This document shows, one piece after another, positions 1-44,182 of a DNA stretch of 44,182 nucleotides. Position numbers and translations under genes: made by a program. The DNA comes from Synergistaceae bacterium (GTDB lineage Bacteria; Synergistota; Synergistia; Synergistales; Aminobacteriaceae). Numbering within the stretch: the first letter of the stretch is position 1; each line of letters opens with the position of its first letter. The stretch lies in assembly GCA_031272145.1 (NCBI GenBank), contig JAISUL010000068.1:1-44182 (forward strand), written 5' to 3'. The notes under the pieces were generated by a model, which searched no databases, had not been told where the DNA came from, and saw only the letters and a program-made list of their open reading frames with translations.

Positions 1-53
1 CGTACATCACGTGAGCCCAGTGGCGGTGCGGCTTCGCGGGGATTTGATGTACG
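1..53. repeat. 9-bp inverted repeat at the left window edge
   Basis: CGTACATCA at 1-9 is the exact reverse complement of TGATGTACG at 45-53. The arms are 35 bases apart, and the left arm starts at the very first base, so the element may extend beyond the window. It could be a terminator stem of the gene before the window or a repeat unit; no T-run follows it. Bases 54-110 hold a C-run and GC-rich sequence in which I see no gene. Confidence 0.4.
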
Positions 54-110
54 TATTTACGCGCCCCCCCCCTTACGGAGGGTCGCAGGCGAGCGCAGCG
101 GTCTCGCTGA

Positions 111-151
111 GGGGTCTAAGGCGAGCAAAAGCCCTTGGGGTCTGAGACCCC
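111..151 (+). repeat. REP-like palindromic repeat, copy 1
   Basis: GGGGTCTAA at 111-119 is followed 17 bases later by the dyad GGGGTCTGAGACCCC at 137-151. The same two blocks in the same order occur on the minus strand at 39982-39952, upstream of gltX. In both cases the element lies in the 5' region of the gene it points toward. No transposase is nearby. Palindromes of the form GGGGTC...GACCCC are common REP-type elements in other bacteria; membership of this family is inferred. Confidence 0.55.
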
Positions 152-181
152 TTGACGGGGCCGGGGGGCGTGTGGTATAGT
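152..181 (+). promoter_or_regulatory. Likely sigma-70 promoter of the waaA cluster
   Basis: TTGACG (152-157) and TATAGT (176-181) are separated by 18 bases. The start codon of the first small ORF follows 21 bases later, with AGGGGG as its ribosome-binding site. The -35 box abuts the upstream palindrome directly, so that element could affect the promoter. Confidence 0.6.
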
Positions 182-202
182 GGCTCCTAGGGGGTGATTT
201 AG

Positions 203-358
203 GTGGGGACTTTTGCGCCTCTGGTGGAGTGGATTCAGGAGTTGCTGAAGAGCCTGGGCTTGACGGGCGGGGCATGGGAAAAGGCGCTCGCGGTGATTGC
301 GTTCGCGCTGTACCTGGGCCGGCTGAGCGTGAAGGACATGACGCAGCCGCGAACATGA
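203..358 (+). CDS. Unrecognised 51-residue protein, translationally coupled to waaA
   Basis: A GTG start at 203 sits after AGGGGG (189-194), and an in-frame TAG at 200-202 rules out any longer form. The stop TGA (356-358) overlaps the waaA start as ATGA. Third codon positions are almost all G or C, as in the neighbouring real genes, which argues that it is translated. The product has an acidic amphipathic start (PLVEWIQELLKSLGL) and then one hydrophobic stretch (WEKALAVIAFALYLGRL) that could be a membrane helix, ending in a polar tail. I do not recognise the family. Its position suggests a small membrane or membrane-associated protein made together with the Kdo transferase; that role is a guess. 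Confidence 0.6.
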   Translation: MGTFAPLVEWIQELLKSLGLTGGAWEKALAVIAFALYLGRLSVKDMTQPRT

Positions 359-1614
359 ACATCTACCGACTCGGCATCTCCGCCTTTTTCCGGTTCGGGG
401 GCCTGAGGTGGCTTAAACGAAAGTACCCCTCGGGGACAACCGTCCCCTCGGGGACAACTGTCCCCAGCGCCGATTTCGACCAGCGGATGGGCATCTACGG
501 CGCCGACGTCCCGCGCGGGGCGCTGTGGGTTCACGCCGTCTCCGTCGGGGAGGTTCAGTCCGCGGCGCCGCTTCTTTGCCTTGCCCGCGCCAGCGCCGGC
601 GGGGCCTGCCCGCTCCTGCTCTCGACCGTCACGGCCACGGGGCGCGCGATGGCCGAGAAGCTCCGCGACGACGGGCTGATCCCGCGCGAGACCCGCATGA
701 TATACAACACTTGGGACGCGCCGCGCTTCGTCACGCGCGCTCTGGACACGCTCAGGCCGGCGGCCTACGTCGCCATGGAGACCGAGCTGTGGCCCGTCAC
801 TCTCGCCGAGCTGTCTAAGCGCGGCATCCCGGCCTTCCTCGTCAACGGACGGCTCTCGGCAAAAAGCGCCGCCCGCCTGCGCTGGCCCTGCGGGCTGGGG
901 AAAAACTTCTGGCGCGGCGTGCTCAGCTGCTTCGAGAGGCTCTTCGTCCGCTTCGACTCCGACAAAGAGCGATTTATAAGCATCGGCGTGCCGGAGCACA
1001 AAATAACCGTGACTGGCGACAGCAAAATCGACGCCATAATCGCCCGAAAAAACGCCCTCCAGACGACAGAGCATGAGCATCATGTCCCCACGTTCGTCGC
1101 TGGGAGCACGGCGGAGGGCGAGGACATTGTGGTGCTCGCGGCGTTCGCCAAGGTCAGGGAAAAGCACCCGTCGGCTCGCCTCATCATAGCGCCGCGCCAC
1201 CCCGAGCGAGCCCCACGCGTGCGGGCACTCGTCCCCCCTGACTCTAATGTCGAGGTCATCGACCGCGTGGGCGTGCTGTTCGAGCTTTACTCCACCGCGG
1301 ACGCGGCCTTCGTCGGGGGAAGCCTCGTGCCAAAGGGAGGACAAAACCCCATGGAGCCGGCCGCGTTCGGCATACCGGTGTCCCACGGGCCTCACATGGA
1401 GGACTTCCCCGACGCGGCGCGCATGGACGCGATGGGCGCAGCGACGGTCGTGCGAAACTCTGACGAACTGGCATCAGCATGGCTCGCAGCATTGGAAACC
1501 AGGCGCGAGCGCTCCTCCCTCGCCTGCGAGAAGTTCTTCACGTCGGTCGGCGGAGCCAGCAGGCGCGCCTGGAACGCCATAGAGCCGTATATAAAGAATA
1601 GACAGGAGGTATGA
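355..1614 (+). CDS. waaA: 3-deoxy-D-manno-octulosonic acid (Kdo) transferase
   Basis: This 419-residue enzyme transfers Kdo from CMP-Kdo onto lipid IV-A at the inner face of the cytoplasmic membrane, the first step of lipopolysaccharide core assembly. The glycosyltransferase-30 N-domain shows HAVSVGEV with the catalytic-type Glu and the METELWP block. The C-domain shows IIAPRHPERA and GGSLVPKGGQNPMEPAAFG, which bind the CMP-sugar. The ATG at 355 was chosen because it overlaps the preceding stop and gives the usual family length; an in-frame GTG at 229 would add 42 residues unlike the family. The N-terminal anchor helix is short. Just after it, an 18-bp tandem duplication encodes SGTTVP twice in a segment where the family has no such repeat. 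prmA follows after 7 bases. Confidence 0.95.
   Translation: MNIYRLGISAFFRFGGLRWLKRKYPSGTTVPSGTTVPSADFDQRMGIYGADVPRGALWVHAVSVGEVQSAAPLLCLARASAGGACPLLLSTVTATGRAMAEKLRDDGLIPRETRMIYNTWDAPRFVTRALDTLRPAAYVAMETELWPVTLAELSKRGIPAFLVNGRLSAKSAARLRWPCGLGKNFWRGVLSCFERLFVRFDSDKERFISIGVPEHKITVTGDSKIDAIIARKNALQTTEHEHHVPTFVAGSTAEGEDIVVLAAFAKVREKHPSARLIIAPRHPERAPRVRALVPPDSNVEVIDRVGVLFELYSTADAAFVGGSLVPKGGQNPMEPAAFGIPVSHGPHMEDFPDAARMDAMGAATVVRNSDELASAWLAALETRRERSSLACEKFFTSVGGASRRAWNAIEPYIKNRQEV
426..465. repeat. In-frame 18-bp tandem duplication inside waaA
   Basis: Two 18-bp units, 426-443 and 444-461, each begin CCCCTCGGGGACAAC and differ at one base; CCCC follows at 462-465. The core GGGGACAACTGTCCCC is a near-perfect palindrome with 7-bp arms. 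The reading frame is kept. A matching arrangement is found in mtaB at 3121-3156. Confidence 0.85.
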
Positions 1615-1621
1615 CACTGAC

Positions 1622-2533
1622 ATGGACGACTCAGAGACAACCGCCCCATTTTGGTGGTGCGTGGAGATAGAAGCCGACAGCCAGGACGCCCTGCTGAGCC
1701 TCGCCGACATATCCGGCGGCATCGGCGCCGAGGTGCTAGAGTTGGAGCAGGCGGGCGGCAGGACGCGTGCGCGCGTCTACTACCTCTGGGAGCAGACCGT
1801 CTGCGGCAGCACGGACATCGACGCGAAAACAGCGGAGCTCAACGCCGCCGCCCTTGGCGCCCGCGTCGTGTCGCGCTGCAAGGTCGAGAACCGCAACTGG
1901 CACACGGCGCACATAGACGCCTTCCCCCCGCTGAACGTCGGAACCAGACTCACCGTGACCGCCCCGTGGCACGAGGAGGAGGATTACGCCAGTGACGGCC
2001 GCGTCACCCTGCGCATAAACCCCGGCGCGGCCTTCGGCACCGGACGCCACGAGAGCACCCAAATCGCCCTGACGCTCCTCGAGCGCTTCGTGAGGCCGGG
2101 CGACCGCGTGATGGACGTCGGCACCGGATCGGGAATACTGGTCATAGCGGCGCTCAAACTGGGGGCATCGCACGGCGCGGCGCGCGACGTCGACCCCGTC
2201 GCCGTGGCCGAGGCCAAAAGCAACGCAGCAATCAACAACATAGCCGACGGCGCGCTCGACATACGACTAGGCAGCCTGCTTGACGACGCCGACGACGGCG
2301 AGTTCGACCTGCTTACCGCGAACATCCTCCTAGCGCCCAACCTCGCCCTGCTGCCGAGCGTCCCGCACGCGCTGGCCAAATTTTTACCACCCGGCACGGC
2401 GATATTTTCCGGCATGACGACCGAGGAGCGCGAAATATTTTTGGCGGCAGTAAACGCCGTCGGCGGCAGCGTTGTCGCTGAGCTTACGCTCGACGTCTGG
2501 TGGGGGTGTGCGGTAAAATTCGACAAATCTTGA
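1622..2533 (+). CDS. prmA: Ribosomal protein L11 methyltransferase
   Basis: PrmA trimethylates ribosomal protein L11 using S-adenosylmethionine. The 303-residue product has the L11-recognition N-domain, then a class I methyltransferase fold. Motif I reads VMDVGTGSGILV at about residues 161-172, the acidic ribose-binding residue is in ARDVDPVAV, and the post-I motif is LLTANILLAPN. The ATG at 1622 is used with GGAGGT at 1605-1610, an 11-base spacing; the nearer ATG at 1611 is out of frame. The stop overlaps the likely mtaB start as TTGA. The N-domain is slightly divergent, but the methyltransferase core is complete. Confidence 0.93.
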   Translation: MDDSETTAPFWWCVEIEADSQDALLSLADISGGIGAEVLELEQAGGRTRARVYYLWEQTVCGSTDIDAKTAELNAAALGARVVSRCKVENRNWHTAHIDAFPPLNVGTRLTVTAPWHEEEDYASDGRVTLRINPGAAFGTGRHESTQIALTLLERFVRPGDRVMDVGTGSGILVIAALKLGASHGAARDVDPVAVAEAKSNAAINNIADGALDIRLGSLLDDADDGEFDLLTANILLAPNLALLPSVPHALAKFLPPGTAIFSGMTTEEREIFLAAVNAVGGSVVAELTLDVWWGCAVKFDKS

Positions 2534-3873
2534 GCGGCCTGAGGATATGGCTCCACGTTCTGGGCTGCCGGTCGAACATCTACGACGGCGAGGCCTTGTC
2601 CGAGGCCCTGACTGCGATGGGTGCGGAGGTGTCAAGCTCGCCCCCAGAGGATGGCAAATGCGCGGTGGCGGTCGTCGTAAGCTGCTCCGTCACGTCGACG
2701 GCGGACAAAAAATGCCGTCAGGCCGTGAGGCGCGCGCGCCGCGCCGTGGGGGAGTCCGGCGTCGTCGCCGTGTGCGGCTGCTGGGCTCAGGGGCTCTCCG
2801 CCGACGAGGCAAAGCGCCTCTCGATAAACCTTCTCGCCGGAAGCCGAAACAAAAGCGCCCTAGTCACCAACGCCGCCGCGCTAGCCCGCGCCCTGGACGG
2901 AGGCGGGAAGACCTTCGATGACCTCAGAAATGAGACAGCTGCTCCCGAATGGGATTGCCTTGGCATCTTCTCCGCCTCCACGGCCAGACACACGCGCGTG
3001 TTCATCAAGGTTCAGGAGGGCTGCGGCAGGTTCTGCTCGTACTGCGCGATACCGCTCCTCCGCGGCTCACCTGCGAGCCGCCCGATTGACGACGTCGTGG
3101 CGGAGGTGCGGCGCGTGGTGGAGCCCGTCACGGGTCTGGAGCCCGTCACGGGTCGGACGCAGGGCCGCGAGGTGGTCTTGACCGGAGTGAACCTCGGGGC
3201 TCACGACTCTCTGGCCGAGCTGATACTGCGCGTCTCGGAGGTCCCTGGCCTCGCCAGGCTCAGGCTGGGCTCGCTGGAGCCCTTCGCGCTTGACGACCGC
3301 CTCCTCGACGCCCTGGCCTCGTCCGCGGTCTTCTGCCCGCACCTGCACCTGCCCATGCAGAGCGGCGACGACGGCGTGCTGGCGCGCATGAGGCGCGGCT
3401 ACACGGCGGACGGCTTCCTTCGGCTGTGCGACCGCGCAAGGGAGCGCCTCGGGGACGACCTGCACGTGAGCACCGACGTCTTGGTCGCGTTCCCCGGCGA
3501 GGACGAGGCGGCGTTTCGACGCACCCTCTCCGTGATGGAGCGCGCCGCGCTTGGCCGAGTCCACGTCTTCCCCTACTCGCCCAGGCCCGGCGCCACAGTA
3601 GTGGGGGACCCGGTGCCACGCTCCGTCGCCGCCGAGCGCGCCGCCGAGGCCCTGGCCCTGGGCGCGCGCCTGCTGAACCGCTACGCCGGGGCGTTCGTGG
3701 GACGCCGCGTATCCGTGCTGGCCGAAAAAGACCCTCTCCGCGGCTACTCGCGGCATTTCGTCTCCGTGAGGCTGGCTAACACTTCCGGCGTCTCTAAAGC
3801 GAGGGTTTCGGATATAATCGAGGCGGACGTCACAGAATGCTCAAACGGCACTCTGCTCGCGTTCCCAGTGTGA
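2530..3873 (+). CDS. mtaB: tRNA t6A37 methylthiotransferase
   Basis: MtaB is a radical-SAM enzyme that turns t6A37 of tRNA into ms2t6A. The UPF0004 N-domain cysteines are in VLGCRSN, VVSCSV and VCGCWAQ. The radical-SAM cluster is C165-X3-C169-X2-C172 in EGCGRFCSYCAIP. The later blocks VVLTGVNLG, HLHLPMQSGDDGVL and STDVLVAFPGE are typical of MtaB rather than MiaB or RimO. A TRAM-like domain ends the protein. The TTG at 2530 overlaps the prmA stop and puts the first cysteine at residue 13, as in the family; GTG at 2500 or 2506 is an alternative start. An 18-bp duplication adds EPVTG repeats before the VLTG block. Its substrate t6A depends on the Sua5-family gene at 30644. Confidence 0.9.
   Translation: MSGLRIWLHVLGCRSNIYDGEALSEALTAMGAEVSSSPPEDGKCAVAVVVSCSVTSTADKKCRQAVRRARRAVGESGVVAVCGCWAQGLSADEAKRLSINLLAGSRNKSALVTNAAALARALDGGGKTFDDLRNETAAPEWDCLGIFSASTARHTRVFIKVQEGCGRFCSYCAIPLLRGSPASRPIDDVVAEVRRVVEPVTGLEPVTGRTQGREVVLTGVNLGAHDSLAELILRVSEVPGLARLRLGSLEPFALDDRLLDALASSAVFCPHLHLPMQSGDDGVLARMRRGYTADGFLRLCDRARERLGDDLHVSTDVLVAFPGEDEAAFRRTLSVMERAALGRVHVFPYSPRPGATVVGDPVPRSVAAERAAEALALGARLLNRYAGAFVGRRVSVLAEKDPLRGYSRHFVSVRLANTSGVSKARVSDIIEADVTECSNGTLLAFPV
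3121..3156. repeat. In-frame 18-bp tandem duplication inside mtaB
   Basis: Units 3121-3138 and 3139-3156 both read GAGCCCGTCACGGGTC plus two bases and differ at one position. Each contains the palindrome CCCGTCACGGG. They encode EPVTGL and EPVTGR in frame, where MtaB homologues normally pass straight into the VLTG strand. Unit size, identity and palindromic core mirror the waaA repeat. Confidence 0.85.
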
Positions 3874-3917
3874 AAAGATACGTGAAAAATTCGTAATAAT
3901 AATATGGAGATGGGTTG

Positions 3918-6098
3918 ATGGATTTCCCGAACCTGAACCTAAACCGGCTGAGCGTGAGGATGAAGCTGGCTTTGAGTTTCGCGGCTGTTGGGGTGCTGAA
4001 CGTCTGCCTCGGCCTGTACGCCGTCTTCGGTGCAGGGGAGGTGAAGGTCGTGGCCGCCCTCGTCTGCGCCGGATGCCTGCTCTCTCTTTGCGCGGCTCGG
4101 TACATATCGCGCGGCATCAAGAGGTCGATCGACGAGCTCCTCCGAGTCTCCGGCCTAGTCAGCGACGGCAGGCTGGAGAACTCGGCGAGGGTGAGGATAC
4201 TGTCGCACGACGAGCTCGGCAGCCTGGCGCGGCAGTACAACTTCATGTTCGACAGGATAAACGCCCTCGTGAGCGCGCTTCGCGAGCGTAGCGCCGAGGC
4301 CGAGCGCGCCGTCCGCGCCAAGGGCGTTTTCCTTGCGACCATGAGCCACGAGATTCGCACCCCTATGAACGTCATCATCGGCATGAGCGATATTCTCGCC
4401 AGCGCCGACAACCTCGACGCGACGCAGAAGGGCTACCTCCGCGACATCCGCCGCATGGGCAAATCCCTCCTGCAGATGATAAACGACATCCTTGACTTCT
4501 CCAAAATAGACATGGACAGGATCGAGATAGTCAGCGCGAGCTACGACTTCAGGGACCTGTTTGAGAGCGTGTGCTCGCAGAGCGGGTTCTTGGCCACGTC
4601 GAAGGGGCTGAAGTTCGTGCACTCCGTCGACGCGGCGCTGCCCAGGATGCTCTTCGGCGACGAGCTCCGCGTCCGGCAGGTTCTGACCAACGTGATCAGC
4701 AACGCCGTGAAGTACACGAGGGACGGCCTCGTGTCCGTGAACGTCGGGCTCAGGGGGTGCCGTGGCGGGGCTGGCTTCGGCGTGACGGTCTCGGACACGG
4801 GGGTCGGCATAAGGCCGAGCGACATGCCGCTGCTGTTCCGTCCGTTTCAGCAGTTCGACCGCGAGATGAACAAGGGCATAGTGGGCACTGGGCTTGGCCT
4901 CGCCATATCGCGCCGGCTGGTCGACATGATGGGCGGGGAGATACTGGTGGAGAGCGAGTACGGCGTCGGCTCGGTCTTCACGATCGTGCTGCCCTTGGCC
5001 GAGGGGGACGCGCCGGCCAGCGTCGGGGAGGTGGTCGCGAGCGCGGACGCGAACGTCCTCGTCGTCGACGACAGCGCCGAGAACCTCACGGTCGCGCAGG
5101 GCTGCCTCGGCAGGCACGGCGTGACTCCCGACACGGCGTCGAGCGGCGCCGAGGCCATAGCGATGATGGCCGCGAAGAAGTACGACCTCGTCTTTATGGA
5201 CCACATGATGCCCGACATGGACGGCATCGAGGCCGCGCGGCGCATAAGGGCTTCCGGCGACAGGACGCCGATAATAGCGCTCTCGGCCAACGCCGTCGCC
5301 GGCATGGAGGACTTCTTCCTGAGGTCCGGTCTGGACGGCTTCCTTGCCAAGCCAATCGACGACGTCCGGCTGAACGAGCTGCTGGCGAAGTGGCTCCCGC
5401 CGGCAAAGTACACGACGCGGCGAAATGCGCCAGGGAAAGGTGGCGCAGTTAAGGACGATGCGACCGCGAACCTGCTCTCCAGCCTTCGCGGCGTGCCGGG
5501 CCTTGACGTCGACCTCGGCATGGAGTACTCCGGCGGCGACGCGGCGATATACGTGGCTGTCCTCAGGCAGATGTACGGAAAAGTCGACGCCGACCTCTCC
5601 AAGCTGGAGAAGCTGGAGCAAAGTCTTGCGGACGGCGACATAGCCGAGTACGCCGTGAAGGTGCACGCGATGAAGGGCGTGTTTGCAAACATAGGGGCAG
5701 AAGCCCTCGCCAGCTCGGCGTCCAAGCTGGAGGCGATGGCCAAGCACGCCGCCGGCCTCTTGTCGGACACCCCGCCCTTCGTCGAGGCCGTGAAGAACTT
5801 CAAAACCCTGCTCAGCGCCACGGCAATAGGAACAGTAAAAGAGCAGGAGCAGGAGCAGGAGCAGGAGCAAAACTCCAACACCTTGGCGCGGGTGCTGAAC
5901 GCCCTGAGGGACGCCTGCGCCCTGTGCAAGGGGAACGAGGCCAACGCGTGGGCTGCGCGCCTCAGGAGGCAGGCTGGCGGGGTGAAGGACGCAGCGGTTC
6001 ACGCCCGCCTCTTGGAGCTGGCCGAGCTGGCCGAGGCCTACGAGTACGACGCGGCAGCCGAAAAAGCGGACGGATTAATTTCCGATCTCGCTATGTGA
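3918..6098 (+). CDS. Hybrid sensor histidine kinase with receiver and Hpt domains
   Basis: A 726-residue membrane kinase. Two transmembrane helices (about residues 16-38 and 44-60) leave almost no periplasmic sensor. Then come a HAMP-like linker, HisKA with phospho-acceptor H144 in SHEIRTP, HATPase_c with NVISNAVKYT, VSDTGVGI and GTGLGLAIS, a receiver with D428 in FMDHMMPD, and an Hpt domain with H583 in VHAMKG. After a ten-residue EQ repeat (642-651) comes a 75-residue helical module, which resembles the C-terminus of the response regulator encoded next. The ATG at 3918 follows GGAG at 3906-3909; a TTG one codon earlier is less likely. The signal is unknown. The layout allows a full phosphorelay from H144 through D428 and H583 to the neighbouring regulator. 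Confidence 0.9.
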   Translation: MDFPNLNLNRLSVRMKLALSFAAVGVLNVCLGLYAVFGAGEVKVVAALVCAGCLLSLCAARYISRGIKRSIDELLRVSGLVSDGRLENSARVRILSHDELGSLARQYNFMFDRINALVSALRERSAEAERAVRAKGVFLATMSHEIRTPMNVIIGMSDILASADNLDATQKGYLRDIRRMGKSLLQMINDILDFSKIDMDRIEIVSASYDFRDLFESVCSQSGFLATSKGLKFVHSVDAALPRMLFGDELRVRQVLTNVISNAVKYTRDGLVSVNVGLRGCRGGAGFGVTVSDTGVGIRPSDMPLLFRPFQQFDREMNKGIVGTGLGLAISRRLVDMMGGEILVESEYGVGSVFTIVLPLAEGDAPASVGEVVASADANVLVVDDSAENLTVAQGCLGRHGVTPDTASSGAEAIAMMAAKKYDLVFMDHMMPDMDGIEAARRIRASGDRTPIIALSANAVAGMEDFFLRSGLDGFLAKPIDDVRLNELLAKWLPPAKYTTRRNAPGKGGAVKDDATANLLSSLRGVPGLDVDLGMEYSGGDAAIYVAVLRQMYGKVDADLSKLEKLEQSLADGDIAEYAVKVHAMKGVFANIGAEALASSASKLEAMAKHAAGLLSDTPPFVEAVKNFKTLLSATAIGTVKEQEQEQEQEQNSNTLARVLNALRDACALCKGNEANAWAARLRRQAGGVKDAAVHARLLELAELAEAYEYDAAAEKADGLISDLAM
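5841..5870. repeat. GAGCAG hexanucleotide repeat in the kinase gene
   Basis: Four GAGCAG units and one GAGCAA unit encode EQ five times in the linker between the Hpt domain and the C-terminal helical module. Because the unit is six bases, changes in copy number would lengthen or shorten the linker without shifting the frame. Confidence 0.9.
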
Positions 6099-6131
6099 CG
6101 TGATATTATACGAGCGGGAGGAGGTTAGAGC

Positions 6132-6920
6132 ATGTCGGACGAAAACATTGAATACGTAAGAAAGGTCATTCTCGCCGTGGACGACGAGGCCACGAACCTC
6201 ACGCGCATCAACATGATCCTCGGGGACGAGTTCGACGTCCGCCTCAGCAACTCGGTGCAAAAGGGCCTGTTCATGCTCACTCAGGTCAGGTTCGACCTGA
6301 TCCTGCTGGATATAGAGATGCCTGGCAAAAACGGCTTCGACTTTCTGGAGTCCATGAGGACGTCCTACGCGGCCTACAGCGCGCCTGTGATAATCGTGAC
6401 CGCCATGGCGACGCCGGCTCTGATAGCGAACGTGGCCAAGCTTGGCGTGACGAACTTCGTCGTGAAGCCCTTCGCGCCCGCCACTCTGAGGGAGCGGGTC
6501 TACGCGATGATAGGCCGCGGCGTTGCCACCCCCATCGTGCGTCTAGACGCCCCCCAAAGAGGCGGAGCAGCGTCAAGGGGCGAGGGCGTTTCGCGGGGTG
6601 AGAGCGTTAGGGTCGAGGGCGTTTCGATGAGCGGGCCCGCCGCGACGGGGACGGGGGAAGCACGGAGGGGCAGCAGGGGCGATTCTGCGAGGGAGGAGGA
6701 CTACGAGCCGCTGATCGAGCGCCTTGAGTTTCTGGAGGGCGCGTGTCTTTTCTCCAACAAGGAGGAGGCGGAGGCGGCTTTGTCCGACGTGAGGGACATG
6801 GCCGAGAGCAACCCGCTGCTTCGGAGGGTCGTAAACGGTGTGTCGTCGCTGGTTGCCGCCGGAGACTTCCCGGGCGCCGTCGACAAGATAGCCGCGCTGA
6901 CGTCCGTGCTTAAAACGTAA
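6132..6920 (+). CDS. Response regulator with C-terminal helical module
   Basis: A 262-residue protein. Residues 10-130 form a receiver domain with acidic pair D17-D18, phospho-acceptor D60 in LLDIEMPG, a Thr in VTAMA and the Lys in VVKPF. A Gly/Arg/Ser-rich linker (about 140-195) leads to a helical C-domain (about 197-262) with no DNA-binding or enzymatic motif I recognise. That domain resembles the end of the upstream kinase: both have L-x-x-AC, an Asn-x-x-Glu-Ala block and a final A-x-x-K-x-x-x-L-x-S-x-L-type helix. The RBS is GGGAGGAGG at 6116-6124. Gene order makes it the probable partner of the kinase. The output probably works through protein contacts; the target is unknown. Confidence 0.85.
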   Translation: MSDENIEYVRKVILAVDDEATNLTRINMILGDEFDVRLSNSVQKGLFMLTQVRFDLILLDIEMPGKNGFDFLESMRTSYAAYSAPVIIVTAMATPALIANVAKLGVTNFVVKPFAPATLRERVYAMIGRGVATPIVRLDAPQRGGAASRGEGVSRGESVRVEGVSMSGPAATGTGEARRGSRGDSAREEDYEPLIERLEFLEGACLFSNKEEAEAALSDVRDMAESNPLLRRVVNGVSSLVAAGDFPGAVDKIAALTSVLKT

Positions 6921-6942
6921 TTAAGGCAGTGCAGTAAGGAAA

Positions 6943-6991
6943 GGAGAGTAATAAAACAGCGCCTATTACTTATTACTTATTACTCCTCTCC
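6943..6991. repeat. Inverted repeat with TTATTAC repeats between convergent genes
   Basis: GGAGAGTAATAA (6943-6954) can pair with TTATTACTCCTCTCC (6977-6991), with a small bulge. The loop holds a tandem 7-bp repeat (ATTACTT). It lies between the response regulator (plus) and the end of the flagellar operon (minus), so a two-way terminator is plausible. There is no clear T-run, and the right arm runs into the last codons of the minus-strand gene. Confidence 0.35.
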
Positions 6992-7528
6992 TATTGACGC
7001 CAGGGCTTTTTGCATTCTTCCGAAGGGCTCTACCAGCTCCATCGTCTTGGCGGCATCCACGAGTGTGGCCGCTGTTTGGCGCACCTCGTCCTCACGCGTG
7101 TTCGGGGCGAACTCGGCTCGGAGCGGGGCGCTCACGGCGTCGACCTGGACGGCGTACACCACGCCGCTTTCGCCTGTGCTCTCGACGCTGCCGACCGCGT
7201 CCATCGGGGCTCGGTTCGTCATGGACAGGCACAGCACCTTCCCTCTGGACAGGTTCTTCAGCGGCGCGACCAGGTCGGAGTCGCGGCATATCCAAACGGG
7301 CGGCTTGACCTCCACCGCGCGCACAAGGCTGTCGAGCACGAGCTCCTCGCGCAGGTAGACCTCCATAGCGCTGCCGTAGAGGATTTTCTCCAGCCGCGTC
7401 GGCCTGATCGGGTCGGTGTACCGAAAGTCCAGCGGAATGCCGCGGAAGTCCACCACCAGCGAAGCCCCGCGAAAAAGCCCCTCCGCGCCCTCGACGACTA
7501 TATAGCCCAAACTGTTTGACGCCGCCAA
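6980..7528 (-). CDS. Uncharacterised protein at the end of the flagellar operon
   Basis: A 182-residue protein I cannot assign to a named family. It has a mixed alpha/beta pattern with no signal peptide or membrane helix. The segment GIPLDFRYTDPIRPTRLEKI (about residues 30-49) has the dense Pro/Arg/aromatic character of a conserved core. A later part, SRGKVLCLSMTNR, looks like a buried strand. The TTG start at 7528 follows GGGGGG (7540-7535 on the minus strand). It is the last gene of the operon, behind fapA and a small charged protein, which suggests a role tied to motility or to FapA; this is inferred from position only. Confidence 0.6.
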   Translation of the reverse strand: MAASNSLGYIVVEGAEGLFRGASLVVDFRGIPLDFRYTDPIRPTRLEKILYGSAMEVYLREELVLDSLVRAVEVKPPVWICRDSDLVAPLKNLSRGKVLCLSMTNRAPMDAVGSVESTGESGVVYAVQVDAVSAPLRAEFAPNTREDEVRQTAATLVDAAKTMELVEPFGRMQKALASIGEE

Positions 7529-7575
7529 AAATATCCCCCCTTACTCCGCGCCCCTGCGCCTTACTACTCTCACCC

Positions 7576-7902
7576 CTAGGCGTAGAACTCGACGCCGCCA
7601 GCCTGAGGCAGCTTAGGCGCCTCGGTTTGATCGCCTCCGCCGGCCAGGGGGTGCTTCTGCCCTTCCTTGCTGTTCCGGCGCTGTTTTTCCTCGCCTTTTT
7701 CCTCGCCTTCCTCGCGGCGCTTGATCTTGTTTGCCGCCGCTGCGGCTAATCCGGCCTCCACGCGCTGGGCGCGGCGGATGCTCTCCTCCGCGATGGTCTG
7801 GCCCTGCCCCGTCTGCTGCGCGGCGGCCAGCGCGTCCCTCGAGGTCTGTGCTGTGTGCTCAACGCTTAAGTGCGAAAGCTGAAGATTCACAGGCTGAAGC
7901 AT
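7576..7902 (-). CDS. Small charged protein, function unknown
   Basis: A 108-residue protein. The first half (MLQPVNLQLSHLSVEHTAQT onward) is helical and Gln/Ala-rich. From about residue 58 it becomes a run of Lys, Arg and Glu typical of a disordered or coiled segment, and it ends in a Gly/Pro tail. The ATG at 7902 lies 12 bases after the fapA stop and has its own GGAGG. Small charged proteins of this kind occur in flagellar operons between larger genes, but I cannot name this one. It could be an export-related or adaptor protein; no catalytic motif is visible. Confidence 0.6.
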   Translation of the reverse strand: MLQPVNLQLSHLSVEHTAQTSRDALAAAQQTGQGQTIAEESIRRAQRVEAGLAAAAANKIKRREEGEEKGEEKQRRNSKEGQKHPLAGGGDQTEAPKLPQAGGVEFYA

Positions 7903-7914
7903 GACGTTTCCTCC

Positions 7915-9615
7915 TTAAAAGTCGTAAGACCTCACCTTGACGTCTCCGTCCTCGAAGACGAAAGCGGCGTACTTGAACGGCTCGCGCACCACGTAGTTCA
8001 CGCCTCGGATGTTGATGCTGACGCCGGGGTAGCATACGCCCTTGACCTTCACCACTCCGCTTGCCTTCGCCAGGTCCAGGCGGTCGTCGATGTCGTTCAG
8101 CTCGGCCTTCATGGGTCCCATCGCCGCCTGTATCTTGAACTTCGCCTGAGTCAGCTTGGCCATCAGGATGCGCTTGTCGTCGTCGAGCTTGCCGGCCTCG
8201 TCCAGCTTCTTCAGGTACTCGATGTTGGAGTCGGCCTTGACCAGCTCCGCCCTGTTCTCGGCTATCAGGTTCTGAAGCTCCTTGCGGCGCTCGGCCTGTT
8301 CCGGTGGCAGTCCGACCACGACCTCGGTCTTCGTGCCCATCTCGCTTCCGAGGGTTTGGCACATCACTGCCCTTCCGGCCTGAATCTTGCCGCCAGCGAT
8401 CTGAGACCTTTGGCCGCCGGACACGACGACGTTTTCCTCCGCCATGACGTCGCTGTGCAGTATTGCGTTCTTGACGCTGATGCTGCCGCGGCTTCGGATG
8501 GATGCCTGATCGACAAAGCCCATTTTTATCGAGCCGTTGGCGGTGATGAGCGCCTTACCTGTCCCGCGCACGCCGCCTCTGACTATGATGTTCCCCTTGC
8601 TCTCGACTCTGGCTCCCTCGACCACCTCGTATATCTCCACGTCCCCGCTGGCGATGACCACGAAGCCCTCGCGCACCGAGCCCCTTATCTTGACTGTGCC
8701 TTGGAAGTCGATGTTGCCGACGCCGAAGTCGACGTCTCCGTGCACATCAAGCTCTGGCAGCACGACCAGCTTGTTGTCCTTCTTGGAGAGGCGCCCGTCG
8801 ATGGAGGCGATGAGGGTGAGCCCGTCCTCCGAGAGCTCCAGCCCGCTGCCTATCGGGAAGGGCACGTCCTTGCCCGGCACCGGTGGTATCTCCACGCCTA
8901 TGATGGACTTGCCGCTGGTGCCTGGCGTGGCTGGGGTTTTCACCGCCACCTTGTCGCCTTTGGACACGAGCACGAAGGAGCTCCTCGACCTGTGGTCGAC
9001 GACGTCCGCCTCCTCGTCTACCTCGGGTGGCTTGTCGGGGTCGACGAGAAGCTCGATTTTGGCGTGCTCGCCGTTCACGGGCGGCAGTCCCCTGGCCACG
9101 ACCACGGAGTCCCCCGCCAGCTTCAGCTTGAGCACCTCGTCGATGGCGTCCTCGTCTATGCCGAAGACGACGTTCTTGAAGTCCAGAGCCGCCTTGATGT
9201 CCTTCTTGGTCGGCCATGGCTTCTCGAAAAACGGCGGGTCAATGGCCAGCGTGACGGAGAGGTTGTCCTTGGCAAGCTGGGTCGATATGACCGCGTCCTT
9301 TTCGTTGGCGGCGTTGCGCTCCGCTATCCGCTGCGGCGTGTGGATCCTGTTTCTTACGATCTCCTCGACCGCTTTCTCGTTGTACTTGCGGACGCCGTTG
9401 GCGAACAGAAAGCGCGCAACCGCAGGCAGCGTGATCTCCGCGGCCTGCAGTGTCAGGTACACCCCGCTAGAATCGGCGCTGAGCTTCAGCGGCTGCGTCG
9501 GCTGCTGGTCAGACTGCGTCTGTTCATCAGACTGCTGTCCGCTTACCTGCCAACTTTCACTTTCCTGCTGGGCGCTTGCGGCGCTGTCGGCTGTTTTTAA
9601 CGCTTCCTCAGGCAT
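7915..9615 (-). CDS. fapA: FapA/DUF342 family polymer-like beta-helix protein
   Basis: A 566-residue FapA (DUF342) family member. The N-terminus (1-45) is Gln/Ser-rich and disordered. A FapA_N region follows, then a long run of short beta strands rich in Gly, Val and Asp (about 270-440, for example GDVDFGVGNIDFQGTVKIRG), consistent with a right-handed beta-helix. A coiled coil of about 60 residues (AERRKELQNLIAENRAELV) interrupts it before a final beta segment. DUF342 proteins are often encoded in flagellar or chemotaxis operons; their biochemical role is unsettled. The ATG at 9615 follows AAAGGAGA; an upstream in-frame GTG covers that RBS. It sits directly behind fliA. Confidence 0.85.
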   Translation of the reverse strand: MPEEALKTADSAASAQQESESWQVSGQQSDEQTQSDQQPTQPLKLSADSSGVYLTLQAAEITLPAVARFLFANGVRKYNEKAVEEIVRNRIHTPQRIAERNAANEKDAVISTQLAKDNLSVTLAIDPPFFEKPWPTKKDIKAALDFKNVVFGIDEDAIDEVLKLKLAGDSVVVARGLPPVNGEHAKIELLVDPDKPPEVDEEADVVDHRSRSSFVLVSKGDKVAVKTPATPGTSGKSIIGVEIPPVPGKDVPFPIGSGLELSEDGLTLIASIDGRLSKKDNKLVVLPELDVHGDVDFGVGNIDFQGTVKIRGSVREGFVVIASGDVEIYEVVEGARVESKGNIIVRGGVRGTGKALITANGSIKMGFVDQASIRSRGSISVKNAILHSDVMAEENVVVSGGQRSQIAGGKIQAGRAVMCQTLGSEMGTKTEVVVGLPPEQAERRKELQNLIAENRAELVKADSNIEYLKKLDEAGKLDDDKRILMAKLTQAKFKIQAAMGPMKAELNDIDDRLDLAKASGVVKVKGVCYPGVSINIRGVNYVVREPFKYAAFVFEDGDVKVRSYDF

Positions 9616-9629
9616 GGTCACATCTCCTT

Positions 9630-10388
9630 TCACGTCGCTATCAAGGCTTTGAGAGCGGCTATGGCTTTCCCGTGAATCTGGGAAACCCGCGATTCGGTGA
9701 CATCCAATATCCGCCCAATCTCTTTCAGTGTGAGTCCTTCGTAGTAGTAGAAAGAAATGACCTGCCTCTCCCGTTCGGGCAGTCGGGAAAGGGCGTCCGC
9801 TATGGACGCGATCTCGTCCTGAAGCTCCAGGGCCGTTACGGTGCCGTCGGATTCGTCGGCTATCACGCCGTCCAGTGCGACGTCGCCGTCGCCTAGCGCC
9901 ACGACCTCGTCGAGCGATATGACGCAGTTCCTGCTGACCAGGTCCAGCGCCTCTCTGTACGTCTTGTCGTCGACGCCCATCTCTCGCATGACGTCGTCGT
10001 CCGTTATGCTGCCCTTGTCGCGGAGCACCTTCTCTATGGCTTTGTTCAGCCTTTGCAGCTTCTCACGTCCGGTTCTGGAGACCCAGTCGTATTTGCGCAG
10101 CTCGTCCAGGATGGCGCCCCTTATGCGCGGGACGGCGAAGGTCTGGAACGAGAAGCCCTTCGACATGTCAAACCGCTCCACGGCGTCAATCAGGCCGAAC
10201 ACCCCGAAGCTCAGCAAGTCCTCGTAGTCGAGGCCGGACGGGGCCGAGACTGGCATCCTCCCCAGCACGTACTTGACGAGGGGCAGATATCTGCCGATGA
10301 TCTTCTCCTTGGCCTCCGCGCACGGGTTGTCGGAGTACTCGCGCCAAAGCGCGGCGTCCAGAGCCCGTCCCTCGTCAGAGTCCGTCAT
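9630..10388 (-). CDS. fliA: Flagellar sigma factor (sigma-28 / SigD / WhiG family)
   Basis: This 252-residue sigma factor directs transcription of late flagellar and chemotaxis genes. Region 2 is seen in YLPLVKYVLGRM, GLDYEDLLSFGVFGLIDAVERFD and FQTFAVPRIRGAILDELRKYDW. Region 3 follows, and region 4 with its helix-turn-helix is RERQVISFYYYEGLTLKEIG followed by TESRVSQIH. Length and motifs match SigD/FliA closely. It is preceded by cheD (13-base gap) and followed by fapA. The usual chromosomal partner FlgM is not in the window. Confidence 0.93.
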   Translation of the reverse strand: MTDSDEGRALDAALWREYSDNPCAEAKEKIIGRYLPLVKYVLGRMPVSAPSGLDYEDLLSFGVFGLIDAVERFDMSKGFSFQTFAVPRIRGAILDELRKYDWVSRTGREKLQRLNKAIEKVLRDKGSITDDDVMREMGVDDKTYREALDLVSRNCVISLDEVVALGDGDVALDGVIADESDGTVTALELQDEIASIADALSRLPERERQVISFYYYEGLTLKEIGRILDVTESRVSQIHGKAIAALKALIAT

Positions 10389-10401
10389 TATCCCGCACCG
10401 T

Positions 10402-10914
10402 CTATATCTCGCTCGTGCCTCTGCCGAGCGTCTTGATGGTCAGCATCCATGTGTTAGTGCAGAACTCCACCGTCCTGCCCTTGTTGCCGCCCGTGTCCGA
10501 GGCCAGCAGTGCTATGCCGAAGTGCGATAGCATCCGCGTGGTCTCCTTCACGTTGCGGGCGCCGACCGCCAAAAAGTCGCTTCCGGCCCCGGTGCCGGGC
10601 ATCGCAAACATCTGGGCGCCGCCGGCCAGCTTCGCCTTCATGCGGAGCTTCTCCGCGCCCTTCTGCAGCATCTCGCTCACCAGGGCCGGCACAGCGGTGT
10701 CGGCGAACTTCCCGAGCTTCTCGACCTTCGCCCCGCGGCTCTCCGGCAGCATGATGTGGGCCATCCCCGCGACCTTGGCGACGGTGTCGTAAATGACCAG
10801 CCCTATGCACGAACCGAGCCCAAGGGTTATGAGCGTGGCCGGCGCGTTGGCCACCACGAGGTCCGCCATGCCCACGTGATACACGGTTCCACCCCCACCA
10901 GCGCCGCCGCTCAT
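10402..10914 (-). CDS. cheD: Chemoreceptor glutamine deamidase CheD
   Basis: CheD deamidates glutamines on methyl-accepting chemotaxis proteins and binds CheC, which it stimulates as a CheY-P phosphatase. The 170-residue product shows the catalytic Cys36 in LGLGSCIGLVIYD and His53 in GMAHIMLP, and the conserved block GGNKGRTVEF near the end. The start codon shares one base with the cheC stop (TAATG), so the two partners are translationally coupled. Confidence 0.95.
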   Translation of the reverse strand: MSGGAGGGGTVYHVGMADLVVANAPATLITLGLGSCIGLVIYDTVAKVAGMAHIMLPESRGAKVEKLGKFADTAVPALVSEMLQKGAEKLRMKAKLAGGAQMFAMPGTGAGSDFLAVGARNVKETTRMLSHFGIALLASDTGGNKGRTVEFCTNTWMLTIKTLGRGTSEI

Positions 10915-11561
10915 TAAAGCACCTTCAACTTTCCAAGGAGCAGCTCCAGCGCGTCCGGGTCGGGCAGCATGATTATGTTGCTGGATATGCCCCCGCCTTT
11001 CGCGCCTCCCTTGACGTTGTCCACGCGGAGCTCCGCGTCTATTATCAGCGCCATCTCCCCCATTTGGCCGAACATCGACGCCACCACGTCGAGGATGGAC
11101 GCCAGCATGTCGCGCGCAACGCCCGGAACCGAGTTCTCGTGCTTATGAGTGCCTATCATCATGTTGACCGCGTTGAGGAAGGAGCTGATCATGATGTTCC
11201 CCACCTCAGATATGGCGCTGTCGTAGACCTCCTCGGGCATCGAACTGGGGATCGCCCCCCCAAACTGCTGCCTGAGGAGCAGGTCCACCAGAAGCGCCGC
11301 GTCCTCCTCTTTTTGTATAAAGATCACGCTGCACCCAAACTCGCCTGACGAGCGCATAAAAACCGCCGCGACGATCGCGTCCGGGTTGCCGTAGTACTCC
11401 GAGAGCGAGTACACGGAGACCAGCGCGACCTCGGGGACGGCCATGCGAATCGTGCACGACAGCATGTCGGAAAGGGCTGTGGCCGCGCAGCCCGTCCCTA
11501 TGTTGCCCACCTCTCGTATGGCGTCGAGCTGCAGAGTGTTAAACGAGCCAAGGTCAAGCAT
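10914..11561 (-). CDS. cheC: CheY-P phosphatase CheC
   Basis: CheC removes phosphate from CheY-P and acts with CheD in receptor adaptation. The 215-residue protein has both phosphatase helices with the E-x-x-N signature: REVGNIGTG (E17, N20) and SEVGNIMIS (E119, N122). Two intact centres fit a CheC-type enzyme rather than CheX. It follows cheA after 6 bases and overlaps cheD. With cheB and cheD present but no cheR or cheW here, the rest of the adaptation system must lie elsewhere. Confidence 0.95.
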   Translation of the reverse strand: MLDLGSFNTLQLDAIREVGNIGTGCAATALSDMLSCTIRMAVPEVALVSVYSLSEYYGNPDAIVAAVFMRSSGEFGCSVIFIQKEEDAALLVDLLLRQQFGGAIPSSMPEEVYDSAISEVGNIMISSFLNAVNMMIGTHKHENSVPGVARDMLASILDVVASMFGQMGEMALIIDAELRVDNVKGGAKGGGISSNIIMLPDPDALELLLGKLKVL

Positions 11562-11567
11562 GGCAGG

Positions 11568-13592
11568 TCATTTCATGGAGTACAGAGAGGCCACGTCGAG
11601 TATCAGGGCGACGTTGCCGTCCCCCAGTATCGTGGCGCCCGCTATGCCCTTGATCTTGGAGAGGAAGCGCCCAAGGGACTTGATGACGATCTCCTGCTGG
11701 CCTATCAGCTCGTCCACTATGAAGCCGATCCTGCTCTTGCCTATCTTGACCACCACGACCGGGTACTCCTCCCGTTTGGACTCCTCAACGACTGTGCCGA
11801 GCACGTCGCCGAGGTCGCTCAGGGAGAGCACCTCGCCGCGCAGCAGCGTCGCCGGCGCGCCGTGGACGGTCTTGATGTTCTCCCGCTTGACCAGTATGGT
11901 CTCCTCGACGTTCTCGAGCGATATGGCGTAGGTCTCGTCGCCGACCTTTATCAGAAGCGAAAGCACTATCGCCAAGGTCAAGGGAAGCCTGACGTATATG
12001 CTGGTCCCCTGGCCGACCTTGGACACTATGTCAAGCTGCCCGCCGAGGCCCTCCACCTTGGTCTTCACGGCGTCCATGCCCACGCCTCGCCCGGAGATGT
12101 CGGTTATCTTGTCGGCAAGGCTGAAGCCAGGCAGCATAACTATCTGGATGGCCTCCTCGTCGGACATCGACGCCGCCTCCTCGTCTGAGATGATGCCGCG
12201 CTCCACGGCCTTCTTCTTGACCTTGTCCGGGTCTATGCCCTTGCCGTCGTCCGACACCTCGATGATGACGCCGCTGCCCTCCTGGTAGGCGGATATCTTG
12301 AGCACGCCCTTCTCTGGCTTGCCAGCGGCGCGGCGCACCTCAGGCGTCTCGATGCCGTGGTCCAGGGAGTTGCGGATCAGGTGCACCATCGGGTCGCCTA
12401 TCTCGTCTATGACCGTGCGGTCGAGCTCCGTTTCCTGCCCCTCCAGAACGAGCTCCACGTCCTTGCCGAGGTTCTTCGACATGTCGCGTATGAGCCTAGG
12501 AAAGCGGTCGAACGTGAAGGACACCGGCACCATGCGCAGCTTGGACACGAGCTCCTGAATGTCGCCCGATATGCGCCCCAGCTGGGACAGAGGCTCGTCG
12601 AAGTTCCTCAGCCTAGCCTCCTGCACAAGCCGCTCCACGCGCGCCCGCCCTATCACGAGCTCGCCGACCAGGCTCATCAGCTTGTCCAGACGCCCTATGT
12701 CGACGCGAACCGTCTGGCTGACCTTCTTTGCCGACTCCGTCTTTGTCACAGCGCCACCGGCCGGGGCCACTGCCGCTGGCTGCTTTGGCTGCTGCTGCAC
12801 CGGCGCCGCCTCAGGCTCCGCCTGAACGGCCTGCACCGCTGGCTCCGGCGCCTTGATCTCCGCCACTGTTATCGACGCCACGTCGGTTATCTTGAGGATA
12901 GTGTCCCTGACCTCGTCCGCCGCCTTGTCCGTGCTCATATAGACCAGGAAGTCGAGGTCGAACCGCTCGTTTTCGAGGTCCTCCACGGAAGGGTCTGTCT
13001 TGGCGACCTCGCCGAGCTCCTCGAGCCTGTTCACCACCATGTAGGCTCGGGCGGCCTTCAGCAGGCAGGCGTCGCTGAGCTTCACGGTGATCTCGTAAGG
13101 CGTCATGCCGATCTCTCTTGTGGCCGCCGCCCACGCCACGGTGTCCCTGGACAGCTCGGCCACCGAGGCCGGAGCAGCGGCAGCAGCCGAAGCAGCCGGC
13201 GCAGCCGCGACCACGTTGCGCAGCGCGGAGATGAGCCCCGACACGTCGATGTGCGACTCGTCGCCGCCCGCGCGTATTGCGTCGACCATCGCCTGCATCG
13301 TGTCGAGGGAGTTGAACATAAGGTTCATGTCGGAATCGTCAAGGTGATGAGTACCCTTGCGAGCCGCGTCCAGACGGTCCTCCAGAGCGTGGGTCAGACC
13401 GGCCATCTTCTCGAATCCCATCGTCGCCGACATGCCCTTCAGCGTGTGGGCGGCGCGGAATATCTCGTTTATGGTGTCCATGTCCGTCGTGTCTTTTTCC
13501 AACGCTAGCAGGAGGTCGTCCAACCTTTGAAGGTTGTCCCCGGCCTCGTCCAAAAAGGCGCCGAGATACTGATTCATATCCATGTCACTCAT
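11568..13592 (-). CDS. cheA: Chemotaxis histidine kinase CheA
   Basis: A 674-residue CheA with all five domains. P1 carries phospho-acceptor His49 in FRAAHTLKG. After an Ala-rich linker, P2 (about 155-250, YEITVKLSDACLLKAARAY) is the docking domain for CheY/CheB. A second Pro/Gln/Ala linker leads to the P3 dimerisation helices (RLDKLMSLVGELVIGRARV), the P4 ATPase (HLIRNSLDHGIE, DDGKGID, GRGVGMDAV) and the P5 CheW-like domain at the C-terminus. It phosphorylates CheY and CheB in response to receptor state. The 42-base gap before it holds a run of nine T. No cheW or cheY is in the window. Confidence 0.96.
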   Translation of the reverse strand: MSDMDMNQYLGAFLDEAGDNLQRLDDLLLALEKDTTDMDTINEIFRAAHTLKGMSATMGFEKMAGLTHALEDRLDAARKGTHHLDDSDMNLMFNSLDTMQAMVDAIRAGGDESHIDVSGLISALRNVVAAAPAASAAAAAPASVAELSRDTVAWAAATREIGMTPYEITVKLSDACLLKAARAYMVVNRLEELGEVAKTDPSVEDLENERFDLDFLVYMSTDKAADEVRDTILKITDVASITVAEIKAPEPAVQAVQAEPEAAPVQQQPKQPAAVAPAGGAVTKTESAKKVSQTVRVDIGRLDKLMSLVGELVIGRARVERLVQEARLRNFDEPLSQLGRISGDIQELVSKLRMVPVSFTFDRFPRLIRDMSKNLGKDVELVLEGQETELDRTVIDEIGDPMVHLIRNSLDHGIETPEVRRAAGKPEKGVLKISAYQEGSGVIIEVSDDGKGIDPDKVKKKAVERGIISDEEAASMSDEEAIQIVMLPGFSLADKITDISGRGVGMDAVKTKVEGLGGQLDIVSKVGQGTSIYVRLPLTLAIVLSLLIKVGDETYAISLENVEETILVKRENIKTVHGAPATLLRGEVLSLSDLGDVLGTVVEESKREEYPVVVVKIGKSRIGFIVDELIGQQEIVIKSLGRFLSKIKGIAGATILGDGNVALILDVASLYSMK

Positions 13593-13634
13593 GGCACACC
13601 ATCCCCAAATTTTTTTTTATTGATCCGCGTCCGG

Positions 13635-14681
13635 TCAGGAACGGACTCCCAGCACCCTCAGGAGGGCGTCGGGGATGCTCCAGAGCGGAAGCAAAGCGTC
13701 CGCGGCTCCGGCCTCGACCGTCGCCTTGGACATGCCGTAGACCACGCAGGTTTCCTGCGACTCCGCTATAATATACGCCCCTTTGTCGTGAAGCGCCACG
13801 GCGCCTTCTGCCCCGTCGCGCCCCATGCCAGTCAAGACGACGCCAACCGCGCGACCGCCGAACTCCTCGGCCACGCTGTGAAACATTATATTCGCGGCCG
13901 GCTTGACAGACAATACCGGCGGCGCGTCGGAAAGCCCGCAGCGAAACACGCCCGGCAGGGTACGCCTAACCACCATATGGCTGCCGCCCGGCGCCACCAC
14001 CGCCACCCCAGCCCTGAGCGGAGTCCCCTCCTCGCCCTCGATGACCTTCAGGGCCGACGCCGCGTCGAGGCGCTTGGCGAAGGCCCCCGTGAAGTCCTTC
14101 GACATGTGCTGCGTGATGACTATCGGCACCGGGAAGCGCGCCGGCAGCTTCGACAGGAGCTCCTTGAGCGCGGCTGGGCCTCCCGTGGACGCCGCTATCG
14201 CCACTATCTCGCGGCGCTGCGTCCTCGCAGCCTGTGGCGCCGCAGGCTGCGGCACCTGAGGAACCGCCTGAGGCGCTGGGCTCCCGCCGGCCACCTTCGC
14301 GGTCAGCTCCGCCGCGAACTCACGCCCAAAGGCCGACGCCAGCCCGTCGGACTTCGACCTGTACATGAAGTCAAACACCCCAGGGTGCATGGCCTTGAGT
14401 GCCGCGGCCTCGTCCTTCTTGGGCAGGTCGCACAACGCCACGACCGTGATGGGCATAGCAGGACGAAGCCTGACGAGCTCCTCGAGGGCAGCCGCCCCGT
14501 CCTGCATCTCCATGTCGAACACGACCACCTGCGGCGCCGCGGCATTGACCTTCGCCGCCAAGCCTGCACCGTCCCTGGCCGTCCCCACGACCTCTACGCG
14601 CGGATCCGACGACAGAACGTCGCTCAGCAGCTTCCGCATTACGGCCGAGTCATCCGCTATAAATACCCTGATTTCACTCAT
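13635..14681 (-). CDS. cheB: Protein-glutamate methylesterase CheB with unusual receiver domain
   Basis: CheB removes methyl groups from chemoreceptors. The C-terminal methylesterase domain is intact, with the catalytic triad S165 (AASTGG), H192 (TQHMS) and D289 (GMGRDG). The 348-residue protein begins with a receiver domain that keeps D10-D11 and phospho-acceptor D56, but the switch residues differ from the norm: the Ser/Thr position is A82, the invariant Lys is R108 (FMYRS instead of FVTKP), and the MPxMDG loop is shortened to MQDG. Its control by phosphorylation may therefore be altered. An Ala/Pro/Gln linker joins the two domains. Confidence 0.93.
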   Translation of the reverse strand: MSEIRVFIADDSAVMRKLLSDVLSSDPRVEVVGTARDGAGLAAKVNAAAPQVVVFDMEMQDGAAALEELVRLRPAMPITVVALCDLPKKDEAAALKAMHPGVFDFMYRSKSDGLASAFGREFAAELTAKVAGGSPAPQAVPQVPQPAAPQAARTQRREIVAIAASTGGPAALKELLSKLPARFPVPIVITQHMSKDFTGAFAKRLDAASALKVIEGEEGTPLRAGVAVVAPGGSHMVVRRTLPGVFRCGLSDAPPVLSVKPAANIMFHSVAEEFGGRAVGVVLTGMGRDGAEGAVALHDKGAYIIAESQETCVVYGMSKATVEAGAADALLPLWSIPDALLRVLGVRS

Positions 14682-14714
14682 AAAATCTCCACAAACGAAA
14701 ACGGAACAGAGCTG

Positions 14715-15410
14715 TTACCTGTTCGTAAACTCCTGTTTACGAATGAAATCCGTCATCAGTTTCTCAGTAAACGCCGAGATGCCGCTGTTGAACGCCACGC
14801 CCATCTCGACGGATTTCACGTTTCTCTCAAACATCTTGACCAGCTTGCCCACGAGAAAGAAGCTCGCCTCTCCCACGTAGAGGAGCAGCAGATAGCGGCC
14901 GCCGATTATGCAGTAGCTCCCGACGCTCTTGTTTATGCTGGCGCCTATGCCGCCGAGGCTCATGTCCGTCACGTGAATGGGAAACCACTCGCGCTCCGGG
15001 TAAATAGTGCGAGCATCCGCAGCCGGGCCGTCGTAGTCCAGGTAGAAGCACCTAGCGTCGACGGAGCACGGAACTCGGACGAACATCCTCCTCTGTATCC
15101 TCTCGAGGACGCTCGCGAACCTGACCCACATGAGCGGCACTGTATCGCCCATCGACAGGCGCGACACCATGACCGCCGCCTCGTAGAAGCAGCCCGACCC
15201 CTCTATCCTCATGGTCATGTCCATGCCAGCGTGAACTGGGACGAACCTGCCCTTCTCGGCGAGGCGCGCAACTGCCACCTCGTCGTCCCCGATCGCCTCG
15301 AGCCTGGTGGAGTAGCTCCCGGCGTTGGCGCCCCTGTCCGAGCTCAGAGTGACCTTCGCGCCTACGAGCCCCGAAAGCAGCCTGCGCGTCTGATCAAACG
15401 GCGAACTCAT
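14715..15410 (-). CDS. PilZ-domain flagellar protein (YcgR/YpfA-like c-di-GMP receptor)
   Basis: A 231-residue protein with the two-domain layout of flagellar brake proteins: an N-terminal YcgR-type beta domain (about 1-100) and a C-terminal PilZ domain. Both c-di-GMP-binding motifs are present: RRMFVR (R108 and R112) and DMSLGG (D149, S151, G154). Proteins of this family slow or bias the flagellar motor when c-di-GMP is high. The start overlaps the flhF stop as ATGA. It takes the position where flhG usually follows flhF. Confidence 0.88.
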   Translation of the reverse strand: MSSPFDQTRRLLSGLVGAKVTLSSDRGANAGSYSTRLEAIGDDEVAVARLAEKGRFVPVHAGMDMTMRIEGSGCFYEAAVMVSRLSMGDTVPLMWVRFASVLERIQRRMFVRVPCSVDARCFYLDYDGPAADARTIYPEREWFPIHVTDMSLGGIGASINKSVGSYCIIGGRYLLLLYVGEASFFLVGKLVKMFERNVKSVEMGVAFNSGISAFTEKLMTDFIRKQEFTNR

Positions 15411-16903
15411 GTCGTCACCTCTTCGCCGCTGCCTGCGCGGCTCCGACGATCGATCGGCCTCACGTTTCCGTCCCGCGCCAGCATCGCTGCAAACGCGGCA
15501 CCTGAGGCGACCTCCAAGTCGTTCGGCACGTTCTGCCCCGCCGTCATGAAGGACACAGGACGATCCAGCGACTTCGCAGCGTTGAAAATAGCGCCGCAGC
15601 TCACCGTCTCGTCGAGCTTGGTGAAAATCACGTGGGATATAGGCGCGCCCGACATGCGATCGATGAAGCTCCTCATATCCCTGTACTTCATGTTCGCGGG
15701 CAGCACCAAATGCACGGCGTCAGGCCTGAACACGCGGCACAGGGCGTCCCAGTCGTTCGCGTTCTTGCGGTCGTTTTGTCCGTGCCCTGCCGTGTCCATC
15801 AGGATCAAGTCCGCTTGTCCGTGCCTGTCCAAAATATTCCGCAGGCCGTCGACCTCGAAGACCACCTCGATCGGCACTCCGAGTATCTTAGCATAGGTTC
15901 TCAGCTGGTCGGCGGCCGCTATTCTGTAGGTATCGCTCGTTAGGAGGAGGACGTTCCTGTGCTCCCAAAGGGCCTGGATCGCGGCCAGCTTGGCGACGGT
16001 CGTGGTCTTGCCAGCCCCTGTAGGGCCTAGCAGCATCACCTTGCGCCCGCCGAGCGCGCCGGTCACGTCCTTCGCGGCGCAGCGTATCCGAGGCGCCAGC
16101 CAGCCCTCGAACCCGCTTTTGTAGTCCGCTGAGCCGACCGCGGCGCTCACGGCGCGGTAGCCGCTGACCAGCTCCCTCGCGTACTCCGGCTCGACGTCCT
16201 CCGCCAAAAGTGCCTTGTATATCTCGTCTCCCTCAAGGCCGGAGCCGGCGGAGCCAACTGAGACAGCGGCAGCGGAGAACGCAGGGACGGCAGGCCCTGA
16301 CGCAGTGAATGACGTCCTGCCCAGCACGGAGTCGACGCGGCGCGCTAGGTCGGCCACCTCATCCCTTATCTGGGCTGCCTCCGTGCTGTACTGGGCGGTT
16401 GGCGGCAGCGCCCTTGTCCCTGCTGCCATGCCCTCGGAGGAGATCGAGACGACGTCGGGCGCAGCCTGGCCTGGGCTCGCTCCCTTGTGAGGGCCGGAGG
16501 AGTAAATTACCTTCGCCGGACGAACGCCGTTAGCGGCAGAAGCAGGAGTAGGGGTAGAAGTAAGGCGGGGGCTTGGCTCGCGCTGGCCCGCGTCGCCGGG
16601 GCTTTCCCCTGTGCTGTTGCGCATCTCGGCGGCCTGCTTTATGTCCAGCATCCGCTGAAAGGCCAGCAGGCGCTCCTTGGTGGCAGAGTCGTCCTCCTTG
16701 TCCCTAGACTTAATGGGGTAGTCGTCCTCTAAGATGCCAGCCGTGACCAGAAGGACGTTCTTTTTGAACATGCCCATGATGCCGCCTACGCCCACTATGC
16801 GCGTGGAGAGGATCACCGCGTCCTTGCCCAGACGCTCGCCGGCCAGCCTCAGGGCTTCCGCGTCGTCCTTAGCCTCGAAAGTAATCTGGTTGATCACCCT
16901 CAT
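15407..16903 (-). CDS. flhF: Flagellar biosynthesis GTPase FlhF
   Basis: FlhF is an SRP-type GTPase that sets the place and number of flagella. The 498-residue protein has the basic N-domain (MRVINQITFEAKDDAEAL), a long low-complexity linker rich in Ser, Pro, Thr and Ala, and the NG domain with P-loop GPTGAGKTT (K299), TSDTYRIAAADQL, the DTAGHGQND loop and FTKLDET. The ATG at 16903 has GGAG six bases upstream; a GTG at 16909, overlapping the flhA stop, is the alternative. FlhG, its usual ATPase regulator, is not downstream. Confidence 0.94.
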   Translation of the reverse strand: MRVINQITFEAKDDAEALRLAGERLGKDAVILSTRIVGVGGIMGMFKKNVLLVTAGILEDDYPIKSRDKEDDSATKERLLAFQRMLDIKQAAEMRNSTGESPGDAGQREPSPRLTSTPTPASAANGVRPAKVIYSSGPHKGASPGQAAPDVVSISSEGMAAGTRALPPTAQYSTEAAQIRDEVADLARRVDSVLGRTSFTASGPAVPAFSAAAVSVGSAGSGLEGDEIYKALLAEDVEPEYARELVSGYRAVSAAVGSADYKSGFEGWLAPRIRCAAKDVTGALGGRKVMLLGPTGAGKTTTVAKLAAIQALWEHRNVLLLTSDTYRIAAADQLRTYAKILGVPIEVVFEVDGLRNILDRHGQADLILMDTAGHGQNDRKNANDWDALCRVFRPDAVHLVLPANMKYRDMRSFIDRMSGAPISHVIFTKLDETVSCGAIFNAAKSLDRPVSFMTAGQNVPNDLEVASGAAFAAMLARDGNVRPIDRRSRAGSGEEVTT

Positions 16904-16905
16904 GG

Positions 16906-19017
16906 TCACTCCACCATTCCAACGGTTTTGATCTGCATCCCGTGAGCTATTTCATTGTAGGATACCACAAAAATATTTGGAATAGACCCCTCTATGAGAC
17001 GTCGAACGACGAGCCGGACGTTCGGGTGCACCAGCAGGGCCGGGGTGACGTTCTTCAGCACCATATCCTCGGAGGCGCGGGCTATGGCGGAGATCATCTT
17101 GCGCACCTCGCGGGAGTCGAGGTTGAGGTGCCATCCCCTCGCCAGGTCGCCCTCCATGGACGCCATTATCTTCTGCTCCCAGTTCGGCGAGAGGGTCGCG
17201 ACCGTGATCACGCCGTCGGGCCCCTGGAGCTTCAGCGATATTATGCGGGCCAGGGACTCCCTCGCCCTCTCCGTCAGGAAGTCCACGTTGCGGGACGTCT
17301 TGCCGTTGTCCGCTAGGGACTCGAAGATCGTCACGAGGTCCCTTATCGGTATCTGCTCCCTGATCAGGTTCTGCAGCACCTTCTGAATCTCCCCTAGGGA
17401 CAGTGTGGACATGAGCTCCTCGACCACGGCAGGGGAGTTCTCCTTCACCATGTCGGTGAGCTTCTGAACCTCCTGGCGGCTCAGGAGCTCCGCTCCGTTC
17501 TTCTTTATGACCTCAGAGAGGTGCGTCGCCAGCACGGACGGGGCGTCGACGACGGTGTAGCCCATCGACTCGGCCTTGTCCCGAAGGTCCGGCGAGATCC
17601 ATATGGCCGACAGGCCGAACGCTGGCTCCTTCGTCGGAACGCCCACGATCTCCTCCTCGGCGGCCCCGGTGTTCATGGCCAGGTAGTGGTCTGGCAGAAG
17701 CTCGCCTCGCCCCGCCTCAGTTCCCTTTATCCTCAGGATGTACTCGGTGGGCTTGATCTGGATGTTGTCCCGTATGCGTATCGGAGGCACGACTATGCCG
17801 AGCTCGATGGCCAGCTGCTTTCGGATAGTCCCGATGCGCTCCAGCATGTCGCCGCCCTGCGACGGGTCGACCAGGGGGATTATCGCGTAGCCTATCTCGG
17901 CCTCCATGGGCTCGACCGTCAGCAGGCGCATGACGTCCTCCGGCGTGGCAGGGGTTGGGGCCTCGGCTGCCGTGCGCGGCGCCCCCGGCGGGGTTCTTCC
18001 CGTCCCCGGCGCCGGCGCCGGCCCCGCTGCGCCTGCGGCCTCGGCCTCGGCCGCCGCTCCCTCGCGCATGACGGCGTAGCCCATGAAGCCGAGCATCGCG
18101 CCCAGAGTCATGAACGGTATCATCGGAAGCCCCGGCACGATGGCGAGCGCGAAGAGCAGGCCCGCCCCGATGTAGAGGGGACGCGGGTACTTGGTGAACG
18201 CCGCGACGATGTCCTGACCGAGGTCGGACGTGGCGGCTGCGCGCGAGACTATGATGCCGGTGGCAGTCGAGAACAGCAGGGCAGGTATCTGCGACACCAG
18301 CCCGTCGCCGACAGTGAGCAGGCTGTAGAGCGACGCAGCCCGTCCCACCGGCATGCCGCGCTGGAAGACCCCTATGGCCAGGCCCCCTATTATGTTGATG
18401 AACGTTATCAGCAGCCCCGCCACGGCGTCGCCCTTGACGAACTTCGACGCTCCGTCCATGGCCCCGTAGAAGTCGGCCTCGCGCTGAATGTCCCTGCGGC
18501 GCTCCTTGGCCCCGTTTTCGTCTATAAGGCCGGAGTTCAGGTCGGCGTCGATGGCCATCTGCTTGCCGGGCATCGCGTCGAGGGTGAACCGCGCCGCGAC
18601 CTCCGCGACTCGCTCGGCGCCCCGCGTGATGACCACGAGCTGGATGACCACGAGGATCAGGAATATGACCGCCCCGACGACGTAGTTCCCTCCGACGACG
18701 AACGTCCCGAACGCCGTGATTATGCTGCCGGCGTTGCCCTGCAGCAGGATCTGCCGCGTCGTCGAGACGTTGAGGGCTATTCTGAACAGGGTGACGATGA
18801 GCAGCAGCGTCGGAAACACAGACAGATCCAGCGCCCGCTTCACGTAGAACGTGACGAGCAGAACCACCACGCCGAGCGTTATGTTGCAGGCGAGGAGGAT
18901 GTCTATCATCCAGGTCGGCAGCGGGATGATCATCATGCCGACCACGAGCACCATCAGCAGAGCTACTCCGATGTCGGAGAAGTGCAGTATCTTCTTGAGA
19001 ATGGAGGTCGTCTCCAT
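16906..19017 (-). CDS. flhA: Flagellar type III export gate protein FlhA
   Basis: FlhA is the export-gate component that docks chaperone-substrate complexes. The 703-residue protein has about eight transmembrane helices in the first 330 residues, with the FHIPEP-family block VTLFRIALNVSTTRQILL and the cytoplasmic loop GKQMAIDADLNSGLIDE that carries conserved Asp residues. An Ala/Pro linker (about 335-375) leads to the large cytosolic domain. The ATG at 19017 gives the normal start METTSILKK. It is the first gene of the eleven-gene operon ending at 6980; flhB is not in the window. Confidence 0.97.
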   Translation of the reverse strand: METTSILKKILHFSDIGVALLMVLVVGMMIIPLPTWMIDILLACNITLGVVVLLVTFYVKRALDLSVFPTLLLIVTLFRIALNVSTTRQILLQGNAGSIITAFGTFVVGGNYVVGAVIFLILVVIQLVVITRGAERVAEVAARFTLDAMPGKQMAIDADLNSGLIDENGAKERRRDIQREADFYGAMDGASKFVKGDAVAGLLITFINIIGGLAIGVFQRGMPVGRAASLYSLLTVGDGLVSQIPALLFSTATGIIVSRAAATSDLGQDIVAAFTKYPRPLYIGAGLLFALAIVPGLPMIPFMTLGAMLGFMGYAVMREGAAAEAEAAGAAGPAPAPGTGRTPPGAPRTAAEAPTPATPEDVMRLLTVEPMEAEIGYAIIPLVDPSQGGDMLERIGTIRKQLAIELGIVVPPIRIRDNIQIKPTEYILRIKGTEAGRGELLPDHYLAMNTGAAEEEIVGVPTKEPAFGLSAIWISPDLRDKAESMGYTVVDAPSVLATHLSEVIKKNGAELLSRQEVQKLTDMVKENSPAVVEELMSTLSLGEIQKVLQNLIREQIPIRDLVTIFESLADNGKTSRNVDFLTERARESLARIISLKLQGPDGVITVATLSPNWEQKIMASMEGDLARGWHLNLDSREVRKMISAIARASEDMVLKNVTPALLVHPNVRLVVRRLIEGSIPNIFVVSYNEIAHGMQIKTVGMVE

Positions 19018-19074
19018 CTGTCTATTCGCCTCAATCCGCCCGCTCAGGAAGACGCGCCGCTCATTTGTCGGGAG

Positions 19075-19103
19075 ATTCTATCACGCCCGCGGAGGTTCCG
19101 CAA
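19075..19103 (-). promoter_or_regulatory. Likely promoter of the flhA operon
   Basis: Read on the minus strand, TTGCGG (19103-19098) and TAGAAT (19080-19075) are 17 bases apart, a sigma-70-type layout. It lies in the 101-base gap before flhA, 57 bases from the start codon. No sigma-28-like box is obvious here. Confidence 0.45.
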
Positions 19104-19118
19104 GGCAATAGGACGCGG

Positions 19119-19694
19119 TCAGCTCCCCCTAGTACTGCGGATTGTGCACCACAAAGCGCAGAGGGCCGCGGCGAAGAAGCCCATATGGCCGACGCCGCAG
19201 CCCGACCCGCCCCCGCATCCCCCCGAGTCATTATCCAGGTTGGGCGCGAAGCGAATGGGGAACTCGGCTGACCTCCAGGTCGCAGTCGCAGTCGCAGTGC
19301 TGGCATCGCTCCCGACGGCCGTGTACTCGATCGCGAGGACGGCCGGCCCGCTCACCAGGCCGTTGGACATGACGTAAAACGTCGTGTCGGACGGGGAGTA
19401 GATCACTATGGCGTTCCTCGGCGTTTGGACGTCGATCGGGAAGCTCTCCTCCACCACGTTCAAGTCGCTTTCCCCCCACGTCATCGGCCGAACGACGATC
19501 TGCAGCACCTCCCGCGGCCTGATTAAGACGGTGTCGCCTGGTGACAGATTTGGGAGAATCTGGCCTTGGTCGTCCCTCAAGGCCAGGTTAAACGTCTCGA
19601 TATATTCCGATGTCGCGGCGTCTGCCGTGGAATACGTGAACAGCGCGGTCGTCAAGGCCAAAACCAACACGCGGCTAACTCTCACAATAATCAC
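19119..19694 (-). CDS. Secreted protein with C-terminal sorting tail (Synergist-CTERM-like)
   Basis: A 191-residue exported protein. Residues 1-27 form a signal peptide ending TADAATS. The body is beta-rich with no motif I recognise; it could be an immunoglobulin-like domain. The C-terminus has three parts in the order of a -CTERM sorting signal: a Gly/Cys-rich patch (SGGCGGGSGCGVG), a hydrophobic stretch (FFAAALCALW) and a basic end (IRSTRGS). A domain of this build is described as Synergist-CTERM in Synergistota; the assignment rests on pattern, not a profile search. It follows the SLH porin by 13 bases, so both are probably made together. Confidence 0.7.
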   Translation of the reverse strand: MIIVRVSRVLVLALTTALFTYSTADAATSEYIETFNLALRDDQGQILPNLSPGDTVLIRPREVLQIVVRPMTWGESDLNVVEESFPIDVQTPRNAIVIYSPSDTTFYVMSNGLVSGPAVLAIEYTAVGSDASTATATATWRSAEFPIRFAPNLDNDSGGCGGGSGCGVGHMGFFAAALCALWCTIRSTRGS

Positions 19695-19707
19695 CCCTTC
19701 CGTCGGC

Positions 19708-21195
19708 CTAGAAGCTCATCTGAGCCCAGGAGTGGAACAGGTTTTCACTGTCGAGCTCGACCGACTCCAGCGCCATGTTGTAGTCCTGGCGCATGTACGA
19801 GAACCCCGCCACTATGTCCGGCGTGAAGGCGTACTCCACGCCCATGCCCCACTGGATGAACCTGCCCTTCGGATTCCCAGTCCCAGCTGGCATGAACGTC
19901 GCGTTGGCCATGAACAGGAACGTCTTCCACCTGTCGTCCCACTCGCGCGAGGCCATCACGCGCCACAGGCTCATGTCCTCCGGCAGGATGTCGGTCGTTA
20001 TGTCGTAGAACTTGTCGGGCACGCTGTCCACGCCGAAGTTCCCGCCCGACATGGCGTAGTATCCGGGCAGCCAAAAGCCCTTCTGCATGCGGTCGTACTC
20101 CAGCCACAGGCCGGTGAACTTCAGGACGTCCTGCTTCAGGTCGATGACCAGCCGAAACGCGCGGGTGTCGTCGATTATGACGTCGTCGATCTCACGCTCG
20201 CCGTTCACGGTCTGGTGGTACACGACGCCGCGGAACGCCGTGGACGGGTCGAGCTCTACCCGCATGCCGCCGTATATAGTCCAGACGCTGCTCAGCCCGC
20301 CCCACTCCTCAGGCCAGTCGCCCTTGGAGTTCATGCCGAACGGCCAGTTTGAGCTCCCCTCGCCGACGAACCCGTCGAACCCGGCGCTGAACCCCATGAT
20401 GTCGCCGGCGCTCAGCGAGGCCATGAACGAGAGCTCCCAAACGTTGAAGTCGGACTCGTTGAAGGCGTGGTTTATGTAAATTGCCTCGGCGAAGGGGTCG
20501 TCGGTCGGAGGCCCGGCGTAGGCTCGGAATATGCTGGTGCCGGACAGGTCGGAGAAGTTCGTCAGGGACGAGGCGCTGAAGCCGAACAGAGCCCCAGGGG
20601 CCGGCTGTCCTCCTGAGTCGGCCAGTCGGTCGGAGCCGAGCCGAATAGGGAACTCCGCGCTGAACCTGCGCGTTCCGGAGCGCCTGCGCCAGCCGAGCCA
20701 CCGCCTGAAATCAAGGCGCGACGCCCCGTCCTCGCCCTTCGGGGGGGCGTAGTCCTCGCCAAGGAGCTCAGCCGTGCGCATCAGGCTGCGGCGCGACACC
20801 CAGCGCCAGCTCCCGACGCGCTTCTCAACGGGGGCTATCCGTCCGTCCAGCTTGCCTACGTTCACCCCGAGGTCCTCGAGCTCGTCGCTGAACTCGTTGA
20901 CCAGCCTGCGCAGCGAGTCGATGTTGCGCTCGCTTGCGCTGTTCATGTCGACGTAGGGCAGGGCGTGGGCGACCGTCGACGCCATTTCGTAGCGGGTGGA
21001 GAGCCGGCTGTTCTTGAAGGCCTCGTAGGTGTAGCCGTAAGGCAGCCAGCGCGACGCCAGCTGCCTCACGGCGTCGTACGACCAATGCCCCCTCGGAACG
21101 TCCATGAACGGGTTCATCGATGCGCCGAACGCCGCGTGCACAGTGGCAAAAGCCAAAGCAAAGGCGAGCGCGAGAGCGGCGGCCGTTTTTCTCAT
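19708..21195 (-). CDS. SLH-domain outer-membrane barrel (OmpM-like tether porin)
   Basis: A 495-residue protein. A signal peptide (1-24) is followed by one SLH domain starting PFMDVPRGHWSYDAVRQLA and then a coiled-coil segment (about 85-120, RNIDSLRRLVNEFSDELEDL). The rest is a long series of amphipathic beta strands with many Trp, Tyr and Phe, ending WAQMSF. A terminal Phe is the usual signal for insertion by the BAM complex. This architecture matches OmpM-type proteins of Negativicutes and related diderms, where the SLH domain grips the cell wall and the barrel sits in the outer membrane. The RBS is AAGGAGGAGAGG. The pore function is inferred from architecture. Confidence 0.88.
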   Translation of the reverse strand: MRKTAAALALAFALAFATVHAAFGASMNPFMDVPRGHWSYDAVRQLASRWLPYGYTYEAFKNSRLSTRYEMASTVAHALPYVDMNSASERNIDSLRRLVNEFSDELEDLGVNVGKLDGRIAPVEKRVGSWRWVSRRSLMRTAELLGEDYAPPKGEDGASRLDFRRWLGWRRRSGTRRFSAEFPIRLGSDRLADSGGQPAPGALFGFSASSLTNFSDLSGTSIFRAYAGPPTDDPFAEAIYINHAFNESDFNVWELSFMASLSAGDIMGFSAGFDGFVGEGSSNWPFGMNSKGDWPEEWGGLSSVWTIYGGMRVELDPSTAFRGVVYHQTVNGEREIDDVIIDDTRAFRLVIDLKQDVLKFTGLWLEYDRMQKGFWLPGYYAMSGGNFGVDSVPDKFYDITTDILPEDMSLWRVMASREWDDRWKTFLFMANATFMPAGTGNPKGRFIQWGMGVEYAFTPDIVAGFSYMRQDYNMALESVELDSENLFHSWAQMSF

Positions 21196-21246
21196 TGTCC
21201 TCTCCTCCTTAAGAGATGGTCTATCCTTAGCGTGTGTGTATAAAAG

Positions 21247-22029
21247 CTAACCCGCGAGCATCCTGATAGCCTCGTTCGCTGCGGCGATGGCGCCGTCCGA
21301 GCCGGAGTAGTCCATGCGGTTCTCCAAGCGGTGGGCTACGACCGTTAGGATCGCGCCGGCGCGCAGGCCGTAAAGCCCCGCCAGAGTCAGTATCGTGGCG
21401 GTCTCCATCTCGAAGCAGAGCACTCCGGCGCGGACCAGGTCGTCTATGAAGCCGCCGCCGCCCTGCCGAAAGCCCCGAAAGCCCGGCCTTGCCTGCCCCA
21501 GGTGGAACGACGCAGTGGTGCAGGTCACGCCGACGTGGTGGCGCAGCCCCAGCTTCCCGCACGCCGCGACGAGGGCCGACAGGACGTCGCGGTGGGCGAG
21601 CGCCGGGTAGGAGATGTCCACGTAGTCCCTGCTGACCCCGTCGCGCCTCATGGCGCCGGAGCATATCACGACGTCCCCGCACCTTACGGACTCGCTTATC
21701 GCGCCGCATGTCCCGACCCTCACGAAGGTGTCGGCGCCGAGCTCGGCCAGCTCCTCAAGGGCGATGGCTGCCGAGCTTCCCCCTATGCCGGTGGAGCAGC
21801 ACGTCACTGGCACGGGCGGGTCGGAGTCGATGAGGCCGCTGAAGGTTCGGTACTCCCTGTTGTCGGCCACGAGCCTGGCCTCTCTCCACCCGGCTGCTAT
21901 GGCGTCAACCCTGGCCGGGTCGCCTGGCAGCAGGACGAACCTGCTCACGTCGCCGGCGCGGCAGCGGATGTGGTACTGAAGCCCGTCCTCCATGGCCGGG
22001 CGCTCGGCGTCGGAGCTCCAAGCGGTCAT
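21247..22029 (-). CDS. udp: Uridine phosphorylase
   Basis: A 260-residue PNP/UDP-family phosphorylase that splits uridine into uracil and ribose-1-phosphate. The phosphate-binding start LLPGDPARV, the central STGIGGSSAAIALEEL, GTCGAI and the substrate-site FEMETATILTL all match uridine phosphorylase more than purine nucleoside phosphorylase. The ATG at 22029 overlaps the eda stop as ATGA, so the two genes are co-translated. The window also has an NCS2-family permease (40127), though far away. Confidence 0.9.
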   Translation of the reverse strand: MTAWSSDAERPAMEDGLQYHIRCRAGDVSRFVLLPGDPARVDAIAAGWREARLVADNREYRTFSGLIDSDPPVPVTCCSTGIGGSSAAIALEELAELGADTFVRVGTCGAISESVRCGDVVICSGAMRRDGVSRDYVDISYPALAHRDVLSALVAACGKLGLRHHVGVTCTTASFHLGQARPGFRGFRQGGGGFIDDLVRAGVLCFEMETATILTLAGLYGLRAGAILTVVAHRLENRMDYSGSDGAIAAANEAIRMLAG

Positions 22030-22988
22030 TTCTTCGTCAGGTGAACGGCGAAGCCGCCGATCTCCGCGTCGAGGTAGACCAAGTTCAGGGAGCCGGACGC
22101 GTCGCGCTTCTCCGTGCCGGGCAGGGTGCCTATTCCCTTGCGCTTGAGGTACGCGGCGGCGCGGTCGACGTTTATGGTGCCTATGGCGATGTGGCCGTTT
22201 TTGCCGAGCGCCGGCCTATTCATGAACTCAAAGCCGGCCCCGGCGAAGTTGCTGTTGCCGCCGCGCTTGACCGGGAAGCCGAACAGGTTCTCCATCTGCT
22301 CGGCGTCGGACAGTGATGCGGCCTCGTCTGGCTCGTTGACCCCGACGTGCTTGAAGGTGAACCCCATCGCGGCCAGGACCGCCTCGCGGCACAGGCGCGA
22401 GACCTCGTCGTACCTGCCAGCGGCCAGGAGCTCGGGCTTGGTCAGCCAGCTTCCGCACACCGCGAGGACCTTCCCGAACGAGAGGTAGCCCTCCAGGTTC
22501 TTCGTGTTCACTCCGCCCGTCGGGACGTAGCTCACGCCTGAGTACGGCCCCGCGAAGGCCTTCAGCGTGTCGATCCCGCCGGACTGCTCCGCCGGGAAAA
22601 ACTTCAGAACCGTGAGGCCGAGCTCCATGGCCTGCTCGATCTGTGACGGGCTGTTCACCCCTGGCAGCACGGGAACGCCCTTGGCCGCGCAGTACCCGGC
22701 CACGGCTGGGTTGAAGCCTGGCGACACGATGAACTTGGCGCCTGACGCGACGGCCCGGTCGACCTGCTCGGTCGACGTGACCGTGCCCGCGCCAAGGAGA
22801 AGGCCTGGGTATGAGGCGGCAAGGCGTTTGATCGACTCCTCGGCGGCGGCGGTGCGGAACGTGACCTCTGCCACAGTGATGCCGCCGTCTATGAGCGCCT
22901 TTCCGAGAGGGACGGCCTGATCGGGCGAATCCAGCGTTATGGCCGGCACGATGCCAGCCTCGAAAATCTGCTGAAAAACTGAGTTCAT
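22026..22988 (-). CDS. eda: KDPG/KHG aldolase fused to a VOC-type domain
   Basis: Residues 1-205 form a KDPG aldolase (Eda) that cleaves 2-keto-3-deoxy-6-phosphogluconate, or 4-hydroxy-2-oxoglutarate, into pyruvate and a second product. The catalytic Glu is in VAEVTFRT, the GAGTV strand is present, and the Schiff-base Lys is in LKFFPAEQSGG. Residues from about 212 (FKHVGVNEPDE) to 320 form an extra domain with the beta-alpha-beta pattern of the vicinal-oxygen-chelate/glyoxalase fold. Fusions of this kind are known in Firmicutes; the role of the added domain is not clear. The RBS GGGGAGGAG precedes the ATG at 22988. Confidence 0.9.
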   Translation of the reverse strand: MNSVFQQIFEAGIVPAITLDSPDQAVPLGKALIDGGITVAEVTFRTAAAEESIKRLAASYPGLLLGAGTVTSTEQVDRAVASGAKFIVSPGFNPAVAGYCAAKGVPVLPGVNSPSQIEQAMELGLTVLKFFPAEQSGGIDTLKAFAGPYSGVSYVPTGGVNTKNLEGYLSFGKVLAVCGSWLTKPELLAAGRYDEVSRLCREAVLAAMGFTFKHVGVNEPDEAASLSDAEQMENLFGFPVKRGGNSNFAGAGFEFMNRPALGKNGHIAIGTINVDRAAAYLKRKGIGTLPGTEKRDASGSLNLVYLDAEIGGFAVHLTKK

Positions 22989-23127
22989 AATTACTCCTCC
23001 CCTTTAGGATCGAGGGTGTCTTCCTATTATATATATCGGCGGCGCCGACCATGACAGTCCCCCTTTCCATAAGATTAGCACAAATTTCAAAATCGATATA
23101 AGCTAGTCATCTGTCCTATCTAAGCAC

Positions 23128-23156
23128 TTGACTTGCCGATTTTTTGTGCTTAAAAT
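23128..23156 (+). promoter_or_regulatory. Likely promoter of glnN
   Basis: TTGACT (23128-23133) and TAAAAT (23151-23156) are exactly 17 bases apart. A second box, GGTATAGT, follows at 23161-23168. The start codon is 43 bases past the -10 box and the RBS is GGAGG at 23187-23191. The rest of the 210-base divergent gap (22989-23198) holds a TATAAT read toward eda but no convincing -35 for it. Confidence 0.65.
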
Positions 23157-23198
23157 GCCAGGTATAGTTACAAAAAACACTTTTCTGGAGGTTTTAGT

Positions 23199-25313
23199 AT
23201 GGAACATCCGAAAATGAGGGAAGTATTTGGTTCGCTCTCGTTCAACCGCGCCGCTATGAAGGAAAGGCTCAACCCCGAAATCTACGACCGCCTCATCGCG
23301 GCGATCGAGGGGCGCCAGAAGCTCGACTCTGCCCTCGCGGACGCGGTAGCCATCGCCATGAGGGACTGGGCGCTCGAACATGGCGCGACGTACTGGGCGC
23401 ATTGGTTTCATCCTCTGACCGAGCTCACGGCGGAGAAGCACCTCTCGTTCACGATGCCTGGGCCGGACGGGGCACCGGTCGACGTCTTCAGGGGCAAGGA
23501 CTTAGTGCAGGGGGAGCCGGACGCGTCGTCCTTCCCCTCCGGCGGCCGGCGGTCGACCTTCGAGGCGCGGGGCTACAGCGCTTGGGATCCGAGCAGCCCC
23601 GCCTTCATAGTCAAAAGCCCAAAGGGTGGGACTCTGTGTATCCCGTCGGTGTTTCTCTCCTACGACGGGACGCCGCTCGACCTCAAGACGCCGCTCTTGC
23701 GCGCCCTTGACGCGCTGGAGGCACGGTCTCTCCGCGTGCTGAAGCTCTTCGGCCAGAGGGGGGTGCGGAGCGTCCGCATGACGGTAGGGGCGGAGCAGGA
23801 GTACTTCCTGCTAGACCGTCCCCGCGCGCAGCTCAGGCCGGACATCCGCTTCTGCGGGCGAACCCTGATAGGCGCGCAGCCGGCGAAGGACCAGAAGCTC
23901 GACCACCACTACATGGGCGCAGTGCCGAACCGCGTCATCAGCTATATGGACGACGTGGCGCGCGAGCTGGCTGCGCTAGGCGTTCCCGTCACGACGCGGC
24001 ACAACGAGGTGGCCAGGTGCCAGTTCGAGTTCGCGCCGCTGTTCACCGACGCCAACACGGCCTGCGACCAAAACCAGCTTATGATGGAGACGATGCGCAA
24101 GCTGGCCAGGGGGCATGACCTCCGGCTGCTCTTCCACGAGAAGCCCTTCGCCGGCATGAACGGCAGCGGCAAGCACATCAACATCTCCCTGATGGACAAC
24201 GAGGGGCGCAACCTCCTGAAGGCCGGGGGCAACCACAGGAGGAACGTGGTGTTCCTGACGTTCCTGTCCGCGCTGGTGCTTGGGGTGAGCGAGTACCACA
24301 GCCTGCTTCAGGCTGGGACGGCGACGGCCGGGAACATGTTCCGCCTTGGTGGGCACGAGGCGCCGCCGAGCATCATCAGCGTGTACCTCGGCCAGACCCT
24401 GACCGACCTGCTGACGCAGCTCGACAAGGCCGACCTGAAGCTGCCCGACCGCGACCAGCTTGACATCGGCCTGGCGAAGCTTCCGACCCTGACGCCGTAC
24501 GACTGCGACCGCAACCGCACGTCGCCCGTGGCGTTCACCGGGGACAAGTTCGAGTTCCGCGCGCCCGGCGCGTCGCAGTCGATAGCGCTCCCAGTGACGA
24601 TGTTCGCGTCCGTGTGGGCTTGGGGCCTCGAGCAGCTTGCGGACATGATCGAGGGGCGGGCGCAGAGCGGGGCCGACCCGATCGACGTGGCGCTCGACGC
24701 GGTGAAGGAGGCCGTGAAGCGCGGCTCGTCCGTTCTGTTCGAGGGCGACGCCTACACGAAGGAGTGGCACGACGAGGCCAAGAAGCGCGGGCTCATCGAG
24801 GCCGTGACCATGCCCGAGAAGATCGACCTCTTCCTGAAGCCCAAGAACAAGGAGATGCTGGAGCGCCTCGGAGTTCTGAAGAGCGCGGAGCTCGACATGC
24901 TCCACGAGATACGCATGGAGTCGTTCGAGAAGGCGCTGGAGATCGAGGTGTCTATCCTCTACGACATGCTTTGGGAGGGAGTGCTGCCCGCCATATCGAA
25001 GCAGCTGGTCTTGGAGAAGAAGTCGCTCTCGGCGCTGGACGGAGCTGATTTCCCCGAAGGCGCGCCGTGGAAGAAGTACATCCACAGCCTGGGCGCGGCC
25101 AAGGGCGAGCTCATCAGTCAGGCCGAGAAGCTGGCAGCCCTGAAGGAGAAAGCCGGCAAGACGGACATGCGCAAGCGCGCCGACCTGCTGGTGAAGGACG
25201 CCGTGCCGCTGATGGACTCGATCCGCGCGACCTGCGACGCGATGGAGCTGGTGATCGCCGAGGACATCTGGCCATACCCGATCTACAGGAACCTCCTGTC
25301 CCTGTCGGCGTAA
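23199..25313 (+). CDS. glnN: Type III glutamine synthetase (GlnN family)
   Basis: A 704-residue enzyme that makes glutamine from glutamate, ammonia and ATP. The length is that of the large type III form, not the 450-residue type I. Blocks include GAEQEYFLLD, RHNEVARCQFEFAP, FHEKPFAGMNGSGKHINIS, NRTSPVAFTGDKFEFRAPG and a long helical C-terminal part (from about 590). The metal and ammonium-site residues are in these blocks. It stands alone between its own promoter and a strong terminator, so it is a single-gene unit. No adenylylation-site loop of the type I enzyme is present, as expected for this class. Confidence 0.96.
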   Translation: MEHPKMREVFGSLSFNRAAMKERLNPEIYDRLIAAIEGRQKLDSALADAVAIAMRDWALEHGATYWAHWFHPLTELTAEKHLSFTMPGPDGAPVDVFRGKDLVQGEPDASSFPSGGRRSTFEARGYSAWDPSSPAFIVKSPKGGTLCIPSVFLSYDGTPLDLKTPLLRALDALEARSLRVLKLFGQRGVRSVRMTVGAEQEYFLLDRPRAQLRPDIRFCGRTLIGAQPAKDQKLDHHYMGAVPNRVISYMDDVARELAALGVPVTTRHNEVARCQFEFAPLFTDANTACDQNQLMMETMRKLARGHDLRLLFHEKPFAGMNGSGKHINISLMDNEGRNLLKAGGNHRRNVVFLTFLSALVLGVSEYHSLLQAGTATAGNMFRLGGHEAPPSIISVYLGQTLTDLLTQLDKADLKLPDRDQLDIGLAKLPTLTPYDCDRNRTSPVAFTGDKFEFRAPGASQSIALPVTMFASVWAWGLEQLADMIEGRAQSGADPIDVALDAVKEAVKRGSSVLFEGDAYTKEWHDEAKKRGLIEAVTMPEKIDLFLKPKNKEMLERLGVLKSAELDMLHEIRMESFEKALEIEVSILYDMLWEGVLPAISKQLVLEKKSLSALDGADFPEGAPWKKYIHSLGAAKGELISQAEKLAALKEKAGKTDMRKRADLLVKDAVPLMDSIRATCDAMELVIAEDIWPYPIYRNLLSLSA

Positions 25314-25318
25314 GAGTA

Positions 25319-25359
25319 AAAAAACAGCGCGGAGGCCAACCACCTCCGCGCTGTTTTTA
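25319..25359. terminator. Strong bidirectional terminator after glnN
   Basis: AAAACAGCGCGGAGG (25321-25335) pairs perfectly with CCTCCGCGCTGTTTT (25343-25357) around a 7-base loop. The A-run on one side and T-run on the other let it work for glnN and for the minus-strand genes that end at 25368. Confidence 0.9.
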
Positions 25360-25367
25360 TCGCGCTT

Positions 25368-25538
25368 TCACTTTGGCTGGGACGGCGCCTCAAACGCCTT
25401 GGCAACGCGCCGCGCGACCGAGGCGAGCTCCTCATAGGTCCCGTCGGCGAGAACGGCGTTCAGATAAGCCGCCGCCAGGCCAGGGTTGCGCCTGAAAGCG
25501 TCTATAGTCGCCTCTTCATGAGTGATATACGGCCGCAT
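25368..25538 (-). pseudogene. Truncated antitoxin of a RelE/HigB-type addiction module
   Basis: A 56-residue piece beginning MRPYITHEEATIDAFRRNPG, with AYLNAVLADGTYEELASVAR, matches the start of HigA-like addiction-module antidotes. Homologues continue after the AFG region into a helix-turn-helix of about 40 residues; here the protein ends at AFEAPSQPK. The ATG at 25538 keeps its own RBS, AAGGAGG. The toxin fragment upstream reads into it in the same frame, so a 122-residue fusion could also be made. Without the DNA-binding part it is unlikely to autoregulate. Confidence 0.7.
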
Positions 25539-25736
25539 GCTAGTCCTCCTTGGCCCGTAGTCTATGCGCATTTCGGACACTCCGCCACCGCAAGCGCGAT
25601 GGTCGCCAAAATTGCCCTCGGATGCTCTTTCCAGCCTTCGAGAAATGGCGACATATGCCTTATCGTCGCGCAACGACTCCAGCCATTCTTGAAATATATC
25701 CGCTCCGTCTTCGGACATGTAGTGCAGGATTTCCAT
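25539..25736 (-). pseudogene. Truncated RelE/HigB-family toxin fragment
   Basis: MEILHYMSEDGADIFQEWLE through GNFGDHRACGGGVSEMRIDYGP matches the first two-thirds of Gp49/HigB-type RelE-family toxins. The normal ending, which carries the final strands and catalytic residues after RIDYGPGYR, is absent. Instead the frame runs straight through the antitoxin RBS (read as RRTS) into the antitoxin. This looks like an internal deletion that removed the toxin tail. The ATG at 25736 is used; an in-frame TTG at 25757 adds seven residues. Confidence 0.7.
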
Positions 25737-25764
25737 GACGCAGCGGTCTTCAGGCAACTCTCGC

Positions 25765-26133
25765 CTACGCCACGACGTCTATCGCTGGCTCAAGGTCGTA
25801 CTCGCGCATCAGTTTCTGGCGGGCTATGAACTGAACGACCATGTCGGGAGGTATCTCTTTGACGATCTTACCTTCCACTGTGTCTATGATCTGAATCTGA
25901 ACCACGTTCGCCTCCTTGACCACGCGGTAACGGAGCTTCGGCTGGAAAAGGGACGTCGGTTCCTGCAGGTAAAAACTCGACTCGTTCGCGTCCATCGTGT
26001 GCGCGACCTCCGCCAGGGCCGTCAGCATACTGCCGGCTTTCTCTGGCCGAGCGACAGGAAACGACAAAACACTCGCGGAGTCCGTCTCTGCGTCGAGACG
26101 GCCAAACCGCGTTACCGACACCTCGAGGTTCAT
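25765..26133 (-). CDS. flaG: FlaG-family protein
   Basis: A 122-residue protein whose C-terminal half (RYRVVKEANVVQIQIIDTVE, then GKIVKEIPPDMVVQFIA) is the FlaG signature, including the IPP motif. FlaG proteins affect flagellar filament length and are usually next to flagellin or fliD; here it stands apart from the flagellar block. The ATG at 26133 follows AAAGGCGG; an in-frame TTG at 26166 would add 11 residues. It has its own candidate promoter. Confidence 0.85.
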   Translation of the reverse strand: MNLEVSVTRFGRLDAETDSASVLSFPVARPEKAGSMLTALAEVAHTMDANESSFYLQEPTSLFQPKLRYRVVKEANVVQIQIIDTVEGKIVKEIPPDMVVQFIARQKLMREYDLEPAIDVVA

Positions 26134-26175
26134 GACGGGGCACCGCCTTTCCAGGTTTGGATACAACTCTACAAT

Positions 26176-26204
26176 ACTATAACATGGCCATTCGGTTTCA
26201 GCAA
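26176..26204 (-). promoter_or_regulatory. Likely promoter of flaG
   Basis: On the minus strand TTGCTG (26204-26199) and TATAGT (26181-26176) are 17 bases apart, in the 87-base gap between uvrC and flaG. The TATAGT hexamer is the same as in the waaA and sua5 upstream regions. Confidence 0.5.
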
Positions 26205-26220
26205 GAGATCTAACCGGCGT

Positions 26221-27717
26221 TCAGGCGTTTTCTTTCAGGTAATCGATTATCTTCCTCGCCGTGGCTATGCCTATGCCCGGCACGGCCAGCAGGTCTTCCG
26301 GCTCCAGCATGGCTATGCGCCGCGCGCTGCCGAACTGCACCAGAAGCCGGGCAGCCCGCGCCTTCCCGACGCCGGGCGCGTCCTCCAGAACCGACCGGCG
26401 CAGCCTTCCGCCGCGCGCGTTCCGGTGGGTCGTCACAGAGTAGCGGTGAACCTCGTCCCTCACCCTCTGCATGAGCCGCAGCACTGGGTCGTCTAGCGGC
26501 AGAGCAAGCGGCTCGCCTCGCCCCGGCATGTACAGGAGCTCCTCCTCCTTGGCGATGGCCACGACGCGCGGGGTGTTCGGCGGGTCGAACGACGTGCCTT
26601 CGGGCTGCCCTTGCTTTAGCTCGTCTAGCGCCGAGAGTGCGAACTCCAGCTGAACCGGGCCTCCGTCTATCAGCACGAGCTGCGGCAGTGGCTCGCCTCC
26701 GTCCAGCGCGCGGCGGTAGCGCCGAAAGACCGTCTCCTTCATAGACCGGAAGTCGTCGACCTCGCCGTCGGCAAGCGAGCGTATCTTGAAGCGCCGGTAG
26801 AGCGACGGGTTCGGCGCGCCCTGCTCGAACACCACGCAGCAGCCGTAGGTCTCGCGGCCAGACATATGGGAGATGTCGAAGGCGTCTATGCGCCAGGGGA
26901 TGGTCTTCAGGCCGAACGTCTCCTGCGCCTTGGTCAGGACTGCCCAGGTGTCCGCGTCGAGGTTCTCTCGCAGGGCGTCCGAGATGTGCTGGCGCGACAC
27001 GCGCCACAGAGCCCTTATGATGTCGCGGCACTCGGCGGCCTTCTCGAACTCCATGCGCCGCGCCGCCGCGTCCATGCGCCGCCGCAGCCGCTCCACGAGC
27101 TCGCCCGTGCTGCCGCGCAGCAGCAGGATTATGTCGTTCACCCTCTCGCGGTACTCCGCCTCCGAGCAGAGCCCGGCGCAGGCGCCCATGCAGCGCCCCA
27201 GGGTGAACTCGATGCATGGCCTCTTGTCTGGGTTGGGCTTGAGCATGTCGGTGCGGCAAGTCCTCAGCGGAAGCCAGCGCTCGATCAGGCGCAGGAGGTT
27301 GTGGATGTCGCCCGCGCTGACGTAAGGCCCGAACCAGGCCCCAGTCGACTCGTCTGGCTTCCGCCGCGTGACGACGAGCCTGGGGAACGGCTCGTCCGTG
27401 AGGCAGATGTACGGGTAGCGGTCGGTCATCTTGAGGTCTACGTTGAAGAACGGCGAGTAGCGCCGGATGAGCCGCGCTTCGACGATCAGAGCCTCTGCCT
27501 CGGTGGCGGTGCGTATGGTGGAGATGTCGTCGACCGTCTCGACGAGTTTTCTAAGGCGCGGCGAGGCGAAAGTCCCGTGCCTAAAGTACGACGACACGCG
27601 CCGCTTCAGCTTCTTGGCCTTGCCGACGTATATGACTTTCCCCTCGGCGTCGCGCATTATGTACACGCCTGGCTTCTCAGGGAGGTTCTTCAAAACCGCA
27701 GCGATCTTCTGCTTCAT
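26221..27717 (-). CDS. uvrC: Excinuclease ABC subunit C, short form
   Basis: UvrC makes both incisions in nucleotide excision repair. The GIY-YIG domain (about 1-95) has KPGVYIMRD and VIYVGKAKKLKRRV. A Cys cluster (RPCIEFTLGRCMGACAGLC) and the UVR helix hairpin (RMEFEKAAECRDIIRAL) follow. The RNase H-like endonuclease has DAFDISHMSG, LVLIDGGPVQ and RDEVHRYSVTTHR, and two helix-hairpin-helix motifs end the protein. At 498 residues it is about 100 shorter than usual: only about 35 residues separate the UVR helices from DAFDISH, where E. coli UvrC has about 145. The catalytic residues are kept. The ATG at 27717 has GGGGGTGG upstream. Confidence 0.92.
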   Translation of the reverse strand: MKQKIAAVLKNLPEKPGVYIMRDAEGKVIYVGKAKKLKRRVSSYFRHGTFASPRLRKLVETVDDISTIRTATEAEALIVEARLIRRYSPFFNVDLKMTDRYPYICLTDEPFPRLVVTRRKPDESTGAWFGPYVSAGDIHNLLRLIERWLPLRTCRTDMLKPNPDKRPCIEFTLGRCMGACAGLCSEAEYRERVNDIILLLRGSTGELVERLRRRMDAAARRMEFEKAAECRDIIRALWRVSRQHISDALRENLDADTWAVLTKAQETFGLKTIPWRIDAFDISHMSGRETYGCCVVFEQGAPNPSLYRRFKIRSLADGEVDDFRSMKETVFRRYRRALDGGEPLPQLVLIDGGPVQLEFALSALDELKQGQPEGTSFDPPNTPRVVAIAKEEELLYMPGRGEPLALPLDDPVLRLMQRVRDEVHRYSVTTHRNARGGRLRRSVLEDAPGVGKARAARLLVQFGSARRIAMLEPEDLLAVPGIGIATARKIIDYLKENA

Positions 27718-27758
27718 GGCCACCCCCATTGAATCCGGCCGGCCCACTAGTAGTAGTA

Positions 27759-27770
27759 AGTAATATTACT
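27759..27770. repeat. Perfect 12-bp palindrome between flavin reductase and uvrC
   Basis: AGTAATATTACT reads the same on both strands. It lies at the end of the flavin reductase gene and in the 51-base gap before uvrC, behind a short AGT repeat. It could be an operator for uvrC or a chance AT-rich patch. Confidence 0.3.
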
Positions 27771-28341
27771 ACTTCTTCAGGAACTTCTTCCCGGCGTTGA
27801 ACCCGTTCCCCAAAAACTCGCCGAGCCCGTAGTACTCCCCGCCCGGCATGTATATCAGAGGGGAAAACTCCTTCGCGTTCACCTTCGCGCCCTGGCCCGC
27901 CACCGACTCCTCCATCCAGCAGGCGACGATCTCGCCGACGTAGAGGTCATGGCTGCCGAGCCGGGCAGTGTGAACCAGCTTGCACTCCATCGAGACGGGG
28001 AACTCCTTCACGAGCGGGACGTCCAGAACCTCGCCCTTCACCGCCGTCAGGCCTGACACCTGAAACTTATCCGCGTCGCGCCCCGAGGCTATGCCGGCGT
28101 AGTCGACCTCCGCGACGTACTTAGATGAAGGGACGTTCACGCTGAAGGCTGCCTTCGCCTCGATGGCGTCGTGAGACCAGCGCTCCTTCCTAACGGAGAT
28201 CTGGATGCAGGGCGGCTCGGAGCAGGCCACTCCGACCCACGCCAGAGTCAGGACGTTTGGCTTGCCGCTGCTATCGTAGACCCCGACCAGCACAACCGGC
28301 GTCGGATAAAGTCCGAGCCTCGAACCCATGTTCTTCTTCAT
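27769..28341 (-). CDS. Flavin reductase-like FMN-binding protein
   Basis: A 190-residue flavin reductase-like protein (FlaRed family). The FMN-binding fold is seen in YPTPVVLVGVYDSSGKPNVL, TLAWVGVACSEPPCIQISVR and the FSVNVPSSKYV strand. Proteins of this family pass electrons from NAD(P)H or a partner to flavin or to rubredoxin-like acceptors in anaerobes. Its substrate cannot be told. It follows the AbgA-like gene after 19 bases. Confidence 0.88.
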   Translation of the reverse strand: MKKNMGSRLGLYPTPVVLVGVYDSSGKPNVLTLAWVGVACSEPPCIQISVRKERWSHDAIEAKAAFSVNVPSSKYVAEVDYAGIASGRDADKFQVSGLTAVKGEVLDVPLVKEFPVSMECKLVHTARLGSHDLYVGEIVACWMEESVAGQGAKVNAKEFSPLIYMPGGEYYGLGEFLGNGFNAGKKFLKK

Positions 28342-28360
28342 CGCGAATCCTCCTCGAATG

Positions 28361-29656
28361 TCAGCTGAGCAGCGCCGCCACTGCCGCGGCGAACGCCTTG
28401 ACCCCGTTTATCATCGCGGACTCGTCTATGTCGAACGAGCCGTTGTGGTGCGGGGCCGCTATGTCGGAGCCGAGCGCCATGTAGACGGCCTGGCCGCCGC
28501 GCTCCTGAACGCGCCTCATCATCCACGTGGCGTCCTCGCTGCCCGTGCCGGCCGCCGTGTCGCGAACTTCCTTGAATATCCCGAGCCGGCGCACGGCCTC
28601 GCCTATCTTTTCCGCCAGGGCGTCGTCGCTGTCGGCGGTCGTCCCCTCGCCCATTTTGCTGACCGAGAGCTCCGTGCCGTACATGATCGCTGCGCCCTTC
28701 AGTATCTCCATCGCCCGCGCGTAGACGTAGTCGGCTATTTCCTTGGTCTCGCCGCGGGTCTCGGCCTTTATCAGGGCGTGGTCGGGTATCACGTTCCGCC
28801 CGGTTCCGGCGTTGAAGACGCCAACGTTTACGCGGGTCGGGCCGTCGCGGTGCGGCGCTATGCCGTGAAGGGCTATGGTGGCGGACGCAGCGGCCAGCAG
28901 GGCGTTGCGCCCCTCCTGCGGCGCTGCGGCGGCGTGGGCAGACCTGCCCTTGAACTCCGCGTCGAACTTCGCCGTGCCAAGGTAGCCGAGGGACTTCAGC
29001 CCAAGCACCCCGCTCGGAACCTTGCCCCCTATGTGAAGCGCGAGGAAGTAGTCCGCTTCGTCGACGACGCCCTTTTGAACCATCGCGTAAGCGCCGCGGC
29101 AGCCCTCCTCGCCCGGCTGGAATATCAGCCGAACCTTGCCCTTCAGCGAAGGCTCCAGCTTAGCCAACGCCTCCGCAACGCAAAGGCCGATGGCCGTGTG
29201 GGCGTCGTGCCCGCAGGCGTGGGTCAGGCACGAATTGACCGAGGCAAAGCCCTCCTTGGCTGGTCTGTGAGATGCCTCAGACGCCTCCGCGACGTCAACG
29301 CAGTCGATGTCGAACCGGAGCGCCACGGTAGGCCCCGGCCTGCCAGTGTCCATGTCGGCCACGACGCCGGTGTACTTCCCCATCCTGTCGATCCAAGCGG
29401 GGTTCCCCCCTTGAGCCTTGGCCCTCTCGATATGGGAGTCGATCACCGCGTCGTCGGGGCGCCCCATGACGGACTTCACGTCGATGTTGTCGAGCCCGAC
29501 GGAGAGCTTCCACCCAAGCTTTTCGAGGCGCTCCGCAATGATGGCGGACGTTCGGAACTCAGTCCAAGCGCCCTCCGGATGCTTATGGATGTCACGGCGC
29601 AGAGCCACCGCGTCCCGTTCGAGCTTGCCCCAGTCGACGCTGTCAAGAATACTCAT
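28361..29656 (-). CDS. AbgA-like M20 family amidohydrolase
   Basis: A 431-residue metal-dependent amidohydrolase of peptidase family M20D. It resembles the A subunit of p-aminobenzoyl-glutamate hydrolase (AbgA) along its length: RRDIHKHPEGAWTEFRT at the start, DTGRPGPTVALRFDID, HACGHDAHTAIGL with metal ligands, IFQPGEEGCRGA with the catalytic Glu, and AGTGSEDATWMM near the end. No AbgB subunit is adjacent, so the true substrate may be another N-acyl amino acid. The ATG at 29656 follows GGAGG; an upstream in-frame start overlaps that RBS. Confidence 0.88.
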   Translation of the reverse strand: MSILDSVDWGKLERDAVALRRDIHKHPEGAWTEFRTSAIIAERLEKLGWKLSVGLDNIDVKSVMGRPDDAVIDSHIERAKAQGGNPAWIDRMGKYTGVVADMDTGRPGPTVALRFDIDCVDVAEASEASHRPAKEGFASVNSCLTHACGHDAHTAIGLCVAEALAKLEPSLKGKVRLIFQPGEEGCRGAYAMVQKGVVDEADYFLALHIGGKVPSGVLGLKSLGYLGTAKFDAEFKGRSAHAAAAPQEGRNALLAAASATIALHGIAPHRDGPTRVNVGVFNAGTGRNVIPDHALIKAETRGETKEIADYVYARAMEILKGAAIMYGTELSVSKMGEGTTADSDDALAEKIGEAVRRLGIFKEVRDTAAGTGSEDATWMMRRVQERGGQAVYMALGSDIAAPHHNGSFDIDESAMINGVKAFAAAVAALLS

Positions 29657-29692
29657 TGTGCTAACCTCCAAGTCGTTTATATACCTCGCCGT

Positions 29693-30523
29693 TCAGTTCA
29701 TCTTCAGCAGCGAGGCGTTGATCCAGCCGGACTTCTCGCCGTTCTCGTAGCGGACTTTGTACCACCTTGAGCCGTCGTGCGCTACCGCTTCCTCGGTCGC
29801 CACGAAGCGGTCGCCGGCAGCGCCCCATCCGGCGATGTTGTCACGCCGCGACGGGTCGGGCGTCGAGCGGATGGTCACGCTTCGCGCCGACACCACTCCG
29901 CGCCTATTGTTCACTGGCTTGTAGCCCGTCGCGCCTGTTGCACTCGCCGCTCCCTGCGCCGGCCTCGGCGGACTGGCAGGGCGGTTTTGCTGGCTCTGCC
30001 CCTGACTCTGGCTGTCGCCCGAGCGCTCCGTCGCGCCGGTGTCTACCACCCCGTCCTCGTCGTGCGGCTCATCTGGCAGCCTCGTTATGTCGATTATGTC
30101 AACGTCGGCACGTCCATCAGGGACTTCTAGGAAAGGAGACGAAATCGACTCGACTATCTCGTCCGGCCTGTACGGGACTGGCTCGGTGCCGAACATTTCG
30201 TTCCACTTGACGCCGATAAACGCCGCGCAGCCGGCCACCACGAGCGTGAAGAGCGTCAGAACCGCCGCGTGCTTTTGCCCGCCGGAGCGCCTCTTGTACC
30301 TCGACGAAATCCTGCCATCGTGCCTCGGCTCGCCGCTCTTTTGGTGTATGGCCAGGTCAATCCCGGCCTCCCTCAGGATGTTCGCGCGAGCCAGGGCAAA
30401 CTCGTCCTTTGTAACGCACCCTGAGTCGAGGAGCTCCTGAAGCTCGCCAAGGCGCTGCTTCACGTCACCGGCTGTGAAGGGGCGTTTGGCGCCCCCATCG
30501 TCGCCAGCCCTACGAAATTCCAC
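29693..30523 (-). CDS. Membrane protein with SHOCT-like and SH3 domains
   Basis: A 276-residue protein. Residues 18-52 (KQRLGELQELLDSGCVTKDE) look like the short SHOCT helix pair. A basic patch is followed by one transmembrane helix (about 84-105, HAAVLTLFTLVVAGCAAFIG). Then comes an acidic, Ser/Gln/Pro-rich spacer, and the C-terminus (about 208-276) is a bacterial SH3 domain with VTIRSTPDPS and WYKVRYENGEKSGWI. The SH3 domain is thus probably outside the membrane, in contact with the cell wall. The GTG at 30523 follows AGGGGGG. Partners are not known. Confidence 0.8.
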   Translation of the reverse strand: MEFRRAGDDGGAKRPFTAGDVKQRLGELQELLDSGCVTKDEFALARANILREAGIDLAIHQKSGEPRHDGRISSRYKRRSGGQKHAAVLTLFTLVVAGCAAFIGVKWNEMFGTEPVPYRPDEIVESISSPFLEVPDGRADVDIIDITRLPDEPHDEDGVVDTGATERSGDSQSQGQSQQNRPASPPRPAQGAASATGATGYKPVNNRRGVVSARSVTIRSTPDPSRRDNIAGWGAAGDRFVATEEAVAHDGSRWYKVRYENGEKSGWINASLLKMN

Positions 30524-30602
30524 AACGAACCCCCCTCATGGCGGAAAACGCGTTTTACGTTTCCCGAATTCTAACACATGCAAAACGCCCGCGGCCTGGT
30601 CT

Positions 30603-30610
30603 GGTATAGT
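30603..30610 (+). promoter_or_regulatory. Candidate -10 element of sua5 (GGTATAGT)
   Basis: GGTATAGT stands 33 bases before the GTG start. No good -35 hexamer is found 16-18 bases upstream. The same octamer occurs at 174-181 before the waaA cluster and at 23161-23168 before glnN, so it may be an extended -10 type in this genome. Confidence 0.4.
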
Positions 30611-30643
30611 GAACGGCGAAGTCTCAAAACGAAGGTGACGCCC

Positions 30644-31636
30644 GTGGACAGAGTAGATAGAAAATTAACCAAAGTCGATCGCCGCCGCCCCGACCGCGAT
30701 ACGATGGAGAAGGCAGCTTCTATTATAAAGGAAGGAGGGCTCGTCGCGTTTCCCACCGAGACGGTCTACGGCCTCGGCGCGGACGGGATGAACCCCGCGG
30801 CGGTGGGGAAGATTTTCGCGGCGAAGGGCAGGCCGTCGGACAACCCGCTGATACTCCACCTGTCATCGCCGGACGGGGCGCTGGGTCTGGCTCGGCTAGA
30901 CGGCAGGGCTCTGGCCGCGATGAGGGCGTTCTGGCCAGGGCCTCTGACCATCGTGCTGCCCGCCCTTTCCTCGGTGCCGCGGGAGGTGACGGCGGGGCTG
31001 TCGACCGTCGCGCTGCGCATGCCAGACCACCCAGTCGCTCTGGCCCTCATAGAGGCGTCGGGGTGCCCCATAGCGGCCCCAAGCGCGAACCGCAGCGGAC
31101 GGCCAAGCCCGACCGACGCGCAGGCAGTTGTCTCCGACCTGGGTGACGCCGTTGACCTCGTGCTTGACGCGGGGGCGGTCGACATAGGCCTCGAGTCGAC
31201 CGTGATAGACGCCAGCGGGGAGGACGTCCTCCTCCTGAGGCCTGGGGGGACGCCGCTCGAAGCGCTGGAGGAGTTCTTCGGGGCGCCCATTAAAACGCCC
31301 GGCTCCGGGGCGCCTGAGGCCCGCCGCTCGCCTGGGACGCGGCACAGGCACTACGCCCCAATTGTGCCTGTTAGAATATGGACGCCTTGCGATGCCCTCA
31401 TTGCTGCGACTGACAAGTCGGGCTTCGTGGGGCGTCTTCGCGGCGGGGGCGTTCCTCCGGGCTTCGCCAGGGCTATATGCTTCGACTCAGCTGAGAGCTA
31501 CGCGTCAGGGCTGTTCGCGGCGTTCCGCGCCCTTGAGAGGGACTGCAGCGAGATCGTGGCCGAGTGGCCGGAGGCCGACGGAGTGGGGTTGGCACTGCGC
31601 GACAGGATAAGGCGCGCTGCCTCGCCTGACGCTTAG
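30644..31636 (+). CDS. sua5: L-threonylcarbamoyladenylate synthase (Sua5/TsaC family)
   Basis: This enzyme makes threonylcarbamoyl-AMP from threonine, bicarbonate and ATP, the first step of t6A37 in tRNA. The 330-residue long form has the YrdC domain (about 20-205: GGLVAFPTETVYGLGADG, KGRPSDNPLILHL, ALRMPDHP, IAAPSANRSGRPSPT, GLESTVID) and the extra Sua5 domain that starts after SPGTRHRHYAP. The GTG at 30644 with GAAGGTG upstream gives the right length; an in-frame ATG at 30578 lies before the promoter-like box. MtaB, encoded at 2530, later modifies t6A. Confidence 0.93.
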   Translation: MDRVDRKLTKVDRRRPDRDTMEKAASIIKEGGLVAFPTETVYGLGADGMNPAAVGKIFAAKGRPSDNPLILHLSSPDGALGLARLDGRALAAMRAFWPGPLTIVLPALSSVPREVTAGLSTVALRMPDHPVALALIEASGCPIAAPSANRSGRPSPTDAQAVVSDLGDAVDLVLDAGAVDIGLESTVIDASGEDVLLLRPGGTPLEALEEFFGAPIKTPGSGAPEARRSPGTRHRHYAPIVPVRIWTPCDALIAATDKSGFVGRLRGGGVPPGFARAICFDSAESYASGLFAAFRALERDCSEIVAEWPEADGVGLALRDRIRRAASPDA

Positions 31637-31650
31637 CTTTGCCTAATGCC

Positions 31651-33132
31651 TTATTTCCTCCACGTCGCAGGGTGGAGCAGGAAGAACATCGAGTAGAGCT
31701 CGAGACGCCCTGCTAGCATGCAGAAGGCCAAGACCCACTTTACTACGCCCGGCAGCCAGTCGTAGTTGTCCGTCGCGCCGAGGTTGCCAAGGCCTGGGCC
31801 GAGGTTCGACAGGCTGCTCAGCACCCCGAAGAACGCGGTCGGGATGTCCAGCTTCTCCCAGCCGACGGCGATGACCAGCAGGAACGCGCCTATCAGGACG
31901 GCGACGTAGAGCGTGAAGAACGCCAGCACCCCGGTCATAGCCCGCTCCGAGAGCACCTTGCCGTTCACCCTCGCCCTAAGGATCGCCCTTGGGTGAAACA
32001 TGTTTTTCACCTCGACGCCTATGCCGCGCCTCAGGACGAGAAGGCGCATCATCTTGAGCCCGCCCGCCGTTGAGCCAGCGCATCCGCCGGCCAAGGCCAG
32101 GAACAGCAGCATGCACTGGTTAAACTGCGGCCACTGGGCGTAGTCAGTGGACACGAAGCCAGTCGTGGTCATGAAGCTGGTCACCTGAAAAGCCGCGGCC
32201 CGCAGGGCGTCCCACGCGTCATGGCCGTGCAGGCTCAGGATCACCGTGAAGACTATTATCGCCACGGCTGTCACCCCGACGTAGAGGCGGAGCTCCTCGT
32301 CCCGCGAGACCTTGCGCCACGCCCCCGTCAGCAGCATGAAGTGCAGCGAGAAGTTCACGCCCGCCATGAACATGAACGCCGCGATGACCCACTCGATAAA
32401 CGGGCTGTGATAGGCGGCTATCGAGGCGTTTTTGTTGGAGTACCCGCCCGTGGCGACCGTGCTCATCGAGTGAGTGAGGGCATCGAATACGCTCATGCCG
32501 CCGAGCGTCAGCAGCAGCGTCTCGGCGACGGTAAGAGAGACGTAGACCTCTAGCAGGAACACGGCTGTCTGCCTCATGCGGGGGGCGATTTTTTCGGGCT
32601 TGGGGCCGGTGGTCTCGATCTTGTAGAGCTCCAGCCCTCCCACGCCGATGAACGGCAGCACGGCGAGGCTGAGCACGACGATGCCGATCCCTCCGAGCCA
32701 GTGCGTAAGGACGCGCCAGAGCAGTATGCTGCGCGGCAGAGTTTCGACGTTGGAGAAGACCGTCGCGCCAGTGGTGGAGAAACCCGACACGGACTCGAAG
32801 AACGAGTCGGTGAAGCCGCCCAAAGCGCCGCTAAGCAGAAAGGGCAGGGCACCGGTGACGGACGCGGCCACCCACGACCCGCCGACTATCGCGAAGGCCT
32901 CGCGCGCGCCGAGACCGTCGTACTCGTGTGAGAGGCGCGCATGTGGAGGGATGCGGCCGCCGCAGATAAAGTAGACGGAGCACGAGAAGCAGAGCCCCGC
33001 CGACATGGCGGCTGCGAAGGCACGGACGTCGCTTGACCCGTCGAGCCACGCCACGGCCAAGGGCAGAGCCATGCAGAGGGAGACAACGAACGAGACGAGG
33101 GCGAGCACCCTCGCCATAAGGAAAAAACGCAT
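31651..33132 (-). CDS. trkH: Trk-type K+ transporter membrane subunit
   Basis: TrkH forms the ion path for K+ uptake under control of TrkA. The 493-residue protein has about ten membrane helices and four selectivity-filter loops: [26 protein letters not shown] and [11 protein letters not shown]. The conserved [16 protein letters not shown] block follows the third loop. It would normally follow trkA directly; here a restriction-modification unit separates them. Its RBS, GGAGTAGCCC before the ATG, is supplied by the 7-bp repeat at the insertion edge. It converges on sua5 with 14 bases between the stops. Confidence 0.95.
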
Positions 33133-33135
33133 GGG

Positions 33136-33142
33136 CTACTCC
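33136..33142. repeat. 7-bp direct repeat CTACTCC, trkH side
   Basis: On the minus strand it reads GGAGTAG and forms the RBS of trkH, six bases before its ATG counting from GGAG. The second copy is at 34730-34736. Confidence 0.7.
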
Positions 33143-33145
33143 GAT

Positions 33146-33757
33146 TCAGGGCACAATGCCGACAAGCACTAGGGGAACGGCAGGTGTGCCCCTACCCTGC
33201 ATGAGCACGTTGTGAAGCTCGTTTTCGTAGTAGGCAATGCCTGATGACATTTTCGATGCCATTTCCTTCATGGGCATTATTTCAACACCAACATTAATTT
33301 CGTCCCTGAGATAAAAGGTCATGTGTTTTACGAAAATATCGTAAGCGATAAAAGCGTACTTGCCAAACTGAACCTCTACCGCAATCCCATTTTTGACGAA
33401 ATCCGTCTGTTTGTATGTAGCGTAGGGCATGGCACCGCCAGCCTCGATGTCATTCTTCTGCCTGTCGGCGTCAAGCAACATGGTCTTACGCGCCAGCGCG
33501 ACGTCAGCGGTGACGTAATAGTCCGTTCGCTTTTCCCTCCAGCCCAAAGAGTAAAACTGTTTTTTGAAGGCACCGTTGAGATCTACGGGGTTGTATAGCT
33601 TAATGCCTTCCATGCCCTTCTCCTTAGACACCTTGCTTTTGCATTTCCATGCGTCGACATCACTAATGACACCGACAATCTCCGTCCAAAGGTCGGCAAG
33701 ATGAACTTGCAGGTACTCTAGTCCGTTCAGATGCGAATATGTTGCTCGAATGTTCAT
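33146..33757 (-). CDS. Type II restriction endonuclease, BstYI-like (predicted RGATCY)
   Basis: A 203-residue endonuclease of the BamHI/BglII/BstYI fold group. The catalytic set is D119 (QTDFVK), E128 and Q130 (VEVQFGKYAF); the nine-residue D-to-E distance and the E-x-Q form are those of BglII. Length and blocks such as YSHLNGLEYLQVHL, YYVTADVALAR, VKHMTFYL and QGRGTPAVPLVLVGI agree with my memory of BstYI, which cuts R^GATCY. The recognition site is therefore a prediction from homology. The ATG at 33757 overlaps the methyltransferase stop as ATGA, so the nuclease is made only after the protective enzyme is read. Confidence 0.85.
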   Translation of the reverse strand: MNIRATYSHLNGLEYLQVHLADLWTEIVGVISDVDAWKCKSKVSKEKGMEGIKLYNPVDLNGAFKKQFYSLGWREKRTDYYVTADVALARKTMLLDADRQKNDIEAGGAMPYATYKQTDFVKNGIAVEVQFGKYAFIAYDIFVKHMTFYLRDEINVGVEIMPMKEMASKMSSGIAYYENELHNVLMQGRGTPAVPLVLVGIVP

Positions 33758-34716
33758 TGGACTACGTCCGCCTTTCTTTGGCATGGCATCCACTCGATTG
33801 GGAATTGCGCCGTCTTTTCCCACTGAGTGGGAACATGAATCGGACGCCCCATAGGGCGCGTAACCAAATTCCCCGACAAAAGACGGGAGAGGCGTTCACG
33901 TCCTATCTTCACGTATTCCTCGCATAGGTCAACGCCTATCGCACGTCTGCCGTGCCGAACAGCGGCGATGAGTGCGGAGGCCACCCCAGCGTATGGATCA
34001 AAAACTACATCGCCTTCGTTCGTCAAAGCCAATACGCACCGCTCGGCCAGCTCGACGGGGAACTGGCATGGATGCGAGGTCTTTTCAGGGTGGTTGGCCT
34101 TGACGTTTGGAATTTCCCACACGCCGCCTTCCCACTCATCTTTAAGCCATGAAACATCCCAAAAATCGGATGGGTTTTTACCCAAGGGATTGCCTGAAAG
34201 CTCTCCCTTCTTATCCCCCTTGTAGTGCCGCTTGCTCGGGTACTTTGATGGTACTCGGACGTCGTCCAGGTTGAACGTGTAATCGTCGGTCTTCGTAAAC
34301 CACAGGATCGTTTCATATCGGCCGGAGAACCTTTTGCTGGCGTGCAGCCCATGGCCGAAGTGCCACACAATGCGGTTGCGCAGTTTCAGCCCGAACTCCT
34401 TGAATATCTCGTAGTAGCATATATCCAAAGGCAAGACCTCTCCGTTGTGTACGTAATTGCCGACCTCCCAGCAAATGCTTCCGCGTTCGCTCAGGACGCG
34501 AACCAATTCTCCGATAAGAGGCTTCCGTTCGGCTATGTACGCGCTCATGGACAGGCGGCGTTCGTAAGATTTCCCCACGTTGTAAGGAGGAGACGTGACC
34601 ACGAGTTGCACAGAACCGTCGGACAAATTCTTTGTAAAATTTGTCGCGTCGTCATGCTCCAAGACAAACGGAACTTCGCTAAAATATCCGTTTCCTTTGC
34701 TGTCATATGCTGTCAT
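33754..34716 (-). CDS. Type II DNA methyltransferase, beta class (probably N4-cytosine)
   Basis: The 320-residue modification enzyme of the R-M pair. The order is motif IV first (VVTSPPYNVGKSYE), then the target-recognition region, then motif I (VFDPYAGVASALIAAVRHG) and the acidic GVDLCEEY, which defines the beta class. TSPPY is typical of N4-cytosine enzymes, in line with the m4C methylases of BamHI, BglII and BstYI systems; adenine methylation cannot be excluded. The ATG at 34716 has GGAGG and starts 13 bases after the trkA stop. A 10-bp tandem repeat covers the start codon. Confidence 0.88.
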   Translation of the reverse strand: MTAYDSKGNGYFSEVPFVLEHDDATNFTKNLSDGSVQLVVTSPPYNVGKSYERRLSMSAYIAERKPLIGELVRVLSERGSICWEVGNYVHNGEVLPLDICYYEIFKEFGLKLRNRIVWHFGHGLHASKRFSGRYETILWFTKTDDYTFNLDDVRVPSKYPSKRHYKGDKKGELSGNPLGKNPSDFWDVSWLKDEWEGGVWEIPNVKANHPEKTSHPCQFPVELAERCVLALTNEGDVVFDPYAGVASALIAAVRHGRRAIGVDLCEEYVKIGRERLSRLLSGNLVTRPMGRPIHVPTQWEKTAQFPIEWMPCQRKADVVQ

Positions 34717-34718
34717 AT
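34699..34718. repeat. 10-bp tandem repeat over the methyltransferase start
   Basis: GCTGTCATAT occurs twice in a row (34699-34708 and 34709-34718). On the minus strand this gives ATATGACAGC twice, with the start ATG in the first copy read. The second ATG is out of frame because the unit is ten bases. Confidence 0.8.
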
Positions 34719-34729
34719 CACTGCCTCCA

Positions 34730-34736
34730 CTACTCC
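34730..34736. repeat. 7-bp direct repeat CTACTCC, trkA side
   Basis: On the minus strand GGAGTAG contains the last Glu codon and the TAG stop of trkA. The other copy is at 33136-33142. Confidence 0.7.
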
Positions 34737-36235
34737 CACCCGCCAGCGTACTCCCCCAGCTGAGGCACGTCGGCACCCTTGTCTTGGCTGGGCAAGTTCT
34801 CCGAGCCGTCGAAGAAAACCGCGGCGTCGGGCATCCTGTCGGTCGAGGCAAACAGGATCACGTGGTCTCCCGCCTCCAAGCACGTCCTGCCGCCTGGCAC
34901 GAAAACCCGCGCCTCTTCCTTCCCCTTTCCCCCGCCTTTATGTTCGTTACGGCTCACAAGGGCAAGCAGCACGCCCTTCGGTATGTCCATCTCCATCAGG
35001 GGGATACCAAGCAGCCTGTGGCCCTCAGGCATCACCACCTCTAGCATCTCGGCGTCGATCTTTTCTATTATGGAAAGGGCGCGCGAGTGCGCAGGGTACC
35101 TTATGTACCTCAGGATCACGGACGCTAGGGCCTCGTTTGGGTCGACCACTGAATCTATCGGGATGCGCTCAGGCATGTTGAGGTACATGCGGCGGCGCAC
35201 GACGGCTATGCACTTTCTGGCGCCCATCGACTTGGCTATGGCGCAGTATATGAGGTTCACCTCGTCGGACTCGGTTGCGCAGACGTACCCGTCCGCCGAG
35301 TCCACACCCTCCTCCTTCAGCAGGTTTATGTCGGCGCCGTCCGCTGGCAGCACCAAGACGCGGGGCAGCTCCTCCGCTATCTTCTCGCACTTCTCCTTGT
35401 CATGGTCTATCAGGCGTATCTCAGCTTTGCGGTAGTGGTCCTCAAGAAGGCTCGCGACCTGAAAGCCAAGCTTTCCCCCTCCGACTATGAAGACCTTTTT
35501 CAGCGCCCGCGTCGCCCGAAGCTGGAATAGTTTTTCCAGCTTCCACGCCTGCTCCCGATGCGAGACCACGTAGCAAAGGTCTCCTTCCTTGAGCACAGTG
35601 GAGCCGTCGGGGACGATGGAGAACAAGCTCTTCGAGTTGTCGCTTCCCCCAGGGGAACTGGCTCCCCCCCGCTCGATGTACACGACTATGGCTATGAGGT
35701 CTGGGTCGCGGGCGCGCATATCCATCAGGGAGACGTCTATCAGGGGCGAACCGTGGGCGATGCGGAAGGCGTATATGGCGGCCTGGCCGTCCAGAAGCTC
35801 GGCCGTGCGCGTCGCAGTGCTGACCGAGAGCAGCTCCATTATCTCGCGTGCGACGGAGCGCTCCGGCGAGAACATCATGTCTATGCCAAGGTCGCGCGCC
35901 CATGACGGGGAGTCGGTGAACTCCAGACCCCGCGCGCGCGCCACGACGTGCTTGACGCCGGAGCGCTTGGCTATCCAGCAGGACAGGATGTTGACCTCGT
36001 CGCGGTCGGCGCACGCAACCAGGAAGTCCACGTCGCAGCCGTCCCTGACACCAGCCTCGTAGAGCACCTGCGGCCTCGCGCCGTTGCCGCGTATGAGCCT
36101 GACGTCGAGCTCGGACTCCACCCTGGCTGCCCGTTCCTCGTCCGGCTCGACGACGTTCACGTCATGGCCGTCCGCCGAGAGAGTGGACGCGATGTTGAAG
36201 CCGACCTCGCCGGCCCCGACGACTACGACCTTCAT
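34730..36235 (-). CDS. trkA: Trk K+ uptake regulatory subunit TrkA
   Basis: A 501-residue peripheral membrane protein that gates TrkH through NAD(H)/ATP binding. It has two tandem RCK units: Rossmann fold 1 (VVVVGAGEVGFNIASTL, residues 2-18) with its TrkA-C domain, and Rossmann fold 2 (VFIVGGGKLGFQVASLL, about 245) with a second TrkA-C domain to about 455. The Asp/Glu that binds the adenine ribose is seen in VVEPDEERA and RLIDHDKEK. The tail after about 460 is longer than usual and low in conservation (GSENLPSQDKGADVPQLGEY). Its stop codon lies in the island's edge repeat. It follows the WG-repeat gene after 34 bases. Confidence 0.95.
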   Translation of the reverse strand: MKVVVVGAGEVGFNIASTLSADGHDVNVVEPDEERAARVESELDVRLIRGNGARPQVLYEAGVRDGCDVDFLVACADRDEVNILSCWIAKRSGVKHVVARARGLEFTDSPSWARDLGIDMMFSPERSVAREIMELLSVSTATRTAELLDGQAAIYAFRIAHGSPLIDVSLMDMRARDPDLIAIVVYIERGGASSPGGSDNSKSLFSIVPDGSTVLKEGDLCYVVSHREQAWKLEKLFQLRATRALKKVFIVGGGKLGFQVASLLEDHYRKAEIRLIDHDKEKCEKIAEELPRVLVLPADGADINLLKEEGVDSADGYVCATESDEVNLIYCAIAKSMGARKCIAVVRRRMYLNMPERIPIDSVVDPNEALASVILRYIRYPAHSRALSIIEKIDAEMLEVVMPEGHRLLGIPLMEMDIPKGVLLALVSRNEHKGGGKGKEEARVFVPGGRTCLEAGDHVILFASTDRMPDAAVFFDGSENLPSQDKGADVPQLGEYAGGWE

Positions 36236-36269
36236 GCCGGCCTCACCATGTCTAAGAACATTGCGTACC

Positions 36270-37190
36270 TCACCGGGCTTTTATGTACCCCCACTTGCCG
36301 TCGCGGCTCACCGCGGCCAGCCCCTCGCTGAACGGCCTCGCCTCGTCGTAGAGCGGGAGCACAACCAGCGCGCCCCTCACGTCTATGTACCCCCACCGGG
36401 CGTCTGTCGCCACGGGAGCCAGACCCTCGCTGAACCGCCCCGCCGCGTGGAACCGCTTAGCCACCGCCGGCAAACCGTCGGGGCCGATGTAACTCCAGCC
36501 ATTGGCTTCCCGAATCACCGCCAGAGAGTTGTGAAACCTCCCGCCGAAGTCGTAAACCGGAGCTATGGCAAACCGCCCCGAGCGATCCATGTAGCCGACC
36601 TTCCCGTCGAACTCCACCGGCGCCAGGTCTTTACCTGCTCCTGATCCTGCTCCGAACTCCCAGGCCATGGCGAAGCGCGGGGTTATCAGGAGCCGGCCGT
36701 CCAAGTCGACGTAGCCCCATAATCCGTCGCGCTTGACAGGCGCAAGGCCGCCGGAAAAGTCGCCCGCGCCGTCGTAGACCGGCAGAATGGAGAAATTCCC
36801 GTCGTGCCCGATGAAACCCCACTTGCCCTTGCTCTGAACCGCGGCGACTCCCTCGGAAAACCCGCGCCCGCGCTCGAAGCGCTTGTCCCCGAAGGCTGGC
36901 TGCCCCTCCGCGTCGATGAAGACGTTCCCGACCAGCGCCAAGCCCTCCGAGAAGCACCCGGCCTCGGCAACGTCGAACGACAAAGGTATGGCCACGCGGC
37001 CCGACGCGTCGATGTAGCCCCACTTGCCCTTCAGCTTCACAGCCGCCACTCCGTCGCTGAACTCCCGCGCGTCCTCGTATCTAAATGGCACAACCTGCAC
37101 TGCTACTGACTCCGCCGCCGAACAAGAGGCGGCAATCAACAGGAAAACCATCACGAACGCGAAACACCTTGGGAAATTCGTTCCTCTCAA
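36270..37190 (-). CDS. Exported WG-repeat protein
   Basis: A 306-residue protein with an N-terminal signal peptide (FVMVFLLIAASCSAAES) and about seven WG repeats of roughly 38-40 residues, with cores such as GKWGYIDASGRVAIPL, GKWGFIGHDGN, GLWGYVDLDGR and RWGYIDVRGA. Each repeat also has an F-S-E-G-L-A-x-V block. WG repeats form beta-propeller-like or solenoid surfaces, usually for binding; no catalytic motif is visible. The TTG start at 37190 directly follows the ugd stop; a Cys near the cleavage site is not in a good lipobox. A small GAGSGAG insertion breaks repeat five. Confidence 0.85.
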   Translation of the reverse strand: MRGTNFPRCFAFVMVFLLIAASCSAAESVAVQVVPFRYEDAREFSDGVAAVKLKGKWGYIDASGRVAIPLSFDVAEAGCFSEGLALVGNVFIDAEGQPAFGDKRFERGRGFSEGVAAVQSKGKWGFIGHDGNFSILPVYDGAGDFSGGLAPVKRDGLWGYVDLDGRLLITPRFAMAWEFGAGSGAGKDLAPVEFDGKVGYMDRSGRFAIAPVYDFGGRFHNSLAVIREANGWSYIGPDGLPAVAKRFHAAGRFSEGLAPVATDARWGYIDVRGALVVLPLYDEARPFSEGLAAVSRDGKWGYIKAR

Positions 37191-38528
37191 TCACTGCACC
37201 TTCTTTACTGACCGGCCTATCGGCATGTGGTCGAAGCCAAGCCGCTCCATCTCAGCAGGGGAGTATATATTGCGCCCGTCGACTATGACGGGGGTTCGCA
37301 TTAGGCGCTTGACTCGGTCAAAGTCTGGCTGCCGGTAGACGTCCCACTCTGTCACGACCACGAGGGCGTCGGCGTCGGCCAGGGCGTCGTATGGGTCGGA
37401 GACGTAGACTAGGCCGTCATGCTGGCCGAGCGCGCTTCGCACCTCGTCAGCGGCGCGGGGGTCGTGGGCGCGCACATGCGCTCCGGCGTCCAGCAGGCGG
37501 CGAATCAGCGTCAGAGACGGAGCCTCGCGCACGTCGGAGGTCTTCGGCTTGAAGGCAAGCCCCCAAACAGCAGCGTTAAGCCCGTCCAGGCGTGTACCGA
37601 AACGCTCGGCCACCTTGCCGAAGAGCACCTCCTTCTGGCTCTCGTTCACCTCGTCGACCGCCGTCAGTATGCGGGCGTCGTAGCCGGCGGCGGCGGCGAA
37701 GTCCCTTATCGCCCGGACGTCCTTCGGGAAGCACGAGCCACCGTATCCGCATCCGGCGTAGAGAAACTTGCTCCCTATGCGCGTGTCCAGCGACATCGCC
37801 TGCCTGACGCACTCCACGTCGGCGCCGACCCGCTCGCATATGCTGGCCATCTCGTTCATAAAGGAAATCCGCGTCGCCAGCATCGCGTTCGAGGCGTACT
37901 TGGCCATTTCAGCCGAGCGTATGTCCATGAACAGCAGCCTCTGAGGCTCCGTGAACGAGTAAAGCTCGCCCATGCGCAGCGCCGCCTCCTGCGAGGCCGT
38001 GCCGATGACCACCCTGTCCGGCTCGACGAAGTCCCGCACAGCCGCGCCCTCGCGAAGAAACTCCGGGTTCGACGCGGTCTCGAACGCGCCCTCCTGCCCC
38101 CCCTCTTCGGCGATCCACTGCCTAACCCTCTCGTTCGTGCCGACCGGGACGGTGGATTTCACAACCACAAGAAGCTTCCTATTATAATCATTGTTTTTCA
38201 GAAACCGGCCTATCTCGCGCGACGCGGCCTCTATGTACGAGAGGTCAGCGCTGCCGTCGGGGGCGGAGGGGGTGCCGACCGTGATGAAGCACATGTCGGA
38301 GCCGTTGAGCGATGCGCGCGTGTCCGACGAGAACGACAGCCTGCCCTCAACGGCGTTCCTTTTCATCATGTCGGACAGGCCGGGCTCGTAGAACGGCACC
38401 TCGCCTCTCGTTAGGGCCTCGACCCTGCGCTGGTCGGAGTCGACGCAGACCACTGTGTTGCCGAAGCGCGCCAGGCACGTGCCGGTCACGAGGCCGACGT
38501 AGCCGGAGCCTATCACGGCCAGCTTCAT
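37191..38528 (-). CDS. ugd: UDP-glucose 6-dehydrogenase family enzyme
   Basis: A 445-residue NAD+-dependent nucleotide-sugar dehydrogenase that oxidises UDP-glucose to UDP-glucuronate for surface polysaccharides. The NAD fold is MKLAVIGSGYVGLVTG, the EPGL block binds the sugar, STVPVGT and NPEFLREG follow, and the catalytic Cys is in GCGYGGSCFPKD. The UDP-binding domain ends in VVDGRNIY. GDP-mannose or UDP-ManNAc dehydrogenases are close relatives, but the motif set fits Ugd. The ATG at 38528 overlaps the gltX stop (ATGA). Confidence 0.92.
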   Translation of the reverse strand: MKLAVIGSGYVGLVTGTCLARFGNTVVCVDSDQRRVEALTRGEVPFYEPGLSDMMKRNAVEGRLSFSSDTRASLNGSDMCFITVGTPSAPDGSADLSYIEAASREIGRFLKNNDYNRKLLVVVKSTVPVGTNERVRQWIAEEGGQEGAFETASNPEFLREGAAVRDFVEPDRVVIGTASQEAALRMGELYSFTEPQRLLFMDIRSAEMAKYASNAMLATRISFMNEMASICERVGADVECVRQAMSLDTRIGSKFLYAGCGYGGSCFPKDVRAIRDFAAAAGYDARILTAVDEVNESQKEVLFGKVAERFGTRLDGLNAAVWGLAFKPKTSDVREAPSLTLIRRLLDAGAHVRAHDPRAADEVRSALGQHDGLVYVSDPYDALADADALVVVTEWDVYRQPDFDRVKRLMRTPVIVDGRNIYSPAEMERLGFDHMPIGRSVKKVQ

Positions 38529-39928
38529 TTCGCCAGCCCCGGAAGGCCAGGAAGGCCAGGAAGGCCAGGAAGAAAATAGTTCAGCCTGCTGCGCACCTCG
38601 TCGCGGCCAAGGTGGGCGGCCACCTCGAATATGCCAGGGCTTACCCTCATGCCGGTCAGGGCGAAGCGCAGCGGCATCGCGTAGTCCTTCATCTTGCCGC
38701 CCTCCTTCTCGACCCACGAGCGCGCCTCCGCCTCCAGAGCGGAGTCAGTCCAGTCAGGCACGGCGAGCAGCGCCGACATGAAGCCCCGGAGCTTCTCCGA
38801 GTCCGGGATCGTGAGTTCCCCGGTGCTCAATCGGGCCTTGACCGGCTCGAATGACAGATAATAGTCCGAGAACTCGGCCAGCTCCTTCGCTGTCCGCCCG
38901 CGGCCCCCCATGAGGGTGAGGGCGTCGGCCAGCCACGCGTCGTCACGTTTTTGCCCGTCCCCGGCCGGCAGGCCCATCTCGCGCCAGAAGGGCTTGACCA
39001 TCTCTAGGCGAACCATCGGGTCGAGGCGCTTCAGGTGCTCCTGGTTGATGTAGTTGAGCTTGTCGAAGTCGAAGACCGCCGGCTTCCGCGTGACGTCCTT
39101 CAGGTCGAACGCCGCCGCAGCGGCAGCGCGGGTGAATATTTCAGTGTTTTCGCTGCCTTGCGAGGAGCCTGCTCCTCCTCCTGACCAGCCGAGCAGGGCC
39201 AGGAAGTTGAACATCGAGTCCGGCATGTAGCCCATGTCGCGGTACTCGTAGACGCTCGTCGCGCCGTGGCGCTTGCTGAGCTTCTTTTTGTCCTTGCCGA
39301 GGATCATAGGGAGGTGCGCGAAACGCGGCGGCGTCCAGCCGAAAGCACGGTATAGCAAGATCTGCTTCGGCGTGTTCGATATGTGGTCCTCGCCGCGGAT
39401 CACGTGGGTGACGTTCATGAGGCGGTCGTCTATGACCACGGCGTAGTTGTAGGTCGGCGTGCCGTCGCTCTTGATCATCACGATGTCCTTGAGGGAGTCG
39501 GCGGCGTTTCGCTCCTTCATCCCCTCGCTGGAGGCATCGATGTGCCCGTAGACCTCGTCGTCGAAGGACAGGTCAGAGTCGCGCGGGACGCGGAACAGCA
39601 CTGCCCCCCCGTCCCTGTATGCCACCCCCTCGGACAGGAGGCGCTCGGCGTGCTCGATATAGATGTCCGCCCGCTCGCTCTGGCGGTATGGGCCGAACGC
39701 GCCCCCGACGTCGGGCCCCTCGTCCCAGTCGAGGCCGAGCCACCTGAGGCCGGACATTATCGTCTCCTCGTACTCCTTGGTCGAGCGCTCCCTGTCGGTG
39801 TCCTCGATCCGCAGCACGAACTTCCCTCCGTCGTGCCGCGCCTTGAGCCAGTTGAACAGGGCAGTGTGGCCGCCGCCGATGTGAAGGGCGCCGGTCGGGC
39901 TCGGGGCAAATCTCACGCGAGTTTCCAT
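38525..39928 (-). CDS. gltX: Glutamyl-tRNA synthetase
   Basis: A 467-residue class I synthetase that charges tRNA-Glu (and often tRNA-Gln) with glutamate. The ATP-site HIGH-type motif is in FAPSPTGALHIGGGH, the KMSKS-type motif is KKLSKRHGA, and the block VIRGEDHISNTPKQI is typical. The anticodon-binding domain fills the last third. The C-terminus ends in LPG repeats from a 9-bp DNA repeat. A short Ser/Gly insert (GGGAGSSQGSE) lies after the catalytic domain. The ATG at 39928 has AAAGGA upstream. Confidence 0.96.
   Translation of the reverse strand: METRVRFAPSPTGALHIGGGHTALFNWLKARHDGGKFVLRIEDTDRERSTKEYEETIMSGLRWLGLDWDEGPDVGGAFGPYRQSERADIYIEHAERLLSEGVAYRDGGAVLFRVPRDSDLSFDDEVYGHIDASSEGMKERNAADSLKDIVMIKSDGTPTYNYAVVIDDRLMNVTHVIRGEDHISNTPKQILLYRAFGWTPPRFAHLPMILGKDKKKLSKRHGATSVYEYRDMGYMPDSMFNFLALLGWSGGGAGSSQGSENTEIFTRAAAAAAFDLKDVTRKPAVFDFDKLNYINQEHLKRLDPMVRLEMVKPFWREMGLPAGDGQKRDDAWLADALTLMGGRGRTAKELAEFSDYYLSFEPVKARLSTGELTIPDSEKLRGFMSALLAVPDWTDSALEAEARSWVEKEGGKMKDYAMPLRFALTGMRVSPGIFEVAAHLGRDEVRSRLNYFLPGLPGLPGLPGLAK
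38541..38572. repeat. 9-bp tandem repeat at the 3' end of gltX
   Basis: GGAAGGCCA occurs three times from 38541 to 38567, and a partial fourth copy (GGAAG) follows. On the minus strand it encodes repeated L-P-G at the C-terminus of gltX and lies just upstream of the ugd start. The 9-base unit keeps the frame. Confidence 0.85.
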
Positions 39929-39951
39929 GTCTGTGTCATATCCTTTCAAGA

Positions 39952-39982
39952 GGTCTCAGACCCCTTAGGGGTTTTAGACCCC
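39952..39982 (-). repeat. REP-like palindromic repeat, copy 2
   Basis: On the minus strand GGGGTCTAA (39982-39974), AACCCCTAA and GGGGTCTGAGACC (39964-39952) repeat the blocks found at 111-151. This copy lies in the leader of gltX, just before its RBS, and could also fold into a hairpin through GGGGTC/CCCC pairs. Confidence 0.55.
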
Positions 39983-39991
39983 TGCGTGAAA

Positions 39992-40019
39992 ATCATACAA
40001 AATTTTGTGCGAAATTCAA
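39992..40019 (-). promoter_or_regulatory. Likely gltX promoter with palindromic operator in the spacer
   Basis: On the minus strand TTGAAT (40019-40014) and TATGAT (39997-39992) are 16 bases apart. The perfect 12-bp palindrome ACAAAATTTTGT (39997-40008) lies in the spacer and touches the -10 box, a position where a bound repressor would block RNA polymerase. No regulator gene is adjacent. Confidence 0.5.
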
Positions 40020-40100
40020 GGGGGTTTCATATTGCGTATTTCGTCAGGCTGTGTTAAACTGAGCTCCCGGCTTGTGCGTCACTCCGGATATACGTGGCGC

Positions 40101-44182: not shown

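Follow-up and report, generated by a model that had tools for sequence, protein, structure and literature searches.

A helical companion module of Hpt domains at the end of a hybrid histidine kinase, and its probable copy on the response regulator encoded beside it, in a Synergistaceae bacterium

Background

The choice of the correct response regulator by a histidine kinase is usually explained by the surface of the receiver alone. The P2 docking domain of CheA, an alpha/beta fold, binds the receiver itself, and engineered kinase-regulator scaffolds (such as leucine-zipper tethers) direct the phosphotransfer by means of matching interaction parts placed on the two proteins. In PhyR, a sigma-like domain mimics a sigma factor. 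The tripartite hybrid kinases, such as TorS, BarA, ArcB and EvgS, show the order HAMP-HisKA-HATPase-REC-Hpt, which is also that of the kinase described here. This kinase is encoded directly ahead of a response regulator in a stretch of 44,182 nucleotides of Synergistaceae DNA, the window of our analysis. The original prediction held that the two proteins appear to end in the same helical module and that this module could pair them or bind a common target, giving a specificity beyond the receiver. We find that the first part of this proposal very probably stands, and that the module is better understood as a general companion of Hpt domains.

Architecture of the kinase-regulator pair

The features of the two genes, with the evidence for each, are:

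3915-6098, + strand: hybrid histidine kinase, 727 aa, with HAMP, HisKA, HATPase, REC and Hpt domains followed by the (EQ)5 linker and the helical module (open reading frame; Pfam for the five domains)
5604-5798, + strand: Hpt domain (PF01627) with the phospho-acceptor histidine motif HAMK (Pfam E 5e-8)
5841-5870, + strand: EQEQEQEQEQ linker from Hpt to tail (sequence; simple DNA repeat)
5871-6095, + strand: kinase tail, the Hpt-companion helical module, 75 aa (iterated HMM, genome-wide profile E 8e-15, AF2 model)
6132-6920, + strand: response regulator, 262 aa, with REC, linker and module (open reading frame; Pfam REC only)
6168-6500, + strand: receiver (REC) domain with the DD, D, T and K residues intact (Pfam E 8e-21; translation)
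6501-6692, + strand: Ser/Gly/Arg-rich linker, about 64 residues (sequence; codon-position GC)
6693-6917, + strand: regulator tail, very probably a diverged copy of the module, with four predicted helices (profiles in both directions, hhalign, AF2, codon-position GC)

The original prediction had placed the kinase, the (EQ)5 repeat, the 75-residue tail and the regulator correctly. The kinase contains the three steps of a phosphorelay (HisKA to REC to Hpt): as in the tripartite hybrid kinases, the HisKA histidine (MSHEIRTPMN), the HATPase, the REC aspartate (MDHMMP) and the Hpt histidine (VHAMKG) all lie in a single chain, as seen from Pfam and the translation. A separate cognate receiver protein is encoded next door, an arrangement kept in three related loci (L201, L202 and L203). 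The phospho-acceptor histidine is almost invariant across Hpt alignments, and the predicted model of the kinase Hpt is similar to solved Hpt domains. Behind it, AF2 predicts a confident bundle of four helices for the tail, none of whose 75 residues is matched by a Pfam model, while the EQ linker is the low-confidence part of the kinase model. This linker is encoded by a (GAGCAG)n repeat, slippage in which may change its length.

Across the whole regulator, Pfam detects no DNA-binding domain, as had been claimed, and no enzyme domain; its tail goes unrecognised by Pfam, and no trace of an Hpt is found by Pfam in its linker. With 262 aa and a tail, it falls outside the single-domain response regulators, which consist of the receiver only (about 120-150 aa). 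GC content by codon position is flat over the linker (0.69/0.72/0.72), which is likely to be disordered, and coding-like over the tail (0.67/0.40/0.83). For the regulator tail, AF2 likewise gives a confident four-helix bundle (pLDDT 93.5, pTM 0.82), but the kinase-tail alignment given as input biases the fold, so that this model is supporting and not independent evidence.

The pair adjoins a flagellar/chemotaxis cluster on the opposite strand (window 6980-19017) that codes for FapA, a sigma factor, CheD, CheC, CheA, CheB, FlhF and FlhA. The part from FlhA to the sigma factor occurs in the same order in another Synergistaceae MAG (L080), which fits an origin of the window in this family. Between the regulator and FapA lies a gene for a 182-aa protein (6980-7528, - strand) without a match in Pfam or NCBIfam.

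Probable homology of the two tails

A direct BLASTP comparison of the two tails yields no match (E 1.9), which speaks for convergence, a reading in which the regulator tail is a four-helix bundle of separate descent and its hairpin pattern (LxxLxxA....D...A...L) resembles the module by chance. Profiles give a different picture. HMMs seeded with three kinase tails and iterated without the regulator (Z=10000) match the regulator C-terminus over nearly the full model, with a sequence E-value of 6.6e-5 in iteration 1 and E-values of 0.0015-0.0095 in the others, and hhalign aligns the regulator tail with 41 kinase tails over 70 columns (E 1.5e-6, probability 90). When the 2.05 Mb genome is scanned with the 41-row kinase-tail profile, just two places emerge at E<=10. 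These are the kinase tail itself (E 7.9e-15) and the regulator tail (E 0.008), the latter in register from position 3 to 77 of the 79 in the profile and at the very C-terminus of the protein. In the reverse direction, a phmmer search with the regulator tail against 8807 reading frames returns kinase tails as the top non-self matches (best E 0.0073).

The shuffle controls depend on the profile used. Against the broad 41-row profile, on which the real score is 16.7 bits, none of 20,000 plain shuffles reaches this score but 2 of 20,000 shuffles preserving the hydrophobic pattern do; against the closer 13-row profile, none of 60,000 reaches the real 26.4 bits, the top shuffle scoring 20.9. Designed helical proteins in the PDB likewise attain E 0.003 against the module profile, but most of these matches span only some of its length. 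The near full-length register, the uniqueness of the match in the genome, the reverse search and the closer profile together make convergence improbable, and we regard the two tails as very probably homologous. Some doubt remains because helical hairpins converge easily.

The original prediction made its case depend on a significant profile match between the tails, and such a match is found even though the tails have diverged too far for BLASTP. The motifs that it had singled out (L-x-x-AC, E/N-A and A-x-x-K) are real, but they are common to only a part of the module family.

The module as a companion of Hpt domains

The module is an unnamed Hpt-companion domain, general across several phyla rather than peculiar to this pair. 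It stands behind an Hpt in 112 of 115 distinct copies, usually at a spacing of 8-15 residues, in a sample that is biased in that many of its loci were fetched with an Hpt-plus-tail query; searches with the module only agree with the association. The three copies with no Hpt ahead are two bare fragments and the regulator of the window; one of the fragments, L006, was inspected and runs off the end of its sequence piece. Conversely, the profile finds the module on 112 of 131 Hpt matches, and in many of the remaining 19 its pattern can be recognized by eye, making its presence on Hpt proteins within this sample close to universal. A sample of 48 other genomes contains 29 module matches, all 29 behind an Hpt, in seven genomes that belong to Synergistaceae, Eubacterium, Ruminococcus, Lachnospiraceae/Lachnoclostridium, Halanaerobacter and Acanthopleuribacter. 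Overall, the module is spread over Synergistaceae, Bacillota and an Acanthopleuribacter. With this count and this spread, it does not single out the pair described here. Both tails of the pair match the kinase-tail profile over its length; that of the kinase lies directly behind an Hpt, and that of the regulator has no Hpt before it.

The module is not bound to the end of a protein. One protein (L215) has the order Hpt-module-REC, with the module away from the C-terminus, and stand-alone Hpt proteins with the module are encoded at L146 in genome G074 and L189 in genome G080. Hence, the module is tied to the Hpt and not to the C-terminus. The protein at L189 (2224-3027, + strand) starts with a hydrophobic stretch and is possibly a membrane-anchored Hpt, and the one at L146 (1906-2853, - strand) directly follows a receiver gene, the relay being split across proteins in that genome. 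A further set of Hpt kinases (L131, L133, L135 and L142) lacks the module and ends in a short conserved motif, DDEILEFFPE(T/A).

Neither Pfam nor NCBIfam holds a model for the module, solved structures offer no convincing match to it, and our literature searches found no description of it. The domain lists seen in a survey of HK, RR and HPt proteins name those domains only, and such a module is not mentioned in them (PMC4558063). We also considered that the tail might be a dead Hpt, given a weak likeness to the four-helix fold of this domain, and rejected this on profile comparison: the hhalign probability of a relationship to Hpt is 1.1 for the module and 2.5 for the regulator tail. In the alignment of 41 tails, no column shows a shared histidine of the kind that the HxxK motif would provide; the most frequent histidine occurs in 7 of the 41 rows.

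A single regulator with a probable copy of the module

Among the copies collected, a receiver followed by a linker and a module without an Hpt occurs in one genome only. At L201, L202 and L203, the gene directly after that of an orthologous kinase (44-48% identity where the sequences match) codes for a receiver protein with 47-52% REC identity to the regulator of the window, and all three of these regulators stop within a few residues of the receiver. Across 188 genomes of the phylum, mostly drafts, the 21 closest regulators among the matches listed match over the receiver only and all appear to be without the tail; they are open frames of about 140-185 aa, against 262 aa here. Each of the other short frames with the module that we inspected either has an Hpt or is truncated where its contig stops. 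As the 21 closest regulators listed appear to lack the module, phosphotransfer in the family does not need it. In a tree, the branch of the regulator tail is very long (3.54) and stands apart from the tail of its own kinase. A recent copy of the latter is rejected as its source, on account of this long and unresolved branch away from it. Taken as a whole, the system is a phosphorelay of the standard kind to which an unnamed companion domain of Hpt is added, plus one regulator that very probably captured such a module.

These observations bear on the interpretation that had been attached to the shared module. The sharing itself holds up, but a role in pairing and specificity is conjectural: the module is a general Hpt companion, the closest regulators that accompany orthologous kinases appear to lack it, and the copy on the regulator is not grouped with that of its kinase. 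Moreover, the genome codes for 14 REC domains and a single kinase with the module, so that there would be little cross-talk to prevent.

Possible roles of the regulator copy

The simplest idea, given that the module travels with the Hpt, is that its job lies at the Hpt end of the relay. We tentatively infer that the regulator borrowed an Hpt-companion bundle which would tether it to the Hpt end of the kinase, a reading to which we give somewhat less than even chances. In the ordinary members, the module may dock the end of the relay by keeping the Hpt region of the kinase positioned, either packing on the Hpt or pairing the two kinase subunits; alternatively, it may dock the incoming receiver. 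The copy on the regulator would then take part in this contact, with either the tail or the Hpt of the kinase as its partner, and the long, probably flexible linker would let it hold the receiver beside the phosphorylated Hpt histidine, with phosphotransfer being faster and better insulated in consequence. With 14 REC domains and one module kinase, the benefit is more likely to be speed or local concentration than the avoidance of look-alike kinases. We count in favor of the tether the homology of the tails, the link of the module to Hpt, the conserved kinase-regulator pair, the confinement of the two copies in this genome to one gene pair, and the confident four-helix model; against it stand the lack of the module in the closest regulators listed and the long branch of the regulator tail apart from that of the kinase. 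The stronger version, in which the acquired bundle pairs with that of the kinase and places specificity outside the receiver, and in which such bundles behind Hpt domains would more widely give bacterial phosphorelays a general site of docking for their last step, appears doubtful.

An equally doubtful alternative is that the tail serves the regulator itself, either as a dimerisation bundle or by capping the receiver of the same protein, and does not touch the kinase, having been picked up from some Hpt protein by a fusion in which the Hpt was lost. The long and flexible linker and the strong divergence of the tail from that of its kinase would fit this, and proteins of REC-Hpt-module order, from which an Hpt could be lost, do exist. 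Yet Pfam sees no remnant of such a domain in the linker, and the near-constant company of module and Hpt argues for a role at that end of the relay.

Slightly less likely still is a shared third target, or mimicry, in which both tails bind another protein, for example a partner in sensing, a factor at the membrane or the cell pole, or an effector of the regulator. The regulator copy would then recruit this target or compete for it, in the manner of PhyR. The tail may supply the output for which the regulator has no domain of its own, and a module that is widespread and not pair-specific would be compatible with such a role. However, no conserved third gene lies beside the pair in the relatives examined, and the flagellar/chemotaxis genes that adjoin the pair in the window are unmatched in the other kinase-regulator loci. 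The tether remains the reading that we prefer.

Comparison with known systems

The best NCBIfam matches of the kinase are TorS, BarA and ArcB, all far below the curated cut-offs, and it differs from these and from EvgS by the extra 75-residue helical module after the Hpt, which lies outside the profiles of those families. With the Hpt domain (PF01627) itself the module shares a four-helix bundle—the Hpt of Escherichia coli YojN/RcsD is a weak Foldseek match (TM 0.77 by query, E 0.93)—but it has neither the conserved histidine nor a profile match to Hpt. Like the P2 domain of CheA, it forms a domain of its own close to the Hpt, from where it could capture a receiver; unlike P2, it is all-helical and is present on both proteins. 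Being nearly constant with Hpt in Synergistaceae and some Bacillota, and found once on a regulator, it offers a place to test for a docking part at the end of the relay. The engineered leucine-zipper tethers are artificial, whereas the present arrangement is natural and its tail-to-tail binding hypothetical. If such binding holds, the pair would be a natural counterpart of the engineered scaffolds, with the specificity of phosphotransfer residing in a matched module beyond the receiver.
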